Assembly (NCBI GenBank): GCA_902771735.1
Contig: CACXXO010000007.1
Coordinates: 147,561-211,560 of the forward strand
Source: an uncultured Bacteroidota bacterium
GTDB lineage: Bacteria; Bacteroidota; Bacteroidia; Bacteroidales; P3
DNA length: 64,000 bases
Direction of reading: 5' to 3'
How positions within the stretch are numbered: the stretch's first letter is position 1; every line of letters starts with the position of its first letter. Below the pieces are notes generated by a model. That model searched no databases and had not been told where the DNA came from. It saw only the letters and a program-made list of their open reading frames with translations. A program made the translations under genes and the position numbers. This document shows, piece after piece, positions 1 to 64,000 of the stretch.

Positions 1-935
1 TCGATGTCGAGCCACACGGTGTTGAAGTGCCAGTCCTTGAAGGTGCTGTCGGCCAGCATCAGGTAGCCACCCAACGAACAACCCTCGTATAGGCTGTTGT
101 TCAGCAGTGTCTGCGCCTTGATAGTAATGGGACCGAGTTTGGCTTTGCCGAAGAGACTCCACGAGAAGGAGGAGTAGAGGTCGGTGGAAGGTCGTACTGC
201 AGTGTAGTTCGTCTGTACCTGAGGTTGGATGGTCTTGAGGTTGATGGCAGCACCGTAGAAGAAGTCGCCGGTGTTGAGGCGCAGTTGGAGATTGAACTCG
301 GGTATAAGGCTGTGGCGGGAGAATGCTGTGTTGCCAGCTGCATCAGTTGGAGCTCCATTGAGTAATCCTTGACTTTTGTTGTCGAGTTGCCATTGTGCCA
401 CCGCGACGGCCTCTAAAGAACCATTGTGATACTCATAGCGCACCTGCGGCTGACGGGAATAGCAGTGGAAAGGTGAGCCCATATTGAGGGGGTTGGTCAT
501 CGGCATAATCTCATGAATGACCATCGCGTACCAGTACTGGCCGGCGAGGAGGCGGTGGTGTTCCCAGTTGAGGTCGATGTAGGCGTGCCGTAGGCGCAGG
601 TCGTTGATGGTGGCATTGGTCGAGCCGGTGAAGTCGCCTTCGATGTAGGCGCTGGTCTTGGCGCCCAGCATGTCGGGACCGTTGATGGTTAGGCCGAGGC
701 GGGCGGTGATGGCCAGCATGTCGGCCTGCCAGCCGTCGTTGAGGTCGTTGCCGAGGCTGTCGCGCAGGATGGGCTTGGGGTAGAAGAGCATCATGTCCTC
801 GCGTCCGCCGACCACCGAGCGGCTGTCGGCATAGTAGTGCGGGTTGACAAAACCGTGCCAGTCGAGGGAAAACTGTGCACTTACAGGACTTATAAGCCCC
901 ATAAGTCCGATAAGTCCTATGGCTATCTTCTTCAT
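1..935 (-). CDS. Outer-membrane beta-barrel (porin-like) protein, 3' end outside window
   Basis: The reading frame starts at the ATG whose complement is at 933-935 and stays open to the window edge, giving 311 codons without a stop. It begins MKKIAIGLIGLMGLISPVSAQ, a signal peptide ending in the AQ typical of exported Bacteroidota proteins. The mature part has alternating polar and hydrophobic stretches with many Tyr, Trp and Asn residues and repeated strand-like segments, as in outer-membrane barrels with bound substrates or porins. The start codon overlaps the stop of the upstream membrane protein gene (ATGA), so the two are probably translated together, downstream of cysS. No specific transporter family is recognised. 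The gene is incomplete only because the window ends. Confidence 0.6.
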   Translation of the reverse strand, partial: MKKIAIGLIGLMGLISPVSAQFSLDWHGFVNPHYYADSRSVVGGREDMMLFYPKPILRDSLGNDLNDGWQADMLAITARLGLTINGPDMLGAKTSAYIEGDFTGSTNATINDLRLRHAYIDLNWEHHRLLAGQYWYAMVIHEIMPMTNPLNMGSPFHCYSRQPQVRYEYHNGSLEAVAVAQWQLDNKSQGLLNGAPTDAAGNTAFSRHSLIPEFNLQLRLNTGDFFYGAAINLKTIQPQVQTNYTAVRPSTDLYSSFSWSLFGKAKLGPITIKAQTLLNNSLYEGCSLGGYLMLADSTFKDWHFNTVWLDI

Positions 936-1639
936 TTCTTGCTTCCTCCGGCCAGTGCGAGAATGAGACCCAGTGCCACACCGAGCAGGGCGGCGAAGAG
1001 CACCTGGAAGGTGGGTGGCAGGATGAAGGTGATGGTGTGGGCGGGGAACCAGAAGAGGGGTATGGTCTTCTTGATGACGAGGTTCCACTGGATGTCCCAG
1101 TTTACCTTCTGGCTGATGATTTCACGCATCTTCATGGGGCGGAGCAGGCCGCGGACGGTGCCGCCGTTGTCGAGGATGTGGATATCGGTGCACTTGTGGA
1201 AGGTCATCATCACGGGGGCGAAGATGCTGTTCATCAGCACGCTCACGGCGAAGGCGATGCCGACCTTGCCCCAGGTGAGCTGGGGAGCTGCGAAGACTGC
1301 TGCGAGGGAGCCCTTGTCGCAGCCGCCAACGGTCTCGAGGAAGGCAGGGACGCCGACCTTGAAGATGACCATGGCCATGGCGATGCACATGCCAAGGAAA
1401 CCCCAAACCATCATGCGTGGCACGATGCCAAAGCCGGGTTCATTGTAGACCCCCTTGCGGATGCGCAAGGCGAGGCACTCGCCGAGAGTGGCGAGGATGG
1501 CAAACTTGAAGAAGGCCATGATGTAGGGATGCGATGCCGTCGCCGAAGTGAACCAGGCGAAGAATCCTGTGGCCGGGATGAAGAACGGCGCCAACACTAT
1601 GATGACGCAAAGAATAAGAATCCAATCTGCTTTTTTCAT
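932..1639 (-). CDS. Conserved multi-pass inner-membrane protein of unknown function
   Basis: A 235-residue hydrophobic protein with about five predicted membrane segments: residues 5-30 (ILILCVIIVLAPFFIPATGF), 40-58, 80-100, 125-150 and 205-232. A conserved-looking loop, RIRKGVYNEPGFGIVPRMM, follows the second segment. The C-terminus is a glycine- and alanine-rich helix ending in GGSKK. It sits 27 bp after cysS and overlaps the following outer-membrane protein gene by 4 bp, so it is in a three-gene transcription unit. I do not recognise an assigned function. The pairing with an outer-membrane barrel suggests an envelope role, which is inference. Confidence 0.6.
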   Translation of the reverse strand: MKKADWILILCVIIVLAPFFIPATGFFAWFTSATASHPYIMAFFKFAILATLGECLALRIRKGVYNEPGFGIVPRMMVWGFLGMCIAMAMVIFKVGVPAFLETVGGCDKGSLAAVFAAPQLTWGKVGIAFAVSVLMNSIFAPVMMTFHKCTDIHILDNGGTVRGLLRPMKMREIISQKVNWDIQWNLVIKKTIPLFWFPAHTITFILPPTFQVLFAALLGVALGLILALAGGSKK

Positions 1640-1666
1640 ATAGCTCTTAACTTTTTAACTCTTAAC

Positions 1667-3157
1667 CTATAACTGCCATGTGGCGCCGTCTTTGCCGTCC
1701 TTGACGGTGACGCCGGCTTCCTTGAGGGCGTCGCGGATCTTGTCGCTGGTGGCCCAGTCCTTGTTGGCCTTGGCGGTGGCGCGGATGTCGAGGATGATGT
1801 GCATCAGGCCGTCGATGAGGGCGGTGTTGTCGCCGGATGTCTCGTCCTTCATGCCGAGGACCTCGAACAGGAAGGTGTCGAAAACCCAACGCAATTCGTC
1901 AATGTCGGCCTGGCTGAGCTTCAGTTTGCCGTCGGCGGCGGAGTTGATGACCTTGGCTGCTTCGAAGAGGTGGGAGATGACAGTGGGGGTGGCGAAGTCG
2001 TCGTTCATGGCGTCGTAGCACTTCTGGCGGAGGGCTGCCACTCCGGCATCGGCTGCGGTGCCGGGGTTTCCGGAGAGCCTGCCTAAAGCCTTATAAGCCT
2101 CCATGAGCTTGGAGAACCCTTTCTCGGCGGCCTGGAGGGCTTCGTTGCTGAAGTCGACGGTGCTGCGGTAGTGGGCCTGGAGGATGAAAAAGCGGATGGT
2201 CATGGGGGAGTAGGGCTGGTCAAGCATCTCCTTGCCGTCCTTGTCCTTGTGGCTGCCGGCGAAGAACTCGTCGAGGGTGATGAAGTTGCCGAGCGACTTA
2301 CCCATCTTCTGGCCGTTGATGGTAATCATGTTGTTGTGCATCCAGTAGCGGCAGGGGGCGTGGCCGGTGGAGGCTACGCACTGTGCTATCTCGCTCTCGT
2401 GGTGTGGGAAGACGAGGTCCATGCCGCCGCCGTGGATGTCGAATGGCGAGCCGAGGTATTTGGCTCCCATGGCTGTGCACTCGGCGTGCCATCCGGGGAA
2501 GCCGTCGCTCCAGGGCGAGGGCCAGCGCATGATGTGCTCGGGAGCGGCCTTCTTCCAGAGGGCGAAGTCGCCGGGGAAGCGCTTCTCGTCCTGGCCGTCG
2601 AGCTCGCGGGTGGTGGCAAGCATCTCGTCGATGACGCGGCCGCTGAGTTGGCCGTATTTATGGGTATCCTCCTGGTACTTGCGCACGTCGAAGTATACGC
2701 TGCCGTTGGAGACATAGGCATAGCCGGCGTCGAGAATCTGCTGCACGAGGGCTATCTGCTCGATTATATGGCCGCTGGCGTGAGGCTCAATGCTGGGGGG
2801 CAGCACGTTGAGGCGTTCCATGGCAGCGTGATAGCGGTTGGTGTAATATTGGGCCACCTCCATGGGTTCGAGCTGCTCAAGGCGTGCTTTCTTGGCGATT
2901 TTGTCCTCGCCTTCGTCGGCGTCGTGCTCGAGGTGTCCCACGTCGGTGATGTTGCGCACATAGCGCACCTTGTAGCCTAAGTGCCGCAGGTAGCGGAACA
3001 CCACGTCAAAGGTGATGGCGGGACGAGCATGGCCCAAATGGCCGTCGCCATAGACGGTGGGGCCGCAAACATACATGCCTACACGACCCTCGGTCAGCGG
3101 GCGGAAGAGTTCCTTGTTTCTTGTCAAGGTATTGTAAATCAACAACTGTTGCTCCAT
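1667..3157 (-). CDS. cysS: Cysteinyl-tRNA synthetase
   Basis: This 496-residue class I aminoacyl-tRNA synthetase charges tRNA-Cys with cysteine in the cytoplasm. The N-terminal signature [17 protein letters not shown] (residues 31-47) holds the HIGH-type motif HLGH and the first zinc-ligand cysteine. WHAEC (223-227) and PHHESE (251-256) give the other zinc ligands, and KMGKS (284-288) is the KMSKS loop. Length and order match the family. The start at 3157 is preceded by a Bacteroidota -7 box, TATTTTTG (complement of 3178-3185), leaving a leader of roughly 16 nt. It is divergent from the radical SAM gene and is followed by two envelope genes in the same direction. Confidence 0.97.
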
Positions 3158-3161
3158 AATA

Positions 3162-3224
3162 CAAATATATTAAAATGCAAAAATACGAAAAAAATCCGTA
3201 TGTCGGGAAAAATTAGTATTTTTG
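3162..3224. promoter_or_regulatory. Divergent cysS / radical SAM promoters
   Basis: On the minus strand TATTTTTG (3178-3185) and a second box TATATTTG (3162-3169) precede cysS. On the plus strand TATTTTTG (3217-3224) precedes the radical SAM gene, predicting a transcript start near 3230. All match TAnnTTTG, the -7 element of the Bacteroidota housekeeping sigma factor. Confidence 0.65.
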
Positions 3225-3249
3225 CAGGTCAGATACAGAGCATTTGTCA

Positions 3250-4224
3250 ATGCGCTACAACGCTTATAGTGCCTATTTCCGCGAGAAGTTCGGGACGCGG
3301 GTGCAGAAGTTGTCGGTCGACGGCGGCTTCGGCTGCCCGAATCGCGACGGCCGTTGTGGCACCGGGGGGTGCACCTTCTGCACCAACGAGGCCTTCAACC
3401 CTTCCTACTGCCGACGGGTGGCTACCATCACCGAGCAGCTCGACGAGGGCATTGCCTTCCACCGCCACCGCTACCGTTCGGCACCTGTCTATCTGGCCTA
3501 TTTCCAAGCCTACAGCAACACCTATGCACCCCTTGAAGTGTTGCGCGAGCGCTACGACGAGGCGCTGCGCCACGAGGGCGTGGTGGGATTGGTGGTGGGC
3601 ACCCGGCCCGACTGTGTCGACCCCCCGGTGCTCGATTTGCTGGCCGAATATGCGCAGAAATGCTATGTAGCTGTGGAATACGGCATTGAGAGTTGCTACG
3701 ACCGCACGCTGAACGCCATCAACCGCGGCCACGACTTCGCCTGCACCCAACGGGCCATCCGGGCCTCGGCCCAACGCGGCCTTCCCGTGGGAGGACACCT
3801 CATCCTGGGGCTTCCCGGCGAAAGTCGCGACGACCTTATGGCCGAGATGGACCTCATCAACGAACTGCCGCTCACCACAGTGAAATTCCACCAATTGCAA
3901 ATCCTTCGCGGAACGACGATGGAGCAACAGTACCGGGACAAATCCTTCCGGGAGGCGCTGCTGCAATTCTCGCTCGACGAATACATTGCCCTGGTGTGCG
4001 ACCTGCTGGAACGCCTGCGCCCCGACTTGGTGGTGGAGCGGTTGGCCGGCGAGGTGCCGCCGCGCTATCAGGCTTGCCCCGAGCGTAGTTTCCGTCGAGG
4101 CGACGGCCGCCTGTTGCGCAACGAGGAAATCCCAGCCCTGGTGGAAGCCGAGCTCGAACGGCGCGGCAGCAGGCAGGGCTCCCGTTACAGTCAACCGCAT
4201 AACAACCAAACAATCACAATATGA
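3250..4224 (+). CDS. Radical SAM protein, TIGR01212/YhcC family
   Basis: A 324-residue radical S-adenosylmethionine enzyme. The N-terminus carries GFGCPNRDGRCGTGGCTFC, the Cys-x10-Cys-x2-Cys arrangement of the YhcC/TIGR01212 family, which binds the 4Fe-4S cluster. Downstream YGIESCYD, GHLILGLPGES and TTVKFHQLQ are family-typical barrel segments. The reaction is not established for this family. I use the ATG at 3250; a TTG two codons upstream (3244) is possible but less likely because the promoter -7 box ends at 3224 and ATG is preferred. Its stop overlaps the next gene's start (ATGA at 4221-4224), so the two are probably co-translated. Confidence 0.88.
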   Translation: MRYNAYSAYFREKFGTRVQKLSVDGGFGCPNRDGRCGTGGCTFCTNEAFNPSYCRRVATITEQLDEGIAFHRHRYRSAPVYLAYFQAYSNTYAPLEVLRERYDEALRHEGVVGLVVGTRPDCVDPPVLDLLAEYAQKCYVAVEYGIESCYDRTLNAINRGHDFACTQRAIRASAQRGLPVGGHLILGLPGESRDDLMAEMDLINELPLTTVKFHQLQILRGTTMEQQYRDKSFREALLQFSLDEYIALVCDLLERLRPDLVVERLAGEVPPRYQACPERSFRRGDGRLLRNEEIPALVEAELERRGSRQGSRYSQPHNNQTITI

Positions 4225-4988
4225 GCATAGCCCTTGTTTCGGCCGTGTTGCCGGTACTTATCCTCCTCTTTTTCATCTACAAGAAAGACAAATTCCAGCC
4301 CGAACCGCTGGGCAAGCTGGTATGGACCTTCTTTGTGGGCTGCCTGAGCGTGATTCCCGCCTCGCTCATGGAGCTGCTCCTCAGCACATTCACCCCATCC
4401 GATCCTGTGGCTGGCGGCCTCTTCACCGGCTATGCCGTCGCCGGCTTCAGCGAGGAGCTCTGCAAACTGCTGCTCCTGATGTGGGTCATATGGAAAAGCC
4501 CCTATTTCGACGAGTATTTCGACGGCATCGTCTATGCCTCCTTCCTCTCGCTGGGCTTTGCCTGCGTGGAGAACATCATGTATGTCTACTCCAGCGACGA
4601 CACCATGACAATCGCCCTCACGCGCGGATTGCTGGCCGTGCCGGCCCACTTCCTCTTCGCCGTTATCATGGGTTACCATTTGGCTCTGGCCAAATTCGAC
4701 TTGCCCAACCGTCACAAGCACCTCTTCCACGCTCTGCTCTACCCTGTGCTGCTGCATGGCACCTACGACGCCCTGCTGATGGTCAGCGACGGCATCACCA
4801 AGGGCGGCGACAACGAGGAAACCATCGCCTTGACTGTGGCCGGTGGACTGATTGTCGTGTTCCTGATCTTCGACGTTGTTCTGTGGCGTCGCGGAATCAA
4901 ACGAATCAAACGAATGCAAGAGAGGTCAAAAGAGCAAAATTTCGACCGCCAACACCCTTTCGACGGCTTCAAATGGGATATCCTTTGA
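4221..4988 (+). CDS. PrsW-family intramembrane metalloprotease-like protein
   Basis: A 255-residue multi-pass membrane protein. It shows the PrsW/M82 landmarks: a glutamate pair in GFSEELCKLL (about residue 75), the segment GIVYASFLSLGFACVENI with its Glu, HFLFAVIMGY with a conserved His, and HGTYDALLM near residue 180. These Glu and His residues are the proposed metal site. In Bacillus subtilis PrsW cleaves the anti-sigma factor RsiW; the substrate here is unknown. About eight membrane segments are predicted and the C-terminal tail is basic and soluble. It overlaps the radical SAM gene by 4 bp and is followed by the tRNA-Ala promoter. Confidence 0.85.
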   Translation: MSIALVSAVLPVLILLFFIYKKDKFQPEPLGKLVWTFFVGCLSVIPASLMELLLSTFTPSDPVAGGLFTGYAVAGFSEELCKLLLLMWVIWKSPYFDEYFDGIVYASFLSLGFACVENIMYVYSSDDTMTIALTRGLLAVPAHFLFAVIMGYHLALAKFDLPNRHKHLFHALLYPVLLHGTYDALLMVSDGITKGGDNEETIALTVAGGLIVVFLIFDVVLWRRGIKRIKRMQERSKEQNFDRQHPFDGFKWDIL

Positions 4989-5061
4989 AAAAAATATTTT
5001 CTTTAACTCATTGAAATACAATTAGAAAATCTCTATTTTCGGTTTTCTGTCAAAAAAAAAT

Positions 5062-5092
5062 TTTGCCATATCGGAAAAAGGTTGTACTTTTG
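5062..5092 (+). promoter_or_regulatory. Housekeeping promoter of the tRNA-Ala cluster
   Basis: TTTG at 5062-5065, a 19-bp spacer and TACTTTTG at 5085-5092 match the Bacteroidota consensus exactly. It lies 38 bp upstream of the first tRNA-Ala. Confidence 0.8.
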
Positions 5093-5129
5093 CACCCGAT
5101 TTCGAGAGAAAAAACACATGAAATCTGCC

Positions 5130-5203
<74 letters not shown>

Positions 5204-5207
5204 CAGA

Positions 5208-5234
5208 AAGGGTCGCTGAAAACGGCCCTTTTTT
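5208..5234 (+). terminator. Rho-independent terminator after tRNA-Ala(GGC)
   Basis: Stem AAGGGTCG (5208-5215) pairs with CGGCCCTT (5223-5230) with one G-U pair, followed by a run of T. Confidence 0.7.
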
Positions 5235-5244
5235 GATAAAGAAC

Positions 5245-5317
5245 GGGGTAGTAGCTCATCTGGTAGAGCATTTGGTTCGCAATCAAAAGGTAGTGGGTTC
5301 GAGTCCCATCTACTCCA
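5245..5317 (+). tRNA. tRNA-Ala (anticodon CGC)
   Basis: Cloverleaf: acceptor GGGGTAG/CTACTCC with the G3-U70 pair, D stem GCTC/GAGC, anticodon stem TTTGG/TCAAA with loop TTCGCAA (anticodon CGC at 5278-5280), T arm GTGGG-TTCGAGT-CCCAT, discriminator A at 5317. No CCA is encoded. The G3-U70 pair supports alanine identity, reading codon GCG. Confidence 0.9.
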
Positions 5318-5324
5318 CAGAAAA

Positions 5325-5350
5325 AGAGAACGCTGAGCGTTCTCTTTTTT
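5325..5350 (+). terminator. Terminator after tRNA-Ala(CGC)
   Basis: Perfect stem AGAGAACGC (5325-5333) with GCGTTCTCT (5337-5345), loop TGA, then TTTTT. Confidence 0.85.
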
Positions 5351-5422
5351 GCGTAGCAGATGGTCCAAGGTGGCGGGTTGTCGGCGTGGCCGACGGTTTC
5401 ACCACGAGTCCCATCTACTCCA
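5351..5422 (+). pseudogene. Decayed tRNA-Ala copy with T-loop insertion
   Basis: The 18 bases before 5423 repeat exactly the 3' part of the neighbouring tRNA-Ala(CGC) (CGAGTCCCATCTACTCCA). Upstream, CCAAGGTGGCGGGTT resembles that tRNA's AAAAGGTAGTGGGTT, and the start GCGTAG resembles its acceptor GGGTAG. Between the two halves of the T loop there is a 25-nt insertion (5380-5404) containing the palindrome GTCGGC-gtg-GCCGAC. The anticodon arm is missing. It keeps its own terminator, so it looks like a third tandem tRNA unit that has decayed or been invaded. Confidence 0.6.
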
Positions 5423-5425
5423 CAA

Positions 5426-5460
5426 GGGCAAGAGGCCATCCGGCCTCTTGCCCTTTTTTT
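5426..5460 (+). terminator. Strong terminator after the tRNA remnant
   Basis: A perfect 12-bp stem, GGGCAAGAGGCC (5426-5437) with GGCCTCTTGCCC (5442-5453), then seven T. Confidence 0.9.
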
Positions 5461-5500
5461 GTCTCCTCCTGCCACCCGGTAGCCTCCACCGGCATCCTTT

Positions 5501-5600
5501 CGCCCTACCACCGCCCTACCATCTCCTACCGTCGTATGGGATGGGTAGGAGTTAGGTAGGAGTTGGTTAGGAGTTGGTAAAGACTTGATAGGTAGGAATG
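5501..5600. repeat. Dispersed GTAGGAGTTGG intergenic repeat, copy a (degenerate)
   Basis: Contains CTCCTACC, then GGTAGGAG followed by tandem units of the form GTAGGAGTTGG/GTTAGGAGTTG. The palindromic centre is less well kept than in the other copies (about 20560, 35157, 38415 and 47554). It lies between the tRNA cluster and the 3' end of the nitroreductase gene. Confidence 0.6.
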
Positions 5601-5626
5601 CCTTATTATCAATAAGTTATGGGTAA

Positions 5627-5663
5627 CAAAAAAAGCACCTTTTTTTGAGAAAGGTGCTTTTTT
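5627..5663. terminator. Bidirectional terminator at the end of the dut operon
   Basis: AAAAGCACCTTT pairs with AAAGGTGCTTTT and is flanked by A and T runs, so it can stop transcripts from both strands. It ends the minus-strand dut-NamZ-nitroreductase unit. Confidence 0.85.
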
Positions 5664-5685
5664 GTGCAAAAGGGTGTAATGAGCT

Positions 5686-6321
5686 CTACCAGCGTCCGTT
5701 ATGCACGCGGGAGGGGTCCCATTTGTCCTTGGGCTGGGTGGTGCCGTCATGGTAGCCGATGGGGACGACGGCGTAGGGGACCACCGAGGCGGGGAGGCCG
5801 AGGCAGCGCTTGACGGGGGCCATGGTCTCGGCATAGGGGTAGCAGGCTGTCCAGCAGGCACCTAAGCCGTAGGCCTCGACGGCGAGGAGGAGGTTCTCGG
5901 TGACGGCTCCCATGTCGTCGCGCCAGAGTTGGTTGACCTGTGCCACATCGGGGCCGTCGGGGTTGTCGCGCGTGGGTCCCATGTGGATGGTGTCGGCGCA
6001 GATGACGACGATGGCGCCGCTCTCCTTGAACTTCTGCATGTTGTGATTACCCTCGAAGATGCTGTCATACTGGCTCTTGTCGGTGAGCACGACGAAGCTC
6101 CAGGGGCGCCAGTCGCGGCCGCTGGGGGCGGCCATGGCGGCACGGAGGATGTTTTCCATCACCGAGTCGGGGATGGCTTCGCCGTTGTAGGAGCGTACGC
6201 TCTTGCGGCTGAGGATGTTGTCCATCACAACCCCAGTTGGATTGATGGTGTCGCATTGTTTTTCGCAGCAGGCGCCGAAAAGCATGGCGGCGGCTGCCAT
6301 CATTAATAAGGATTTTTTCAT
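5686..6321 (-). CDS. Nitroreductase-family lipoprotein
   Basis: A 211-residue protein with a lipoprotein signal (lipobox LFGAC, lipidated Cys at residue 18) followed by a nitroreductase domain. Family marks are ILSRKSVRSYNGEAIPD (FMN-binding Arg-x-Ser-Val-Arg region, residues 38-54), AAMAAPSGRDWRPWSFVVL (residues 61-79) and YGLGACWTA near residue 155. Such enzymes use FMN and NAD(P)H to reduce nitroaromatics, quinones or similar substrates; the substrate here is unknown. A lipid anchor on a nitroreductase is unusual but recurs in Bacteroidales. It starts directly after the NamZ-like gene's stop, so it is the last gene of that operon. Confidence 0.88.
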   Translation of the reverse strand: MKKSLLMMAAAAMLFGACCEKQCDTINPTGVVMDNILSRKSVRSYNGEAIPDSVMENILRAAMAAPSGRDWRPWSFVVLTDKSQYDSIFEGNHNMQKFKESGAIVVICADTIHMGPTRDNPDGPDVAQVNQLWRDDMGAVTENLLLAVEAYGLGACWTACYPYAETMAPVKRCLGLPASVVPYAVVPIGYHDGTTQPKDKWDPSRVHNGRW

Positions 6322-6322
6322 A

Positions 6323-7471
6323 TTATTTATAAATTAAATATTTTTCGCGGATTTTCTTGAACTCGTCGAGGGCGGGCTGCCAGGTGGCGCGGATCTCCTC
6401 TTCGGTCATACCTGCCTCTATCTGTTTGCGGAGTTCGCCGTTGCCGGCCAGTTTCTCAAAGAAGTTGTTTTTGAGGAAGAACTTGCCCTTCGGCACACGG
6501 CGGTACATCTCCATCAGATAGTTGAGACTGAAGGCTGAGGGAGCGGGTTCCTGTCGCAGGTCGAGGGTGTCGGTGCCATAGGTGACCCACTCGAAGGGGT
6601 GGTCGGTGCCACGACCTACTCCGCAGTGGGTGCCCTCGAAGAGGCAGAGCGAGGGGTAGAGGGCGATGGCGTGGGCGTTGCGCAGGTTGGGCGACGGCGG
6701 CACAGGCAGCTCGTAGCCGATGCTGTCGCGTCGGTAGCCCTTCATCTTGACGATAGTCAAGTCGCAAGTGTCTTTTATCCAATGCTCACCGTTGATCATC
6801 TTTGCATATTCTCCTATCGTCATACCATAGACCACCGGCACAGGGTGCATGCCCACAAAGGAGCGGTAGCGCGCGGTGTCGAGTACCGGGCCGTCGACAT
6901 AATGTCCGTTGGGGTTGGGGCGGTCGAGGACAACGAGCGGTATGCCCGCTTCGGCGCAGGCTTCCATCACATAGTGTAGCGTGCTGATATAGGTGTAGAA
7001 GCGGCACCCCACATCCTGCAGGTCGAAGACCACGCAATCCACATCCTTCAACTGCTCGGGCGTGGGTTTCTTGTTCTTGCCGTAGAGCGAGATGATGGGT
7101 AGGCCGGTCTTGGCGTCGACGCTGTTGTCAACATGGGCTCCGGCCTCAGCAGTGCCGCGAAAACCGTGCTCGGGACAGAAAATCTTCACTACTTGAACCT
7201 TCTTGGCCAACAACGTGTCCACCAGATGGGTGCTCTCAACCACAGAGGTTTGGTTGCCCACCACGGCCACGCGCTTGCCGTCGAGCCATCCGGTCCACAC
7301 AAAACCCACCATCACCTCGGCCCCCATGCGCATCTGGCCCGGCACGTCGCGGCACGACCACACCTCCTCGAGCTGTGGCACAAGCCTTTTCTCCTGGGCA
7401 TGGCAACAAGAATTGAGTTGCAACAATGTCACAACACACAGAACCAGAGTATGTGCCAGCCGATTTTTCAA
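6323..7471 (-). CDS. Exo-beta-N-acetylmuramidase NamZ-like protein (DUF1343)
   Basis: A 382-residue exported protein. The N-terminus is a signal peptide with a possible lipobox (LNSC). The body has the DUF1343 landmarks VAVVGNQTSVV, FCPEHGFRGTAEAGAHVDNS, GLPIISLYG, VVFDLQDVGCRFYTYISTL and LDRPNPNGHYVDGP. In Bacillus subtilis this family (NamZ) removes terminal N-acetylmuramic acid from peptidoglycan fragments, so a role in cell-wall recycling in the periplasm is likely. It lies 17 bp after dut and abuts the nitroreductase gene, indicating one transcript. Confidence 0.87.
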   Translation of the reverse strand: MKNRLAHTLVLCVVTLLQLNSCCHAQEKRLVPQLEEVWSCRDVPGQMRMGAEVMVGFVWTGWLDGKRVAVVGNQTSVVESTHLVDTLLAKKVQVVKIFCPEHGFRGTAEAGAHVDNSVDAKTGLPIISLYGKNKKPTPEQLKDVDCVVFDLQDVGCRFYTYISTLHYVMEACAEAGIPLVVLDRPNPNGHYVDGPVLDTARYRSFVGMHPVPVVYGMTIGEYAKMINGEHWIKDTCDLTIVKMKGYRRDSIGYELPVPPSPNLRNAHAIALYPSLCLFEGTHCGVGRGTDHPFEWVTYGTDTLDLRQEPAPSAFSLNYLMEMYRRVPKGKFFLKNNFFEKLAGNGELRKQIEAGMTEEEIRATWQPALDEFKKIREKYLIYK

Positions 7472-7488
7472 TTTTCAACTTTCATTTT

Positions 7489-7926
7489 TCAACTCTTCCC
7501 CGTGTGTCCGAAGCCGCCGGTGCCGCGCTCGGTGTCGGTGAGTTCTTCCACCTGGACAATCTCGGCCTGCTCGTGGCGGGCGATGACCATCTGGGCGATA
7601 CGCTCGCCGTCGTTGATGACGAAGTCCTCCTGGCTGAGGTTGATCAATATCACACATATCTCGCCGCGATAGTCGGCGTCGATGGTGCCGGGCGAGTTGA
7701 GCACCGTGATGCCCTTCTTCAACGCCAAACCGCTACGCGGACGCACCTGCGCCTCGTAGCCCGCCGGCAGCTCCATGAAGAGCCCCGTCTTCACCAGGCC
7801 GCGCTCCATGGGCTTCAGCGTAATAGGTCCCTCGGGCAAATACGCCCTCAAATCCATGCCCGCCGACTGCGCCGTCTCATACTTCGGCAGCGGATGGTGG
7901 CTCTTATTGACTATCTTGATTTGCAT
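7489..7926 (-). CDS. dut: dUTP diphosphatase (dUTPase)
   Basis: A 145-residue trimeric-type dUTPase that hydrolyses dUTP to dUMP and pyrophosphate, keeping uracil out of DNA and supplying dTMP synthesis. All five motifs are visible: SAGMDLRA (motif 1), [11 protein letters not shown] (2), [14 protein letters not shown] (3, with the catalytic Asp), [10 protein letters not shown] (4) and the C-terminal [10 protein letters not shown] (5). Length is standard. It heads the operon with the NamZ-like and nitroreductase genes. Confidence 0.97.
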
Positions 7927-7981
7927 ATATTACTGTTTTCCTCATTAACGAATAATCCTCTGTTTTATTGTGCCGTCACCT

Positions 7982-9112
7982 TCAAACTCCTTTGATGAAA
8001 TCCAGATAGTTATCCCGATTGACAACTTTGAATGTATGGTCTGGATAGTTCTTCATAAAAGTATCGGTCAGGCGTGGCTGCTTGGTGCCGCTCCATTTAA
8101 ACTCATAAGCATGCAATACACCGTCATAATCCTCAATATAATCCACCTCCTGCTGCTGTTGTGTGCGCCAGAAATAACTTTTGCCATAAAACGCATTGTA
8201 TGCGTTGTGTTTCATACGCTCACTGATGAGGTAATTCTCCCATAGAGCACCTGTATCTGTACGCAATGCCAAAGGTTTATAGTCGCCAATGAGTGCGTTA
8301 CGTACACCATTGTCGCAGAAATAAAACTTGCGGCTTTTCTTCAACTCGGAACGCACATTGCGGCTGAACGACCGCAAGTGGAAGATAACATACGACTTCT
8401 CCAGCAGGTCGATATACCGTTGCACAGTGACTGAGTTCAAGCCAAGCAGCCTGCCAAGTTCGTTGAACGACACCTCGCTGCCGACCTGTAATGCCAGCGC
8501 CTGCAGCAATTGCTCAATGATTTCAGGTTTGCGCACGTCTTGAAATGCAAAGATGTCTTTGTAGAGGTAGCTGCTTACCAAGTTGGTTAGCGTTTCTCGC
8601 TCCTCACCGGGATTATTGACCACTTCAGGATAGGCACCATAAATCAACCTACGCTCCAGCAGCCTTCGCTCTTCCTGTATCCCATTTTCCTTTACCAGCT
8701 CCTCGACAGAAAAGGGGAAGAGGACATACTCGTACTTTCGACCCGTCAGCGGTTCGTTGATGGAGTTGGAAAGCTCGATGGCCGAAGACCCCGTAACAAC
8801 CACCTGTTTCCCCGGATAGTTGTCGATCAGCAACTTCAGGGTGATGCCAATATTCTGCACACGCTGAGCCTCGTCGATAAACACGATGTCATACCCTGCG
8901 GTCTCGTTTCCCAACATAGTAGAGGTAGGATCAGTAAGTTTGCGTCGTACGTCGGGCTCGTCACAATTCCACACAAGGACCTTACGGTCATACTCGTTTG
9001 CAAGCATCTTCAGCAGTGTGGTCTTGCCCACTTGACGAGGACCTACGACTATGATAGCTTTACCTCTGAAGAATTTCTGTTTAATCGTACTTGTAATCAG
9101 CCTATTAACCAT
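7982..9112 (-). CDS. AAA+ ATPase with DUF4143 C-terminal domain
   Basis: A 376-residue ATPase of the widespread family that joins an AAA_14 domain to DUF4143. Walker A is VGPRQVGKTTLLKML near residue 23, Walker B YDIVFIDEAQRV near residue 83, a sensor-like TGSSAIEL follows, and the C-terminal part has YFCDNGVRNALIGDY and a nuclease-fold-like QQQEVDYIEDYDGVLHAYEFKW. Function is unknown. I start at the ATG at 9112 (MVNRLITSTIK) because the promoter -7 box lies at 9138-9145, which rules out the in-frame upstream start at 9148. No partner gene is next to it. Confidence 0.85.
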   Translation of the reverse strand: MVNRLITSTIKQKFFRGKAIIVVGPRQVGKTTLLKMLANEYDRKVLVWNCDEPDVRRKLTDPTSTMLGNETAGYDIVFIDEAQRVQNIGITLKLLIDNYPGKQVVVTGSSAIELSNSINEPLTGRKYEYVLFPFSVEELVKENGIQEERRLLERRLIYGAYPEVVNNPGEERETLTNLVSSYLYKDIFAFQDVRKPEIIEQLLQALALQVGSEVSFNELGRLLGLNSVTVQRYIDLLEKSYVIFHLRSFSRNVRSELKKSRKFYFCDNGVRNALIGDYKPLALRTDTGALWENYLISERMKHNAYNAFYGKSYFWRTQQQQEVDYIEDYDGVLHAYEFKWSGTKQPRLTDTFMKNYPDHTFKVVNRDNYLDFIKGV

Positions 9113-9137
9113 CTTAAAACATCTTTTATTTCCTCTG

Positions 9138-9210
9138 CAAATATACAAACTTTTTTGATTATACTAAAAAAATCTTATAATATTTTTTGATTATACTAAA
9201 AAAATCTTAT
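9138..9210 (-). promoter_or_regulatory. Promoter of the AAA+ ATPase with duplicated upstream element
   Basis: On the minus strand TATATTTG (complement of 9138-9145) is a -7 box, with TTTA 19 bp upstream. A direct repeat of about 28 bp (9151-9178 and 9183-9210, each containing TTGATTATACTAAAAAAATC) covers the -33 region and the stretch above it, as expected for a doubled operator. Confidence 0.6.
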
Positions 9211-9605
9211 CCTCTGGACTCTGTTTCACAAATAAATCCATCAAGGGAATTTGCACATTTTCTGCAATATGATGAAAATAATTTTTTCCAGTTGGATTAT
9301 TATTCGTACTTTTGCAGTTGCTTTCGAGAGCGAAAGCAGTAAGCAAGAAAAGCATTGCGATACTGTCCTTTGATAGAAAATTTGGCAGATTTTACTTGAA
9401 GGAGGATCGAGCATTTATGCTTTCGCTTGATTGTGTATGCTATATCCCTGTAGCATATCTTCAGGCGTGAGATATGTTCCATTATACCCCGTTCCTTCAA
9501 AGGTTTGCCAAAGCCTCTATCAAGACGGACATGAGTACATAACCTCATGCCTTTTCTTATTGTTTATAATGTTTTCCGTTGGAGGGTCGGACTGGGGAAT
9601 TAAAA
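9211..9605. other. Gene-poor stretch with a plus-strand promoter
   Basis: TACTTTTG (9307-9314) matches a -7 box and would give a leader of about 285 nt before the gene at 9606. The leader begins with a small hairpin (CTTTCGAGAGCGAAAG). An 82-codon minus-strand frame (9300-9548) is open but has no recognised domain and overlaps the promoter, so I do not call it. Confidence 0.4.
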
Positions 9606-10214
9606 ATGAGTTTAGTAGATTTAGCAATTCGACGCGTCGGACATTACAAAGAGGAATGGAAAGGGAATTATGTTAATACAACCTATATTGCAATCGACGA
9701 GAGCAATCATATTAAGGGTTCATTAGACCCTTCTGTTTTAGGAAACGCCAAACGGTGTATTCTGTTACACGAACGTAGTGAGGTCGATTTTTATACTGGT
9801 CATCCAAACTATACTTTTTTTCGTGATGTGGATTTTGTTAATGAGGACGGAGAAGTATTTAAAGAATGTCTCGACAAAGATTTTAAACTATATGTAATAC
9901 AATATGCGTATGAGCATACGCCCAAATTGTACTTGACTTCAGATGGCATCTGTTACACCTGTTGCCCTTCATGGAGAAACACGGCAAGTATAGTAGAGAG
10001 TTTTCGGTCTGTATGGAATCTTTATAATGAGTTAAAAAGCGTAGAGACCAAGGATGAAAGAGCAACAATAGTTCGATTGTATAAAAATGATGAGAAGATA
10101 CTTCAGCAGAAAAAAGAAATAGTAAACTTTTCGTATGCTAATTCCCTGTTGGAAAAGGAACGAGATATGTACAAAGGGCTGCTTGATGACATAAAAGAAC
10201 TGCTCCTCAAATAA
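9606..10214 (+). CDS. Orphan protein of unknown function, AT-rich
   Basis: A 202-residue soluble protein with no signal peptide or membrane segment. The C-terminal third (about residues 150-202: DEKILQQKKEIVNFSYANSL and following) is charged and likely a coiled coil. The region TCCPSW has two adjacent cysteines. Base composition is clearly more AT-rich than the housekeeping genes around it, which suggests recent gain. I use ATG 9606; an in-frame TTG at 9579 is possible. I recognise no family. Confidence 0.55.
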   Translation: MSLVDLAIRRVGHYKEEWKGNYVNTTYIAIDESNHIKGSLDPSVLGNAKRCILLHERSEVDFYTGHPNYTFFRDVDFVNEDGEVFKECLDKDFKLYVIQYAYEHTPKLYLTSDGICYTCCPSWRNTASIVESFRSVWNLYNELKSVETKDERATIVRLYKNDEKILQQKKEIVNFSYANSLLEKERDMYKGLLDDIKELLLK

Positions 10215-10263
10215 GATAATGTGCACAGAAAGTATTTTGTATAACAATTAAACAATCATAATT

Positions 10264-12297
10264 ATGAAAAAAGTATTACTGCTGTTCGTCTCTTTATTTG
10301 TTTTAGGGCAAATTGCTTTTGCCCACTATAACCATTCGATAATCACATCGAGCGGACAGACGCTGTATTTCACGGTCTATTCCGATTTTTACCATAATGG
10401 CTACGCTTTAGTAACATATCCCGGGGCATGGGAATACCCATATTTTGCACCAAGTGGGTCAGGACACAATTATAACTATACAAGGCCAATTGGAGACATA
10501 GTCATCCCCGATAGCGTCACATTATTGGGATACAACTATCCCGTCACTGGCATTGAATCCAGAGCTTTTTATGGCTGTTCGGAGATAACTTCCATCACCA
10601 TACCTGAAGGTGTTGCCACAATAGGTAATCAGGCTTTTTGTGGTGACAGCCTTGCCTCAATCACCATCCCGTCTAGTGTTGACTCAATAGGCGAAAATGC
10701 TTTCTCTGGGTGCACAATTACCGCTGTTAATTACTCTGGCACTATCAACCAATGGTGCAATATTGACTTTTCTAACGGCTATTCCAATCCTGTATTTGAT
10801 TGCACAATATTGAATATAAACGGCAGTCCTGTAAATAATTTGTTAATTCCAGATAACGTAGAAATAATAAAGCAATTTGCCTTCTGGGGTTACATGGGTT
10901 TGACATCCGTCACCATTTCAAACGGCGTTACCTCAATATCTATAGGCTCTGCAGCATTCGGATCGTGCTGGAATCTCACCTCTGTCACCATCGGAAGCGG
11001 TGTAACACATATTGGACAGGGTGCTTTCGCATATTGTTCCGATATAATGGAAGTGACATGCTTTGCCAATGTGCCGCCCAATGTGGAAGATACGTTTGCA
11101 TTTTATTGGGTGAACCGCAATATACCACTTTATGTGCCTTCATCATCTGTCAGCAGTTATCAGTCGGCTCCTGTTTGGAGTGAGTTTACCAACTATATAG
11201 GCATAGGTCCACACACCATCACCGCTACAAGTGCTGATCCTGCAATGGGAACGGTAACCGGTGGCGGCACCTATAACGGAGGCGCAACAGCCACGCTGAC
11301 GGCCACACCCAACATGGGCTACCATTTCGTGCAATGGCAAGACGGGAACACGCAGAACCCGCGTACCATCACCGTGACAGGCGACGCTACCTATACGGCC
11401 ACTTTTGCTGCCGACGCAGCGCCCGCCACGGTGACAGCAACGATTAGCCAAATTGCAGCCACCAGCGCATACGCCGAAATTGTTATGGGGCAACAGACTT
11501 CGTACTTTTACCTTATCTACGCTCCGCAGTCGGTATTCACCCAGAATGGACTGACTACCGACGAGGCAATTATCAGTTATGTCAATCAGCATTATGGCTC
11601 ATCGGACAGAAACTATAGCAATGTGTCGGGATACATGAACGACCTGACACCCAACACAACCTATCAACTGGTAGTAGTGCCTTACAACAGCAATGGCGAA
11701 GTCGGTATGGTCTGTTGGGAGCAGTTCACCACACTGAATGAAACAGACCCCGCCACGGTGACAGCGACAATTAGCGAAGTCACCGCCACCAGTGCATACG
11801 CCGAAATCGTCATGGGACAACAGACATCGTATTTTTACCTTATCTACGCTCCTCAGTCGGTATTCACACAAAACGGACTGACAACCGACGAAGCGATTAT
11901 CAGTTATGTCAATCAGAACTATGGCTCGTCGGACAGGAACTGCAACAATGTGTCGGGATACATGAACGACCTGACACCCAACACCACCTATATGTTAGTG
12001 GTAGTACCCTACAACAGCGACAACGAGGTGGGTATGGTCTGCAAGAAGCAATTCACCACGCTGAACAATAACGGCATTGAGGATGTTGGCGAAGAGGAGT
12101 ATGCCGTAAGCAGCCAGGATGGCCGCCTGACGGTCAGCGGTGCCGAAGGTAATATGGTAAATGTCTATAGCCTCGACGGACGTTGCATATATTCGGCAAG
12201 TGCCAAAGGGACAACTGTAATCGACATCCCCGCCTCGGGCACCTACCTTGTCAAAATCGGCCGTCATCCTGCCCGCAAGATGGTGGTTATTCGGTAG
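10264..12297 (+). CDS. BspA-type leucine-rich repeat surface protein with T9SS sorting domain
   Basis: A 677-residue secreted protein. Order of parts: signal peptide (residues 1-20, MKKVLLLFVSLFVLGQIAFA); LRR_5/BspA repeats (about 75-290, recurring SITIPEGVATIGNQAF-like units); a Listeria-Bacteroides InlB B-type repeat (about 320-385, with GTVTGGGTYNGGATATLTA); two nearly identical modules of about 105 residues (about 388-490 and 496-600), fibronectin-III-like; and a C-terminal T9SS type A sorting domain (about 605-677, VNVYSLDGRCIYSA, GTYLVKIG). It is predicted to be exported by Sec and T9SS and displayed on the cell surface, probably in adhesion. Binding partners cannot be read from the sequence. 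Confidence 0.88.
   Translation: MKKVLLLFVSLFVLGQIAFAHYNHSIITSSGQTLYFTVYSDFYHNGYALVTYPGAWEYPYFAPSGSGHNYNYTRPIGDIVIPDSVTLLGYNYPVTGIESRAFYGCSEITSITIPEGVATIGNQAFCGDSLASITIPSSVDSIGENAFSGCTITAVNYSGTINQWCNIDFSNGYSNPVFDCTILNINGSPVNNLLIPDNVEIIKQFAFWGYMGLTSVTISNGVTSISIGSAAFGSCWNLTSVTIGSGVTHIGQGAFAYCSDIMEVTCFANVPPNVEDTFAFYWVNRNIPLYVPSSSVSSYQSAPVWSEFTNYIGIGPHTITATSADPAMGTVTGGGTYNGGATATLTATPNMGYHFVQWQDGNTQNPRTITVTGDATYTATFAADAAPATVTATISQIAATSAYAEIVMGQQTSYFYLIYAPQSVFTQNGLTTDEAIISYVNQHYGSSDRNYSNVSGYMNDLTPNTTYQLVVVPYNSNGEVGMVCWEQFTTLNETDPATVTATISEVTATSAYAEIVMGQQTSYFYLIYAPQSVFTQNGLTTDEAIISYVNQNYGSSDRNCNNVSGYMNDLTPNTTYMLVVVPYNSDNEVGMVCKKQFTTLNNNGIEDVGEEEYAVSSQDGRLTVSGAEGNMVNVYSLDGRCIYSASAKGTTVIDIPASGTYLVKIGRHPARKMVVIR
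11425..12060 (+). repeat. Intragenic tandem duplication of a surface-protein module
   Basis: Two units of roughly 320 bp (starting near 11425 and 11750) encode almost the same 105 residues, both with QQTSYFYLIYAPQSVFTQNG. The few differences are mainly silent, so the duplication is recent or homogenised by gene conversion. Confidence 0.85.
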
Positions 12298-12321
12298 CAC
12301 AATCCTTTATATCATATAACG

Positions 12322-12362
12322 ACCATGCTCATGATTCTTACGCAATCATGAGCATGGTTTTT
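12322..12362 (+). terminator. Terminator of the surface-protein gene
   Basis: A perfect 15-bp stem, ACCATGCTCATGATT with AATCATGAGCATGGT, followed by TTTTT. Confidence 0.92.
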
Positions 12363-12366
12363 CGTT

Positions 12367-12465
12367 GGTATGGGTACGCTATAGGAACGCTATCGGAACC
12401 ATAGCGTTACCCTATACCGAGGCAAAAGGGGAGCAAAAGATTAGCAAAAGGGGAGCAAAACCGAT
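12367..12465. repeat. Intergenic hairpin plus short direct repeats
   Basis: GGTATGGGTACGCTAT (from 12367) pairs imperfectly with ATAGCGTTACCCTATACC (ending near 12418). Then GCAAAAGGGGAGCAAAA occurs twice (about 12423-12439 and 12446-12462). No coding potential is seen. Confidence 0.5.
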
Positions 12466-12512
12466 AGACATATTTTAGATACCTTCATATTCTTTTTGCG
12501 GAGAATAATTCG

Positions 12513-12580
12513 TATATTTGACGCATGAATTGCGGCAATAAACAAGCGAGGACACCATACGGGTGTCCTCGCTTGTTTTA
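12513..12580 (+). promoter_or_regulatory. Possible promoter directly followed by a terminator hairpin
   Basis: TATATTTG (12513-12520) matches a -7 box, though no good -33 element lies 19-20 bp upstream. It is followed within 60 bp by a perfect 16-bp hairpin (AACAAGCGAGGACACC, 12541-12556, with GGTGTCCTCGCTTGTT, 12562-12577). The hairpin certainly can end clpP transcripts from the other strand; whether the plus-strand promoter makes a tiny RNA is open. Confidence 0.45.
12541..12580. terminator. Bidirectional terminator downstream of clpP
   Basis: Stem AACAAGCGAGGACACC / GGTGTCCTCGCTTGTT with flanking A-rich and T-rich sequence, 14 bp beyond the clpP stop codon on the minus strand. Confidence 0.85.
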
Positions 12581-12593
12581 AAACTTATTCTTT

Positions 12594-13256
12594 TTACTTC
12601 TTTGTCAGCACCTCGTCGATCATGCCGTAGGCGAGGGCCTCTTCGGCGGTGAACCAGTGGTCGCGGTCGGAGTCTTTCTCCACCTGCTCGAAGGGCTGGC
12701 CGCTGTGGAGGGCGATGATTTCATAGAGCTCTTTCTTGAGCTTCAGTATCTCACGGACGGTGATCTCCATATCGGTGGCCTGGCCGTCGGCGCCGCCCAT
12801 GGGCTGGTGGATCATGACGCGGGCATGCGGCAGGGCGCAGCGGCGGCCTTTCTCGCCGGCGCAGAGCAGCACGCTGGCCATCGAGGCGGCCAATCCGGTG
12901 CAGATGGTGGAAACCTTGGGCTGGATGTACTGCATGGTGTCGTAGATGCCCAGGCCGGCGTAGACGGAGCCTCCCGGCGAGTTGAGGTAGATCTGTATGT
13001 CCTTGGTAGGATCCACGCTCTCGAGGAAGAGCAGCTGGGCCTGGATGACGTTGGCCGTGTAGTCGTCGATGGCGGTGCCGAGGAAGATGATGCGATCCAT
13101 CATCAGACGGCTGAAGACGTCCATTTGGGCCACATTCAGCTGACGCTCCTCAACGATATAGGGGGTCAACGAGTTGTTGATAGCCGAGGTATACTTGGCG
13201 AAGGTGGTGCTGCTGATGCCACGATGGTGGGTGGCGTATTTCTCAAATTCTGTCAT
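12594..13256 (-). CDS. clpP: ATP-dependent Clp protease proteolytic subunit
   Basis: A 220-residue serine peptidase (S14) that forms the tetradecameric core working with Clp ATPases in cytoplasmic protein turnover. The active-site serine is in CTGLAASMASVLLCAG, the histidine in PHARVMIHQPMGG, and the aspartate in the segment around EKDSDRDHWF. LNSPGGSVYAGLGIYD is the conserved substrate-groove segment. It stands alone here; clpX is not adjacent. Length is usual for Bacteroidota, whose ClpP has an N-terminal extension. Confidence 0.96.
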   Translation of the reverse strand: MTEFEKYATHHRGISSTTFAKYTSAINNSLTPYIVEERQLNVAQMDVFSRLMMDRIIFLGTAIDDYTANVIQAQLLFLESVDPTKDIQIYLNSPGGSVYAGLGIYDTMQYIQPKVSTICTGLAASMASVLLCAGEKGRRCALPHARVMIHQPMGGADGQATDMEITVREILKLKKELYEIIALHSGQPFEQVEKDSDRDHWFTAEEALAYGMIDEVLTKK

Positions 13257-13350
13257 ATTATCGTTCTTTATTTAATTATCACATAATAATATTTTTTCTT
13301 TTTTTACAAAACGCTAAGTATAGCAGTTTTATTGTATTTTGTAAGAAAAA

Positions 13351-13383
13351 AATAAAAAGCTCTCTGTTATTAAACAAAGAGCT
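13351..13383 (-). terminator. Terminator of the small lipoprotein gene
   Basis: AGCTCT (13358-13363) pairs with AGAGCT (13378-13383). On the minus strand it is followed by a T-rich run. Confidence 0.5.
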
Positions 13384-13407
13384 AGTTAAAGAGAATTACT
13401 TTTGATA

Positions 13408-13923
13408 CTACGATTGACGCTTTAACTCAAGTGTGATTTCTGTAAGAAGTTGCCAATTATTGGGCTCTTCAGAATATAGGTCGTAACTAGTTTCTTTTTT
13501 ATGCATTACACCCCATGCTTTTGTGTGCAAGATTAGTTTATCATTTGTAAGTTGTTGGATATTCCATCTTATTCGACCGTTAGTATATAGGATTGAGCCA
13601 TCTCTCATCCAAATATTGTCATTTTTAAGAAGAATATATCTATATGAATCATGAGAAGAGTTTGATGCTGCGTAAAGTATTCTTGAACTAGATAAAATAC
13701 CATCATCTTTAAAATTAAGAATTTGTCCAACGAAACAATTATTACAAACATCGGGTTGTTCCCCATTCCATTGGTAAGTCTCAGTACCATGTACACATCC
13801 CCAAGTGCCAATAATACTGGCATTGTTGTCTATGCCATTGTCATTGTCTCTTGAACAAGATGTTATCCCGACTATCAATACGAGGGACGCAATCATCCCC
13901 AATAATATTTTTGCTTTTTTCAT
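13408..13923 (-). CDS. Small lipocalin-like lipoprotein
   Basis: A 171-residue protein with signal peptide and lipobox ITSC (Cys at residue 23). After a short Asp/Asn-rich spacer it has SIIGTWGCVHG, resembling the start of lipocalin-like domains found in Bacteroidota lipoproteins, and a run of beta-strand-like segments (LNFKDDGIL, YRYILLKNDNIWM, KLILHTKAWG). Four cysteines lie in the first half, including CNNC. It is AT-rich compared with its neighbours. No function is assigned. It lies 23 bp after the small gene at 13947-14198 and may share its transcript. Confidence 0.6.
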   Translation of the reverse strand: MKKAKILLGMIASLVLIVGITSCSRDNDNGIDNNASIIGTWGCVHGTETYQWNGEQPDVCNNCFVGQILNFKDDGILSSSRILYAASNSSHDSYRYILLKNDNIWMRDGSILYTNGRIRWNIQQLTNDKLILHTKAWGVMHKKETSYDLYSEEPNNWQLLTEITLELKRQS

Positions 13924-13946
13924 AATATAGCTTTTTAGGTTTTGAA

Positions 13947-14198
13947 TTATTCTTCAACTTCCAAACTTTCGATATGACCAAGAGCGATATGCTCTTCGTT
14001 GTCTAATTTTAGACCACAAGGAGTGCGTTCTTCGTCCGGAATAGGGCAATTCAGAGGAATGGCATTCCTGTCAATATACATCACCCTTCCTTCAATTACA
14101 TTTCCCATATCACTTACAATTTTCACCTTCTTATTTAACCATTCTGATGCTTGTTGAGGAGAGGCAAACATTAACTGTTGATTATTGTATTTTCTCAT
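13947..14198 (-). CDS. Small protein of unknown function
   Basis: An 83-residue protein starting MRKYNNQQLMFASPQQASEW. The frame is open further upstream but that extension overlaps the HTH gene's 3' end and reads like non-coding sequence, so I use the ATG at 14198. The sequence contains a short strand-rich stretch, KVKIVSDMGNVIEGRVMYID, and an acidic tail. It follows the HTH gene in the same direction and is probably co-transcribed with it. No family is recognised. Confidence 0.5.
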   Translation of the reverse strand: MRKYNNQQLMFASPQQASEWLNKKVKIVSDMGNVIEGRVMYIDRNAIPLNCPIPDEERTPCGLKLDNEEHIALGHIESLEVEE

Positions 14199-14298
14199 TT
14201 CAGAACTCTCTAATTTGTGTTGGATGCAACTTCTTATTAATTTAAATTTCAAATGCAAAAATACGTTACTTACTGCAATTGGATTGTAGCAAATATTG

Positions 14299-14526
14299 CT
14301 ACGTAGCAATATCCGCTACATTTGAAAGTGTATTGGAATAGAGCCTAAAGAAGTCTGTTTCGAGAATCTTGCTGATGCGAAAGAGCTGGTGGGTATCGAT
14401 GGAGGGCCTGTTGAATAGACGCTGGAGGGTGCTTCGGTCGATGCTCAGTCGGTCGGCGAGCCACTGATTGGTTTTTCCTTGACGATGCAACTCGTCACGA
14501 ATAAGGTTTCCTATATGTATTTGCAT
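14299..14526 (-). CDS. Small Xre-type helix-turn-helix regulator
   Basis: A 75-residue protein that is essentially one helix-turn-helix domain: LIRDELHRQGKTNQWLADRL, then SIDRSTLQRLFNRPSIDTHQ as turn and recognition helix, then LFRISKILETDFFRLY. It resembles small Xre/Cro regulators common in Bacteroidales mobile and accessory loci. It is transcribed towards two small genes and lies just downstream, on its own strand, of the large inverted repeat at 14572-14747, which could be its target or its leader. Confidence 0.75.
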   Translation of the reverse strand: MQIHIGNLIRDELHRQGKTNQWLADRLSIDRSTLQRLFNRPSIDTHQLFRISKILETDFFRLYSNTLSNVADIAT

Positions 14527-14571
14527 AGAGGTTCGCTATTGTGCGCCATGCTACCGAATCCCTATATGCAT

Positions 14572-14747
14572 TTCAACGACCGCAAAAAAGAAGGCGAGCA
14601 ATTTCGTCTCCAGTCTGCGGTCGTCGAAAAAACCTTTAGGAATAGACAAAATGCTCGCTTTTCAACGAGCATCTGCTTTTGTCTTTTTCCTAAATGACCA
14701 TGTTAGAAGTTTTCGACGTTTCAGACTGGCAAGGACAATAGCAAACG
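14572..14747. other. Large imperfect inverted repeat with two competing folds
   Basis: Arms 14594-14658 and about 14665-14747 are complementary over most of their length: CCAGTCTG (14611) with CAGACTGG (14722-14729), CGTCGAAAA with TTTTCGACG, TTTAGGAA with TTCCTAAA, GACAAAA with TTTTGTC, TGCTCG with CGAGCA. A second hairpin pairs TTCAACGACCGCA (14572-14584) with TGCGGTCGTCGAA (14615-14627), 12 of 13 pairs, and excludes the first. It fills the gap between dinD and the HTH gene. Confidence 0.75.
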
Positions 14748-14845
14748 CTGATTTATACTACTTTATATAACTTTCTGTTTCTTACTATAACGTTATTTAG
14801 TTATTGTTTTCTCTTTTTGAGTCTGGACGGAATATTCCTGCGAGG

Positions 14846-15694
14846 TTATTCATTATTCGTCTTTTTCTTCTTTCCGGTTCCGATGGCTTTCTTTTCTTCG
14901 GTGGCAAGGCGACGCTCTACTTTCTTCACGTCTTCGGCAGGTGGGAGGTTCTCGGGGACAATGCCACGCTGGATGAGCATCTGACGGACGGCACGGTTGT
15001 TGTCCTCATGCTCGGCGGTAATGTCGCGCTCACCCTGCAGGTCTTTGCTCTGCACATTTACGCTGGTCATTTCAGCCGCGAAGTCTTTAGCTTTGATACT
15101 GATGGTCGGCAGGAAGTCGGCCAACGGACGGCTATCGGGAACACCCATCTTGCGTTTCAGCATTCCAGTACTCAGTCGGAACAATGCTTGGTCACCCTTG
15201 GAACGGATAATAGCAAAACTTTTGTCGTTCACCCCACGCTCATAGAGGATGCCCGACAACTTTTTCTCCGTCTCTTGCAACTTGGTGCGGGCTTTCACTC
15301 GCTCCACCTCCAGCAAACGTTTCTCCACCAACTCCGCACGACGAGTCTGTACAGCGAAATAGGTTTGTGCAAAGGCAATCTGCGGCTTGCGAGGGTCGCC
15401 GTTTTGTGCTACAAGATAGCATGCATAGCGAGTCAGCAGAATATCATCAATCTCTTTTTCAGCACTTTTTGGCATAGGTATCGTTTTGCTAACGTCAGCA
15501 AAATGATCTGCTAGAGGTTGTCCTGCGTTTTCACAAGATGCTTTTGCCTTTTCTATCACGCTTGCAAAGTTTCGCCACTGTTTATATCCCAGCAACTTGC
15601 ATAGTTCTCGAGCACTCCAACACTCCACGCCGTTCACCTCGCACACGACCTGTTCATACTGTCCAAACATCTGTTGTATCTCTTCTGTTTTCAT
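14846..15694 (-). CDS. dinD: DNA-damage-inducible protein D-like
   Basis: A 282-residue protein matching DinD in layout: N-terminal BRO/KilA-type domain ([21 protein letters not shown], residues 22-42), the conserved central segment [28 protein letters not shown] (about 82-109, with the YLVAQNGD signature), [10 protein letters not shown], and a C-terminal helical and lysine-rich tail. E. coli DinD is SOS-induced and inhibits RecA filament activity. In Bacteroidales such genes often travel in accessory regions. It begins 19 bp after trmD and may ride on that transcript. No LexA site was identified. Confidence 0.85.
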
Positions 15695-15713
15695 AGTTAT
15701 TTGGATTCTTGTT

Positions 15714-16397
15714 TTAGGTGTTCTTTTTTAATAGTTCCGGGCGGCGCTCCTTGGTGCGCTGGATGGCCTGTTCCATGCGCCATTGCTCTATCTTGGCGTG
15801 GTTGCCGCTGAGGAGCACGTCGGGAACTTTCCATCCGCGGAACTCCGGCGGACGGGTGTATTCCGGCGGGGCCACAAGGCCGTCCTGGAAGGAGTCTTCG
15901 AGGGCCGACTGTTCGTCGCCTATCACTCCCGGCACCAGGCGGATGATGGCGTCGCACATCACAGCGGCCGCCAGCTCTCCTCCAGTCAGCACATAGTCGC
16001 CGATGCTGATCTCGCGGGTGATGAAATGCTCGCGGATACGCTCGTCGACACCCTTGTAGTGCCCACAAAGTACCATCAAATTCTGTGCCAGCGACATCTG
16101 GTTGGCCATGGGTTGGGAGAACATCTCGCCGTCGGGAGCGGTGTAGATGATGTCGTCGTATATGCGTTCCTTCTGGAGGCCTTCGATACAGTTGGCCAGG
16201 GGTTCGACGGCCATCACCATGCCCGCGGCGCCCCCGTAGGGGTAGTCATCGACGGAACCATATTTCGTGAGGGAATAGTCATGCAGGTCGTGAAAATAAA
16301 TCTCAACGAGCCCTTTCTTCTGGGCCCGTTTGAGGATGCTCTCCTCGAAGAACATGGTCATCATGTTCGGGAACAAAGTGAGTATGTCGAGTCTCAT
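15714..16397 (-). CDS. trmD: tRNA (guanine-N1)-methyltransferase
   Basis: A 227-residue SPOUT-class enzyme that methylates G37 of tRNAs with S-adenosylmethionine, preventing frameshifts. Signature segments: [58 protein letters not shown] (the knot and SAM-binding region) and [21 protein letters not shown]. Length is standard. Its start overlaps the stop of the upstream M23 peptidase gene (ATGA), so translation is coupled. The usual rpsP-rimM-rplS neighbours are absent, as is common in Bacteroidota. Confidence 0.97.
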
Positions 16398-17455
16398 TTT
16401 TTCTTTTTTGCTTTTCCGCTCACGCGCAGTTTGTCGCCAGGATGGAGGACTTTGTTGCGACTAATGCCGTTGAGCTTGCACAGTTGGTTGATGGTGGTGC
16501 CGTTGCGGCGGGCAATCTTCTCCAAGGTGTCGCCACTGCGCACGCGATACCATCCGTTGCCCGACGCTTTCCCGCCACCCGACGAGACACGGCCTTCCTT
16601 ACCCTTGGCCACCTTGCGGAACGACGACGAGGTGAGCGACAACTCGTCGCTGACGAGGTCGTGGGTGCTGCAGTCGAGGACATTCTCGGGATTGATGGCG
16701 TTGCCCATGTAGCGAATCTCGAAGTGGAGATGGCTGCCGCGACTGCGGCCGGTGTTGCCGCAAAGGCCGATGATTTCGCCACTCTTCACCTGCTGTCCGG
16801 CCACGACGTGACGTTTCGACATGTGGGCATAGTAGGTCTCCAAGCCGTTGGAATGGTGGATGATGACCAGCTCGCCGTAGCTGCGGTTGCGCTTCGAGAT
16901 GCGCACCACTCCGTCGAAGGCGGCATAAATGGGCTCGCCGGTGGGCAATGCCAGGTCGAGACCGTAATGGAAACGGCGGCGACGGGGACCGAAGTGCGAC
17001 GAGGGACGTGCCGTCCACGGGGTAGGCCAGGTGAATTTCTCGCCACGGGCGTTGTTGCGCAAATTGATGTTGATAGGCGAAGTGATACTGTTCACATCGA
17101 GTTTTGGCAGGTGGATGGCTGCGGTGTCGAAACCGGCCAACAGGATGTCGTCCTCGCTCTCCACGCCCTCATCGTCGAGGGTGTAGATGTTGGGCATCCC
17201 TTCTTCGTCGGCGTCTTCTTCCTCCTCTTCCTCAAAGAGGAAGGGGGCCTGGTACATGTAGCTTTCGGTCTCTTTGTTGTTGCGGCGGTCTATCACCACC
17301 CCTTTGTATTCCTCGTCTTCGTATATGACGTCAAGTTTATTGACTTTGATTTCCGATTTGTTGTTCTTCGACTGTGGGTCATCTGTCTGTGCCGACGCCA
17401 CCACGGGCAGCGTCAACAGGGCAAATAACAATATGATATGTCTTGTATAGTTCAT
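16394..17455 (-). CDS. M23 metallopeptidase with LysM domain
   Basis: A 353-residue exported endopeptidase. Residues 1-22 are a signal peptide ending in ASAQ. An acidic region follows ([12 protein letters not shown]). The M23 domain has the zinc ligands HYGLD (H-x3-D), and [11 protein letters not shown] (HxH), with [19 protein letters not shown] between. The C-terminus is one LysM repeat ([20 protein letters not shown]) for peptidoglycan binding. It probably cleaves peptide cross-links in the periplasm. A -7 box, TATTTTTG (complement of 17491-17498), gives a leader of about 31 nt. It overlaps trmD by 4 bp. Confidence 0.93.
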
Positions 17456-17490
17456 TGTGTGATGCTCGATAAGGGTGTGTAAAAACTTTG

Positions 17491-17498
17491 CAAAAATA
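17491..17498 (-). promoter_or_regulatory. Promoter -7 box for the M23 peptidase-trmD unit
   Basis: TATTTTTG on the minus strand, 36 bp upstream of the M23 peptidase start codon. Confidence 0.6.
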
Positions 17499-17546
17499 CA
17501 AAAAATACCCCGAACGGCAAATAATATTATCTTAAAAAATCAAAAA

Positions 17547-18047
17547 TCAGGGCTTCGGGGATTCCTTGTCGCAATTGATGATGCGGCAAGCGCCGATGTA
17601 GCGTTTTTTGTAGTAGAGTTCGTTCGAGCGGGTGATGATGATGCCGTTCTGTGTCGAGGAGTGGATGAAGCGGAAGGTGCCGTCGTCGTTCACTTCGGTG
17701 ACGATGCCCACATGACCCACGCTTTTCGTGTGTTTCCGTCCGCCGTAGAACACCAGGTCGCCCACCTTCAGGCTGTCGTCCTCCACCCTGCTGCACATAT
17801 TGTATTGTCCACCTGCCGACGGAGCCAGCGTGACGCCGAACTTGCCATAGATATAGCGGGTGAAACCCGCGCAGTCGAACCCTTTGGGCGTCTTGCCTGC
17901 CCAACGGTAGGGGGTGCCCAGGTAATTCATGCTCTCGGCAATCAGCGTGTCGACCGCGATGCAGGTGTCGGGCACCGCTCTTTGGGCATGCAAATGGGTA
18001 CCGTTCAGTAACATCAGGGCGAGGATGGCAAAAAAATATTTTTTCAT
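17547..18047 (-). CDS. NlpC/P60 family cysteine endopeptidase
   Basis: A 166-residue secreted peptidase. The signal peptide MKKYFFAILALMLLNGTHLH is followed by an NlpC/P60 domain: catalytic Cys in GFDCAGFTRYIYGKFG, His in VGHVGIVTEV, and third residue His in FRFIHSSTQNG. These enzymes cut gamma-D-glutamyl-diaminopimelate bonds in peptidoglycan stems. I use ATG 18047, four bases after the ABC gene's stop; a TTG at 18062 would overlap that gene. Its place behind dapB and an ABC transporter may reflect a link to diaminopimelate recycling, which is inference. Confidence 0.9.
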   Translation of the reverse strand: MKKYFFAILALMLLNGTHLHAQRAVPDTCIAVDTLIAESMNYLGTPYRWAGKTPKGFDCAGFTRYIYGKFGVTLAPSAGGQYNMCSRVEDDSLKVGDLVFYGGRKHTKSVGHVGIVTEVNDDGTFRFIHSSTQNGIIITRSNELYYKKRYIGACRIINCDKESPKP

Positions 18048-18051
18048 AGGC

Positions 18052-18792
18052 TCAATAGTCAAAAATGATTCTTCCTTCGGCCATGTGGGACTTCACGCCA
18101 TAGACCATGCCGATGTTTTCCGGTGTGAGGCCGCCGGCCATGGAGCCGTTGTAGAGCAGCCGTCCCTCGTGGAAGAGCAGCAGGTCGTCGCAGAACTGCA
18201 GGGCAAGGTTGAGGTCGTGGATGACGATGACCACACTCTTGCCGGTTTCCCGCAACAGGCGCATAATCTCGAGCTGGTGGGCGATGTCGAGGTTGCTCAC
18301 CGGCTCGTCCATCAGCAGCACCGGCGTCTGTTGCGCCAGGGCGCGGGCTATCATCACCCTTTGCAGCTCGCCGCCGCTCATCTCGTGAGGCTTGGCCAGC
18401 CGCAGGTGCCATGTGCCGGTCTGCCGCATGCATTGCTCCACGATGTCCCAGTCGGCCTGCGACTCGTTCTGCAACCGTTTCTGGTAGGGGTTGCGACCCA
18501 TGAGGACGTTCTCGAAGGCCGAGAACTCGAAGTCGGTATGCACCTGCTGGCGCACGAAAGCCACCTTCTGAGCCAAGGCCCGGGCAGCGAAATCCTGCAC
18601 CCGACGGCCGTCGATGAGCACCTGCCCTGCGGTGGGTTCCAGCAAGCCGCCTATGCAGCGCAACAGCGTGGTCTTGCCACAGCCGTTGGGACCCATCACA
18701 GCCGTGATGCGTCCATCGGCAATCGTGGCACCGATATTGTCGAGGATGCGACGCTTGCCGAAGTCGACGGTTATATGGTCGAGGGTTATCAT
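18052..18792 (-). CDS. FecE/BtuD-type ABC transporter ATP-binding protein
   Basis: A 246-residue ATPase of the iron-siderophore/cobalamin/haem importer class. Walker A is GPNGCGKTTLLRC (about residue 35), the signature is MSGGELQRVMIARALAQ, Walker B is PVLLMDEPVSNLD, and the H-loop is VVIVIHDLNLA. It directly abuts the FecCD-type permease gene, so the two subunits form one importer. The periplasmic binding protein and TonB receptor are not encoded nearby, so the substrate cannot be named. Confidence 0.93.
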   Translation of the reverse strand: MITLDHITVDFGKRRILDNIGATIADGRITAVMGPNGCGKTTLLRCIGGLLEPTAGQVLIDGRRVQDFAARALAQKVAFVRQQVHTDFEFSAFENVLMGRNPYQKRLQNESQADWDIVEQCMRQTGTWHLRLAKPHEMSGGELQRVMIARALAQQTPVLLMDEPVSNLDIAHQLEIMRLLRETGKSVVIVIHDLNLALQFCDDLLLFHEGRLLYNGSMAGGLTPENIGMVYGVKSHMAEGRIIFDY

Positions 18793-19773
18793 TCAGTAGC
18801 TTTTCTTGTTCTTATACAACAGATAGATGAACAGCGGAGCACCCACCATGGAGGTGAGGCTACCCACGGGCAGCTCGCTGGGACGCAGCACCGTGCGTGC
18901 CAGGGTATCGCACAGCAGCACGAAGATGGCGCCGCACAGCATGGCATAGGGCACCACACGACGGTTGTCGGGTCCCGCCACCAGGCGCACGGCATGCGGA
19001 ACTATCAGTCCCACAAATCCTATCACACCGCACGAGCTCACCGCGAAAGCCACCATCAGGGTGGTTGCCACCAGCAGCACCCGCTTCACCTTCTCCACCT
19101 CGCAACCCATGCTCTGCGCCGCCTCGCTGCCGGCCAGCAGCAGGTTCAAATCCCTTGAGTACCAGAGCACCACACCCATTCCCACCGCAGCCACCGGCAG
19201 CAGCATCCACACGTCGGTCCACGACGAGCTGCCGAAGGAACCCATGGTCCAGAAGATGATGCTGTCCATCTTCTCCTGGTTGAGCACCATGAGGAACGAG
19301 ATGACGGCCGAAATGAGCAGCGTGAGGCATACGCCCGTGAGCAGCAGCGTGGTGGTGTGCATGCGGTTGCCGATGGAGGCTATCTTGTAGATGAGCAGCA
19401 CCGTCAACAGTGCCGCCGCCAGCGCCATGCCGCCCACGCCCCAGAGGAAAGCCTCGAGGCCCAGCAATATGGCCACTGCGGCACCCAGCGAGGCACCGCT
19501 CGAGACACCCAGCACATAGGGGTCCGTCAGGGGGTTGCGGAAAATGCTCTGATAGGCCGCGCCGCACACACTCAGCACCGCCCCCACCAGGGCACCCATG
19601 ATGACCCTCGGCAGGCGCAGCTGCCAGAAAATCTGCGAGTCCTGTATCTCGTCCCATGTGAAGTCGACGGCACCGAAGAGGCTGCAAACAGCCATCGTGG
19701 CCGCCAGCAGCACACTCAATCCCAGCATCACCCAGCCATTGGCTTTCCCCGACTTATAGGACTTATTGGACAT
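18793..19773 (-). CDS. FecCD-family ABC transporter permease
   Basis: A 326-residue inner-membrane permease with about nine to ten membrane segments. Family marks include LRLPRVIMGALVGAVLSVCG, FRNPLTDPYVLGVSSGASLG, and GVIGFVGLIVPHAVRLVAGPDNR, where it couples to the ATPase. It imports iron-siderophore, haem or cobalamin-type substrates. It starts 3 bp after dapB's stop and ends directly against the ATPase gene, so all four genes (dapB, permease, ATPase, NlpC) are one operon. Confidence 0.94.
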   Translation of the reverse strand: MSNKSYKSGKANGWVMLGLSVLLAATMAVCSLFGAVDFTWDEIQDSQIFWQLRLPRVIMGALVGAVLSVCGAAYQSIFRNPLTDPYVLGVSSGASLGAAVAILLGLEAFLWGVGGMALAAALLTVLLIYKIASIGNRMHTTTLLLTGVCLTLLISAVISFLMVLNQEKMDSIIFWTMGSFGSSSWTDVWMLLPVAAVGMGVVLWYSRDLNLLLAGSEAAQSMGCEVEKVKRVLLVATTLMVAFAVSSCGVIGFVGLIVPHAVRLVAGPDNRRVVPYAMLCGAIFVLLCDTLARTVLRPSELPVGSLTSMVGAPLFIYLLYKNKKSY

Positions 19774-19776
19774 CGT

Positions 19777-20448
19777 TTACAGTATATCTTTCATCGTATA
19801 CACCCCCGGCTTGGCCGTGGCCAGAAACTCGGCCGCCAGCAGGGCACCCATGGCCAGCCCTTTGCGGCTATGGGCCTCGTGGGTCAGCGTGATGGTGTCT
19901 ATCTCGCTGTCGTAGACCACCGTATGTGTCCCCGGCACCTCGCCCTCGCGGAACGAGGCGATGGGAATGCTTTCCGCTTTCCGCTCGCCACTCGCCACTA
20001 TCTGCTCCTGCAGCGTGATGGCCGTGCCGCTCGGGGCATCGAGCTTGTGGATGTGGTGGGTCTCGCTGATGGACACTTTGTAGTCGTCGCGACCGCGCAT
20101 CAGCTCAGCCAGACGACGGTTCAACTCGAACATGATGTTCATCCCGATGCTGAAGTTGGTAGCTGTGAACAGTCTGCCGTTCAGTCTCTTGCACTCGGCG
20201 ACCACCATCTCGTAGTCGCCATACCAGCCCGTGGTGCCGCACACCACCGGCACTCCTTTTCCCATGCAGCGCAGCATATTTTCCGTAGCCGTTTTCGGTG
20301 TGGTGAACTCGATGGCCACATCGGCATCCATTTTCTCCGGCCAGGGCTCGCCCTTGTCGATTTTTATCGTGACGGCATGTCCTCTCCCGGCGGCCAGTGC
20401 CTCGATGGCATGCCCCATTTTCCCGTATCCTATCAGTGCAATCTTCAT
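19777..20448 (-). CDS. dapB: 4-hydroxy-tetrahydrodipicolinate reductase
   Basis: A 223-residue enzyme of the diaminopimelate/lysine pathway that reduces the dihydrodipicolinate precursor with NAD(P)H. Visible marks: MKIALIGYGKMGHAIEALA (nucleotide-binding Gly motif), VAIEFTTPKTATEN, VVCGTTGWYGDYE, and SETHHIHKLDAPSGTAITLQE, which contains the catalytic His pair and Lys. I start at 20448 since the -7 box TATCTTTG lies at 20474-20481, close behind an alternative upstream start at 20496. The product feeds peptidoglycan synthesis. Confidence 0.95.
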   Translation of the reverse strand: MKIALIGYGKMGHAIEALAAGRGHAVTIKIDKGEPWPEKMDADVAIEFTTPKTATENMLRCMGKGVPVVCGTTGWYGDYEMVVAECKRLNGRLFTATNFSIGMNIMFELNRRLAELMRGRDDYKVSISETHHIHKLDAPSGTAITLQEQIVASGERKAESIPIASFREGEVPGTHTVVYDSEIDTITLTHEAHSRKGLAMGALLAAEFLATAKPGVYTMKDIL

Positions 20449-20473
20449 AGATGTTTCCTCAAAAAGTAATCTG

Positions 20474-20505
20474 CAAAGATACACACTTTTTCCCAAACAG
20501 ACAAA
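20474..20505 (-). promoter_or_regulatory. dapB operon promoter
   Basis: Minus strand TATCTTTG (complement of 20474-20481) with TTTG 20 bp upstream, a full Bacteroidota housekeeping promoter. It fixes the dapB start at 20448. Confidence 0.75.
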
Positions 20506-20559
20506 TTTTATTTCGCCAACCCCTTCCGATGGGAATTGTTAACAAATCTTAAATGCTAT

Positions 20560-20640
20560 CACCCTACGAAAGACCTACCAACACCTACCGTGGTAGGAGT
20601 TGGTTAGGAGTTGGTAGGGAGATGGTAGGGAGTTCATACG
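20560..20640. repeat. Dispersed GTAGGAGTTGG intergenic repeat, copy b
   Basis: ACACCTACCGTGGTAGGAGT forms the palindromic centre, followed by 11-nt tandem units GTAGGAGTTGG, GTTAGGAGTTG, GTAGGGAGATG and GTAGGGAGTTC. The ~80-bp core aligns closely with the copy at 47554-47686. Confidence 0.8.
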
Positions 20641-20664
20641 GTTATTATACTTAGCGTTATGTAC

Positions 20665-20698
20665 GAAAAAAGGCACCTTTCGGTTGGAAAGGTGCCTT
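20665..20698 (-). terminator. Terminator of the TonB/lipoprotein operon
   Basis: AAGGCACCTTT (20670-20680) pairs with AAAGGTGCCTT (20688-20698); on the minus strand it is followed by a run of T. Confidence 0.85.
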
Positions 20699-20741
20699 GG
20701 ATGGTTTTGGCATCGAGAAATTAACTTAATAAATGTTAAAA

Positions 20742-21212
20742 CTATTCTTTTTCGCGTGAAATAAAGATGGAGAAGTAGAGTACCGAGGCGTAGATGAGGG
20801 GTGTGATGACTGGGGTAAGCAGATTCAGGAGGAAATCCACATTACTATAGAAGAAGCAGTTGTAGAACGGGAATGAGAGTGGGAAGCAAAGAATCATAAG
20901 GGTAAAGGTTGGCATCGCGAAGAACAGACACAGGATAAGAAACACCGCGAGGGGGAAGGCTATCATCCACCGGTGATACTTCTGCTTGCGGAGCACCAAG
21001 GCGGGGCCTATGCCCCAAAGGGCAGCATAGACAATGCCCAGCACCATGAACAAGAATCCTATCCAAAAGCCATCGGCCTCGTCGTCCATCAGCACTTCCC
21101 ACTTGGTCGTGGCAAGCAGGATGATGAAAGCCACTACATTGAGCACAGCATAGATGGTTACGAAGGTGCCGTAGAATTTTCCTGGTTTGCAGTTTAGGTT
21201 TATTTTGTACAT
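20742..21212 (-). CDS. Small four-helix membrane protein of unknown function
   Basis: A 156-residue protein with about four membrane segments (near residues 16-34, 48-70, 84-102 and 130-150). The ends are charged and cytoplasmic in character (MYKINLNCKPGKF, ISREKE). It is the last gene of a three-gene unit: it starts 3 bp after the lipoprotein gene and is followed by a terminator. No family is recognised. Confidence 0.6.
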   Translation of the reverse strand: MYKINLNCKPGKFYGTFVTIYAVLNVVAFIILLATTKWEVLMDDEADGFWIGFLFMVLGIVYAALWGIGPALVLRKQKYHRWMIAFPLAVFLILCLFFAMPTFTLMILCFPLSFPFYNCFFYSNVDFLLNLLTPVITPLIYASVLYFSIFISREKE

Positions 21213-21215
21213 GGG

Positions 21216-22058
21216 TTAAAAATCGTCGGGCGAGGTTTCCTCGTAGCCGCAGAGTCCTTCGGGAATGTGGTCGTCGGAGCGGTAGTTGATGTAGTCGAAG
21301 CTGCCGATGCACTCCAGCGGGGTATAGGCAGTGTAAAGGATAAACTGCTCATCGTCGGGCGAGGTGACGACCTCCAGCCAAAGGTCGCGGTTCTTGCTGC
21401 TGCGGCGCAAGGAGACATGATACCAGTTCCCGTTGCCTACGGTAAAGTCGTAGCAGTACTCGTCATCGCTGATTTTCCTGAAATTGCGCAGCGGACACAT
21501 TTGGAGTTTCATGCCTCGGTAGACAATCAGGCTGTCGGTGAGCTCGAGGGGGTAGGGGCTGTCGGTGCTGAGATAATAGCTTCCCTCACGCTTCAGCAGG
21601 GGGTACCACACACGCGGGATGTCGCCGAGGTTCTGAGGTATCAGTTTGGCTGTGGAATCCACGGCAAAGATGTCGGTGTATGCCACATCAAAGTATTCTT
21701 TGTTTTCCTCCCGATCCCAGACAGAGAAATCGTTGCGCACGGTTTTGTCGTGATTGGGGTCGGTGCGGGGCGTGAGGAAATAGTTCGACGTTGTCAGTTC
21801 GGTCTCGCGGCAGGTGTCGCAGCGATAGAAATTGTATTCGCGGTCGAGGAAGAGCGTGTCGTGCTCGGTGAAGCTCCCGCAGCGATAGTAAACGCGCGAG
21901 TTCTCGGATCTGAAGGCCAGCGGGAAGGCCACCTTGCGGCCCTCAATGGTAACGATATACTCCGTCGAGTCGGCCGACAGGCGGCCGGGTTGGGCCACCT
22001 GGCATCGACAGCCTGACAGGACTGCCATCAATACGCATATTGTCAAAAATCTCTTCAT
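21216..22058 (-). CDS. Lipoprotein of unknown function
   Basis: A 280-residue exported protein with a lipoprotein signal (MKRFLTICVLMAVLSGC, lipidated Cys at residue 17). The mature region is beta-rich and hydrophilic, with the cysteine-containing segment YNFYRCDTCRETEL and an acidic C-terminus (EETSPDDF). It lies 6 bp after the TonB-domain gene and 3 bp before a membrane-protein gene, so the three products probably work together at the envelope. No domain is recognised. Confidence 0.6.
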   Translation of the reverse strand: MKRFLTICVLMAVLSGCRCQVAQPGRLSADSTEYIVTIEGRKVAFPLAFRSENSRVYYRCGSFTEHDTLFLDREYNFYRCDTCRETELTTSNYFLTPRTDPNHDKTVRNDFSVWDREENKEYFDVAYTDIFAVDSTAKLIPQNLGDIPRVWYPLLKREGSYYLSTDSPYPLELTDSLIVYRGMKLQMCPLRNFRKISDDEYCYDFTVGNGNWYHVSLRRSSKNRDLWLEVVTSPDDEQFILYTAYTPLECIGSFDYINYRSDDHIPEGLCGYEETSPDDF

Positions 22059-22064
22059 GGGAGG

Positions 22065-23168
22065 TTACTTTGAGAGTGAGAAATTGACGGGCATATTGAA
22101 TTGCACACGGACACTTCTATGGCGTTGTTGGCCAGGCGTCCACTTAGGCATCATTGTCGCCACGCGTATTGCCTCGGCGCCGCAGCCGCCACCAATGTCG
22201 CGCAGGATTCGGGGGTTGCTGATGCTGCCGTCTTTCTCGACAACAAAGGTGATATACACTTTGCCGCTGATGTTCATTCTCTTGGCTTCCTTCGGGTAGC
22301 GGATGTTGTCCTGAAAGAATTTTAACATGGCTTCTATGCCGCCGGGAAACTCGGGATCTATTTCAACAACTGTGAAGATTTCATTTTCTGATTCCGGACC
22401 CACCACCACTGGCTCAACCTCAATCCACTCTTCCGGACGTTTCTTCGGCAAGTGGAAGTCGACGTCAAGCTGGTAGACGGTACTTACGGGGCCGACACCT
22501 TCGATGCCTCCGGGCTCCCATTGCGGCATGCTTCTCACCAGGCGTGCGACCTCTTGGGCACATTGGCCTCCGATGTCGTGCAGGATGCGGTAGTAGATGA
22601 CCTCTCCTGATTCGTTGATACGCAACGCCAACGACACACGACCTTGAATCTTCTTGTCGTAAGCCTCCGGAGGGTAGCGCAAGTTGCGGTCAACCCATGC
22701 CTTCAAGCCCTCTTCGCCTCCGGGGAACATGGGGTCTACACCGGGATGAAGATAGGCTTCCTCGAAGAATCGGTCCTCGTCGGGGTCGTCGGGGACAGGA
22801 TATTCGAAAGGAAGTGATAAATCGGGGGTTTGAACCATACCCGTTGCTCCCTCCACATCATCATCGTAGTCTCTATTGGTTTCATCCCAGTTGTTCTGAT
22901 TCACAGAGGAATCGCTATTGGGGGAAGAGCAACTGCCACAGGCGGCCAGCGAGACACAAAGTCCCGCCACGGCAACCTTCTTCCCCAAACGTTTACGACG
23001 GTCCAACGCTTCTTCCAAATACCGCACCTCGGCTTCGCAGCGCGGGCAAGTTCCGCGACAGGGCCCTTCATAGGTGCATTCTTTCATCTCCAAAGGAATG
23101 TCGTTCTCCTCGGCGATGCGGCGGCGCACCTCCTTGAGTTGCTTGCAGATGTTTTTTCCTCGTGTCAT
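22065..23168 (-). CDS. Energy transducer TonB-like protein with two TonB C-terminal domains
   Basis: A 367-residue protein. The N-terminal 60 residues are soluble and hold a four-cysteine cluster (CTYEGPCRGTCPRC, residues 31-44) that looks like a small zinc ribbon. A single membrane helix follows (KVAVAGLCVSLAACGSC). Two TonB_C domains come next: one near residues 150-255 (FPGGEEGLKAWVDRNLRYP, GRVSLALRINESGEV) and one near 270-365 (FPGGIEAMLKFFQDNIRYP, GKVYITFVVEKDGSI). TonB proteins pass proton-motive energy to outer-membrane receptors, but proteins with doubled domains in Bacteroidota may instead be structural. The role is uncertain. Confidence 0.8.
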   Translation of the reverse strand: MTRGKNICKQLKEVRRRIAEENDIPLEMKECTYEGPCRGTCPRCEAEVRYLEEALDRRKRLGKKVAVAGLCVSLAACGSCSSPNSDSSVNQNNWDETNRDYDDDVEGATGMVQTPDLSLPFEYPVPDDPDEDRFFEEAYLHPGVDPMFPGGEEGLKAWVDRNLRYPPEAYDKKIQGRVSLALRINESGEVIYYRILHDIGGQCAQEVARLVRSMPQWEPGGIEGVGPVSTVYQLDVDFHLPKKRPEEWIEVEPVVVGPESENEIFTVVEIDPEFPGGIEAMLKFFQDNIRYPKEAKRMNISGKVYITFVVEKDGSISNPRILRDIGGGCGAEAIRVATMMPKWTPGQQRHRSVRVQFNMPVNFSLSK

Positions 23169-23284
23169 GACCTTGTGCTTTTGTTAATAACGTCGTCGGG
23201 GAGCAAATATTGTTTTTTACTCCCTCTATATATAATATAACAGACTTTTCGCCGAATCTCTACAACGGCATGAAATTTTTTTTG

Positions 23285-23292
23285 TATATTTG
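23285..23292 (+). promoter_or_regulatory. ribBA promoter -7 box
   Basis: TATATTTG at 23285-23292 gives a transcript start near 23298 and a leader of about 24 nt. No FMN riboswitch-like structure fits in that space. Confidence 0.6.
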
Positions 23293-23321
23293 CATCAGTA
23301 AAAAATAAACGATATATTTCT

Positions 23322-24533
23322 ATGGAATTTAAACTCAATACGATAGAAGAGGCCATCGAGGATTTCCGCGATGGCAAGTTTGTGATTGTTGTCGACGACG
23401 AGGACCGCGAGAACGAGGGCGACTTTATTATGGCCGCCGAAAAGATTACCGCCGAGCATGTGAACTTCATGCTCAAGAACGGCCGCGGTGTGCTCTGCGC
23501 CCCCATCACTGAGGAGCGCTGCCACGAGCTGAACCTCGACATGCAGGTGCACGACAACACCTCGCTCCTCGGCACCCCCTTCACCGTGACTGTCGACAAC
23601 CTCGAGGACGGCTGCACCACGGGTGTCTCGATGCACGACCGCGCCAGCACCATCCGCGCCCTGGCCAATCCCGCCACGCGTGCCGACCAGCTGGGCCGTC
23701 CAGGCCACATCAACCCCCTGCGTGCCCGCAACGGCGGCGTGCTGGTGCGCGCCGGCCACACCGAGGCGGCTGTCGACTTGGCCCGCCTCGCCGGTCTCTA
23801 TCCCGCCGGCGCCCTCATCGAGATTATCAACGACGACGGCACCATGGCCCGCATGCCCCAGCTGCAGGAGGTGGCCAAGAAATTCGGTCTCAAGATTGTC
23901 ACCATCAAGGATCTCATCGCCTACCGTATCGCCCACGAGACCCTCATCCGCAAGGAGCAAGAGGTGTTCCTACCCACGCAGTGGGGCAACTTCCAGCTCA
24001 TCGCCTACACCCAGCTCGACAACGGCAACACCCACATGGTGCTCAAGAAGGGCGAGTGGGAAGAGGGCGAGCCTATCCTTGTGCGCGTCCACTCGAGCTG
24101 CGCCACGGGCGACATCTTCGGCAGCTGCAAGTGCGACTGCGGCGACCAGCTGCACCACGCCATGGAGATGATAGAGAAAGAAGGCAAGGGTCTCATTGCC
24201 TACATGAGCCAGGAGGGCCGCGGCATCGGCTTGGTCAACAAGCTCAAAGCCTACCACCTGCAAGAGATGGGCCTCGACACCGTCGACGCCAACCTCAAGC
24301 TGGGCTTCAAGGCTGACGAGCGCGACTACGGCATCGGCGCCCAGATACTGCGCGATCAGAAGGTCACCAAGATGCGTCTCATCACCAACAACCCCGTGAA
24401 GCGCACCGGATTGGAGGGCTACGGTCTTGAAGTGACCGAGATTGTCCCCATCGTCATCGAACCCAACAAATACAACGAGAAATACCTCAAGACCAAGCAG
24501 AATCGCATGGGGCACGAGTTGCACCTGAAATAA
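23322..24533 (+). CDS. ribBA: Bifunctional 3,4-DHBP synthase / GTP cyclohydrolase II
   Basis: A 403-residue fusion that makes both riboflavin precursors. The N-terminal RibB half (about 1-205) shows [20 protein letters not shown] (acidic metal and ribulose-5-phosphate loop) and [14 protein letters not shown] with the catalytic Asp-Arg. The C-terminal RibA half (about 210-403) has the zinc cysteines [40 protein letters not shown] and the catalytic region around DYGIGAQIL and [14 protein letters not shown]. Both active sites look intact. It is followed 9 bp later by the C69 peptidase gene. Confidence 0.97.
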
Positions 24534-24542
24534 ACCACCGTT

Positions 24543-26270
24543 ATGAAACGACTTGTCATTGCCTTGATGCTGGCTGTGAGCGGTTATGCTATGGCCTGCA
24601 CTAATCTTATTGTGTCGAAGGGTGCCAGCGCCGACGGCAGCACCTTCATCACCTATGCCGCCGACAGCCACACGCGCTATGGGCAGCTGCGCTATTGCCC
24701 CGCTGCCGACCACCAGCCCGGCGAGATGCTGAAGCTCTACAACTACGGCAGCCTCAAGTTCCAGATTGAGATACCGCAGCCGGCGCACACCTACCAGGTG
24801 GTGGGCTTCATCAACGAGCACCAGCTGGCCATAGGTGAGACCACCTGGGGCGGCATCAGCCCCCTCGACAAGGGCAACGCCGAGGGCATTGACTACGGCA
24901 ACCTCATCTACGTCACCCTCCAGCGCGCAAAGAACTGCCGCGAGGCCATCAAGGTGATGCACGAGCTGGTAAGCACCTACGGCTACAGCGACGGTGGCGA
25001 GAGTTTTTCCCTCGCCGACCCCAACGAGGTGTGGATCTTCGAGATTACCAGCAAGGGCCCCTTCGAGAAGGGTGCCGTGTGGGTGGCGCGCCGCGTGCCC
25101 GACGGATACATCTGCGGCCACGCCAACCAGGCCCGCATCACCACCTTCCCGCAGGAGCCTCTGAAGTGGAAGAAGAAAGGCCCGCACCCTGCCATCAGCA
25201 GCAAGCATATCGACCATATCTTCGAGCCCGAGGTGGAGTGCGTCTATAGCGAGGATGTGGTACTCTTTGCACTCAAGCATAGCGAGTATGAGGGGGATGA
25301 CGAATATTTCTCCTTCGCCGACACCTACAACCCACTAACCTTCTCCGGCCTCCGCGCCTGCGAGGCCCGCGTTTATGCTATGTTCAACCGCGCTTGCGCG
25401 GAACGCGACCAATCGGGAGCGAATCGCACAAGCAGCATGAAACGTTATGAGGCCTTCGCCATGGGCGATGCCAATGCCGAACGACTCCCCCTTTGGGTGA
25501 AGCCCACCCGCAAGCTCAGCGTGCAGGACTGCATGGCCCTGATGCGCGACCATTTCGAGGGCACCCCCATGGACATGACCCAGGATGTCGGTGCAGGTCC
25601 CTTCCACTGCCCCTATCGCTGGCGTCCGATGGACTTCGAGGTCGACGGCAAGAAGTATGTCCACGAGCGTGCCATCAGCACGCAGCAGACGGGCTTCTCG
25701 TTCGTGGCGCAATGCCGCAAGTGGCTGCCCAACAAGCTGGGCGGTATCATCTGGTTCGGCGTTGATGACACCTACTCAACCGTCTACTGCCCCATCTACT
25801 GCGGAGTGACGCAAATCCCCATCTGCTTTGAAGAGGGCAACGGCAGTATGAGCCGCTACAGCGAGACGGCGGCCTTCTGGCTTTTCAACCGCGTGAGCAA
25901 TTTCTGCTACCTGCGCTACGACTCGATGATTGTCGACGTGCAGCGTGTGCAGCAGGAACTGGAGACCGACTTTGTGCGCGACGAGGCCAGCCATGCCAAA
26001 CGCTGGGCACAGGAGGAGAACGAAGCCCGCTTGGTGGGAGCCCTCAACCGCTTCAGCAACGACCGCGCCGAGCGAATGATGCGGCGCTGGAAAGAACTCG
26101 ACCAACTGCTGCTCATGAAATACATAGACGGCAACATCAAGACCGTTGAGAACGGCCGTATCAAGACTACCCCCACAGGTGTCGTCACCGGCATCAAGCA
26201 GCCGCCCTATCCCGCTTGGTTCTATCGCCAGATTGTCGACGACCACGGCGACGTGCTGCAAGAGAAATAA
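24543..26270 (+). CDS. C69-family dipeptidase (exported)
   Basis: A 575-residue peptidase of the C69 (U34) family. The signal peptide ends at MAC, exposing the N-terminal nucleophile Cys at about residue 19 (CTNLIVSKGASADGSTFITY), as in dipeptidase A-type enzymes that self-process to free this cysteine. Other marks: GETTWGGISPL, YGYSDGGESFSLADPNEVWIFEI and GHANQARITTF. It is predicted to cleave dipeptides in the periplasm or on the surface. It follows ribBA closely and is closed by a strong terminator. Confidence 0.9.
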   Translation: MKRLVIALMLAVSGYAMACTNLIVSKGASADGSTFITYAADSHTRYGQLRYCPAADHQPGEMLKLYNYGSLKFQIEIPQPAHTYQVVGFINEHQLAIGETTWGGISPLDKGNAEGIDYGNLIYVTLQRAKNCREAIKVMHELVSTYGYSDGGESFSLADPNEVWIFEITSKGPFEKGAVWVARRVPDGYICGHANQARITTFPQEPLKWKKKGPHPAISSKHIDHIFEPEVECVYSEDVVLFALKHSEYEGDDEYFSFADTYNPLTFSGLRACEARVYAMFNRACAERDQSGANRTSSMKRYEAFAMGDANAERLPLWVKPTRKLSVQDCMALMRDHFEGTPMDMTQDVGAGPFHCPYRWRPMDFEVDGKKYVHERAISTQQTGFSFVAQCRKWLPNKLGGIIWFGVDDTYSTVYCPIYCGVTQIPICFEEGNGSMSRYSETAAFWLFNRVSNFCYLRYDSMIVDVQRVQQELETDFVRDEASHAKRWAQEENEARLVGALNRFSNDRAERMMRRWKELDQLLLMKYIDGNIKTVENGRIKTTPTGVVTGIKQPPYPAWFYRQIVDDHGDVLQEK

Positions 26271-26305
26271 AAAAAACCGCCTCGGGAATGAGGCGGTTTT
26301 TTTTT
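26271..26305. terminator. Bidirectional terminator between C69 peptidase and nadK
   Basis: AAAAAACCGCCTC pairs with GAGGCGGTTTTTT around a GGGAAT loop. It can end both the plus-strand ribBA unit and the minus-strand nadK operon. Confidence 0.9.
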
Positions 26306-26333
26306 GCTCGCTGCAAAGGCGGATTCGCCGAAA

Positions 26334-27230
26334 TTATTGTCGCACTTCTGTCCCCCACATTAGTTTGTCACGGATGGCGGAGAAGAAGTTCTGCGTATTC
26401 ATGCGGATAAGACTGATGGCAAAGGGAGCGCGGCAGAGGTCGATGGTGGTGGAACCGATGAGGGTGAGGCGTCGCGAGTCCATGCCGAGGGTGAAAGAAT
26501 CCAAGTGGCGGAGTAGTTGAGGATCCTGATTGGGGTCTGTGTGGTGGGTGGCAGGGACGGTGACGAGGCGTAGGCGCGCACTGTCGGGAACAATAATGGG
26601 GCGGAGAGTGAGGGTATGGGCGCCGATGGGGGTGATGACGAAGCAGCCGCAGTCGGGCGTGAGGATGGGGCCGCCACAGGAGAGAGAATAGGCAGTGGAA
26701 CCTGTGGGCGAGGCCACAATGACGCCATCGCCGGCATAGGTGGCTACATAAAGGTCGTCGACATAGACCTCGGTGCGTAACATCGAGGAGCCCTCAGGAC
26801 GGTGAAGGAAGACCTCATTGAGGGCGAAGTGGTTGTCTGACTGACTGATTGTCTGATTGCTGGAATGGGCAAGTGAAGAGGAAGTGATTTGGAGAAGGGT
26901 GCGGTGCTCGAGGGTGAAGTGTCCCGCCATGAGGTCGGAGACGAGGGTGGCAAGGTTGTCCTTGCCTGCAGTGGTGAGGAAGCCGAGGTGGCCGAAGTTG
27001 ATGCCAAGGATGGGGGGAAAGGATTCGGGGCTGGTGCTGTGGACGAATTGCACGGAGGAGAGCAACGTACCATCACCGCCGATGGAGAAGAGGTAGTCGA
27101 AGCCGTCGACACTATCGGCGTCGTGGACAATCTGGGTGGCGATACCGGCGCGCTGAAGTTCGGCGCATAGGTGATTGAAAGCCGGGAGGTCGGCGGGGTC
27201 GATGTGACGGTAGTAGAGGGCTATCTTCAT
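26334..27230 (-). CDS. nadK: NAD kinase
   Basis: A 298-residue enzyme that phosphorylates NAD to NADP. Diagnostic motifs: SIGGDGTLLSSVQ (GGDG, about residue 51), NFGHLGFLTTAG, NEVFLHRPEGSSMLRTEVY (NE of the adenine site), and AGDGVIVASPTGSTAYSLS. It is the last gene of the long minus-strand operon that starts near 35 kb, 27 bp after the T9SS type B protein gene. Confidence 0.96.
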   Translation of the reverse strand: MKIALYYRHIDPADLPAFNHLCAELQRAGIATQIVHDADSVDGFDYLFSIGGDGTLLSSVQFVHSTSPESFPPILGINFGHLGFLTTAGKDNLATLVSDLMAGHFTLEHRTLLQITSSSLAHSSNQTISQSDNHFALNEVFLHRPEGSSMLRTEVYVDDLYVATYAGDGVIVASPTGSTAYSLSCGGPILTPDCGCFVITPIGAHTLTLRPIIVPDSARLRLVTVPATHHTDPNQDPQLLRHLDSFTLGMDSRRLTLIGSTTIDLCRAPFAISLIRMNTQNFFSAIRDKLMWGTEVRQ

Positions 27231-27257
27231 GGTTTGAGGGCTATAAAGGATTAGAGG

Positions 27258-28508
27258 CTATTTTATTACCAAAACGGAGCCAGTAAAAATCTTGACGCGG
27301 TTGTTGTTGAAGCGACAGCGGAGGGCGTAGGCGTAGGCGTCCTGAGGGGTGTCGGCAGAGGGGGTCCAGCCGGCGAGGGGATCCTCGGTGGAGTAGACGA
27401 GAAGGCCGAAGCGGTTATAGATGAAAAGCTCGTAGAGGTCACCTTTGAGACCGCGCAGGCGTGGGAGGAAGGTGCCATTGACAGGATCGCCTACAATGAT
27501 GACATTGGGGAAGGCCCATGCGGGATCGGGAGGCGTGGGGACGACAACGCAGAGGGTGTCGGACGAACGAGGATTGAGGTTGCAGGCATCTGGAACCTCG
27601 AGGCGGTAGCAGTGGAGAGAGTCGTAGATGTTGATATCGCTATCGACATAGGTGAAGGGGGGCTCGGCGAAGAGGAGGGTGGCGATGGAGTCCCACGGGG
27701 AACCGTCGACGCTACGATAGAGAGTGTAGCGGCCGCTATGGTAGGCGGTGTCGATGTCAAACGAGAGAATATTGCGCCAATGGATACTGTCGTATTCGAT
27801 GCCAGAGATGGAGAGGAAGGCGGCGGTGTCGACAGTGAGCCGTTCCACATGAACAAGGTTGGACTGCGAAACGAGGGGGTGGCCGTTATGGATATCGCCA
27901 AAACTCTCGGCCTGTAGTTTGAGCCACACACGTGTGGTGCTGTCGGGAATGGTGAAAGAGTAGGTGAAAGGGCCGGTGCTGTCGGTGGTAAAGCAGGTAC
28001 GGTAATCGTCGTCGAATGGTTCGAGGCGCACCTTGAGACGATAGCAGTAGATGCCGCCGGGCATGCCTCTATAGGGTGTCCACGAAGCGTTGACGGTAGA
28101 GGAGCAGCGCGGCACCTCGGCAGTGAGGACTATGTTGCCGAAAGAAGGTGTCAAAGAACTGACATCGTAGGTACTGTCGAAGACATGGATACGATAGGTG
28201 TGAGGCTCTGTGGCGTCATGATCGAGGCAGACGAAAGATGTATCAAGACGTCCGAAGACGGTGTCGTAGTCGAGGCAGGGAGTGCCCGTGCAGATGTGGT
28301 AGCCCATGGTCTGCGGATCAGTGCTGGGGTGCCACGAAAGAACAATCTGCTGTGTGGCCTCGTCGACGGTGGCCAACCAGCCAGTGACGGGTGCCACGGT
28401 CACCTGGGCAAAGAGGGATGGTAAAGATAAGAAACAAGAAATGAGTATTAGGCTGACGCGTGAGAGCCGCGTTAGCACATTTCTCATTCTAAATTCCACA
28501 TTCTTCAT
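27258..28508 (-). CDS. Secreted fibronectin-III-like protein with T9SS type B sorting domain
   Basis: A 416-residue exported protein. A signal peptide (residues 13-35, ending LFAQ) precedes several fibronectin-III-like modules (for example QQIVLSWHPSTDPQTMGYHI near 52-71 and STVNASWTPYRGMPGGIYCY near 140). The last ~85 residues (PNVIIVGDPVNGTFLPRLRG, YELFIYNRFGLLVYST, TPQDAYAYALRC, GSVLVIK) match the gliding-motility-associated (CHU_C, T9SS type B) sorting domain. Surface delivery is therefore likely. It is embedded in a housekeeping operon between an ABC exporter and nadK. Confidence 0.83.
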   Translation of the reverse strand: MKNVEFRMRNVLTRLSRVSLILISCFLSLPSLFAQVTVAPVTGWLATVDEATQQIVLSWHPSTDPQTMGYHICTGTPCLDYDTVFGRLDTSFVCLDHDATEPHTYRIHVFDSTYDVSSLTPSFGNIVLTAEVPRCSSTVNASWTPYRGMPGGIYCYRLKVRLEPFDDDYRTCFTTDSTGPFTYSFTIPDSTTRVWLKLQAESFGDIHNGHPLVSQSNLVHVERLTVDTAAFLSISGIEYDSIHWRNILSFDIDTAYHSGRYTLYRSVDGSPWDSIATLLFAEPPFTYVDSDINIYDSLHCYRLEVPDACNLNPRSSDTLCVVVPTPPDPAWAFPNVIIVGDPVNGTFLPRLRGLKGDLYELFIYNRFGLLVYSTEDPLAGWTPSADTPQDAYAYALRCRFNNNRVKIFTGSVLVIK

Positions 28509-28511
28509 TTC

Positions 28512-30320
28512 CTAAAAACTTTGTAAGGCAACCAATTGGGCGTAGCGGCCGTTGAGGGCCATGAGTTGAGTGTGGGTGCCACGTTCGACGACACGTCCAT
28601 GGTCGAGGACGACGATACAGTCGGCATTGACGACGGTGGAGAGTCGGTGGGCAATGACGATGGCGGAGCGATGGCGCAAGACCTCGTCGAGAGTAGCCTG
28701 TAGGAGGCGCTCACTCTCGGTGTCGAGAGCCGATGTGGCCTCGTCGAAGATGAGGAGGTCTGGATTGCGCAACAAGGCACGTGCAATACTGATACGCTGG
28801 CGCTGGCCTCCAGAGAGGAGACTGCCACCCTCGCCGAGAGAAGTATCGTAGCCTTGGGCGAGGCTGATGATAAAATCATGAGCCTGGGCGGCACGGGCAG
28901 CCTGTTCGATGTCGGCACGCGTGGCGTTGGGACATCCAAAGGCAATGTTGGCGGCCACAGTGTCGTTGAAGAGAAGTGTGTCCTGCGCCACCACGCCGAT
29001 GCGACTGCGGAGGTCGGCAAGGGGCATATTGTTGATGTTGACACCATCCAGCATAATCGCGCCCTGGGTGCAAGGATAGAAACGGCAGAGAAGGTCGGCA
29101 ATAGTAGACTTGCCACTGCCAGAACTGCCTACAAGGGCAACCGTTGTTCCACGTGGAACATCGAAGGAAACATCATCGAGGACTGGTGTTCCGGGATTGT
29201 AGGAGAAGGTGACATGGCGGAGGGAGACAAGGTTGCCGGAAGGCTCCGCGTTTTCAAATCTTTCAGCATACTCTGAAGGTTCTGAGGACTCGTTGAGGAA
29301 CTGCTCGATACGGTCGGCGCAAGCACGTCCTTTCTTGATCTGCGAAAGGCCGGTAGAAAAATCCTTGGCGGGCGGAATCATCAACACGAAGAGCATCACA
29401 TAAGAGATGAAAAGCTCGGAGGTGAGGCCTTGGTCGCCACTGAAGACCAGCCAAGCGCCAAAGAGAAGAATGCCAATGACGATGGTGTTGCCGAGGAAAT
29501 CGCTGACAGGCGAGGCTGCGTCGATGCGACGCAGCATGAGAGTGCGACGACGTGTATACTCGCGGTTGGAGGCGCGGAAACGGCGGTTGGAGAAATCAAT
29601 AGCGGTGTAGGACTTGATGACCTTGAGGCCTCCTATGGTCTCGTCGGTGAGCGAGACAAGGTAAGAGTTCATCTCTTGCACAATCTTCGAACTGCGCTTC
29701 AACTTATGCGAAATTCCCGAGATGACAAAAGCCACCAGCGGCAGCATGCACAACACGAAGAGCGTGAGCTTGACATTGATATAGAAAAGCATGAAGAGAT
29801 AAAGTGTCATGCCGATGACCGCCGTGAGCAGCATCTGAATGGAACCCAGAATGCCCTCCTCATATTCCACCATGTCGCTCGTGAAGCGAGCCATGACATC
29901 GCCCTTGCGGTGGTGGTCGTAATAGCTCATGGGAAGGTGCATCGCCTTATGGAACATGCGGTTGCGCAGGTTGCGGACGATGCCGGTGCGGATAATGGAA
30001 ATCTCGACGGCCGAGAGGTATGAGAAAACGTTCTTGAGGGCATAGAGTACAAAGATGATGCCCGAGAAGAGCAGTAGCGCCTTGAGTTGGCCGAAGGAGA
30101 TGAGCCAAGAGTAGAGCCTGTCGAGCCAAAGAGCCACGAGGTTGCCTGTAGCCACCGGCGTGGCATCGCCGGTGCCGAAAAGAATCTTCAGGAAGTCGGC
30201 CACAGAAAGCGCCGTGGCCATGGTGAACAACACACTGAGAACCATGAAGAGGCCATACAGTGCACTTTGGGCACTGTATGGCTTGAGTTGCTTCAGTGTA
30301 AAATTGCCACGCAGCTTCAC
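28512..30320 (-). CDS. MsbA-like ABC exporter (fused permease and ATPase)
   Basis: A 602-residue half-exporter. Six membrane helices fill residues 20-330, then the ATPase domain: Walker A VGSSGSGKSTIADLLCRF, Q-loop IGVVAQDTLLFND, signature LLSGGQRQRISIARALLRNP, Walker B LLIFDEATSALDTESER, H-loop VIAHRLSTV. It works as a dimer. MsbA-type proteins flip lipid A core or other lipids; the substrate here is not certain. It overlaps purB by 4 bp and is followed 3 bp later by the T9SS type B gene. A perfect parS-like palindrome lies inside it (29145-29160). Confidence 0.92.
   Translation of the reverse strand: MKLRGNFTLKQLKPYSAQSALYGLFMVLSVLFTMATALSVADFLKILFGTGDATPVATGNLVALWLDRLYSWLISFGQLKALLLFSGIIFVLYALKNVFSYLSAVEISIIRTGIVRNLRNRMFHKAMHLPMSYYDHHRKGDVMARFTSDMVEYEEGILGSIQMLLTAVIGMTLYLFMLFYINVKLTLFVLCMLPLVAFVISGISHKLKRSSKIVQEMNSYLVSLTDETIGGLKVIKSYTAIDFSNRRFRASNREYTRRRTLMLRRIDAASPVSDFLGNTIVIGILLFGAWLVFSGDQGLTSELFISYVMLFVLMIPPAKDFSTGLSQIKKGRACADRIEQFLNESSEPSEYAERFENAEPSGNLVSLRHVTFSYNPGTPVLDDVSFDVPRGTTVALVGSSGSGKSTIADLLCRFYPCTQGAIMLDGVNINNMPLADLRSRIGVVAQDTLLFNDTVAANIAFGCPNATRADIEQAARAAQAHDFIISLAQGYDTSLGEGGSLLSGGQRQRISIARALLRNPDLLIFDEATSALDTESERLLQATLDEVLRHRSAIVIAHRLSTVVNADCIVVLDHGRVVERGTHTQLMALNGRYAQLVALQSF
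29145..29160. promoter_or_regulatory. parS site (perfect 16-bp palindrome)
   Basis: TGTTCCACGTGGAACA is a perfect inverted repeat identical to the canonical ParB-binding parS form known from other phyla. It lies inside the ABC exporter gene, where it encodes part of VPRGTT. Confidence 0.8.
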
Positions 30321-31666
30321 AGGCTGTAACCAATATAATTGTGAGGTGTAATGTGGCGGATGCGTTCCTTGATTTCGGGAGCAACGTCGAGGGTTTCGAC
30401 GAAGGCGGCAATGGTGTCGGCGGTGACCTTCTCATTGGTGCGCGTGAGCTGCTTGAGAGCCTCATAGGGGTTGGGGTAGCCCACCGAGCGGAGAATGGTT
30501 TGGATGGCTTCGGCCACCACGGCCCAGTTGTTCTCCAGGTCGCGGTAGAGTGCCTGCTCGTTGAGGAGCAGCTTCCCTAAGCCTTTCTCCAACGAGGCGA
30601 TGGAAATCAGGGTGTGGGCAATGGGAACACCGATGTTGCGGCTCACGGTGGAGTCAGTCAGGTCGCGCTGCATGCGGCTGACGGGCAACTTATGGCTGAG
30701 GTGCTCAAAGATGGCGTTGGCCAGACCCAAATTGCCCTCGGCATTCTCGAAGTCGATGGGATTGACCTTGTGGGGCATAGCGCTGGAACCCACTTCGCCG
30801 GCCTTGATTTTCTGCTTGAAATATTCCATCGAGACATAGGTCCACACATCGCGGCAAAGGTCTATGAGGATGACATTGATACGTTTGCATGCGTCGAACC
30901 AGGCTGCCATCATGTCGTAGTTTTCAATCTGGGTGGTGAGCTGCTGACGCTCAAGGCCGAGGTGGGTCTTCACGAAGTCGTTGCCAAAGGCACGCCAGTC
31001 GATGTCGGGGAAAGCGGCCAAGTGGGCGTTGAAGTTACCCGTGGCACCGCCAAACTTGGCGGTGAAGGGGATTCTTTCGAGTTCCTCGATCTGGCGACGA
31101 AGACGGTAGGCAAAGACCCCCCACTCCTTGCCGAGAGTCGTCGGCGAGGCTGGCTGGCCATGGGTGTGGGCCAACATGGGGATATCCTTCCACTCCTCGG
31201 CGCGCTCGTCGAGCAGGGCCTGAATACGGCGATAGGCCGGCAGCAACACTTCGTCGTGGCACTCCTTCATGCTCAGCGGCACAGAGGTATTGTTGATGTC
31301 CTGCGAGGTGAGGCCGAAATGGATGAACTCCTTGAGGTCGGCAATTCCCATTTCGTCGAACTTGCCTTTGAGGAAATACTCCACCGCCTTGACGTCGTGG
31401 TTGGTCACCTTCTCGATGTCCTTGATAGCCTGGGCGTCGGCATCGGCAAAATTGCGGTAAATGTCACGCAAGGCCTCGGCTTTGGCGGCCACGCCAGCCA
31501 GCGCGGGACGCTGGGCTTTCAAGCGCTCGGCGAGGGCAATGAAATATTCCACCTCGACGCGGACGCGGTATTTAATCAGTGCCCCTTCAGAGAAATACTT
31601 GGCCAGGGGCTCACATTTGGAACGGTAGCGCCCGTCGATGGGCGACACGGCATTGAGACTATTCAT
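30317..31666 (-). CDS. purB: Adenylosuccinate lyase
   Basis: A 449-residue fumarase/aspartase-superfamily enzyme acting twice in purine synthesis (SAICAR to AICAR, and adenylosuccinate to AMP). Marks: MNSLNAVSPIDGRYRSKCEP, FGLTSQDINNTS, AHTHGQPASPTTLGKEW (catalytic His) and GSSAMPHKVNPIDFENAEG, the family signature loop with the catalytic Ser. It has the long E. coli-type form. It overlaps the ABC exporter gene by 4 bp and follows the PHP phosphatase gene by 19 bp. Confidence 0.97.
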   Translation of the reverse strand: MNSLNAVSPIDGRYRSKCEPLAKYFSEGALIKYRVRVEVEYFIALAERLKAQRPALAGVAAKAEALRDIYRNFADADAQAIKDIEKVTNHDVKAVEYFLKGKFDEMGIADLKEFIHFGLTSQDINNTSVPLSMKECHDEVLLPAYRRIQALLDERAEEWKDIPMLAHTHGQPASPTTLGKEWGVFAYRLRRQIEELERIPFTAKFGGATGNFNAHLAAFPDIDWRAFGNDFVKTHLGLERQQLTTQIENYDMMAAWFDACKRINVILIDLCRDVWTYVSMEYFKQKIKAGEVGSSAMPHKVNPIDFENAEGNLGLANAIFEHLSHKLPVSRMQRDLTDSTVSRNIGVPIAHTLISIASLEKGLGKLLLNEQALYRDLENNWAVVAEAIQTILRSVGYPNPYEALKQLTRTNEKVTADTIAAFVETLDVAPEIKERIRHITPHNYIGYSL

Positions 31667-31685
31667 GTTTATCGGGTCTAAAAGT

Positions 31686-32423
31686 CTAAAGGGTATTGTT
31701 CAAAAACTCATGCTTCTCGAGCACTTTCTCCACCTTGCGGTCGTGGCTGAGATCGATGAGGGCCTGGGCATACATGCCATTGTGGGTGTCGGTGCCCATG
31801 AATTCGACCCATCCCCTGTCGAGCATTGCGTAAGCGCGCTTTTTGGCCTCTTCGCCATAGAAACCGCCAAGCGAAAGGACATTGATTTGGAAGAACACGC
31901 CCTGGTTCTTGAGTTGCTCTATGCGGGAACCCTGCACATTGAGGTAGGGATAGCGCTCAGGGTGAGCAAGGATGACTTCGTAGCCCTTCATCTGCATGTC
32001 GAAAATCATTTCGTCACAGCCCATCATCTGCTGGTGCAACGAAAATTCGACGAGCACATACTTGCCGCCCACCTGCAGGAAACGCGGGTTCTCGAGACGC
32101 TGCTGGAAACCTGAGTCGATGCGGTATTCACCGCCAATGCCCACCATCTCAATCTCCACGCCGGCATCGATGGCCTGCTTCTTCAACTCCTCATAGCGAC
32201 GGCAGATGTCGCCCTCGTCGTTTGGAAAACGGGGATACTGGAAATGTGGGGTGATGATGACCTTGTTGTAGCCCACAGCCTTGAGGGTGTTGAGGCACTC
32301 GATGCTCTCTTCCACACACTTGGAGCCGTCGTCTACCTTGGGAACCAAATGGCAGTGCATATCCGTGCCCAAGCTCTGGAAGATGGGACGGGGTTCGTAT
32401 TTTCTCTTGAAAAAGCCAAACAT
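31686..32423 (-). CDS. PHP-family protein tyrosine phosphatase, CpsB/YwqE-like
   Basis: A 245-residue PHP-domain phosphoesterase. Metal-binding motifs are in order: DMHCHLVPKVDDGS (residues 21-34), VIITPHFQYPRF, VEFSLHQQMM, VILAHPERYPYL and FMGTDTHN. The closest characterised relatives are the Gram-positive capsule regulators CpsB and YwqE, which dephosphorylate the BY-kinase controlling polysaccharide export. No BY-kinase or capsule locus is in this window, so its partner is elsewhere. It lies between murA and purB. Confidence 0.88.
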   Translation of the reverse strand: MFGFFKRKYEPRPIFQSLGTDMHCHLVPKVDDGSKCVEESIECLNTLKAVGYNKVIITPHFQYPRFPNDEGDICRRYEELKKQAIDAGVEIEMVGIGGEYRIDSGFQQRLENPRFLQVGGKYVLVEFSLHQQMMGCDEMIFDMQMKGYEVILAHPERYPYLNVQGSRIEQLKNQGVFFQINVLSLGGFYGEEAKKRAYAMLDRGWVEFMGTDTHNGMYAQALIDLSHDRKVEKVLEKHEFLNNTL

Positions 32424-32456
32424 AGCAATCGGTATTTGTGAGTTATAGTTATTTTC

Positions 32457-33776
32457 TTATTCCACTCTTCTTATTTCGGCACCGAGGCGGGCCAGACGCT
32501 GGTCAATGCGCTGGTAGCCACGGTCTATCTGCTCGATGTTGTCGATGCGGCTCTTGCCTTCGGCGCTGAGGGCGGCGATGAGCAGGGCCACACCGGCACG
32601 TATGTCGGGCGACGCCATGCGCACACCGCGCAGCTTGTGTTCGCGGTCGAGTCCTATGACGGTGGCGCGGTGTGGGTCGCAGAGGATAATCTGGGCTCCC
32701 ATGTCGATAAGCTTGTCAACGAAGAACAGGCGGCTCTCGAACATCTTCTGGTGGATGAGCACGCTGCCCTTGGCCTGGGTGGCCACCACAAGGGCTATGG
32801 AGATAAGGTCGGGCGTGAAACCGGGCCATGGTGCGTCGGCTACCGTCATGATGCTTCCGTCCATGAAACGTTCAATCTCGTAGTGCTCCTGCGCCGGGAC
32901 ATAGAGGTCGTCGCCTTTCTGCCACACCTCGATGCCCAATCGGCGGAACACCTGCGGGATAAGCCCCAAGTGCTGTACCTGGGCGTTCTTGATGGTGATG
33001 TCGCCCTCTGTCATGGCAGCCATGCCTATGAACGAGCCCACCTCGATCATGTCGGGCAACAGGCGATGTTCGCAGCCGTGGAGTTCTTTCACGCCACGAA
33101 TGGTCAGCAGGTTGCTTCCCACGCCGGTGATTTTGGCCCCCATGCGGTTGAGCATGTTGCATAGTTGGTAGACGTAGGGTTCGCAGGCGGCATTCATGAT
33201 GGTGGTGGTGCCACGCGCCATGACGGCAGTCATGATGATGTTGGCCGTACCGGTGACCGACGCCTCGTCGAGGAGCATGTAGCAACCCTTGAGTTTCTTG
33301 GCACGCACCAGATAAGCGCCACGCTTGTATTCCACCTCGGCACCGAGGCGTTCCATGCCGATGAAGTGGGTGTCGAGGCGGCGACGGCCAATCTTGTCGC
33401 CCCCGGGCTGCGGCACCACGGCCTGGCCAAAACGCGACAGCAGCGGACCCACCAGCATGATGCTGCCTCGCAGGGCTCCTGCCTGCTCGCGGAACTGCGG
33501 GCTCTGCAGCACCTCAAGGTTCACCTGGTCGGCCTGAAACTCAAAGGTGCGACCGCTCTCGCAGGCCGACGGCACGTCTTCCCTCACGCTCACCCCGAGG
33601 AGTTTCAGCAGGTCGATGAGTTTGTTCACGTCACGGATGTCGGGCACATGCTCGATGCGCACCTTCTCCGAGGTCAACAGTACGGCACAAAGCACCTGCA
33701 GAGCCTCGTTCTTGGCTCCCTGCGGCACTATCTCGCCGCGAAGCTTGTGTCCTCCTATGATTTCAAAACTGCTCAT
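32457..33776 (-). CDS. murA: UDP-N-acetylglucosamine 1-carboxyvinyltransferase, Asp-type active site
   Basis: A 439-residue enzyme for the first committed step of peptidoglycan synthesis, adding enolpyruvate from PEP to UDP-GlcNAc. Marks: KLRGEIVPQGAKNEALQVLC, ALRGSIMLVGPLLSRFG, PGGDKIGRRRLDTHF and DIRAGVALLIAALSAEG. At the place of E. coli Cys115 the residue is Asp127 (codon 33396-33398). Natural Cys-to-Asp forms are fosfomycin-insensitive. I start at ATG 33776, which overlaps the DUF4290 stop (ATGA); a longer open frame upstream is out-of-frame DUF4290 sequence. Confidence 0.96.
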   Translation of the reverse strand: MSSFEIIGGHKLRGEIVPQGAKNEALQVLCAVLLTSEKVRIEHVPDIRDVNKLIDLLKLLGVSVREDVPSACESGRTFEFQADQVNLEVLQSPQFREQAGALRGSIMLVGPLLSRFGQAVVPQPGGDKIGRRRLDTHFIGMERLGAEVEYKRGAYLVRAKKLKGCYMLLDEASVTGTANIIMTAVMARGTTTIMNAACEPYVYQLCNMLNRMGAKITGVGSNLLTIRGVKELHGCEHRLLPDMIEVGSFIGMAAMTEGDITIKNAQVQHLGLIPQVFRRLGIEVWQKGDDLYVPAQEHYEIERFMDGSIMTVADAPWPGFTPDLISIALVVATQAKGSVLIHQKMFESRLFFVDKLIDMGAQIILCDPHRATVIGLDREHKLRGVRMASPDIRAGVALLIAALSAEGKSRIDNIEQIDRGYQRIDQRLARLGAEIRRVE

Positions 33777-34402
33777 GACTGTGCGTTTTGTTTCTTCTTC
33801 TTTTTCTTTTTCTTTGAGCCCTCCTTCTTGGCTGCAACAGCGGCCATGGCGTCGATGTAGATCCTCGAGTCGCGGAACTGGAAACCCGCCGGCAGCGTGA
33901 TGCGCCCACCGGAGAGCTCGGCGAGTTGCTCGCGAATGAGGTTGTCGTCCACCGAGTCGCGGTTCCACTGCAGATACTGCCGCTTCATGGTGTGGGCTAT
34001 CTGTTGCGAAAGGATGTTCTTCTCCTCGCCTTCGGGCATCTGCGCCACGGCGGCAATCAGGTCCTCCAGGGCGCGCCCATAGTGGCGGTAGTGTATCTTG
34101 TTATCACTATAGGCCATCGGGTGGGGCTTCACCTCCTCGACCTCTTCGCGACTGATGGGATATGGGCAGTCGACATCGAAATCGAAACCCGCCAGCATCA
34201 TCATGTGATCCCACAAGATACGGCGGTAGTCGGTGCGTTCCTTCACTTTGGGGTTCACCAGTGCCATGGTTTCAACAATGGTGTTGGCCATCTTGTTGCG
34301 CTCGCCACGGTCGGCAAGGGTCTTGGCATAGGCAATCATCTTGGCGACATTGCGCCCGTAGTCAGTGATTGGTAGTTGGTTCCGTTGAGTATTATATTCC
34401 AC
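33773..34402 (-). CDS. DUF4290 family protein
   Basis: A 209-residue Bacteroidota-specific protein. The start MEYNTQRNQLPITDYGRNVAKMI and the segments YRRILWDHMMMLAGFDFDVD and YGRALEDLIAAVAQ are typical of DUF4290. It is predicted to be soluble and helical, with a C-terminal lysine tail (KKEGSKKKKKKKK). Function is unknown. Its constant position directly upstream of murA, with a 4-bp overlap, points to a cell-envelope or cell-cycle role, which is inference. Confidence 0.88.
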   Translation of the reverse strand: MEYNTQRNQLPITDYGRNVAKMIAYAKTLADRGERNKMANTIVETMALVNPKVKERTDYRRILWDHMMMLAGFDFDVDCPYPISREEVEEVKPHPMAYSDNKIHYRHYGRALEDLIAAVAQMPEGEEKNILSQQIAHTMKRQYLQWNRDSVDDNLIREQLAELSGGRITLPAGFQFRDSRIYIDAMAAVAAKKEGSKKKKKKKKQNAQS

Positions 34403-34433
34403 GTCTTATTTTTTCAGTTCTCGGTTTTCAATT

Positions 34434-35042
34434 TCAAAAAGGCCACGGGCCGCCGTAGAGTTCGCAGGTCGGCACGCCGTAGCCGTAATAGGGATGCCCC
34501 AGGATGCCCAGAGCGTCGTTGCCATAGTGGTCGTGGACGAAATGGAAGTGCATCTCGAGCATCGACTCTTCGCTGAGAGCGTAGATGAAGCCGGCACTGA
34601 GGGCCGTGACACCCACGCGGAGCGACTCATCGAAGGGGGCCCACAGGGGTTCGTGCCATCCGCCGACGTGTGTCAGCGTGGCCCAAAGGGTCAGGCGGTC
34701 GCTCGCCTGGTAGTCGGCACCCACCGAGGCTCCCATCAACTGAGTGCCGCGGCGCACAGGGGCCAGACTGCGGCTATTGCCCCGCAGCTCGTAGCCACCC
34801 AGCAGCGACCCCGCAGCAACAAAACCGCCGCGTAACGTAAGCCTCTCGCTTGCACGGTAATCCACGCTCGGTGCCACCCACATATAGGCATTGCCTTTGC
34901 CTCCGACGCTCACCATCGAGGTGCCCGTCGACAGGTGGAAATCCCACCGCGACGTGTCGGCAGCGGCCACCGTGTCATGCTGCGCATTGACACCGAGAGC
35001 CATCGCCATTACGGCCACTATGATTATCGTCTTTTTATACAT
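34434..35042 (-). CDS. Small outer-membrane beta-barrel-like protein
   Basis: A 202-residue exported protein with signal peptide MYKKTIIIVAVMAMALGVNAQ. The mature part has repeated short beta-strand segments with dyad patterns (STGTSMVSVGGKGNAYMWV, RLTLRGGFVAAGSLLGGYEL, RLTLWATLTHVGGW), as expected for an eight-strand barrel. The C-terminus ends YGGPWPF, and a terminal Phe is usual for outer-membrane barrels. It heads the DUF4290-murA operon, 31 bp before DUF4290. No named family. Confidence 0.6.
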   Translation of the reverse strand: MYKKTIIIVAVMAMALGVNAQHDTVAAADTSRWDFHLSTGTSMVSVGGKGNAYMWVAPSVDYRASERLTLRGGFVAAGSLLGGYELRGNSRSLAPVRRGTQLMGASVGADYQASDRLTLWATLTHVGGWHEPLWAPFDESLRVGVTALSAGFIYALSEESMLEMHFHFVHDHYGNDALGILGHPYYGYGVPTCELYGGPWPF

Positions 35043-35156
35043 AATTCTGAATTCTAACGACGGAAATTGTTATTTATTGTATGAAAAGAATAAAAAAGTC
35101 TTTTTTCCTTCCCGCCAAAAGCCCGGAAAGAGAAAAAGGACACTCCCCGTCAACAG

Positions 35157-35288
35157 GGCTCAAACTTTACTAATAAAAGTTAAAAAGCCGTTTTTCCTCC
35201 CTACAAACACCCTATCAACTCCGACGGTGGTAGGAGTTGGTAAGGAGTTGGTAGGTATTTGGTAGGTAGAAAGTACGAATTTGGTGGG
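35157..35288. repeat. Dispersed GTAGGAGTTGG intergenic repeat, copy c
   Basis: A 132-bp unit aligning end to end with the copy at 47554-47686: both start GGG.TCAAACTTT.CTAATAAA, share GGTAGGAGTTGGTAAGGAGT, and end near GTACGA.TTTG. It fills most of the gap between the outer-membrane protein gene and the pseudouridine synthase gene. Confidence 0.8.
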
Positions 35289-35391
35289 TAGCGCTTAGTG
35301 GGTATTGTCCATGGGGTTTCACCTCTGTGGGATGCGGCAGCCTTCCCCCTCCAAAGAGTGATGCCCAGAGGACGGGGTGGGTCAACCGCCG

Positions 35392-36261
35392 TCAGAGTTC
35401 CATGAGTTTGAGGAAAGCTGAAGGGATGGGGGTCTCGAACTTGAGGCGGCGACCGGTAACAGGATGGGTGAAACAAAGGCGGAAGGCGTGGAGGCAGAGG
35501 CGATTGACAGGAGAGAGGTCGTCCTTGTAGCCATACATGGGATCGTGAACCACGGGGTGCTGGAGGTCGCGCAGGTGGACACGTATCTGGTTGCGGCGGC
35601 CAGTATCGAGCTTGAGTTCTACCAGCGAGTAGCGACGCGATGTTTGCTTGACCTCGTAGTGAGTCACTGCCAGCTTGCCTCCGTTGTCGACAGGCGACGA
35701 GAGAACGCAGTATTCGCCGTCGGTGAACCACGATCGCACTTCTCCCCTGCCCTGCTCCAGATGGCCCCAGGCCACGGCCACATAGCGGCGGTCGAAGACC
35801 ATGCCTTTCCAATCTTCCTCGAATTTCTGCGACACTTCCTTGCTCTTGCTCACCACCATCAGGCCGCTGGTGTCGCGATCGAGGCGGTGGACGATATGGG
35901 CGTGGCAGCGCTGATGCGAAGCGTCGAGGTATTGGTTGAGCACCGTGATGACGGTCTTGTCGTTGGGATGCTTGCTGTTGCTGAGCAAGCCTTCATGCTT
36001 GTTGACCACAAAGAGATGCTGATCCTCATAAACGATATCCAAGTCGCGCGGTCGCAGACGGTCCTGGAACGACGCTTTCTCGATAGATACCTTCATTCCC
36101 TTCAGCAGGGGGAAGTTGAACTGCGACGTGCGGCGGCCGTCGACATAGACATTGTGCGCCAGCAGTTCCTTGACTTTGCTACGGCTGGTGTCGGGGAATT
36201 TTTCGGTCAGAAATTGGAGCAGCTCCTGCGGTTCGGTGACGGTGTATTCGGTGGTCTTCAT
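35392..36261 (-). CDS. RluA-family pseudouridine synthase
   Basis: A 289-residue enzyme that isomerises uridines in rRNA or tRNA. An N-terminal S4 RNA-binding domain (SRSKVKELLAHNVYVDGRRT) precedes the catalytic domain with HIVHRLDRDTSGLMVVSKSK, which holds the catalytic Asp, plus LLSNSKHPNDKTV and RRNQIRVHLRDL. The exact target site is not deducible. The start codon is directly preceded by a parS palindrome. It is the last gene of the nadA-DUF3267-ybaK-rluA group. Confidence 0.93.
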   Translation of the reverse strand: MKTTEYTVTEPQELLQFLTEKFPDTSRSKVKELLAHNVYVDGRRTSQFNFPLLKGMKVSIEKASFQDRLRPRDLDIVYEDQHLFVVNKHEGLLSNSKHPNDKTVITVLNQYLDASHQRCHAHIVHRLDRDTSGLMVVSKSKEVSQKFEEDWKGMVFDRRYVAVAWGHLEQGRGEVRSWFTDGEYCVLSSPVDNGGKLAVTHYEVKQTSRRYSLVELKLDTGRRNQIRVHLRDLQHPVVHDPMYGYKDDLSPVNRLCLHAFRLCFTHPVTGRRLKFETPIPSAFLKLMEL

Positions 36262-36277
36262 TGTTTCACGTGAAACA
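36262..36277. promoter_or_regulatory. parS site (perfect 16-bp palindrome)
   Basis: TGTTTCACGTGAAACA, identical to the canonical Bacillus-type parS, sits in the gap immediately upstream of the pseudouridine synthase start codon. A TTATCAACA motif follows at 36292-36300. Confidence 0.88.
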
Positions 36278-36294
36278 TTGTTTTTACTGGGTTA

Positions 36295-36798
36295 TCAACA
36301 ATTCGGGTCGTACAAATCAACAATCTCGTAGGGGTTGCCAATTTGTTCGATAAATTTCAACATATCGTCGCGAGTTATCACCAACGACGCGTGGTTGTCG
36401 TTGGGGTGAAAGCTCACTTTTTCGGCGTTCAGAAGGTTGCGGTCGACGAACAGTGTCACCTCGTGGTTCACGTCGTTGACCAGCGTGAAAAGCGAGACGC
36501 TGCCGGGCTTCACGCCCAAGTAACGCATCATGCGCTCGGGGCTGGCAAAACTCAGTTTCCCTTGATGGAGGCGGTGTTCCATATCGTGGATATCCATCGG
36601 GAAACGGCTGTCCATGATGACAAGGTAGTGGCGGTTGCCCTTGTGGTTGCGGAAGAAGAGGTTCTTGCAAAGGGTCGTCCCCTCGCCGCGGTAGAACTGG
36701 GCGGCAATCTCGATGGTCGGCGCCTCGGGATGCTCGTAGTAGTCGAAGGGAATTCCCATTCGTTCAAGGGTTTCGTATACTTGCGGTTGTCCGATCAT
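36295..36798 (-). CDS. YbaK/ProX-type aminoacyl-tRNA deacylase
   Basis: A 167-residue trans-editing protein of the prolyl-tRNA deacylase (PrdX/ProX) type, which hydrolyses mischarged tRNAs. Marks: VYETLERMGIPFDYYEHPEA, GTTLCKNLFFRNHKGNRHYLV with the conserved Lys, and LGVKPGSVSLFTLVNDVNHEV. The start is the ATG at 36798 overlapping the stop of the DUF3267 gene (ATGA); longer upstream frames read through that gene out of phase. Length fits the free-standing family. Confidence 0.92.
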   Translation of the reverse strand: MIGQPQVYETLERMGIPFDYYEHPEAPTIEIAAQFYRGEGTTLCKNLFFRNHKGNRHYLVIMDSRFPMDIHDMEHRLHQGKLSFASPERMMRYLGVKPGSVSLFTLVNDVNHEVTLFVDRNLLNAEKVSFHPNDNHASLVITRDDMLKFIEQIGNPYEIVDLYDPNC

Positions 36799-37367
36799 GG
36801 CTGTGCAGTTTTTTGGTAGATATAGCAACCCGCTTCCGACGGATGGTCGTAGACGAGAGCATTGGCGGGTTCTTTTCTGATGGTCCAGACGATCATCATA
36901 TCGCCTGCAGCCGACACGATGAACACAATGCCCAGCAGCAACCACAGAAGGCTTCCTATACAGAAGGCCACAATTGTGGGTACAATACCAAGCAGCAACA
37001 AAGGCATCAGCGCACCAATGACATACTGCCTTTTGGGCATAGGCACGTCGATATGACAATACACCCCACCCGGAAGGAAGCCGAAACTGAGGTGGCGGAA
37101 GCCCATGTGCGTGAGGAGGAGCCACGTGATGCCGTGAACAAGCTCGTGGACCACTATGCCGACCACTAACAGAAGAAGAAACCATGGGAAAATGGTGTGC
37201 CATGAGGCCAGTTCCTTGGCGCCGTAAAGGTAATGATACGGAATGACGAGCAGTGCTCCAACCACTACAAACAAAGCAATAGCCAGCAGGTTTGCCGCCA
37301 GCATGCTTATTGTCTTCTTCTGCGGCTCGTAACCTTCCACCACGGGAAGCTCTTCGTGCTTCTTCAT
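36795..37367 (-). CDS. DUF3267 membrane zincin-like protein
   Basis: A 190-residue membrane protein with about four to five helices and the zinc-peptidase motif HELVHGITW (HExxH) in the second helix region. This fits the DUF3267 family of predicted site-2-protease-like enzymes. GGVYCHIDVPMPKRQYVIGA follows, typical of the family. No substrate is known. I use ATG 37367; a GTG at 37376 overlaps the nadA stop. It is sandwiched between nadA and the deacylase gene in one operon. Confidence 0.82.
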   Translation of the reverse strand: MKKHEELPVVEGYEPQKKTISMLAANLLAIALFVVVGALLVIPYHYLYGAKELASWHTIFPWFLLLLVVGIVVHELVHGITWLLLTHMGFRHLSFGFLPGGVYCHIDVPMPKRQYVIGALMPLLLLGIVPTIVAFCIGSLLWLLLGIVFIVSAAGDMMIVWTIRKEPANALVYDHPSEAGCYIYQKTAQP

Positions 37368-37375
37368 CGCAGGCA

Positions 37376-38323
37376 CTATTTGATGATGCCCAGCTGGCGG
37401 CTCATCTCCAGCATGCGGACGATGGGGCGCTTGGCGGCCTCTATCATCTCGGGGTTCATCAGGATTTCCGGCTGCTCGTCGCGGAGGCAGCGGTAGAGTT
37501 TTTCGAGGGTGTTGAGTTTCATGTAGGCGCAGTCGTCGCAGGCACAGCTCTTGTTGTCGCGCAGGGTGACGAACTCCTTGCCAGGGTTCTCCTTCTTCAT
37601 CTCGTAGAGGATACCCGTCTCGGTGGCCACGATGAACTTCTTAGCGTCATTAGCCTTGATGTAATTGAGCATGGCCTTGGTGGAGCCCACGAAGTCGGCC
37701 ACCTTGAGCAATGCGGGGTTGCACTCGGGATGGGCGATGACGGGGGCGTCGGGATGCTCGGCCTTGAGGTGCAGCACCGCCTCGGCCTGCATGGCGTCGT
37801 GAACAGTGCAGACGCCGTTCCAAAGCACCATCTTCCGACCTGTGACCTGGTTGATATATCCACCGAGATTGCGGTCGGGAGCGAAGATAATCTTCTGGTC
37901 CTCGGGCAACGAACGCACCAACTTCTCGGCGTTGCCGGAAGTGCAGATAAGGTCGGAGAGAGCTTTTATCTCCGCCGAGCAATTGACATAGGAGATGACC
38001 ATGTGGTCGGGATGCTCGGCCTTGAATTTACTAAAATCTTCAGCCTTGCAACTTTCGGCCAATGAGCAACTGGCTTCCATGTCAGGCAGCAACACCTTGC
38101 GGCTTGGATTGAGAATCTTTGCCGTCTCTGCCATGAAATGGACGCCGCAGAAGACGATGATGTCGGCCGTAGCCTCTTGGGCGCGTTGTGCCAAAGCCAG
38201 GCTGTCTCCAATGTAGTCGGAGAGTTCCTGTATTTCGTGCCGTTGGTAGTAGTGACCCAGAATGACAGCGTTTTTTTCCTTTTTCAACCGCAGGATTTCC
38301 TGTTTCAATTGCTCATCGGTCAT
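37376..38323 (-). CDS. nadA: Quinolinate synthase
   Basis: A 315-residue 4Fe-4S enzyme that condenses iminoaspartate with dihydroxyacetone phosphate in NAD synthesis. Cluster cysteines are in IIVFCGVHFMAETAKIL, SYVNCSAEIKAL and SCACDDCAYMKLNTLE; LGHYYQRHEIQELSDYIGDS is the N-terminal signature. I choose ATG 38323 (MTDEQLKQEI) because the -7 box at 38350-38357 makes the open frame up to 38362 untranslatable. nadB and nadC are not adjacent. It is the first gene left of the candidate origin. Confidence 0.95.
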   Translation of the reverse strand: MTDEQLKQEILRLKKEKNAVILGHYYQRHEIQELSDYIGDSLALAQRAQEATADIIVFCGVHFMAETAKILNPSRKVLLPDMEASCSLAESCKAEDFSKFKAEHPDHMVISYVNCSAEIKALSDLICTSGNAEKLVRSLPEDQKIIFAPDRNLGGYINQVTGRKMVLWNGVCTVHDAMQAEAVLHLKAEHPDAPVIAHPECNPALLKVADFVGSTKAMLNYIKANDAKKFIVATETGILYEMKKENPGKEFVTLRDNKSCACDDCAYMKLNTLEKLYRCLRDEQPEILMNPEMIEAAKRPIVRMLEMSRQLGIIK

Positions 38324-38349
38324 AATGTTAAAATTTTGATTTGAAATTG

Positions 38350-38357
38350 CAAAAATA
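38350..38357 (-). promoter_or_regulatory. nadA promoter -7 box
   Basis: TATTTTTG on the minus strand, 27 bp upstream of the nadA start. Confidence 0.65.
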
Positions 38358-38414
38358 CACAAAAAAAATGCAAATACGCAAAAATTAATATAATCTATTG
38401 TTACACAAGGTATA

Positions 38415-38515
38415 ATAACCCTACCAACACCTTATCAACTCCTAACCAACTCCTACCGCGGTAGGAGTTGATAGGGTGTTGGTAGGGTCTTCATAGGTAG
38501 TTTTACCCTATTGGG
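38415..38515. repeat. Dispersed GTAGGAGTTGG intergenic repeat, copy d (inverted)
   Basis: Centre CTCCTACCGCGGTAGGAG is a perfect 18-bp palindrome with tandem units on both sides (CCAACTCCTA to the left, GGTAGGAGTTG to the right). Its reverse complement aligns better with the other copies, so it lies in the opposite orientation. It sits beside the candidate origin. Confidence 0.8.
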
Positions 38516-38519
38516 TAGT

Positions 38520-38890
38520 TATCCGTTTTTGCTCTTCCCCTTCATTTGCTCTCATTAAAATTTTTTTATTCTTTATTTATTCGTTTTTATTTTTTTCTTT
38601 GTTTGTTAATTTGGTTGATAACTCTGTAATGATTTTATATTATCAAGAATTTCAGGTTGATACAATACCTTTTAGATTTAGTTTTTATTGTTGAAAAGGT
38701 ACTTGAAAACTTTCGTTTTTTCAACACATTAACTATCCTTTTCTGTTTTCAACAACACTCTTGACAACAACTAACAATCGTTTTAACTCTCATGTGTTGA
38801 TATTTTATTCTGCATTGATATTCTTTTTTTTAGCCGTCTCGGTAATAAAATGTTGATAATTTCCAGCCTTTCATAATGAATGACTTGTGT
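38520..38890. other. Candidate chromosomal replication origin (oriC)
   Basis: AT-rich gene-free DNA between divergent nadA and rpiB. DnaA-box-like motifs of the form TTWTCAACA or its complement lie at 38613-38622, 38654-38663, 38689-38697, 38718-38726, 38746-38754, 38795-38803 and 38851-38859. Long T-rich runs (38560-38610) could be the unwinding element. Gene strand preference reverses here and perfect parS sites lie at 36262 and 29145. No dnaA gene is present in the window. Confidence 0.55.
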
Positions 38891-38898
38891 TTTTATCG

Positions 38899-38906
38899 TA
38901 ATTTTG
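38899..38906 (+). promoter_or_regulatory. rpiB promoter -7 box
   Basis: TAATTTTG at 38899-38906, 31 bp before the rpiB ATG at 38938. Confidence 0.65.
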
Positions 38907-38937
38907 CAGTCAGAAAAAGTTATAAACATTGGATGAA

Positions 38938-39378
38938 ATGAAAGAAATAATTCCTATAGCCTGCGACCATGCCGGCTACGAACTGAAGTTGAAAGTTATC
39001 GAACATCTGAAGTCTAAGGGTTTCGATGTAAAAGATTGTGGAACAAATAGTACTGATAGCTGTGACTATCCCGACTTTGCCCATCAGGTAGGCAGTGCAT
39101 TGAACAAAGGCGAGTATAAACGCGGCATCGTTATTTGTGGCAGTGGCAACGGTGTACAGATGACTGTCAACAAGTATCCCCATGTGCGTTGTGCTCTTTG
39201 CTGGACACCCGAGATTGCCCATCTTGGACGTCAGCACAACGACTGCAACTGCATCTCCATACCTGCCCGTTTCATCAGCGAGGAGACCGCCCTGCAGATT
39301 GTCGACGAGTACCTGAATACCGAATTTGAGGGTGGCCGTCATCAACGCAGGGTGGAGAAAATCAGCCAGTTGTTATGA
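38938..39378 (+). CDS. rpiB: Ribose-5-phosphate isomerase B
   Basis: A 146-residue RpiB/LacAB-type isomerase interconverting ribulose-5-phosphate and ribose-5-phosphate. Marks: IACDHAGYELKLKVIEHLKS, the phosphate-binding Asp-His pair in the first of these, VICGSGNGVQMTVNKYPHV with the catalytic Cys, and WTPEIAHLGRQHNDCNC. I use ATG 38938; the upstream TTG at 38929 is less likely. Its stop overlaps the deoC start (ATGA), so ribose and deoxyribose phosphate metabolism are co-expressed. Confidence 0.95.
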   Translation: MKEIIPIACDHAGYELKLKVIEHLKSKGFDVKDCGTNSTDSCDYPDFAHQVGSALNKGEYKRGIVICGSGNGVQMTVNKYPHVRCALCWTPEIAHLGRQHNDCNCISIPARFISEETALQIVDEYLNTEFEGGRHQRRVEKISQLL

Positions 39379-40112
39379 TTGACAAAGAGATGGCCCGGCG
39401 CGTGTTCTCGTGCATCGACAACACGACGCTCAACGGCACCGACAACGAGGATCACGTAGCGCGGTTTTGCCGTCATACGCTTGAACTTGGTTCGGTGGCC
39501 GCCGTCTGTGTCTATCCGCGTTTCGTGGCTTGCGCCAAAAGGGTGTTGGCCGGTAGCGGCATACGGGTGGCCTCGGTGGCAGGCGCTTTCCCTCACGGAC
39601 AGTTGCCTATAAATCTGAAGGTTGAAGAGGTGAAGTATGCTATCGGCGAGGGAGCCGACGAGGTGGACATCGTCCTCAGTCGCGGTGCCTTGTTGGCCGG
39701 CGAGGACAATGTGGTGCGCGATGAGGTGGCGCTGATGAAGGAATCCTGTCAAGGCAAGACGCTGAAAGTTATCCTCGAAACTGGCGAACTCCCCTCCCCC
39801 ACCCTCGTTGAAAAAGCTTCGCAGCTGGCTATCGATGGCGGTGCCGACTTCATTAAAACCTCCACTGGCAAGATTGGCGTGGGAGCTACCCTCGAGGCTG
39901 CCGAGGTGATGTTGGAATGCATTGCAAAGAATGTTAAAATTAACAAAAAAATCATTGGATTCAAGGCTGCGGGAGGCATATCGACGCCCGAGGAGGCATT
40001 GGCCTATGCTAATTTGGCAAAAAAAATTCTTGGTGATGATTATGTTAATAATCAAACATTTAGAATAGGTGCAAGCCGTCTAACAGATTGTCTGTATTCG
40101 TTTTTAACATAA
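39375..40112 (+). CDS. deoC: Deoxyribose-phosphate aldolase
   Basis: A 245-residue class I aldolase splitting deoxyribose-5-phosphate into acetaldehyde and glyceraldehyde-3-phosphate. The Schiff-base lysine is in DFIKTSTGKIGVGA; VAAVCVYPRFV, DEVDIVLSRGAL, KVILETGEL and GFKAAGGISTPEEAL complete the family pattern. It overlaps rpiB by 4 bp. Confidence 0.95.
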   Translation: MIDKEMARRVFSCIDNTTLNGTDNEDHVARFCRHTLELGSVAAVCVYPRFVACAKRVLAGSGIRVASVAGAFPHGQLPINLKVEEVKYAIGEGADEVDIVLSRGALLAGEDNVVRDEVALMKESCQGKTLKVILETGELPSPTLVEKASQLAIDGGADFIKTSTGKIGVGATLEAAEVMLECIAKNVKINKKIIGFKAAGGISTPEEALAYANLAKKILGDDYVNNQTFRIGASRLTDCLYSFLT

Positions 40113-40117
40113 AAAAA

Positions 40118-40149
40118 TTTGATGGTTTAAGATATTTTTTGTTACTTTG
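40118..40149 (+). promoter_or_regulatory. Promoter of spt
   Basis: TTTG (40118-40121), 20-bp spacer, TTACTTTG (40142-40149): a near-consensus Bacteroidota promoter with one -7 mismatch, about 30 bp ahead of the spt start. Confidence 0.55.
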
Positions 40150-40178
40150 CACTTTAAAAGTATATATTTTTATAGTTT

Positions 40179-41369
40179 ATGAAGCCGTTACAGCAAAAGT
40201 TAGCGCAATACACAATCCCGCAAGAAACGAAGGCTGCCGGGATCTATCCTTACTTTACTCCCATCACCTCCGAGCAAAACACCGAAGTCTATGTGCAGGG
40301 TCACGAAGGCAAGGTGCTGATGTTCGGCAGCAACTCCTATCTCGGTCTCACCAACGATCCCCGTTTGAAAGAGGCCGCCAAGCGCGCCATCGACAAGTAC
40401 GGTACCGGCTGCGCCGGCTCGCCGTTCCTCAACGGTACCCTCGACATCCATGTGCAGCTGCAGGACGAGCTGGCCGAATTCCTCGGCAAGGACGGCGTCA
40501 TGCTCTTCTCCGCGGGCTTCCTGGCCAACAGCGGCGTCATCCCCGACGTCGTGGGTCGCGGCGACTACCTCTTCTACGACGAGCGCGTCCACGCCTCCAT
40601 CATGGAAGGCAAACTCATCACCTTCGCCAATACCCAGAAATACAAACACAACGATATGGCCGACCTTGAGCGTGTTCTGGCCAAGGTTCCCATCGAGGCC
40701 TCCAAATTGGTGGTCACCGATGGTGTCTTCTCCATGGAAGGCGATGTGGCCCATGTGGACAAGATGGTGGACATCTGCAACAAATATCAGGCCACGTTGA
40801 TGGTCGACGAGGCCCATGGCCTTGGTGTCTTCGGCCGTGAAGGCCGTGGCACCTGCGACCACTTCGGCAAGCTCAACGATGTCGAGCTTGTGATGGGCAC
40901 CTTCAGCAAGAGCCTCGCCTCGGTGGGTGGTTTTATAGCTTCCGACAAGGAGACCATCAACTGGATGAAGCACTCGGTGCGCCCCTATATCTTCACCGCC
41001 AGCATCACTCCCGCAAGTACGGCGTCTGTCCTCGAGGCCCTGCACATCATGCGCAGCGAGCCCGAGCGCAACGTGGCCCTTTGGGACAATCAGCGCTACG
41101 CCCTCAAGGCCTTCAAAGACTTGGGATTTGAAATAGGCAATACCGAGACTCCCATTATCCCCCTCTTTATCCGCGACAATACCAAGACTTTCACCATTAC
41201 CCACGATTTGCTGTGTAACGGTGTCTTTGTCACACCTGTCATAGCCCCTGCGGTGCCGAGTGACGAGACCCTCATCCGTGTGGCCCTCATGGCCACCCAC
41301 ACCCACGAGCAGATTGATATCGCCGTGGACAAGATTTACAAAGCTTTCAAGAAACTTCAAGTTCTCTGA
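40179..41369 (+). CDS. spt: Serine palmitoyltransferase-like alpha-oxoamine synthase
   Basis: A 396-residue PLP enzyme of the alpha-oxoamine synthase family (KBL, BioF, SPT). The Schiff-base lysine lies in MGTFSKSLASVGGF; other marks are FGSNSYLGLTNDPRL, GTGCAGSPFLNGTLDIH and LMVDEAHGLGVFGREG. In Bacteroidales the member with this N-terminus and neighbourhood makes 3-ketosphinganine for sphingolipids, which is why I name it spt; 2-amino-3-ketobutyrate CoA ligase is the alternative, but no threonine dehydrogenase is nearby. It lies 3 bp before the GNAT-like gene. Confidence 0.82.
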   Translation: MKPLQQKLAQYTIPQETKAAGIYPYFTPITSEQNTEVYVQGHEGKVLMFGSNSYLGLTNDPRLKEAAKRAIDKYGTGCAGSPFLNGTLDIHVQLQDELAEFLGKDGVMLFSAGFLANSGVIPDVVGRGDYLFYDERVHASIMEGKLITFANTQKYKHNDMADLERVLAKVPIEASKLVVTDGVFSMEGDVAHVDKMVDICNKYQATLMVDEAHGLGVFGREGRGTCDHFGKLNDVELVMGTFSKSLASVGGFIASDKETINWMKHSVRPYIFTASITPASTASVLEALHIMRSEPERNVALWDNQRYALKAFKDLGFEIGNTETPIIPLFIRDNTKTFTITHDLLCNGVFVTPVIAPAVPSDETLIRVALMATHTHEQIDIAVDKIYKAFKKLQVL

Positions 41370-41372
41370 GTT

Positions 41373-42488
41373 ATGATTACCGTTCGCCCCGTTAAAGGTC
41401 GCCGCGACCTGAAAAAATTCATCGCTTTCCCCAACAAGCTCTTCAAGGATGTCCCCAGTTACATTCCTGCACTGAATTTCGACGAGGTGAACCTGCTCAC
41501 AGACAAGAACCCTTCGCTGGAGCACTGCTCGCGCGAGCTCTACCTCGCCGAGCGCGACGGACAGATTGTGGGCCGCGTGGCTGCCATCATCAACCGCAGC
41601 GTCAACGAGCATTGGAACAAAAAGGCCGTGCGCTTCGGATGGTTCGACTTCATCGAGGACTACGATGTATTTACCGCCTTGCTCGACAAGGTGATAGAAT
41701 ACGGCCGCGTCAACGGCATGACGGAAATTGAAGGACCTTTCGGCTTTACCGACATGGACAAGGAGTGCTGGGTTATCGATAACTACGATGGTCGCCAGAA
41801 TATCTCCACCCTCTACAACCCCGAATACTACGTTCGCTTCATTGAGCGTGCCGGCTACGAGATTAAGTGCAAGTGGCAGCAGTACAAGATGCCGGCCAAC
41901 CAGCCGGTGCCTGACAAGGTGGGCCGCCTCAACAAGCTCATCATGGAGAAGTACAAGCTGCGTCTGGTGCGTGTCAAACGCCGCAAGGACATCTATCCCT
42001 ATGCTTGGCAGTTCTTCCACGCCATCAACGAGTCGTTCAAGGATCTCTACGATTTCGTTCCCATGACAGAGAAGGAAATCGGCGTATATATAAAGGAATA
42101 TATACCTTTTGTTAACCTCGATTTTGTGCAATTTGTGGTCGACGAGAACGACCATCTTGTAGGTTTCGGACTCAGTATCCCTGACCTCAATGATGCCTAC
42201 AAGAAAGCCAACGGGCACCTCTTCCCCTTCGGTTGGTACCATATCCTGCGTGCTTTCAAGAAGTTCGACACCATCGATTTGCTGCTCAACGGTGTGCTGC
42301 CCGAATGGCAGAAACGAGGCGTCCACAGCATCTACTACTGTGATATGAACGAGGCCGCCATCCGCTATGATGTACACACCGCCTACACCAACCCCCAGAT
42401 CATCGGCAACGAAGCCGTCAAAATCTGGGAGACGCAGTACAACACCACCCCCTTGATGCAGCGCGCCATCTTCGGCAAATCCATTTAA
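41373..42488 (+). CDS. GNAT-fold N-acyltransferase-like protein downstream of spt
   Basis: A 371-residue soluble protein beginning MITVRPVKGRRDLKKFIAFP. The middle part, SRELYLAERDGQIVGRVAAI, resembles the acetyl-CoA-binding strands of GNAT enzymes, and a second GNAT-like half may follow (VDENDHLVGFGLSIPDL, about 257-273). Proteins of this type sit next to spt in many Bacteroidota and are suspected to act in sphingolipid or N-acyl amino acid formation. The reaction is not established, so I give no symbol. Confidence 0.72.
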   Translation: MITVRPVKGRRDLKKFIAFPNKLFKDVPSYIPALNFDEVNLLTDKNPSLEHCSRELYLAERDGQIVGRVAAIINRSVNEHWNKKAVRFGWFDFIEDYDVFTALLDKVIEYGRVNGMTEIEGPFGFTDMDKECWVIDNYDGRQNISTLYNPEYYVRFIERAGYEIKCKWQQYKMPANQPVPDKVGRLNKLIMEKYKLRLVRVKRRKDIYPYAWQFFHAINESFKDLYDFVPMTEKEIGVYIKEYIPFVNLDFVQFVVDENDHLVGFGLSIPDLNDAYKKANGHLFPFGWYHILRAFKKFDTIDLLLNGVLPEWQKRGVHSIYYCDMNEAAIRYDVHTAYTNPQIIGNEAVKIWETQYNTTPLMQRAIFGKSI

Positions 42489-42512
42489 TTTTTTAAAAAA
42501 ATTTCATCTTGA

Positions 42513-42545
42513 TGTCAGATTCAGGATGAAAAGTGGGTATTATAT
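42513..42545 (+). promoter_or_regulatory. Alternative-sigma promoter P1, ahead of sigma fusion 1
   Basis: TGTCAGATT (42513-42521), 15-bp spacer, GTATTATAT (42537-42545). The same two boxes with the same spacing precede three other genes in this cluster. Only 6 bp separate the second box from the ATG at 42552, predicting a leaderless mRNA. No housekeeping TAnnTTTG box is present. Confidence 0.75.
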
Positions 42546-42551
42546 ATGTAG

Positions 42552-43631
42552 ATGAACCGACATTCTGCATATACTGCCCTTTTGCAGCGTCACCGTTCTA
42601 TGGTGTGGCGCATGTGCTGGATCAGTGCGCGAGGCGACTTTGAGCGTTGTCGCGACCTGGTGCAGGAGGTTTCCATTGCGCTGTGGCTCCATTTCGATAA
42701 GTTGCGTCCCGGCACCTCGCCCCACGAAGAAAAAGCATGGGTGCGGTGGCTGACACGTACCACCCTCGACCACCTGTGCCGCCACCAGCGTCCTCCCATG
42801 CTGGCGTTGACGAACGCTATGGCCGAGAGTATCCCCGAAAACAGCAGTATGGCTGAGGATATCGAAGAACTGATGGCAGTGCTCAGTTCAGAAGAACAAC
42901 AGCTGCTGCGGTTGCACATCGAAGGCTATCGTGCCGACGAGATAGCCCAGACAATGGGTCTCAACCGCGATGCGGTCTACCAACGTCTTCACCGCGCTGT
43001 AGGTAAGATGCGCCGTGTGGCCTTGTTGTTGCTGCTATTCTGCCTGGTGGCCACTGTAGCCGTCGCTGTGGTGCCCCAATGGCGCCAGTGGGTGACGTCT
43101 CGCACGGTGAAGGAAGAAAAGCCCTCAGAAGACCCCTTAAAGCCCTCAGAAAGCCCCTCCCCTACCCCGGACACGATTCCCAGGGACGACAGTATCGCTG
43201 TCGTCGGCCGTCAGCCGTGGATTCCACCCTCGCCGATTCCTCATCTTGTCTCGGTCTCCACCCCATTTTTCCCTGCCCCGCGGGTCCCTTGTGGGTGTGA
43301 CGACACGATTCCCAACGACGATTGCATCCCCCTCGACGACGATTATGAGACCGTCGTTGAGGAGGTGTTTCCCGAAGTGACCATCATCGTCCATGGTGAT
43401 ATTATCACCGTGGAGGGTGCTTCCGACGAGTCGGTCAGCGTCTTTGATGCCCAGGGTCGTTTAGTCGTCATGTCACAATGCAATGGCCACTGCTCGCTCG
43501 TTATCAGGAATGACTTCAACTATCATTCTCGCACGACTGGGCCTGTTGCCTATTGGGTGCAGGTGGGCAACCGTCCTTGTCAGCGTGTCTTTCTTAATCA
43601 CAAGCCAAGCAGTGGCATCATTCACCTTTGA
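42552..43631 (+). CDS. Membrane-tethered ECF-type sigma factor with T9SS-CTD-like periplasmic domain (paralogue 1)
   Basis: A 359-residue fusion. Sigma-70 region 2 spans about residues 10-80 (CRDLVQEVSIALWLHF, WVRWLTRTTLDHLCRH). Region 4 spans about 104-152 (LSSEEQQLLRLHIEGYRADE, IAQTMGLNRDAVYQRLHRAV). KMRR then precedes one membrane helix (156-175, VALLLLLFCLVATVAVAVVP), which places the sigma part inside and the rest outside. A proline-rich linker contains WIPPSPIPHL (223-232), shared with paralogue 2. Residues 278-348 (IITVEGASDESVSVFDAQGR, AYWVQVGNRPCQRVFL) resemble a T9SS type A sorting domain. Ordinary ECF sigma factors stop near residue 190. No anti-sigma gene is adjacent; the tail may replace it. 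Confidence 0.85.
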   Translation: MNRHSAYTALLQRHRSMVWRMCWISARGDFERCRDLVQEVSIALWLHFDKLRPGTSPHEEKAWVRWLTRTTLDHLCRHQRPPMLALTNAMAESIPENSSMAEDIEELMAVLSSEEQQLLRLHIEGYRADEIAQTMGLNRDAVYQRLHRAVGKMRRVALLLLLFCLVATVAVAVVPQWRQWVTSRTVKEEKPSEDPLKPSESPSPTPDTIPRDDSIAVVGRQPWIPPSPIPHLVSVSTPFFPAPRVPCGCDDTIPNDDCIPLDDDYETVVEEVFPEVTIIVHGDIITVEGASDESVSVFDAQGRLVVMSQCNGHCSLVIRNDFNYHSRTTGPVAYWVQVGNRPCQRVFLNHKPSSGIIHL

Positions 43632-43639
43632 TAATGGTT

Positions 43640-45424
43640 CTATTGCAATATCATCTTTTTGTCGACACTCCCGTTGTTGCCATGGAGTCGTAGCAGGTAG
43701 GCTCCTCGGGGAAGGTTGCCAACTGTTATTTCGATACTGCTGTCTTCCAAGGTTCTTCTGAGGATGGTTTGTCCGAGGATGTTGACCAGTTCTATAACTT
43801 GGTAACCAAGAACATTGTCGACAACAATCCGATTGGTGGCGGGGTTGGGGAAGACGGTCACTACCTTTTTTTCTGGCTTGTCGAGACTGTTGCAATCTTC
43901 CACAAATTTGTCTGCGAAGAGGTTCCAGTAGTTGTCTGTCAAATAGGTTTGGAGACTGCCGCAGGGGATGAGGATGGTGTCAACGTTGGCCTCAAAGAGG
44001 CAACCGTAGTCGTTACCATATTCCGGCATAGTGACTGTGACGGGTGGTACGCTGTTTATGAGACGCAGCATCCCGATATGGCGCCAAGTGAAGGCCTCCT
44101 GTTCGATGGTATCGACCTCCGAATTGAAAACCACACGGCTCATCGGCAATCCTTGAGTGTAGCACGAGAAAGCTCCCAGCCTGACAGTCCGCAGCAATGG
44201 CGGCAGCACGAGCTCTCCCAGAGCGCAGCCTCCGAAGGCAGAAGTGTCAATCACCACCACATCATTGCCAAAGGTGACAGATGCCAGTGATTCGCAGCCA
44301 TAGAACGCATCGCGAGGAACTATTCGCATACCGTTGGGTATGACTATGGTTGTAAGTGCGCCGTCATTCTCAAAGCAACCCATCCCCATTGTGCTGAGAC
44401 TGTCGGGCATGTTGGCCCGAACGAGAGCATCGCAATTGTAGAAAGCATACTCGCCGATCAAGTCCATTTTCCTTGGCAGGTCGATACTGGTTAGCGTGCT
44501 GCTGTTGAAGGCATTGTCAAGGATGGTGGTTACGCTGTCGGGCACAACAACATGGCGGATATTGCCATTGCCGGCAAAGCCAGTGAGGACATGCAGTGTC
44601 GATGGCAGACGGACTGTGTCTGTGCTTTTGTGACACGACAGGAGGGTGTCGCCGCCAGTGGAATAGAGCATCAGCCCGTCCATATAATAATGGCTGTTGC
44701 CCTCGGCGATGGTGATACTGTCAAGTGACATGCAATTGGCGAAAGGTGAACCCTCGATGTGGGATACCGTCGAAGGGATGGTGATGTTGCTTAGTCGCTG
44801 GTTGTCCACAAAGGACCAGAATCCAATGCTTTGCATCCCTTCGGGGAGTATGTATCCAGTAATCGTCTGGCAATAAGCGAAGCCGTAAGGGGCAATATGT
44901 TTCACCTGCTGAGGCAGCTCCATTATGCCGCTTTTCGAGAATGGGCATTCCACCAAAGTAGAGGTGTCCTTGCTATAGAGGATGCCGTCGATGGCCCTGT
45001 AGGAGGGGTTGTCCTCCGCCACGTTGATGGCGGTGATGCCTGTGGAGGCAAAGGCTAACGGCCCGATGTAGGTCACCGTGGCAGGGACGGTGATGGATGT
45101 GAGATTGGTGGCCATGAAGCATCCGTAGCCAATGCGTGTGACTGACGAAGGGATGCTGACACCGGTGATGCGGCTCCCATAGAAAGCATTGTCGGCTAAA
45201 GCAACGACGCTGTAGGTGGTGCCGTCATGTGTCACCGTGGCAGGGATGGGAACGTTGCCGCTAAGGCGATTGCACCCATATTCCGGCACCTCGACGGTAT
45301 GTTCCATCGGCGAAAGAATTTTGTATGGGATTCCTCCCACGATGAAGTCATAGATTTGTGCTGTTGTGGTGCCAGGGAGGCAGATCATGGCCATGATGGC
45401 CAAAATAAAATGAATTTTTTTCAT
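43640..45424 (-). CDS. BspA-type leucine-rich surface protein with T9SS sorting domain
   Basis: A 594-residue secreted protein: signal peptide (MKKIHFILAIMAMICLPGTT), then many BspA/LRR_5 units (GVSIPSSVTRIGYGCF, SITVPATVTYIGPLAF, TSIDLPRKMDLIGEYAF), then a T9SS type A sorting domain (VVTVFPNPATNRIVVDN, IELVNILGQTILRR, GAYLLRLHGNNGSVDKKMIL). It should be displayed on the surface as an adhesin or scaffold. I start at ATG 45424 since the sigma-type promoter boxes lie at 45454-45486; the frame open to 45487 crosses that promoter. It converges with sigma fusion 1 (8-bp gap) and diverges from the lipoprotein gene. Confidence 0.88.
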   Translation of the reverse strand: MKKIHFILAIMAMICLPGTTTAQIYDFIVGGIPYKILSPMEHTVEVPEYGCNRLSGNVPIPATVTHDGTTYSVVALADNAFYGSRITGVSIPSSVTRIGYGCFMATNLTSITVPATVTYIGPLAFASTGITAINVAEDNPSYRAIDGILYSKDTSTLVECPFSKSGIMELPQQVKHIAPYGFAYCQTITGYILPEGMQSIGFWSFVDNQRLSNITIPSTVSHIEGSPFANCMSLDSITIAEGNSHYYMDGLMLYSTGGDTLLSCHKSTDTVRLPSTLHVLTGFAGNGNIRHVVVPDSVTTILDNAFNSSTLTSIDLPRKMDLIGEYAFYNCDALVRANMPDSLSTMGMGCFENDGALTTIVIPNGMRIVPRDAFYGCESLASVTFGNDVVVIDTSAFGGCALGELVLPPLLRTVRLGAFSCYTQGLPMSRVVFNSEVDTIEQEAFTWRHIGMLRLINSVPPVTVTMPEYGNDYGCLFEANVDTILIPCGSLQTYLTDNYWNLFADKFVEDCNSLDKPEKKVVTVFPNPATNRIVVDNVLGYQVIELVNILGQTILRRTLEDSSIEITVGNLPRGAYLLRLHGNNGSVDKKMILQ

Positions 45425-45453
45425 AGAATTTCTTTTTTGGGGTTTATCTGCTA

Positions 45454-45486
45454 ATATAATACCCTTTTTTTGACCCAAATCTGACA
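45454..45486 (-). promoter_or_regulatory. Alternative-sigma promoter P4, ahead of the LRR surface protein
   Basis: Read on the minus strand: TGTCAGATT (complement of 45478-45486), 15-bp spacer, GTATTATAT (complement of 45454-45462). Predicted leader about 23 nt. Confidence 0.75.
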
Positions 45487-45513
45487 ATGAGAGAAAATTT
45501 TTTTCCCCTCCTA

Positions 45514-45546
45514 TGTCAAATTTCGACCCTTTTCTGGGTATTATAT
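45514..45546 (+). promoter_or_regulatory. Alternative-sigma promoter P3, ahead of the lipoprotein gene
   Basis: TGTCAAATT (45514-45522), 15-bp spacer, GTATTATAT (45538-45546). The 25 bp from 45536 to 45560 are repeated exactly, inverted, at 45440-45464 as part of P4. Confidence 0.75.
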
Positions 45547-45576
45547 TAGCAGATAAACCCTAAAAAGTGATACACC

Positions 45577-46512
45577 ATGAAAACAACAAACAATTCAAAA
45601 ACAACAAAGATGAAAACAAACCGTTTTTCAGTGTTGTTGCCGATATTGGCAGCGGCCATGATGGCAGTCACTTCCTGTGACAAAGACGATGAGCCGACCC
45701 AGGCAGAGACGACAGATCCTTTCGATGTCAACGGTGCCAGCAAGGCGCTTTTCTCGGTGGCAGCGAACAGGCAAGTGCACATCTCGCGGGGTAACCTGCA
45801 GTATCAGGCCTCGACCGACAGCTGGCGTTTCGCCGAGAGGCAGTATGAGGTGATGGGAGAGGCCAACAACGCGGTATCTCCAAGCAACGAAGGCTGGATT
45901 GACTGTTTCGGCTGGGGTACCAGCGGATGGGAGAGCGGAGCCAACGCCTACCAGCCGTGGTCCATCAGTGTCGACGATGCCGACTATCAGCCCGGCGGCA
46001 GTTGGCAGAACGGACTTACGGGCGATTACGCCAATGCCGACTGGGGCGTGTACAACGCCATCTCGAATGGCGGCAACCAGGCGGGTATGTGGCGCACGCT
46101 GACCAATGTGGAATGGGCTTACCTCTTCGGTGGCGGCAGCCGTGCCAGCAAATGGGGAAGAGCCACCATCGATGACCGCTACAAAGGCCTCATCCTCCTG
46201 CCCGACGAGTGGACAGCTCCCGACGACATCAGCTTTAATCCTGCTCACAACAGTTTCAACTCCAACGCCTACACCATGGAACAGTGGGAACGCCTTGAGG
46301 CTGCCGGGGCTATTTTCTTGCCTGCTGCGGGATTCCGGCAGTACACATTCTTCAACTATGAGAACCAGTATGGTGTCTATTGGTCGGTGTCTCTCTATGG
46401 TGCCGAATATCCCGATTGTGCCCTTGGCCTTCTCTTCAACGACAACTCGCTTTATCCCAGCGACGGCGAGGGTCGCAGCAACGCCTTTTCGGTGCGCCTG
46501 GTGCAGGACTGA
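45577..46512 (+). CDS. Lipoprotein of a Bacteroidales surface family, controlled by the sigma-type promoter
   Basis: A 311-residue protein. The signal peptide ends in a lipobox (AVTSC, Cys at about residue 33 from this start). The mature part opens VNGASKALFSVAANRQVHIS, then RGNLQYQASTDSWRFAERQY, and is rich in Trp and Gly (FGWGTSGWESGANAYQPWSI, GGNQAGMWRTLTNVEWAYLF). I recall such proteins as a multi-copy Bacteroidales family of unknown function with a possible formylglycine-enzyme/lectin-like fold, but cannot confirm it. ATG 45577 gives a leader matching that of the divergent LRR gene; ATG 45610 is the alternative. It lies 71 bp upstream of sigma fusion 2. Confidence 0.72.
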   Translation: MKTTNNSKTTKMKTNRFSVLLPILAAAMMAVTSCDKDDEPTQAETTDPFDVNGASKALFSVAANRQVHISRGNLQYQASTDSWRFAERQYEVMGEANNAVSPSNEGWIDCFGWGTSGWESGANAYQPWSISVDDADYQPGGSWQNGLTGDYANADWGVYNAISNGGNQAGMWRTLTNVEWAYLFGGGSRASKWGRATIDDRYKGLILLPDEWTAPDDISFNPAHNSFNSNAYTMEQWERLEAAGAIFLPAAGFRQYTFFNYENQYGVYWSVSLYGAEYPDCALGLLFNDNSLYPSDGEGRSNAFSVRLVQD

Positions 46513-46527
46513 TAGAATTTTTTTTCG

Positions 46528-46535
46528 TATTTTTG
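46528..46535 (+). promoter_or_regulatory. Housekeeping -7 box upstream of sigma fusion 2
   Basis: TATTTTTG at 46528-46535, immediately before the alternative promoter P2, so sigma fusion 2 probably has a basal housekeeping promoter plus a self-dependent one. Confidence 0.55.
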
Positions 46536-46544
46536 CACCTCCGA

Positions 46545-46577
46545 TGTCAGATTTTGGGTGTCGGAGGTGTATTATAT
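46545..46577 (+). promoter_or_regulatory. Alternative-sigma promoter P2, ahead of sigma fusion 2
   Basis: TGTCAGATT (46545-46553), 15-bp spacer, GTATTATAT (46569-46577). The ATG at 46584 follows after 6 bp, the same distance as in P1. Confidence 0.75.
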
Positions 46578-46583
46578 TTGTAC

Positions 46584-47552
46584 ATGAGCCGTCATAGTGT
46601 CTATACGGAATTGCTGCAACGCCACCGCAAGATGGTGTGGGGGTTGTGCTGGAAGCAGGCCCACGGCCATTATGAGCGCTGCTGCGACCTCGTACAGGAG
46701 GTCTCTGTCGCGCTATGGCTCCATTTCGACGACCTGCGCCCCGATGCTTCGCCCCGTGAGGAACGCGCCTGGGTGCGTTGGTGGACACGCTCGGTGCTCG
46801 ACCTGCAGCGCCGCAAGGAACGCCCGTCCCTTTTGCCACTGACCGCCATGGTGGCCGACACGGTGGCTGCCGACGACCTCTTGATGCATAAGGAAGAGAT
46901 GGAACATCTGATGGCTGCCCTCAGCCCCGCGGAGCAAGAATTGGTGCGCCTCCATATCGAGGGCTACCGCTCCGAAGAGATTGCCGAGACGATGGGGCTC
47001 AGTCGCGATGCCGTCTACCAACGCTTTCACCGCGCTGTGGTCAAGATGCGCCGTGTGGCACTGCTGCTGGTGCTCCTCTGTGTGGCAGCCACCGTGGCCG
47101 TCGCTGTGGTGCCTCAGTGGCGCGAGCAGGTGTTCTCTCGTTCCGGCAAGGAGGAAACGCCCGAACATGTGATTGTTGAACAGGATGAATCCTGCCCCTC
47201 CCCCACTCTCTCGGCGACAGCGGAAGCCGAAGCTGACACCGTCGCCTTGCGTCCGGTATGGATTCCTCCGGAACCCCTCCCCTATCTCACCGTTCCGGTC
47301 GACACGGCACTCCCCGACCTGCCGGCCCAAAAGCCGGAAGTGGAGGTTGTCTACGATGGGAAGAGGCTTGTGTTCAATGGCTTGGTCGATGGCGAACTGG
47401 TTGTGGTCCGCAACACGAAGGGTGTCCTCATTGCCCTCAAACGGACTCATGGCACCTCCTGTGCCATCGATTTTCCCGCCTATCGCTATTCCAATACCAC
47501 CTACATCCTCCAGATCGGCACCCGAGCCGACCGCATACGCATAGACCTCTAA
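46584..47552 (+). CDS. Membrane-tethered ECF-type sigma factor with T9SS-CTD-like periplasmic domain (paralogue 2)
   Basis: A 322-residue paralogue of the protein at 42552. Region 2 (about 10-80: CCDLVQEVSVALWLHFDDLR), region 4 (about 106-154: LSPAEQELVRLHIEGYRSEE, IAETMGLSRDAVYQRFHRAV), positive-inside KMRR, one membrane helix (158-177, VALLLVLLCVAATVAVAVVP), linker with VWIPPEPLPYL (225-235), then a terminal beta domain (about 253-322, LVFNGLVDGELVVVRNTKGV and TTYILQIGTRADRIRI). The sigma half is strongly conserved between the paralogues; the linker is not, apart from the WIPP motif. I use ATG 46584, homologous to the other start. A frame opening upstream at 46380 overlaps the lipoprotein gene and is rejected. 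Confidence 0.85.
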   Translation: MSRHSVYTELLQRHRKMVWGLCWKQAHGHYERCCDLVQEVSVALWLHFDDLRPDASPREERAWVRWWTRSVLDLQRRKERPSLLPLTAMVADTVAADDLLMHKEEMEHLMAALSPAEQELVRLHIEGYRSEEIAETMGLSRDAVYQRFHRAVVKMRRVALLLVLLCVAATVAVAVVPQWREQVFSRSGKEETPEHVIVEQDESCPSPTLSATAEAEADTVALRPVWIPPEPLPYLTVPVDTALPDLPAQKPEVEVVYDGKRLVFNGLVDGELVVVRNTKGVLIALKRTHGTSCAIDFPAYRYSNTTYILQIGTRADRIRIDL

Positions 47553-47553
47553 A

Positions 47554-47686
47554 GGGGTCAAACTTTCCTAATAAACGTTAAAAACCCCTATTTTAACCAT
47601 ACGAACAACCTATCATCTCCTACTGTGGTAGGAGTTGGTAAGGAGTTGGTAGGGTTTTGGTAGGTAGTTTGTACGAGTTTGACCCC
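47554..47686. repeat. Dispersed GTAGGAGTTGG intergenic repeat, copy e, with terminal inverted repeats
   Basis: A 133-bp element bounded by perfect 11-bp inverted ends, GGGGTCAAACT (47554-47564) and AGTTTGACCCC (47676-47686). Inside are CTCCTACTGTGGTAGGAG and tandem 11-nt units. It fills the convergent gap between sigma fusion 2 and the SDR gene. The inverted ends suggest a small non-autonomous mobile element. Confidence 0.8.
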
Positions 47687-47689
47687 TGT

Positions 47690-48493
47690 TCAACTTTTAT
47701 AATAACTCTTCAGGATGGAGACCATCTGGTTGCCGGTGAGGATGCGTTTGATGACGACGGAGAGTTTCTGCTCGAGGTTGGCAACGACCTTGCGAAGCGG
47801 TGGGTTCTTCTGCTCGACCATCTTGGCAATGCGGCGTGCGAGGACGTCGGGTTTGAGGCCTCCGTTTTCCTCTTTCTCGATGATGGACAGCGAGTTGCGG
47901 AAGATGGGGCCGTAGTCGGGGTCGTCGAGGGTGGCCTGGCTGTTCTTTCGGCTGCCGGTGAAGCCGGTGGCGAAGTCGCCGGGCTCGACCATGGACACCT
48001 TGATGCCGAAGCCGCGAACTTCGGCGCTGAGGGCTTCGGAGAAGCCCTCGATGGCAAATTTTGAGGCCGAATAGAAGCCCTGGTAAGGCAGGCCCATCAC
48101 GCCGCCGATGGAGCTGAGGTTGATGATTTTGCCGTTGCGAGCCTTCCTCATATAGGGCAGGACAGCCTGACAGAGGTTGACGCACCCCATGAAGTTGGTG
48201 CCCATCTGGAGGTCGATTTCTTCGGGGGTGGCGAGCTCGAGGGCACCGCCGATGCCCATGCCGGCGTTGTTGACGAGGACGTCGATACGACCTTCTTTCT
48301 CAACGATTCCGGCTACGGTGGAGGCTATCTGTTCGCGATTGCGCACGTCGCACTGGCGGTAATGGATGGTGGCATGTTCCATGGGGCGGCGGCAGAGGCC
48401 GTAGACGGTGTGACCTTTGGAGGCGAGGAGTTCGGCGGTGGCCAGACCAAAGCCCGACGAGGCACCGGTGATGAGGATGACTTGTTGCTGCAT
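47690..48493 (-). CDS. Short-chain dehydrogenase/reductase
   Basis: A 267-residue classical SDR. Cofactor motif ITGASSGFGLATAELLASKG (residues 7-26), NNAGMGIGGALEL (structural NAG), catalytic Ser in SSIGGVMG and Tyr-x3-Lys in FYSASKFAIEGF. It uses NAD(P)H for a keto/hydroxy conversion on an unknown substrate. A promoter -7 box TACCTTTG lies on the minus strand (complement of 48514-48521), giving a short leader. It stands alone. Confidence 0.92.
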   Translation of the reverse strand: MQQQVILITGASSGFGLATAELLASKGHTVYGLCRRPMEHATIHYRQCDVRNREQIASTVAGIVEKEGRIDVLVNNAGMGIGGALELATPEEIDLQMGTNFMGCVNLCQAVLPYMRKARNGKIINLSSIGGVMGLPYQGFYSASKFAIEGFSEALSAEVRGFGIKVSMVEPGDFATGFTGSRKNSQATLDDPDYGPIFRNSLSIIEKEENGGLKPDVLARRIAKMVEQKNPPLRKVVANLEQKLSVVIKRILTGNQMVSILKSYYKS

Positions 48494-48513
48494 AACGGTT
48501 TGTAATTTTTTTG

Positions 48514-48568
48514 CAAAGGTACTAAAAATTTTTGATTCTATATATATTGGAAAAAATTCGTATTTTTG
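48514..48568. promoter_or_regulatory. Divergent SDR / DUF4175-like gene promoters
   Basis: Minus strand TACCTTTG (48514-48521) precedes the SDR gene. Plus strand TATTTTTG (48561-48568) precedes the large coiled-coil protein gene and fixes its start at 48587. Confidence 0.65.
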
Positions 48569-48586
48569 CAGTTTGATTTTTCGACA

Positions 48587-51500
48587 ATGGACAACCGGCT
48601 TGACATACTGCAGGCGATCGACGCTTTTATCCGCAAGTATTACAAGAACTTGCTGATACGTGGTGCGTTATATGCTGTGGGCATCGTGTTGACGCTGTTT
48701 TTGGCGGCGGTGCTGTTGGAACATTTCGGATGGTTGTCGCCTGTGGCGCGAGGATGTATTTTCTGGTTTGGTGTGGTTGCGGTGTCGGTGGTGTCGGTGT
48801 GGTTCGTGGTGCGTCCGCTGCTGAAAATGAGTGGCCATGGCAAGCGTATTTCGCGTGAGGAGGCTTCCAAAATCATTGGAAAACATTTTCCTGAAGTGAG
48901 CGACAAGTTGCTCAATCTTTTGCAATTGATGGGGAACGAGGAGGACACATCGCTGCTTGTGGCTGCCATTGAGCAAAAGACGGAGGAACTGCGGCCGGTG
49001 CCGTTTTTGAATGCCGTTGATTTAAAGGGAAATAAGCGATATTTGAAATATGCGCTGCCACCGCTGGCGGTGGTTTTGGCGCTGCTGATTGCCGCCCCGC
49101 AAGTGGTGACCGAGCCTTCGAAGCGTCTGATGAATTACACAACCGTATACGAGCGCCCTGCGCCGTTCCGCTTCGAGATTGTCAACCAAGAACTTGCGAC
49201 GTTCCCCGGACGGGATTTCGACCTTGAAGTGAAGGTGGTGGGTGAGGCGTTGCCCAACGAAGCATTTGTCGACATCGAGGGGCGCCGATACAAGATGAAA
49301 AAGGAGTTGTCAGACCGTTTTGTATACTCGTTCAAGAACGTGATGCGCTCGATGGTGTTCCGCCTTGAAGGCGGTGGTGTGACAAGCGGCGACTATGAGT
49401 TGGTGTGCCATCCCGACCCGCAGGTGGTGGAGTTCCGCATGCTCCTCGCCTACCCTGCCTATACGGGCCGCGAGAACGAGACGGTGGTTGATTTGGGCGA
49501 TGCCGCTGTGCCCGAGGGCACTACGGTACGTTGGATTTTCCAAACACGCGACGCGCAACAGCTGATGTTCTATAGAGATTCTACGGGAATAGGACTCGAA
49601 GTTGACCCTTCGGGACGTGTGGAGGCGAGTCTTCGTGTAATGCGGACAATGAACTATTCTTTCTGTGTCAAGAACCGCTTTTCCGCTTCCGACACGCTGC
49701 GCTATACCCTCTCGGCCATTGCCGATGCGGTGCCTATGATTGTCGTCGAGGAACTGACAGACTCGCTGCATCCCGACCGGAGACTGTTTCGCGGACGCAT
49801 CAAGGATGATTACGGCTTCTCCAGGCTTGTTTTTACCCACAAGACTACGAACCCAGCCGACACGACACGGAACACTGTCAGCGTGGCCGATATTGCCCTT
49901 GGCAAGGATGCGTCGCAGGAGTTTTACTTCTCGTTCAACACCGCTGAGTTGACATTTATGCCGGGTGACGAGTTGAATTACTGGTTTGAGGTGGCCGACA
50001 ACGACGCCATCCATGGGCCTAAAAAGGCCCGCTCGCAGGTGTTCGAAATAAAGATTCCCACCGCGGAGGAACTCGACCAGATGCTTGACCGTAGTAGTAA
50101 CGAGGTGCGCGAAAGTGCCGAGCTGCAAGTGAGCGAGCTGCAGAAACTGCAGGAGGAAATCAACGAGATGATGCGCAAGCTGGTGGACAAGAAAGAGCTC
50201 AACTGGCAGGATAAGAAGGACTTGCAGCAGATTCAGGAGAAACAGAAGCAGATACGCCAGATGATGCAGCAAATGCAACAGCAGATTCAGGAGAACAACC
50301 GTCTGGAACAAAAGTATCGTGAGCAGAGCGAGCAACTGATGGAGAAACAGCGCGAACTGGATCGATTGATGAACGAGGTGATGGACGAGAAGATGAAAGA
50401 AACCATGGCGGAGATTGAGCGCATGATGAAGGAGTTAGACAAAAAGAAAGTGCAGGAACAGTTGGAGCAACTCAAAATGGACAATGCCGAGTTGGAGAAA
50501 CAACTGGACCAGAACATTGAGCTGATGAAGCGCTTGGAGATTGAAAAAAAGGTGGAACAGACCATTCAGAAGATGGATAAGCTGGCTGAGGAACAAAGGA
50601 ATGTTTCGCGTGAAACGGAGCAGGCAAAAGGGAAGGAGAACGAGCAGCTGCAGCAGAAACAGCAACTGCTGAATGACAAGTTTCAGGACTTGAAAAAGGA
50701 CATCAATCAAATAAAAGAGGACTATAAATCGCTCGACCCAAGCACTGATTTCAAGGTGCCCGAAGAGCTCGAAAAGCAGGTGGAACAACACCAAAAAGAG
50801 GCCCAGCAGAAACTGCAAAAGGGTAAAACCAAAGACGCTTCACAGAGGCAAAAAGAGGCTGCCGACGACATGGAAAAACTCAGCGAGGCCCTTGCCGAGG
50901 CTCAGTTGGAGGCCGAGCAGGAGGATTTGGCTGAGGATGCCGAGGAGGTGCGCCAGTTGCTGAAGAATCTGGTGCGCCTGTCGTTCAATCAGGAAGAACT
51001 TATTTCTGCGGTCAATATCACCTATATACAAGATCCGAAGTACCAGACTATTATCGCAAGGCAAAACCGCATCAAGGACGACTTCCGAGGTGTGGAAGAT
51101 TCGTTGCGCGCCATGGCCAAAAGGCAGTTGCAAGTGGCTTCGGCAATCAACAGTAATTTGGCTGAGGTGAATTCGAATGTAAGCCGTTCGCTCAACGGAT
51201 TGCTTGACATGAACCAAAGTTTTTACGGTACTTATAAGAATTCACAAGCCTCGCGTTCAATGCAATATAGTATGACTTCGCTCAACAATCTGGCGCTGGT
51301 GCTGGCCGAGAGCCTCGACCAAATGCAGAATCAGATGCGTCAGAACAGCCAGAAGCAGAAGAGTGGACAATGCAAGAACAAGAAGGGTGGTCAGTGCAGT
51401 AATCCTGGTAACAGCAAGCCATCGGCAAAGTCGATGAAGCAGATGCAACAGGAGCTCAACAAGCAGATGGAGGCTTTGAAAAAACAGCTCGATAAGCAAG

Positions 51501-51973
51501 GAAAGCAAAAGGATGGTCGTCACCAATTGGGACAGGGCCAAAAGATGAGCGAGGAGTTTGCCAAGATGGCGGCCCAGCAAGAGATGATTCGCCGCATGAT
51601 GCAGGAATATGGTCAGGAAATGAAGCAGGGAGATGCTGGTAACACCAAGTTGGCCAAGGAGATAGACCAGATCATGAAGCAGATGGAGCAGACGGAGACA
51701 GACCTGGTAAACCGCACTATCACACAGCAAACAATCAAACGTCAGCAGCAGATTATGACCCGACTGCTGGAGCACGAGAAAGCTGAGATGCAGCGTGAGA
51801 AAGAGGAGCGTCGCGAGAGCCACGAAGCTGGTGACCTTTACAGCCAGCCCTCACCTGCTGAGTTGGAGAAATACAACAAACAAGTGAAGCCTTCCGACGA
51901 CCAACTTCGCACAGTCCCCCCCACCCTCTCTCCGTACTATCGAGAGAAAGTCAACGACTACTTCTACAGATAG
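48587..51973 (+). CDS. Large DUF4175-like membrane-anchored coiled-coil protein
   Basis: A 1128-residue protein typical of Bacteroidota. Two N-terminal membrane helices (about residues 25-45, LIRGALYAVGIVLTLFLAAV, and 55-75) are followed by a third near 160-175 and a long periplasmic part. Residues 480 to the end are almost entirely glutamine- and lysine-rich coiled coil (KQIRQMMQQMQQQIQENNRL, QLEQLKMDNAELEKQLDQNI). A cysteine pair region near 928-945 (QCKNKKGGQCSN) is odd. It is thought to be an envelope protein; function is unknown. The ATG at 48587 is used because an upstream TTG lies within the promoter. It contains a near-parS motif (50602-50617). Confidence 0.75.
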   Translation: MDNRLDILQAIDAFIRKYYKNLLIRGALYAVGIVLTLFLAAVLLEHFGWLSPVARGCIFWFGVVAVSVVSVWFVVRPLLKMSGHGKRISREEASKIIGKHFPEVSDKLLNLLQLMGNEEDTSLLVAAIEQKTEELRPVPFLNAVDLKGNKRYLKYALPPLAVVLALLIAAPQVVTEPSKRLMNYTTVYERPAPFRFEIVNQELATFPGRDFDLEVKVVGEALPNEAFVDIEGRRYKMKKELSDRFVYSFKNVMRSMVFRLEGGGVTSGDYELVCHPDPQVVEFRMLLAYPAYTGRENETVVDLGDAAVPEGTTVRWIFQTRDAQQLMFYRDSTGIGLEVDPSGRVEASLRVMRTMNYSFCVKNRFSASDTLRYTLSAIADAVPMIVVEELTDSLHPDRRLFRGRIKDDYGFSRLVFTHKTTNPADTTRNTVSVADIALGKDASQEFYFSFNTAELTFMPGDELNYWFEVADNDAIHGPKKARSQVFEIKIPTAEELDQMLDRSSNEVRESAELQVSELQKLQEEINEMMRKLVDKKELNWQDKKDLQQIQEKQKQIRQMMQQMQQQIQENNRLEQKYREQSEQLMEKQRELDRLMNEVMDEKMKETMAEIERMMKELDKKKVQEQLEQLKMDNAELEKQLDQNIELMKRLEIEKKVEQTIQKMDKLAEEQRNVSRETEQAKGKENEQLQQKQQLLNDKFQDLKKDINQIKEDYKSLDPSTDFKVPEELEKQVEQHQKEAQQKLQKGKTKDASQRQKEAADDMEKLSEALAEAQLEAEQEDLAEDAEEVRQLLKNLVRLSFNQEELISAVNITYIQDPKYQTIIARQNRIKDDFRGVEDSLRAMAKRQLQVASAINSNLAEVNSNVSRSLNGLLDMNQSFYGTYKNSQASRSMQYSMTSLNNLALVLAESLDQMQNQMRQNSQKQKSGQCKNKKGGQCSNPGNSKPSAKSMKQMQQELNKQMEALKKQLDKQGKQKDGRHQLGQGQKMSEEFAKMAAQQEMIRRMMQEYGQEMKQGDAGNTKLAKEIDQIMKQMEQTETDLVNRTITQQTIKRQQQIMTRLLEHEKAEMQREKEERRESHEAGDLYSQPSPAELEKYNKQVKPSDDQLRTVPPTLSPYYREKVNDYFYR
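50602..50617. promoter_or_regulatory. Imperfect parS-like motif
   Basis: TGTTTCGCGTGAAACG differs from TGTTTCACGTGAAACA at two positions. A further relaxed match, TGTTTCCCGTGGAACA, lies at 53038-53053 in ybeY. Confidence 0.4.
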
Positions 51974-52008
51974 TTATAGATTCTTTTCACAGATACCAAA
52001 TTTTTTTG

Positions 52009-52016
52009 TATCTTTG
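52009..52016 (+). promoter_or_regulatory. Promoter -7 box of the RsbW-like gene
   Basis: TATCTTTG at 52009-52016; the ATG at 52038 follows after 21 bp. The in-frame TTG at 52014 overlaps the box and is excluded. Confidence 0.65.
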
Positions 52017-52037
52017 CAACAGGAAATAATATTGTTT

Positions 52038-52490
52038 ATGACGAACGAATCTTTTGTAATACAGTCGGATATTGCCAATATGCCTTATGTGGAAGAGCGT
52101 GTGTTCCATTTTTGTCGCGAGTGTAACGTGGGCAATTACTATTCCACTGTGTCGGTGGCTACGTTGCAAGCGGTGAAAAATGCCATCGTCCATGGCAATG
52201 GTTCCAATGCTTTGAAGAATGTGACTGTCTCAATGGGCACTTGCCGTGGTGGGGTGTTTGTCGAGGTGAGAGACGAAGGTGTCGGCTTTGACTTTGCGCG
52301 TTATGGATCGGTTGAAGAAGCGGCGAAAGGGCAGGGGATTTTCATCATGAAGTCATTGGCTGACCGGATGACATTCTCGGACAAGGGTCGGCAGGTGAAG
52401 TTGGAATTCGATGTTGCCGGTATCGATCCCGCCGATGCCCTCGAACGAGCTTCGATTCTTCAGGCACACTTTGCCTTCGTGGCGGCATGA
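52038..52490 (+). CDS. RsbW-like ATP-binding protein (HATPase_c_2)
   Basis: A 150-residue GHKL-fold protein. The N box is TLQAVKNAIVHGNGSN, the G1 box VRDEGVGFDF, and the G2 region KGQGIFIMKSLADRMTFS. This is the pattern of RsbW/SpoIIAB anti-sigma kinases; in Bacteroidota these usually act in partner-switching modules. No anti-sigma antagonist or phosphatase is adjacent, so its partner is unknown. It could in principle act on sigma factors such as the two fusions 5 kb upstream, but nothing in the sequence links them. Confidence 0.85.
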   Translation: MTNESFVIQSDIANMPYVEERVFHFCRECNVGNYYSTVSVATLQAVKNAIVHGNGSNALKNVTVSMGTCRGGVFVEVRDEGVGFDFARYGSVEEAAKGQGIFIMKSLADRMTFSDKGRQVKLEFDVAGIDPADALERASILQAHFAFVAA

Positions 52491-52619
52491 TGATTCGTCG
52501 ATTTCCGTCGTCTGAAGAGCATAACTATCCTATTGGTTCAGAATTATCGCAGGGATTTTGAGGAAAGAATACAGTGTAACAATAGGAATTGTTTGAAAAT
52601 CAATAATATATAATTAGTA

Positions 52620-53063
52620 ATGCCAATTCGGTTTACATCTCAAAATATAGATTTCGAGCTTCCGCAGACAGAAAAAGTGAAGAAATGGATTACTCAAGTG
52701 GTTTTGCAGAGGGGGAAACGGGTTGGTAACATCTCTTACCTCTTTTGTGACGATGAGTACCTGCTCGGGGTCAACCAACGGTTTTTAAATCACGACACTT
52801 ATACCGACATCATTACTTTTGACTATGTGGTGGCCGACCTTATCTCGGGCGACATCATGATTAGTGTGGATAGAGTAGGGGAGAATGCAGAGAAATTTGG
52901 AGTACCACATGTGCAAGAACTCCATCGTGTGATTATACATGGTGTGCTCCATCTTTTGGGTCAAGGTGACAAATCTGACTCTGAAGCAACTGAAATGCGC
53001 CGTCAGGAGGAGGAGGCACTTACATTGTGGAATGCAATGTTTCCCGTGGAACAAATATGCTAA
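52620..53063 (+). CDS. ybeY: Endoribonuclease YbeY (rRNA maturation factor)
   Basis: A 147-residue metal-dependent RNase for 16S rRNA 3' maturation and ribosome quality control. Family marks: YLFCDDEYLLGVNQRFLNHD, TDIITFDYV, GDIMISVDRVGENA and HRVIIHGVLHLLGQGDKSD. The usual third metal-binding His (HGxxHLxGyDH) is replaced by Gly/Asp, as is frequent in Bacteroidota members. It is followed 12 bp later by mnmG, so the two probably share a transcript. Confidence 0.93.
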   Translation: MPIRFTSQNIDFELPQTEKVKKWITQVVLQRGKRVGNISYLFCDDEYLLGVNQRFLNHDTYTDIITFDYVVADLISGDIMISVDRVGENAEKFGVPHVQELHRVIIHGVLHLLGQGDKSDSEATEMRRQEEEALTLWNAMFPVEQIC

Positions 53064-53075
53064 ATACCATGTTCT

Positions 53076-54953
53076 ATGACATTTGAAGCATACGATATTG
53101 TCGTGGTTGGTGCTGGACATGCTGGTGCAGAAGCGGCAGCGGCAGCAGCCCGATTGGGCTCAAAGGTATTGCTGATTACTCAGATGCTCGACAATATCTG
53201 TCAGATGTCGTGTAATCCCGCCATGGGTGGCGTTGCCAAGGGGCAAATTGTTCGCGAAATAGACGCTTTGGGCGGTTGGTCGGGCATTGTCACCGACCGA
53301 TCAGCCATACAATTTCGCATGCTCAATCTTTCCAAGGGTCCTGCTATGTGGAGCCCTCGTGCGCAATGTGACCGCATGCTTTTTTCGCGCAACTGGCGTG
53401 AAGTGCTGGAGTCTACCCCCAACCTCTCTCTTTGGCAGGATGAGGTGATCTCGCTCGTATTCGATGGCAAGGCTGTGTCGGGCGTTGTTACCAGAATGGG
53501 TCATTCTGTTCCTGCCAAGGCTGTGGTGCTAACTAACGGTACTTTCCTAAACGGGAAGATATTTATCGGTGAAGAGTCATGGAGTGGCGGTAGGGTAGGG
53601 GAGGTTCCTGCAGTGGGCCTCTCAGATCAGTTACGTGATTCTGGTTTCGAAGTGCAACGGCTCAAGACGGGTACTCCTGTCCGCGTTGACGGGCGCACCA
53701 TTGACTTCTCGCGTTTGCAGATGCAGCCGGGTGATGAGCATCCGGCCAAGTTCTCCTTCGCCGACACCAAACCCCTTGCCGAGCAAAAGCCATGTTACAT
53801 TGCCAACACTAATTTGCGCACCCATGCTATCCTGCGCACAGGTTTTTCCCACTCTCCAATGTTCACGGGGCGCATCCAGGGTCGCGGCCCCCGTTATTGT
53901 CCTTCTATAGAGGATAAGATTGATCGTTTCTCTGACAAGGATCATCATCAGCTTTTTGTAGAGCCTGAAGGTTGGCGCTCGCAGAGTTACTATCTCAATG
54001 GTTTCTCCTCTTCGTTGCCTCTCGAGGTGCAGCTTGAAGCTTTGCATAGCATCGAGGGTTTTGAACAGGCTCGCATTTTTAAGCCCGGCTATGCTATCGA
54101 GTACGATTATTTTCCCCCCACTCAATTGGTTTATACCCTTGAAACAAAGAAGATAGAGAATCTTTATTTCGCAGGTCAGATCAACGGCACCACAGGTTAC
54201 GAAGAAGCTGCTTGCCAAGGAATGATGGCGGGTATCAATGCGTCGCTCAAGCTGCAAGGCCGTTCGCCTTTTGTTCTTGGTCGTTCGCAGGCGTACATCG
54301 GTGTGCTTATTGATGATTTAGTAACCAAAGGGGTTGATGAGCCTTATAGGATGTTCACCTCGCGTGCTGAATACCGCATTCTTCTTCGGCAAGACAATGC
54401 TGACCAGCGTCTCACTCCATTGTCGTTTGCTTTGGGCTTGGCATCGGAGGAACGCATGCGCCGGGTGGAGGATAAACAGCGCTATGCAGTCGAGTTGAAG
54501 GCTGCTGTCGAAGAATCTTCCGCTCTCCCCTCTGAGGTGAACGGTTGGCTCGAAGAGCACCGGTCGGCAGCGCTTAGTCAGCGTGTGAGGCTTTCGTCCT
54601 TGCTTCTTCGTCCGGAACTTTCCCTTGAGCAGTTGTTGGAGCTGTCCCCTGAGGTGACGGCAAAGTTGCAGGTGGTTCCCGATAACCTCCGTGATGAGGT
54701 AAAGCATGAGGTGGAGACGGCTATAAAATATCAGCGATATATTGAAAAAGAACAGGAAGTGGCTAATCGAATATTGAAGTTCGAGGATATCCCACTGCCT
54801 GCCAATTATGATTATTTTACCCTTACGGCTCTCAGTTACGAATGTCGGGAGAAACTAAATAGGTATCGTCCGGTCACGATTGGACAGGCCTCCCGCATTA
54901 GTGGCGTTTCCCCTGCAGACGTTTCTGTTTTGTTACTTGTATTTGCCAGATAA
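53076..54953 (+). CDS. mnmG: tRNA uridine-5-carboxymethylaminomethyl modification enzyme MnmG (GidA)
   Basis: A 625-residue FAD protein that with MnmE modifies the wobble uridine of tRNAs. Marks: YDIVVVGAGHAGAEAAAAAA (FAD dinucleotide fold), SCNPAMGGVAKGQIVREIDA, the conserved Cys in RLKTGTPVRVDGRTID context, TNLRTHAILRTGFSHSPMFT, and FAGQINGTTGYEEAACQGMM. Length is standard. In many bacteria this gene lies close to oriC; here it is about 14 kb from the candidate origin. Confidence 0.97.
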   Translation: MTFEAYDIVVVGAGHAGAEAAAAAARLGSKVLLITQMLDNICQMSCNPAMGGVAKGQIVREIDALGGWSGIVTDRSAIQFRMLNLSKGPAMWSPRAQCDRMLFSRNWREVLESTPNLSLWQDEVISLVFDGKAVSGVVTRMGHSVPAKAVVLTNGTFLNGKIFIGEESWSGGRVGEVPAVGLSDQLRDSGFEVQRLKTGTPVRVDGRTIDFSRLQMQPGDEHPAKFSFADTKPLAEQKPCYIANTNLRTHAILRTGFSHSPMFTGRIQGRGPRYCPSIEDKIDRFSDKDHHQLFVEPEGWRSQSYYLNGFSSSLPLEVQLEALHSIEGFEQARIFKPGYAIEYDYFPPTQLVYTLETKKIENLYFAGQINGTTGYEEAACQGMMAGINASLKLQGRSPFVLGRSQAYIGVLIDDLVTKGVDEPYRMFTSRAEYRILLRQDNADQRLTPLSFALGLASEERMRRVEDKQRYAVELKAAVEESSALPSEVNGWLEEHRSAALSQRVRLSSLLLRPELSLEQLLELSPEVTAKLQVVPDNLRDEVKHEVETAIKYQRYIEKEQEVANRILKFEDIPLPANYDYFTLTALSYECREKLNRYRPVTIGQASRISGVSPADVSVLLLVFAR

Positions 54954-54960
54954 TAAATGA

Positions 54961-55008
54961 GAAAGCCCCGTTGTTTCACACGAAACAACGGGGCTTTCTT
55001 TTTTTTTA
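54961..55008. terminator. Strong bidirectional terminator between mnmG and SGNH gene
   Basis: A perfect 17-bp stem, GAAAGCCCCGTTGTTTC (54961-54977) with GAAACAACGGGGCTTTC (54982-54998), then ten T. Confidence 0.95.
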
Positions 55009-55010
55009 CG

Positions 55011-56261
55011 TCAGGGTCGTTTGATAACGGTTTGTGACGTGGTTCCATTTGTGGTGTGGATTTGAAGTATATAGATTCCTGCGGGAAGGTTTCCAATATC
55101 AATTTGGTCGGTGTTGCCAGTAATTAACGTGCATCCGTGGAGGTCATTCATCTCGAAATGCTGCATTGTGGGGACGTCTACCTTGAGGATTGATGTCGTT
55201 GGGTTTGGGTAGACTTTCACTGGAATAATGGTGTGGATGCTATTGATGTTGCTTGGGATTTGTCGGATTTCGACGTCCAATAGGGTTGTGTCGCTCATGC
55301 ATCGATGATATGCAACAAGCCTCGCCTGGTAAATTCCACTGTCGGCATAGGTGTGACTAAAATGTTGTTCTGTGGCGTCGAGGGAGAGCGTGGCGCCATC
55401 GCCAAAATCACAGGTTATACTATCGGTATTGTTGGATGTATTGGTAAAGAATGCGGTATAATTGTCAATTTCGACAGAGAGTCTGGCTTGGGGTTGAGGG
55501 CGTTGCCAATGAGTGAGGTTTTCATATACTATCCTTTTTACAACAGTTCGGATTATCCGTGCTGTTGTGTCGTCGAGAGAGGAGTTAAAGGTGATATTAT
55601 TTGGGTCTCGATGAAAAAACATTACGTAGAATGCACATGCGGCGGCATATGTTCCGGCTATTGATGGATGGCTGCCGTCGGAGGCATATAATTCAATTCC
55701 GTGATGGTTGCTGCGGATGTATCTCCATACCCGTCCTACGGGGCACAAGCTTGATTCGTTGGCTTCTGCCATATAGGTATAGCGCTCGCACAACATGCTG
55801 TCCATGCCCTCATATGTGCCAAGCACCGGGAATTCGCTGGCGTTGCTTTCATCACCATTCTTGCGCCCCCAGGTCATGTAGAACATTGGTTCGGCACAAG
55901 GATTGTTTGCATATATGGAATCCACAAGTCGTTTCGCGTAAGGGAAGCATTGCTGTTCTACTTGCCATTGTGGAAACGAAGGCAGTTGACTTTGTTCCTG
56001 TAGCACCACAATGTCCCAGATTCCCTCTCGGATCATCGACATGGATTGGTTGTTGCAGTGCTGCATGAAAGTGCATCCGCCGGGAGTGTTTGTGCTGTAG
56101 GTCATTTGGTCGCCCATATTTGTGGCGATGTCTGATACCATTTGGGGAAGGTTGTTTACTTCGGTATAGCTGTTACCGATAAAGAGCACATTAGGAATGT
56201 ATTGTGCTTGCAATTGTGGGTGGAGAAGCAACAGTAGTATGAAAAACCCTTTTGCTTTCAT
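55011..56261 (-). CDS. Secreted SGNH-hydrolase-like protein with PKD and T9SS sorting domains
   Basis: A 416-residue exported protein. Signal peptide ends QLQAQ (about residue 20). The hydrolase part begins YIPNVLFIGNSYTEVNNLPQ, with the nucleophile Ser in GNSYT, and has a DGSHPSIAG block with the catalytic Asp-His pair; this resembles DUF4886/SGNH enzymes (esterase or deacetylase). A PKD domain follows (CDFGDGATLSLD, HTYADSGIYQARL, about 285-330), then a T9SS type A sorting domain (VKVYPNPTTSILKVDV, AGIYILQIHTTNG). Substrate is unknown, perhaps acylated glycans. It overlaps the WbqC gene by 4 bp. Confidence 0.83.
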   Translation of the reverse strand: MKAKGFFILLLLLHPQLQAQYIPNVLFIGNSYTEVNNLPQMVSDIATNMGDQMTYSTNTPGGCTFMQHCNNQSMSMIREGIWDIVVLQEQSQLPSFPQWQVEQQCFPYAKRLVDSIYANNPCAEPMFYMTWGRKNGDESNASEFPVLGTYEGMDSMLCERYTYMAEANESSLCPVGRVWRYIRSNHHGIELYASDGSHPSIAGTYAAACAFYVMFFHRDPNNITFNSSLDDTTARIIRTVVKRIVYENLTHWQRPQPQARLSVEIDNYTAFFTNTSNNTDSITCDFGDGATLSLDATEQHFSHTYADSGIYQARLVAYHRCMSDTTLLDVEIRQIPSNINSIHTIIPVKVYPNPTTSILKVDVPTMQHFEMNDLHGCTLITGNTDQIDIGNLPAGIYILQIHTTNGTTSQTVIKRP

Positions 56262-56857
56262 AATGTATTCAGGTAATCTTTTGCCTCTGGCCCCAGATTC
56301 ATCAGCAAGTCGAGAATGCTGAGATTGGGAACAAATGGTATTCGATCGTTAAAGACTTGATAGTATGGCGTGAAATGATCGGTAGGGTAGGGTGCTTTTG
56401 GAGAAAATGTGTTGCGATAATCTAACGCATACTCCTTTTGGTAGTCATCTGTCTTTTGTAGTAAACAGTTTGTTTTGAGCAACTGGAGTATCCATTTCAG
56501 TATTGCCTCGTTCAGGTCTACCAGTTTGTCATAGCGTTTCATCAATAGTGCTTCAAGTCCATCTTTGTAATAAAGATAATAGGGTGATGCGCTGTAAGCG
56601 GCTGTCAGCGTGCGCAGATGGATGATGTTCCAGCGCTCTTTGTAGTCAATGCCTACTTCTTCTGTACGCGAATGGTTGTTGCGAAGCACAGGTACCGATA
56701 GTGTTCTCACTCCTCCGGCAGTCATGATTTCCGTCCGGTTGCGGTAGGTCTGTTTTGGGAACGTTTCCTTTGTCTCAATCAGCGTCTTGGGGTGTTGCAA
56801 CAGTGTCGCAACATACGCTATGGGAGGCAGATAGGCTGTGCTGAAAATAGGTGTCAT
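56258..56857 (-). CDS. WbqC-like family protein
   Basis: A 199-residue soluble protein starting MTPIFSTAYLPPIAYVATLL. The segments SVPVLRNNHSRTEEVGIDYK, IIHLRTLTAAYSASPYYLYY and PNLSILDLLMNLGPEA are typical of WbqC-like proteins, which occur beside polysaccharide and lipid genes in Bacteroidota and whose chemistry is unclear. It is translationally coupled at both ends (ATGA overlaps with the hypothetical gene upstream and the SGNH gene downstream). Confidence 0.85.
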   Translation of the reverse strand: MTPIFSTAYLPPIAYVATLLQHPKTLIETKETFPKQTYRNRTEIMTAGGVRTLSVPVLRNNHSRTEEVGIDYKERWNIIHLRTLTAAYSASPYYLYYKDGLEALLMKRYDKLVDLNEAILKWILQLLKTNCLLQKTDDYQKEYALDYRNTFSPKAPYPTDHFTPYYQVFNDRIPFVPNLSILDLLMNLGPEAKDYLNTL

Positions 56858-57276
56858 GCGCCTAAAATGATGGATACCAGCTCCCCCTTATCGAAGTAAA
56901 AGTCAATGTTGCCTTCGTTGAAGGTCACGCGGCGCTCTCCCCAGTCTTCTTCGTCAACATCCTGTTCGGTAATGCCGTTCTTCACCATCAGCGACACCAA
57001 TTCGCGTTCATCCATGTCGAACACGTGTGCTCCGAAAAGGGTGCAGTCTTCATTGGAAATGTCAATACAAGCCAACGTGGGGTTTTCTCCTTCACAGAAA
57101 AGCGTCAATCCCAGGTCGTTGTAACGCAGCACCGTGGTACTTTCATCGGCAGCATTGTCGATGTTTTCCACCTCGTCAGCTATTCCCATCAACCTCACTA
57201 CCTCTTCTACCGGCATTCCAAAGGCTATGGCTCCCAAACCTTTCTTTAATTCAATGGTTAAATCCATGGTTTTCAT
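56854..57276 (-). CDS. Acidic protein of unknown function
   Basis: A 140-residue acidic, soluble protein (MKTMDLTIELKKGLGAIAFG). Strand-rich pattern with TVLRYNDLGLTLFCEGENPT and RRVTFNEGNIDFYFDKGELV. It is the first gene of the unit with WbqC and the SGNH gene. A -7 box TATATTTG on the minus strand (complement of 57314-57321) supports the start at 57276, or at an in-frame ATG at 57267. No family is recognised. Confidence 0.6.
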   Translation of the reverse strand: MKTMDLTIELKKGLGAIAFGMPVEEVVRLMGIADEVENIDNAADESTTVLRYNDLGLTLFCEGENPTLACIDISNEDCTLFGAHVFDMDERELVSLMVKNGITEQDVDEEDWGERRVTFNEGNIDFYFDKGELVSIILGA

Positions 57277-57313
57277 TGTTTTATATTAAATATGCAATGT
57301 GCTTTGGATTCTA

Positions 57314-57321
57314 CAAATATA
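57314..57321 (-). promoter_or_regulatory. Promoter -7 box of the WbqC/SGNH operon
   Basis: TATATTTG on the minus strand, 38 bp upstream of the first start codon. The rest of 57322-57510 is AT-rich and I see nothing else in it. Confidence 0.6.
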
Positions 57322-57510
57322 CAATTTAAATTTTATTTGGCAAAATTTTCTTTTATTAGGTTCTTTTTTATGCCGAAAAATGCTTTCCTATACTCTCAAA
57401 ATGACTTTTTTCTCATGGTTTTATGTGTAATCCAGTTATTTTTAATCATGCTTTATAATGCTATAAATCATTATATTGTAACAAAAAATCAGGTCTCTTT
57501 CAGAAAATAT

Positions 57511-57541
57511 TTTGTCCTTTTGTAAAAAAGTTGTACTTTTG
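57511..57541 (+). promoter_or_regulatory. Promoter of the tRNA-Lys pair
   Basis: TTTG (57511-57514), 19-bp spacer, TACTTTTG (57534-57541): an exact consensus match 37 bp ahead of the first tRNA-Lys. Confidence 0.8.
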
Positions 57542-57578
57542 CACCCTCAAATCGTGGGCGATAGCCTATGTTTTGATT

Positions 57579-57651
57579 GACTCAGTAGCTCAGTAGGTAG
57601 AGCACAACACTTTTAATGTTGGGGTCCTGGGTTCGAGCCCCAGCTGGGTCA
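57579..57651 (+). tRNA. tRNA-Lys (anticodon TTT), copy 1
   Basis: Cloverleaf: acceptor GACTCAG/CTGGGTC, D stem GCTC/GAGC, anticodon stem CAACA/TGTTG with loop CTTTTAA (anticodon TTT), T arm CTGGG-TTCGAGC-CCCAG, discriminator A. No CCA is encoded. Confidence 0.96.
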
Positions 57652-57659
57652 CAAAACCG

Positions 57660-57686
57660 ATTACAGGCTTTGTCTGTAATTGTTTT
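57660..57686 (+). terminator. Hairpin between the tRNA-Lys genes
   Basis: ATTACAG (57660-57666) pairs with CTGTAAT (57674-57680), followed by TGTTTT. It is a weak terminator or a processing hairpin. Confidence 0.55.
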
Positions 57687-57687
57687 A

Positions 57688-57763
57688 GACTCAGTAGCTC
57701 AGCAGGTAGAGCACAACACTTTTAATGTTGGGGTCCTGGGTTCGAGCCCCAGCTGGGTCACCA
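57688..57763 (+). tRNA. tRNA-Lys (anticodon TTT), copy 2, with encoded CCA
   Basis: Differs from copy 1 by one base in the D loop (AGCAGG for AGTAGG). The discriminator A at 57760 is followed by CCA (57761-57763), so the 3' end is genome-encoded here but not in copy 1. Confidence 0.95.
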
Positions 57764-57776
57764 ACCAAAAACGAGG

Positions 57777-57803
57777 ACCGGAACGTATGATTCCGGTTTT
57801 TTT
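57777..57803 (+). terminator. Terminator after tRNA-Lys copy 2
   Basis: ACCGGAA (57777-57783) pairs with TTCCGGT (57791-57797), then six T. The next gene's ATG follows 2 bp after the T run. Confidence 0.75.
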
Positions 57804-57805
57804 GT

Positions 57806-59632
57806 ATGAAACGATTAGGCAACATCCTGGTATTGAGTCTCATGGCACTGATGCTCTCTCCTACATCTTCTGCCTCTGCCCAACAGTCGCAGGAGCAGAT
57901 GGCTGCCTATTATTTCGACAATGGTGAGTTTCAGCAGGCTGAACAGCTCTATGAGTCTCTTTATAAGCGCACTACAAACAAATATTACTATCAGCGCCTT
58001 TATGCCACCTATCTCCAACTTGGCGAGTTTAAGGAAGCTGCCAAATTGGCCGAAAAACGCTTGAAAAACTACCCTAAGGAGCTTCCCCTGTATGTTGACC
58101 TGGGTAATGCCTATCTCACCCAGAAACAGGTCAAGAAAGCTGAAAAGTACTTTGATCGTGCCATTGATGCCATTTCTGCCGACCTTTCCGTAGTGCCTGA
58201 TTTGGCTATGGCTTTTGTCAATATTGGACGTCCTGACTATGCAATCCAGACTTACCGTACGGCACGTGCCAAGACACGTAATAAACAACTATATTTCAAC
58301 GAGTTGATTGGTGTATATCAGACCATGGGCGATTATGCGGCCATGACACAAGAGTATTTCGACCTTCTTGACAATTCACCCGGGATTATGCCTTCGGTTC
58401 AGATCAGCATGCAGAAAGCCATGCTTGAGGCTCCCGACGACCGTTTGGCTAATGGCGTAAAAGAAGCTCTTGTACAGCGTGTTCGCGAACATCCGGACAA
58501 TCAGACATACCTCGAAATGATGATTTGGTTCTCCATCCAGCAGAAGGACTTTGAGTTTGCCCTCGTGCAGGCTCAGGCTGTCGATGCCCGTTTCCCCGAC
58601 AAAGGGGGTGACCAATTGCTCCGGGTGGCCAGGATATCCTATCAGAACGAGTCTTACGATGTCGCTGCCGAAGCCTACCGCCTTCTGCAGCGCAAGGGCA
58701 AAGAGCATCCTCATTATTTCGATAGTCGTGTGGGCGAGCTTGAGGTGGAGTTCGCACGTATCAACCACAATTATTCCATTGATAACAAGGATTTTCAACG
58801 CCTCCGGCAACGCTACGAGGAGGCCATTGCCGAGCTCGGGAAAAACGAGCGCACTGTGCCGCTCATGCGCAACTATGCCACGCTCATGGCCTATCATGGC
58901 GGCGATGCACAGGTGGCTGTCAGCATGCTTGACGACGTGCTCGAAATACCTCGGCTTAAACCCGCTGTCCGCGACGAAGTGAAACTCGAATTGGGTGATC
59001 TTCTGCTCTTTGCCGGCTCGGTATGGGACGCCTCGCTGCTCTATATGCAGGTCGAGAAGGCTAATAAGAACGATGTTCTCGGCGCTCAAGCCAAGTTCAA
59101 AAACGCCAAACTGTCCTATTTCAACCACGATTTCGAATGGGCTAATTCACAACTCAAGGTGCTACGTTCCTCCACATCGAAGTTGGTGGCCAACGATGCA
59201 ATGGAACTCTCACTCTTAATCTCTGATAACATGGAAGATGACAGCACTTATGGTATGCTGGAACTCTTTGCCGATGCCGAACTCCTTCTCTATCGCAATC
59301 AGCTTGATTCGGCTTGGAATGGTTTCGATGCCATTTCACGTGCCGTTCTTTCTCATCCTCTCTTCGACGAGATTCTCATGCGAAAGGCGCAAATACGCAT
59401 AAAACAAGCGCGTTACGTCGAAGCCGACTCGCTTCTGCAACGTCTTGTCGACTTCTACCCCTACGACATCACGGCCGACGATGCCCTTATGCTACGTGCC
59501 GAAATCAACGAGGACCGTCTCGAAAACCCTGCCACAGCCCTCGAATGCTATGAAAAACTCCTTCTCGACTATCCCTCCTCGCTCTATTCCGACCGCGCTC
59601 GAAAACGATATAACGCATTGAAAGCAAGATGA
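57806..59632 (+). CDS. Exported tetratricopeptide-repeat protein
   Basis: A 608-residue protein with signal peptide MKRLGNILVLSLMALMLSPT (cleaved after SASAQ) and TPR units along its length (YFDNGEFQQAEQLYESLYKR, YATYLQLGEFKEAAKLAEKR, DLGNAYLTQKQVKKAEKYFD, and C-terminal ALECYEKLLLDYPSSLYSDR). It is a periplasmic or outer-membrane-associated scaffold; partners are unknown. Its ATG lies just behind the tRNA terminator, leaving no room for a promoter of its own, so it depends on read-through from the tRNA promoter or starts further in. Its stop overlaps ksgA (ATGA). Confidence 0.82.
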   Translation: MKRLGNILVLSLMALMLSPTSSASAQQSQEQMAAYYFDNGEFQQAEQLYESLYKRTTNKYYYQRLYATYLQLGEFKEAAKLAEKRLKNYPKELPLYVDLGNAYLTQKQVKKAEKYFDRAIDAISADLSVVPDLAMAFVNIGRPDYAIQTYRTARAKTRNKQLYFNELIGVYQTMGDYAAMTQEYFDLLDNSPGIMPSVQISMQKAMLEAPDDRLANGVKEALVQRVREHPDNQTYLEMMIWFSIQQKDFEFALVQAQAVDARFPDKGGDQLLRVARISYQNESYDVAAEAYRLLQRKGKEHPHYFDSRVGELEVEFARINHNYSIDNKDFQRLRQRYEEAIAELGKNERTVPLMRNYATLMAYHGGDAQVAVSMLDDVLEIPRLKPAVRDEVKLELGDLLLFAGSVWDASLLYMQVEKANKNDVLGAQAKFKNAKLSYFNHDFEWANSQLKVLRSSTSKLVANDAMELSLLISDNMEDDSTYGMLELFADAELLLYRNQLDSAWNGFDAISRAVLSHPLFDEILMRKAQIRIKQARYVEADSLLQRLVDFYPYDITADDALMLRAEINEDRLENPATALECYEKLLLDYPSSLYSDRARKRYNALKAR

Positions 59633-60396
59633 ATGAAGTAAAAGCTAAAAAGTTCCTCGGTCAGCATTTTCTCACCGACGAGAGCATCGCTCAACGCATC
59701 GTCGACAGTCTCTCCGGCCGCTCTTCCAATGTCATAGAGATAGGTCCCGGCATGGGTGTGCTGACCAAGTATCTCATTGGGAAACAGGAACTCAACTTCC
59801 ATGTGGTCGAAATCGACCGCGAGTCGGTGGCCTGGCTCCACGAGCACTACCCCTCGCTGGATGTCATCGAGGGCGATTTCCTGAAACTGGACCTAAACGC
59901 CTTGTTCCATGATACTTTCGCCGTCATAGGCAACTTCCCCTACAATATCTCGTCGCAGATACTCTTCCGTGTCTTCGAGTGCAGGAATCAGGCTGTCGAG
60001 GTGGTGGGCATGTTCCAGAAGGAGGTGGCCGAGCGTGTGGCCGCAGGCCCGGGAAGCAAAACCTACGGCATCCTATCGGTCTTGCTATCAGCATTCTATG
60101 ACATCGAGTACCTCTTCACGGTCCACGAGCACGTCTTCAATCCCCCGCCCAAGGTCAAATCGGCCGTCATACGCCTTACGCGCAATAGTGTAACATCCTT
60201 GGAATGTGACGAGAAGCTGTTCGTCCAGGTGGTCAAGGCGGGCTTCAACCAGCGCCGCAAGACCCTCCGCAACGCCCTCCGCTCGGCGGGCCTGCCCATC
60301 GAGGCTGTCGACGAATCTTTCCTTGGCAAACGTGCCGAACAACTTTCTGTTGACGAATTCATCCAACTTACGAAATCCATACAATCATGTCTATAG
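59629..60396 (+). CDS. ksgA: 16S rRNA dimethyladenosine transferase
   Basis: A 255-residue RsmA enzyme that dimethylates two adjacent adenines in helix 45 of 16S rRNA. Marks: KKFLGQHFLTDESIAQRIVD, VIEIGPGMGVLTKYLI (SAM motif I), VIEGDFLKL, IGNFPYNISSQILF (NLPY-type motif) and FNPPPKVKSAVIRL. It is coupled to the TPR gene by a 4-bp overlap and overlaps the following membrane-protein gene by 10 bp. Confidence 0.96.
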   Translation: MNEVKAKKFLGQHFLTDESIAQRIVDSLSGRSSNVIEIGPGMGVLTKYLIGKQELNFHVVEIDRESVAWLHEHYPSLDVIEGDFLKLDLNALFHDTFAVIGNFPYNISSQILFRVFECRNQAVEVVGMFQKEVAERVAAGPGSKTYGILSVLLSAFYDIEYLFTVHEHVFNPPPKVKSAVIRLTRNSVTSLECDEKLFVQVVKAGFNQRRKTLRNALRSAGLPIEAVDESFLGKRAEQLSVDEFIQLTKSIQSCL

Positions 60397-60971
60397 TATC
60401 CTTTATTGTCATAGCCATTGCGCTTGGAATCAGCTTCATGCTGCTGATGCAGCGTTGTGCCGACGCCGCCCCGGTGCCGCTGTCGTCGGGACTCCTCATC
60501 TCGCTCACGATGGCCGTTGTCCAGGCGGCCCTGTTCTGTGTGGGCATCTCGCTGGGCAATATGCTCCGTTTCGAGTTGCCCGGCGACCCCGAGGCTTTTG
60601 CACGCCCCAATGCCTTTATCTTCCTGGGAATGTCCCTCTTCGTGGCCGCCAAGATGCTGTGGCCTTATATGGGACGCAAGACCAAGCCCGCCTCCTTCGA
60701 CCTCAATGCCGGCATGCTGCGGGTGCTGCTCTTCACCGTGGCTGCGGGCATCAACGGCTTTTTGCTGGGCCTGGGAGCCGGTTTCGTGGCTTCGCTGGCC
60801 ACTCATCTGCACGGCGCCCTGTGGCCCATGCTGGTGGCGGTATTCCTGCTCTCCTATCTCGGCATCATGTATGGCCGCCAGCATGTCAAACTGCGGCCCC
60901 GCCGCTGGATGGTGGCTTCGGCCCTGATCCTCATCGTCACCGCCATCGCCGCCGTGGTGAATGCAGGCTGA
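60387..60971 (+). CDS. MntP-like small membrane transporter
   Basis: A 194-residue protein with six predicted helices in two halves (SFIVIAIALGISFMLLMQ, GLLISLTMAVVQAALFCVGI, NAFIFLGMSLFVAAKMLWPY; then three more in the second half from LRVLLFTVAAGINGFLLGLG). The two-fold arrangement and spacing resemble the MntP manganese efflux family, but the acidic DAxAVS motif is not clear, so I keep the call cautious. It overlaps ksgA by 10 bp and ends the operon. Confidence 0.6.
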   Translation: MSIVSFIVIAIALGISFMLLMQRCADAAPVPLSSGLLISLTMAVVQAALFCVGISLGNMLRFELPGDPEAFARPNAFIFLGMSLFVAAKMLWPYMGRKTKPASFDLNAGMLRVLLFTVAAGINGFLLGLGAGFVASLATHLHGALWPMLVAVFLLSYLGIMYGRQHVKLRPRRWMVASALILIVTAIAAVVNAG

Positions 60972-61021
60972 CCGGCTTCTGCCTTTTCAGCATTCCAGTC
61001 GTCTTTCTTCGCTGCATAATA

Positions 61022-62131
61022 CTAATCAAGCAAATACTCCGCCAAGTAGGGGACGGCAAACACCAACTCGCCTCGGCGGGGTGCCTCTATGACTCCGGCA
61101 TCAAGCAAACGCTTGCGATAGGGCTGTATCGCCGGCCCCCTCCTCCCCAAAGCCGCCTGCAATTTGGCTGTGGTCACGGTGCCTCCTATTTGTGCCAAAG
61201 CTTTCAAAAAAATCTTGTCGTTATCCGACAGTGGCGACAATATCGGTTTGAAGACGTTATCCTCCATATCACCCATGGCTGCTTTCTCTGCTTTATCCAT
61301 GATAGCGGCATCGACATTTCCTCCTTCCGGAGTATATTGTATTACATAATAGCCAATCAATTGCATCAAATATGGGAAACCTCTGGTGGCAAGAGTTGCC
61401 CGATCCAGCATCTCATCCGGAATCTTGATACCGATTGACCTGAACGACCGCTCATAGTAAGCCCTGATCAGGTTGGTTGAAATCAGCCCCAACTCTACCT
61501 TGCAGGCACGATTCAGAAATGTCAGCACGCTGTCGTTCAAGACACTGGAAACAGCATGCGGCAGACCCGCCATCGCGATGGCCACGTTCTTTCCGTCGCC
61601 CACCAACTCCTGGTAGGCCGATGCCACCTCACGCATGGCAGCCGATGTACGTACCTCGTCAATCAGAATCAGAGCACCCTTGCCCTTCTCCGCAAGTTTG
61701 TCGCAAAGTAGCGACATTTTCGACCGGAACCCGTACTGCCGCTCAGCTGCCTCGGAAAAAGTAAGACCCAACGAGAACCCTAGCACGCCTGCAGTCATTC
61801 CCGTCATCTTCCGTTTCTCTTCCTTGAAGTATTGCGAGCCATTCAATTGTAACTGCTCAATGATGGCTTTGGGCATTCCTTCATGAGCAGTCACACGTGC
61901 CACCACATACCCAGCCTTCGTCGCCCGGTCACTTAGTTCCAGCAACAGAGCCGTCTTGCCCATACCCCTTTGTCCAAGGAATAGTGTGCATCGGTTGCGG
62001 CTTCCTATCGGTTCCTGCAAGCCTTCCATAAACTGCTCTATCTCGCCGTCACGGCCAATATACTGGTCAGGACGGTTCCCGAACGTGGGCTGAAAAAAGG
62101 TATGTGGATTCATCTTGTCAGTCTTCTTCAT
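61022..62131 (-). CDS. AAA (STAND-like) ATPase of unknown function
   Basis: A 369-residue protein: PTFGNRPDQYIGRDGEIEQF (typical lead-in), Walker A FLGQRGMGKTALLLELSD, Walker B GALILIDEVRTSA, sensor NVAIAMAGLPHAVS, and a C-terminal winged-helix-like part (LQAALGRRGPAIQPYRKRLL). It resembles AAA_16 ATPases seen in accessory regions of Bacteroidales and archaea. Role unknown; no partner gene is adjacent. The promoter -7 box TATCTTTG is the complement of 62195-62202, and the leader contains a 20-bp tandem repeat. Confidence 0.75.
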   Translation of the reverse strand: MKKTDKMNPHTFFQPTFGNRPDQYIGRDGEIEQFMEGLQEPIGSRNRCTLFLGQRGMGKTALLLELSDRATKAGYVVARVTAHEGMPKAIIEQLQLNGSQYFKEEKRKMTGMTAGVLGFSLGLTFSEAAERQYGFRSKMSLLCDKLAEKGKGALILIDEVRTSAAMREVASAYQELVGDGKNVAIAMAGLPHAVSSVLNDSVLTFLNRACKVELGLISTNLIRAYYERSFRSIGIKIPDEMLDRATLATRGFPYLMQLIGYYVIQYTPEGGNVDAAIMDKAEKAAMGDMEDNVFKPILSPLSDNDKIFLKALAQIGGTVTTAKLQAALGRRGPAIQPYRKRLLDAGVIEAPRRGELVFAVPYLAEYLLD

Positions 62132-62139
62132 CGCCCCTT

Positions 62140-62188
62140 TATTTTCTTTTATTCTTCTTTATTTTCTTTTATTCTTCTTTATTCTTTC
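62140..62188 (-). repeat. 20-bp tandem repeat in the ATPase gene leader
   Basis: About two and a half copies of TTTATTTTCTTTTATTCTTC on the plus strand. On the minus-strand mRNA this is an A- and G-rich leader between the predicted transcript start and the ATG at 62131. Confidence 0.75.
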
Positions 62189-62194
62189 GGAATG

Positions 62195-62202
62195 CAAAGA
62201 TA
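62195..62202 (-). promoter_or_regulatory. Promoter -7 box of the AAA ATPase gene
   Basis: TATCTTTG on the minus strand, inside the 3' end of the orphan RHS fragment. Confidence 0.6.
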
Positions 62203-62297
62203 CGAATGTTTTTTGGAATGGCAAAAATATTTTTTAGGGGTTGGAAAGGGGGGTAGCAGGGGGCCAGTGGGTCGACACTCAACCACATGGCCATCTG

Positions 62298-62368
62298 CTC
62301 GTGGTCCAAATACCTTGCTCCGAAGTAGCCATACCCCGTTTCCTCATCCTTCTCTTTGCCGGTGAAAG
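62298..62368. repeat. RHS core direct repeat, unit 1
   Basis: 71 bp matching 63848-63918 with two mismatches; encodes the FTGKEKDEETGYGYFGARYL core. It is long enough for homologous recombination between toxin tips. Confidence 0.85.
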
Positions 62369-62558
62369 CAATGGGGTAAAACCGCATGGTTTTTGTGCGG
62401 TTTACCCATTCGGTTTTATGTGCAAGTTGGTTCAATCAATCATTCTTTTCCGTTGTAACAGATACTAGTCTCCAATCGCATTTCCCAGTCCCATTTAATG
62501 GCCAATATTGGTGTATTGGTCCAGAACTCTCATTTCATCCTTCAAAACGGTCACAATC

Positions 62559-63143
62559 TTATGGTTCAGGTAACGATTGAATAATAGAATCCAATCGTTT
62601 TATTTGATTTTCTTGAATGAACTCATAAATGTTTTTTTCGTTGTTTGGTTCACCCAACTTACTTAACACGAAAACCGCTACGTGAACGGGTTTTGTTGCC
62701 GTAATACCACAAAAATCATTCATGGGTCTACTCCCCCGGCAGAACCATTTACCGTGCATTGCCCAAGTACATCCATGAACAATAAAAATACTTGACCTGT
62801 CAGCTGCCCAATCTATCATTACATTAACCGAATCCACATTCGACCCAATATAGTATTTAGGAATCGTAAAAGAAATAGAATCGTCACCACTTACGACACG
62901 GAAATAATATGTCTCGTCACGAAAAGAGTGGCTTAAAAAACAAACTTTTTTTCTGTACGGATTCGCTTCCCCCATATAATATAGTAAAGGAGGATCGATA
63001 TAACTGGTTTCCGACCAAATAACATTAATTGGTATAGATAATGAAGTGAAACTGGATTTTGTATTTGTAGTACTGCAAATACAAGATTCTAAAAACACAA
63101 ACGCAGTAAGCAATAGCGGTATTATATAAAAAAACTTTCTCAT
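62559..63143 (-). CDS. Lipoprotein, candidate immunity protein of the RHS toxin
   Basis: A 194-residue exported protein: signal MRKFFYIIPLLLTAFVFLES with Cys 21 as lipidation site (LESC). The mature part has several cysteines (FVHGC-like segment, KWFCRGSRP, DFCG). It is AT-rich like the toxin tip and starts 13 bp after that gene, the position normally held by immunity genes. A lipoprotein immunity would fit a toxin acting in the periplasm or envelope. The assignment rests on position only. Confidence 0.55.
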   Translation of the reverse strand: MRKFFYIIPLLLTAFVFLESCICSTTNTKSSFTSLSIPINVIWSETSYIDPPLLYYMGEANPYRKKVCFLSHSFRDETYYFRVVSGDDSISFTIPKYYIGSNVDSVNVMIDWAADRSSIFIVHGCTWAMHGKWFCRGSRPMNDFCGITATKPVHVAVFVLSKLGEPNNEKNIYEFIQENQIKRLDSIIQSLPEP

Positions 63144-63156
63144 CTGACACTAGCAT

Positions 63157-64000
63157 TTATTTCCATTCTGGATACCCTATATTTTTTCTAAAACAATTAT
63201 CAGGGAACACTGGCAATTTAGGATACAGGGGGGATTGGGGGTAATTTTTATCCATGAAGCCGTATTTAAATTCCCATGCTAAAAGATGTGCCTCCATATT
63301 ATAGATATATCCCATTACAGTCAAACATCTATGCGTGGGGCTAAAGAGTTTTGTTCCTGGAGCTAAGGCGGAAAATTTCCATGCCAGTGCCTCTGAGTAA
63401 CATGATGGAACATTGCGATGATCATTTTGCATATATTTCCACGCATGGTAGGTTTCCTCAAATAGATATTTAAACTCACTCATGCCCAAAATTTCACTCT
63501 GAGTACTTCTAGTTTCTCCACTGGTAAATTTAATTATGGCAGTCTTATTATTATCCTGAGGGCTAAAATCCCCATCGCTAGATTCACTCCCATTCCAAAT
63601 TTCAAAAATATAGGTATAACTATCTTTCTTAAGATCCTGAAAAACATCAGAGAATTCTTTCGAGTAATTATCATTCTCTGAATCTAACAGTTGCAGAATG
63701 TAGTTCTCTGCCGCTTTGCTCGCATATTTACATGTGTCCCCCGTTGGATCGATTAATTTTATCGGGTTCCAAGCACAATAGGCATACGGAGAAATAGATG
63801 GATATTTACTTGCGTATCTGTCAATCGAGAGAAATGAAGTTAAAAGCTCGTGGTCCAAATACCTGGCACCGAAGTAGCCATACCCCGTTTCCTCATCCTT
63901 CTCTTTGCCGGTGAAAGTGAAGCGCTCGCTGTATCCTGCACTTGGTGCATATTGATTGGCAAATGGAGTTTCAAAGGGCAGGTACTGGAGGCGCTGGTCC
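63157..64000 (-). CDS. RHS-repeat polymorphic toxin, C-terminal part (5' end outside window)
   Basis: The frame is open to the window edge. From the edge it reads QRLQYLPFETPF, then FTFTGKEKDEETGYGYFGAR, YLDHELLTSFLSIDRYASKY, PSISPYAYCAWNPIKLIDPT: the full RHS-associated core ending in the usual DPTGD. After it comes a variable C-terminal domain of about 190 residues with the segment FKYLFEETYHAWKYMQND, a Glu-x2-His pattern that recalls metallopeptidase-like toxin tips, though a full HExxH is not present. The tip is far more AT-rich than the core. It probably acts in contact-dependent competition. Confidence 0.8.
   Translation of the reverse strand, partial: DQRLQYLPFETPFANQYAPSAGYSERFTFTGKEKDEETGYGYFGARYLDHELLTSFLSIDRYASKYPSISPYAYCAWNPIKLIDPTGDTCKYASKAAENYILQLLDSENDNYSKEFSDVFQDLKKDSYTYIFEIWNGSESSDGDFSPQDNNKTAIIKFTSGETRSTQSEILGMSEFKYLFEETYHAWKYMQNDHRNVPSCYSEALAWKFSALAPGTKLFSPTHRCLTVMGYIYNMEAHLLAWEFKYGFMDKNYPQSPLYPKLPVFPDNCFRKNIGYPEWK
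63848..63918. repeat. RHS core direct repeat, unit 2
   Basis: Partner of the 62298-62368 unit, inside the intact RHS frame. Confidence 0.85.

Follow-up and report, generated by a model that had tools for sequence, protein, structure and literature searches.

Sigma factors fused to a predicted membrane helix and a tail descended from T9SS sorting domains share a private promoter-like element with surface cargo genes

To our knowledge, how Bacteroidota match the production of T9SS cargo to the capacity of T9SS is poorly understood. A locus from an uncultured member of this phylum, belonging to a group of uncultured gut bacteria that are ruminant-derived in many cases, raises the question of whether a sigma factor could read secretion by itself. 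In the stretch of 64,000 nucleotides analysed here (the window), two paralogous genes each encode a complete ECF sigma factor followed by a transmembrane helix, a Pro-rich linker and a beta-sandwich tail (Table 1). One chain would thus unite a putative sensor derived from a T9SS sorting domain (CTD) with a sigma factor, and a private element names its likely regulon from the sequence alone.

Table 1 Features of the sigma factor locus (coordinates within the window).
Feature	Coordinates	Strand	Details
Sigma-TM-tail protein, paralogue 1 (P0001)	42552..43631	+	359 aa
Sigma-70 region 2, paralogue 1	42579..42791	+	residues 10-80; PF04542 28.1 bits, cut-off 24
Sigma-70 region 4, paralogue 1	42855..43010	+	residues 102-153; PF08281 38.3 bits, cut-off 25.7
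Transmembrane helix (predicted), paralogue 1	43017..43073	+	residues 156-174
CTD-like tail, paralogue 1	43374..43595	+	residues 275-348
BspA-type LRR protein with T9SS type A sorting domain	43640..45424	-	594 aa; putative regulon member
Lipoprotein-like protein	45577..46512	+	311 aa; putative regulon member
Sigma-TM-tail protein, paralogue 2 (P0002)	46584..47552	+	322 aa; mechanical ORF opens at 46380, ATG at 46584 taken in agreement with the alignment of relatives
Sigma-70 region 2, paralogue 2	46611..46820	+	residues 10-79; PF04542 26 bits, cut-off 24
Sigma-70 region 4, paralogue 2	46893..47048	+	residues 104-155; PF08281 41.9 bits, cut-off 25.7
Transmembrane helix (predicted), paralogue 2	47055..47111	+	residues 158-176
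CTD-like tail, paralogue 2	47337..47549	+	residues 252-322; tail profile 66.3 bits, E 2.4e-19, the profile of 30 members already containing both window tails
Promoter-like element TGTCAGATT-N16-TATTATAT	42513..42550	+	1 nt before ATG of sigma gene 1; 0 mismatches
Promoter-like element, upstream of LRR cargo gene	45449..45486	-	exact at TGTCAGATT and TATTATA
Promoter-like element, upstream of lipoprotein gene	45514..45551	+	1 mismatch in the two blocks
Promoter-like element	46545..46582	+	1 nt before ATG of sigma gene 2

Architecture and relatives of the two proteins

Regions 2 and 4 of both proteins score above the curated cut-offs, as expected of ECF sigma factors, and TIGR02937 matched the two with 61.1 and 65.1 bits (cut-off 42.9). 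A single transmembrane helix is predicted straight after region 4 (19-residue hydropathy 3.15 in paralogue 1 and 3.12 in paralogue 2), and in the structural model of paralogue 1 helix 139-173 runs unbroken from the last helix of region 4 into it. The linkers have the motif WIPPxPxPxL in common (WIPPSPIPHL and WIPPEPLPYL). The terminal domain is predicted to be all-beta, with pLDDT values of 87-95 over most of the core, and was recovered as such at residues 277-348 in the full-length model of paralogue 1. A Pfam search gave no match to the FecR or zinc-finger anti-sigma families at E ≤ 1 in either protein and no carbohydrate-binding domain. These results bear out a preliminary description of the locus, which had proposed complete regions 2 and 4, a membrane helix, a proline-rich linker with the shared motif and a terminal beta domain, with sensor, anchor and sigma factor in one chain.

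The same description had set this single chain against ECF sigma factors held by a separate membrane anti-sigma factor. The single chain stands, but the contrast is less sharp: in relatives, a stand-alone sigma factor (155-163 aa) is encoded apart from a membrane-bound, anti-sigma-like partner, so the window system joins into one chain what is usually a design of two genes, and its proteins look like sigma::anti-sigma fusions. The split partner, which presumably inhibits its sigma factor, consists of about 45 cytoplasmic residues, a transmembrane helix and a linker, in several cases with the same tail. Among the eight partners seen in full, four match the tail profile, that of L152 is CTD-like by eye only, and three (L147, L159 and L165) are tailless; therefore, not every member needs the tail. 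After its helix, the L152 partner reads VVPQWRPAFF, matching VVPQWRxxVF of the fused form, and this VVPQWR region is highly conserved.

The window proteins are not isolated curiosities: our census holds 70 fused proteins, 68 of them beyond the window's two (census rows are distinct by sigma-domain sequence, and L035-L074 and L101-L175 are largely the same genomes twice). All 70, the window's two included, have the transmembrane helix, which accordingly is not a feature that most orthologues lack, and 64 match the tail profile; four of the six others are cut by contig ends (L050, L058, L157 and L160), one has a broken frame (L154) and one has another C-terminal domain (L054). The shorter fused proteins have linkers of 68-118 aa (median 79, n = 49), and an LRR passenger is added in relatives of about 800 aa. 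The tree of these sequences was built quickly, has several long branches and carries no support values other than SH-aLRT; it was used for clustering, not for the number of fusion events; one cut row (L065|25) was omitted from the tree and from the motif count.

The tail descends from T9SS sorting domains

The resemblance of the tail to T9SS sorting domains, noted in the preliminary description, proved to be above chance: hhalign aligned the tails with the cargo CTDs of related loci at a probability of 98.7% (E 2.4e-16) and with 21 CTDs of the window's genome at 93% (E 3.4e-7). The tail profile also matched the C-termini of 20 proteins outside the sigma and partner set (E 6e-12 to 9e-5), all of them LRR proteins (nine LRR_5 by Pfam, the other 11 LRR-like by eye or pattern), and TIGR04183 matched all 20 of these C-termini. 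When the predicted tail structure was used for a PDB fold search, T9SS CTD or translocon entries took ranks 2, 4, 5, 6 and 10, the best E-value being 2e-3 and other Ig-like folds matching too. Run against PDB sequences, the tail profile hit mainly WD40 proteins, and these along short segments, which we judged an artefact. Single tails lie below the family cut-off: TIGR04183 matched 6 of 30 at E ≤ 1 (best E 0.027), and the tail of paralogue 1 reached 13.1 bits against a cut-off of 23, short of assignment to TIGR04183/PF18962. Profile homology to accepted members and the same fold show, at the level of sequence comparison, that the tail descends from T9SS type A sorting domains, the link being the cargo of the adjacent gene.

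The further proposal that the tail is a periplasmic copy of the cargo signal did not hold. The GxY glycine is kept in 1 of 30 sigma and partner tails as against 20/20 cargo CTDs, and a lysine invariant in the same 20 CTDs is present in 5 of 30. Since residues invariant in cargo are mostly lost, the tail cannot be regarded as a plain copy of that signal. Among the 53 tails without a full LRR passenger, the glycine is kept in none and the lysine in four; both are kept in all 11 complete relatives of about 800 aa. According to the portion of a review available to us, motif E lysines are needed for efficient secretion, and contacts with PorM and PorV depend on motifs D and E (PMC10202324); in our reading, the aligned glycine and lysine would be those of motifs D and E, respectively, which most sigma tails have lost. 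Conversely, cysteine C41 is found in at least 90% of the 30 tails and is absent from most cargo CTDs compared. The tail is probably a repurposed, non-exported sensor, a secretion-signal domain captured for signalling with losses at export-tied residues, beside relatives that keep both signal and passenger. It may sense cargo or T9SS without being exported, or it may sense something else.

The latter would be the case if the tail were a ligand-sensing Ig-like domain merely descended from a CTD. Its ligand, external or periplasmic, might be a fragment of a plant polymer, for instance, and apart from the shared cargo nothing would link the system functionally to T9SS. We regard this as a serious, if lesser, possibility: the glycine and lysine linked to secretion in the cited part of the review (PMC10202324) are mostly gone, C41 is conserved, Ig-like folds of other kinds match the tail as well, and the putative regulon has lipoproteins, which are not necessarily T9SS cargo. 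However, the tail is nearest to the CTD of the adjoining cargo behind the same element, and the intact CTD signature on the LRR passenger of the longest relatives would be hard to explain without T9SS.

A private promoter-like element upstream of sigma and cargo genes

The element TGTCAGATT-N16-TATTATA closely precedes each of the two sigma genes as well as the two genes between them. One encodes the LRR protein (LRR_5 E 5.1e-67; TIGR04183 E 6.5e-11, over the cut-off), and the other the lipoprotein-like protein, for which a family search gave no match above the cut-off; similar lipoprotein-like proteins were seen by eye behind the element in L072 and L213. The window has four sites versus none in 100 shuffles, and in a search of its whole genome the exact and one-mismatch sites all precede sigma, cargo or lipoprotein genes. 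A pattern with a 15-nt spacer found nothing, the true spacer being 16.

Among 148 genomes, 59 exact copies were found, each matched singly to fetched DNA and every one in the same genus (89 genomes); the 59 genomes of other genera had none. Of these sites, 27 precede sigma genes (one of them, in L063, by 142 nt from the ATG), 31 precede exported-protein genes and one (L053) lies at a contig end. Where a close homologue of paralogue 1 is present, 35 of 42 genomes have the element within one mismatch, against 7 of 47 where it is absent (Fisher p 4e-11); here, close means E ≤ 1e-40, a threshold of our choosing, the relatives are not independent of one another, and the 42 include three genomes with a split sigma gene as best match (G009, G011 and G068) and one whose tail differs (G028). 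For the exact element the counts were 26/42 and 1/47. Among the six inspected of these seven exceptions, a sigma gene follows the site in three (G006, G024 and G061), an exported-protein gene in G021 (an exact site before an LRR gene) and G048, and no clear gene in G005. Copying was rejected as the source of the common upstream sequence, because the spacers differ and the downstream genes are unrelated.

In the census, the element was found within two mismatches at 42 of 53 fused, 15 of 16 LRR-fused and 9 of 34 sigma-only rows, a looser count than that of exact sites because spacers of 13-18 and distances up to 130 nt were allowed; the 34 include two rows that are really fused but cut at the stretch end (L101|25 and L102|22) and one with a transmembrane helix (L071|33). 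A fitting element is missing ahead of the ATG in eight of the 53 fused genes examined; L059, L061 and L072 have one in front of a lipoprotein gene that precedes the sigma gene, and in L063 the distance is 142 nt. The -10 variants track sigma clades, judged by eye on the tree. Class B sigma genes have a different -10, GTAATGTAT; cargo with a GTAATGTAT element beside these genes was looked for and none was seen, and control of adjacent cargo by class B factors through it was dropped. Altered -10 blocks common to sigma and cargo are clear only in L041 (TAATAT in both), and in L037 the two are unlike each other. At some loci, an inverted repeat whose arms vary was seen by eye to enclose the -35 half in its loop.

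These comparisons show that the private element ties the sigma genes to each other and to genes for T9SS-type LRR cargo, lipoproteins and other exported proteins; such apparent co-regulation goes beyond the preliminary description. Position and conservation suggest that the element is a promoter, and we infer that the sigma factor recognises it. The putative control of surface cargo by the sigma proteins is well supported at the level of sequence.

Activation and comparison with known systems

Our best overall explanation, which we hold with moderate confidence, is that of a tethered ECF sigma factor, a fusion of a sigma factor with a membrane anti-sigma-like part, released by an event at its tail. 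The sigma factor would recognise the private element and would be kept inactive while tethered, because the membrane helix directly continues the helix that reads the -35 block. Cleavage in or near the membrane helix would follow from a periplasmic event at the CTD-descended tail, and the released sigma factor would raise expression of its own gene and of surface cargo. By analogy with IutY, proteolytic release is the likely route of activation. The most likely trigger, as a hypothesis, would be the occupancy of T9SS or the presence of its cargo in the periplasm, sensed by the CTD-like tail. The SprA translocon and an RseP-family protease are both encoded in this genome. The locus suggests that bacteria may tune their surface proteins by a modified copy of their own address label, and it makes the question of T9SS-cargo matching directly testable with one promoter and one protein.

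More tentatively, and with rather more doubt than belief, we propose that the sigma factor reads secretion flux through a pseudo-cargo tail in a one-protein feedback loop. The sigma factor would use the promoter of a given cargo, and its tail would compete or form complexes with the CTDs of that same cargo; tether cleavage would then be governed by a backlog of cargo or by vacant T9SS. The relatives of about 800 aa have an LRR passenger, its CTD signature intact, on the tether of the sigma factor; there, the sensor would itself be the cargo, and the tether would respond directly to passenger export.

Release would be unnecessary if the sigma factor were active while tethered, the tail altering its conformation or dimer state. 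Membrane-bound one-component regulators do act while tethered, and the conserved VVPQWR after the helix could serve assembly as well as cleavage. We consider this unlikely, given the continuous helix in the model, the RseP-family protease and the precedent of IutY, the single-chain example studied experimentally, which requires cleavage in the portions of the reports consulted (PMC5411451, PMC8999054).

It is very unlikely that the element serves a different regulator, or acts as a 5' leader common to the locus, instead of being a sigma target; the exceptions without a close homologue and the inverted repeat would fit such a role, but the distribution of exact sites, the -10 variants that follow sigma clades and the genes behind the exceptions (another sigma gene in three of seven, exported-protein genes in two) argue against it. 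Equally improbable is an envelope-spanning protein whose tail, as a working T9SS signal, is exported or anchored across the outer membrane and leaves the sigma factor on the inner side: the signature behind the LRR passenger and a linker that might be long enough to span the periplasm agree with it, but the residues lost from tails of the window type do not.

Returning to release from the tether, the nearest known design is that of IutY from Pseudomonas putida (ECF243), whose partner domain is of the FecR type. In the window proteins, unlike IutY, the periplasmic domain is CTD-derived and gave no FecR match at E ≤ 1. The available account of IutY likewise describes a cytosolic ECF sigma factor and a periplasmic anti-sigma domain in one chain, activated by cleavage, which answers to the siderophore aerobactin (PMC5411451), whereas the putative regulon here is surface cargo; the window proteins, too, join a sigma factor, a transmembrane helix and a periplasmic domain in a single chain, and their relatives include two-gene forms. 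Actinobacterial ECF48, ECF52 and ECF53, among them SCO4117, are similarly described as C-terminal fusions to a membrane anti-sigma portion, and SCO4117 as having a Pro-rich extracytoplasmic region that ends in a sensor-like domain, as in the window proteins (PMC8999054, in part). These groups have a zinc-finger anti-sigma domain and SCO4117 a carbohydrate-binding domain (same portion of PMC8999054), neither of which was found in the window proteins, where the transmembrane helix, unlike in ECF48/52/53, directly follows region 4. With the T9SS type A sorting domain (TIGR04183, PF18962) the tails have in common fold, descent and the core GExVxVYDxxGR; they differ in having no GxY glycine, in the loss of the invariant lysine from most tails and in the inner-membrane anchor ahead. 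The PNP start is absent from the tails and also from the neighbouring cargo CTDs. Finally, the part of the PorA-PorXY-SigP report from Porphyromonas gingivalis at our disposal describes a T9SS CTD protein that feeds an ECF sigma factor, and SigP as autoregulating and controlling T9SS-related genes (PMC7712824), a scheme similar to that proposed for the window system. There, PorA is a separate surface protein acting via a two-component system and SigP targets T9SS component genes (PMC7712824, same part), whereas here the CTD-like domain and the sigma factor are in one chain, and the sites of the window's genome precede sigma, cargo and lipoprotein genes.

Architecture of the window proteins and of their relatives

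The architecture first described for the two window paralogues was borne out: each carries, in order, sigma-70 region 2, region 4, a single membrane helix, a proline-rich linker and a tail of ~70 residues. In the AlphaFold model of paralogue 1, the sigma helices and the beta domain (residues 277-348) are confident and the linker is of low confidence; helix 139-173 comprises, uninterrupted, the membrane helix and the last helix of region 4, which we take from knowledge of the family to be the DNA-reading one.

Sigma genes of the window and the genes between them
Feature	Position	Strand	Basis
Sigma-TM-tail protein, paralogue 1	42552-43631	+	translated ORF, family matches
LRR protein with T9SS type A sorting domain, between the two sigma genes	43640-45424	-	family matches
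Lipoprotein-like gene, between the two sigma genes	45577-46512	+	no family above cut-off
Sigma-TM-tail protein, paralogue 2	46584-47552	+	translated ORF, family matches

Elsewhere in the window, 10264-12297 encodes a surface protein with LRR and InlB repeats, the C-terminus of which matches DUF6383 barely over that family's cut-off and TIGR04183 (type A sorting domain) under its own, and is of the PNP-less CTD type common to sigma-locus cargo. By eye, the exported protein at 27258-28508 (-) has a T9SS type B (gliding-associated)-like C-terminus, and 22065-23168 (-) a Cys-rich N-terminus, a membrane segment and two TonB-C-like repeats.

A search of 148 genomes with paralogue 1 gave strong matches confined to one genus (best E outside it, 2.9e-9). 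Among the best 80 of 109 matches in a genome collection scan, the 75 named loci come from Bacteroidales or Bacteroidetes that are uncultured, and the sample names of many refer to ruminants. A census of distinct sigma domains from the fetched loci (L numbers) extended the architecture to relatives. Its rows comprise 54 fused proteins, another 16 in which the fusion includes an LRR part, and 34 with sigma only; three of the 54 (L154, L157, L160) are in truth LRR-fused but cut or broken. The membrane helix is present in 70/70 fused proteins, the window's two among them.

In eight cases (genomes G056, G075, G076; loci L147, L150, L152, L159, L165) a standalone sigma gene is followed by a partner gene encoding ~45 cytoplasmic residues with an MTDGLxEW-like motif, a membrane helix, a linker and an LRR part. 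Of the eight, four are matched by the profile of the tails, that of L152 is CTD-like by eye, and three lack a tail. Shorter partners (82-90 aa), whose cytoplasmic motif is similar, come after other sigma genes (L075, L166, L167), in the window's genome too. The membrane helix and tail of the fused protein thus correspond to the membrane partner of the split form, whose cytoplasmic segment the fused form lacks; from its position and design, we infer an anti-sigma role for the partner.

The ~800-aa relatives resemble a sigma-TM gene joined in frame to a cargo gene: they retain an internal signal-peptide-like segment, with a conserved Met in most, and split partners, L147 and L165 among them, have this segment in degenerate form. 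At L206 this cargo has a free-standing relative with its own promoter-like element, and in the tree paralogue 2 clusters with three ~800-aa relatives. At L154 (5926-8363) the sigma-TM (285 aa) and LRR-CTD (612 aa) parts are out of frame; relatives have them in a single frame.

Several loci depart from these forms. L162-L175 (sigma ORF at ~5983-6480 in most) make up an in-genus clade of sigma-only genes, mostly of 165 aa, with their own element (mostly -35 like xGTAAGATTTG, -10 like CGTCTTATA) close 5' of the ATG; L167 of this clade has a short TM partner with an MTDGLxEW-like motif. The class B (different -10 block) sigma-TM-tail gene L065 7830-8978 (G086:C14) carries an in-frame TAG within its region 2 part. 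The sigma-TM protein L054 8426-9592 has an extracytoplasmic domain without a tail-profile match, resembling by eye the small lipoproteins of these loci. Tails of L057 7657-8808 and L055 14341-15483 are near-identical, whereas their sigma domains are of different clades and their -10 types differ; by eye, this looks like a swap of the sigma head with the tail retained.

Origin of the tail

A profile built from 30 sigma and partner tails alone, run against the ORFs of 75 loci with a limit of E<=1e-3, gave 20 matches outside that set, all C-terminal and all in LRR proteins (assigned by Pfam for 9, by eye or pattern for 11). TIGR04183 matched all 20 of these C-termini at E<=1 (best 8.3e-11). Profile comparison gave probabilities of 98.7% for tails against cargo domains, 97.4% for cargo domains against 21 CTDs of the window's genome, and 93% for tails against those CTDs directly. 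The tail had been called T9SS-sorting-like: kinship to cargo CTDs stands, but it speaks against a simple reading as a cargo signal that the G (of GxY) and K found in 20/20 cargo domains occur at those positions in 1/30 and 5/30 tails, respectively. Both residues are kept in 11/11 complete ~800-aa census proteins; among the 53 census proteins without a full LRR part (49 with none, 4 with a short one), G is found in 0/53 and K in 4/53, these rows being related sequences and not independent events. In a PDB fold search with the tail, RgpB or cargo CTD entries account for ranks 2, 4 and 6, and ranks 5 and 10 went to small chains from complexes of the T9SS translocon, with the RemA CTD named in one entry title; all E-values were >= 0.001, and beta-glucuronidase and fibronectin-like domains also match.

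The promoter-like element

By inspection, two identical blocks at equal spacing lie 5' of both window sigma genes. With <=3 mismatches, TGTCAGATT-N16-TATTATATNTGTA occurs at 4 sites in the window, vs 0 in 100 shuffles, and at 4 in the whole 2.29 Mb genome, one 5' of each of four genes (two sigma, LRR, lipoprotein-like). In the 148 genomes, TGTCAGATT-N16-TATTATA at <=1 mismatch (totals summed from the table) gave 120 sites in the 89 same-genus genomes vs 4 for the reversed-pattern control, and 20 vs 8 in the 59 genomes of other genera. Such sites were present in 35/42 genomes with a close paralogue 1 homologue vs 7/47 of the rest.

All 59 exact sites lie within the genus; when each was matched to fetched DNA, 27 proved to lie ahead of a sigma gene and 31 ahead of another ORF, while one (L053) sits at a contig edge, where the contig stops right after an ATG. 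The 31 non-sigma ORFs encode LRR proteins, small lipoproteins and proteins with a GVPYATLQL-type start; a crude hydropathy rule found a signal peptide or lipobox in 30, and the remaining one (L220) has a lipobox by eye. Because the element mostly ends 5-9 nt upstream of the sigma ATG (142 in one case), transcripts of the sigma genes may be leaderless.

Proteins recurrent in the inferred regulon (L207, L211, L214, L215, L227, L039 5671) share an LxGRVxxxGxGVPYATLQLxGTSxGVSCND-like start after the signal peptide and by eye are carboxypeptidase-regulatory-like. In some loci only (window 46536-46575, and 5' of sigma genes in L055, L056, L057, L067), the -35 block lies by eye within the loop between inverted repeat arms (for example CACCTCCGA...TCGGAGGTG) that vary among loci with complementarity kept; a TATTTTTGCAC box, similar to the housekeeping -7 element, directly precedes it.

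Proposed mechanism and known systems

The best-supported hypothesis is that the tether would keep sigma away from DNA, cleavage would release it, and the freed sigma would raise its own gene and surface cargo. The cleavage step is proposed because the window's genome encodes an RseP-family protease and because IutY (PMC5411451, PMC8999054) is a precedent for a cleavage-activated single-chain sigma factor. The T9SS is present in this genome (SprA at E 0; 53 TIGR04183 matches at E<=0.001), and the tail's descent together with the shared element leads us to hypothesise that T9SS or cargo status would be the trigger.

The literature searched, which covered few subscription papers, yielded no paper recognisable as describing a domain derived from a T9SS CTD in either a sigma or an anti-sigma factor. 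In a survey of class I anti-sigma factors, such a partner was nearby for only 6% of Bacteroidetes ECFs (PMC7406223), so that partner types like the present one could have gone unrecognised. Within the literature searched, the nearest described system to the window's sigma-TM-tail proteins is PorA-PorXY-SigP (PMC7712824).
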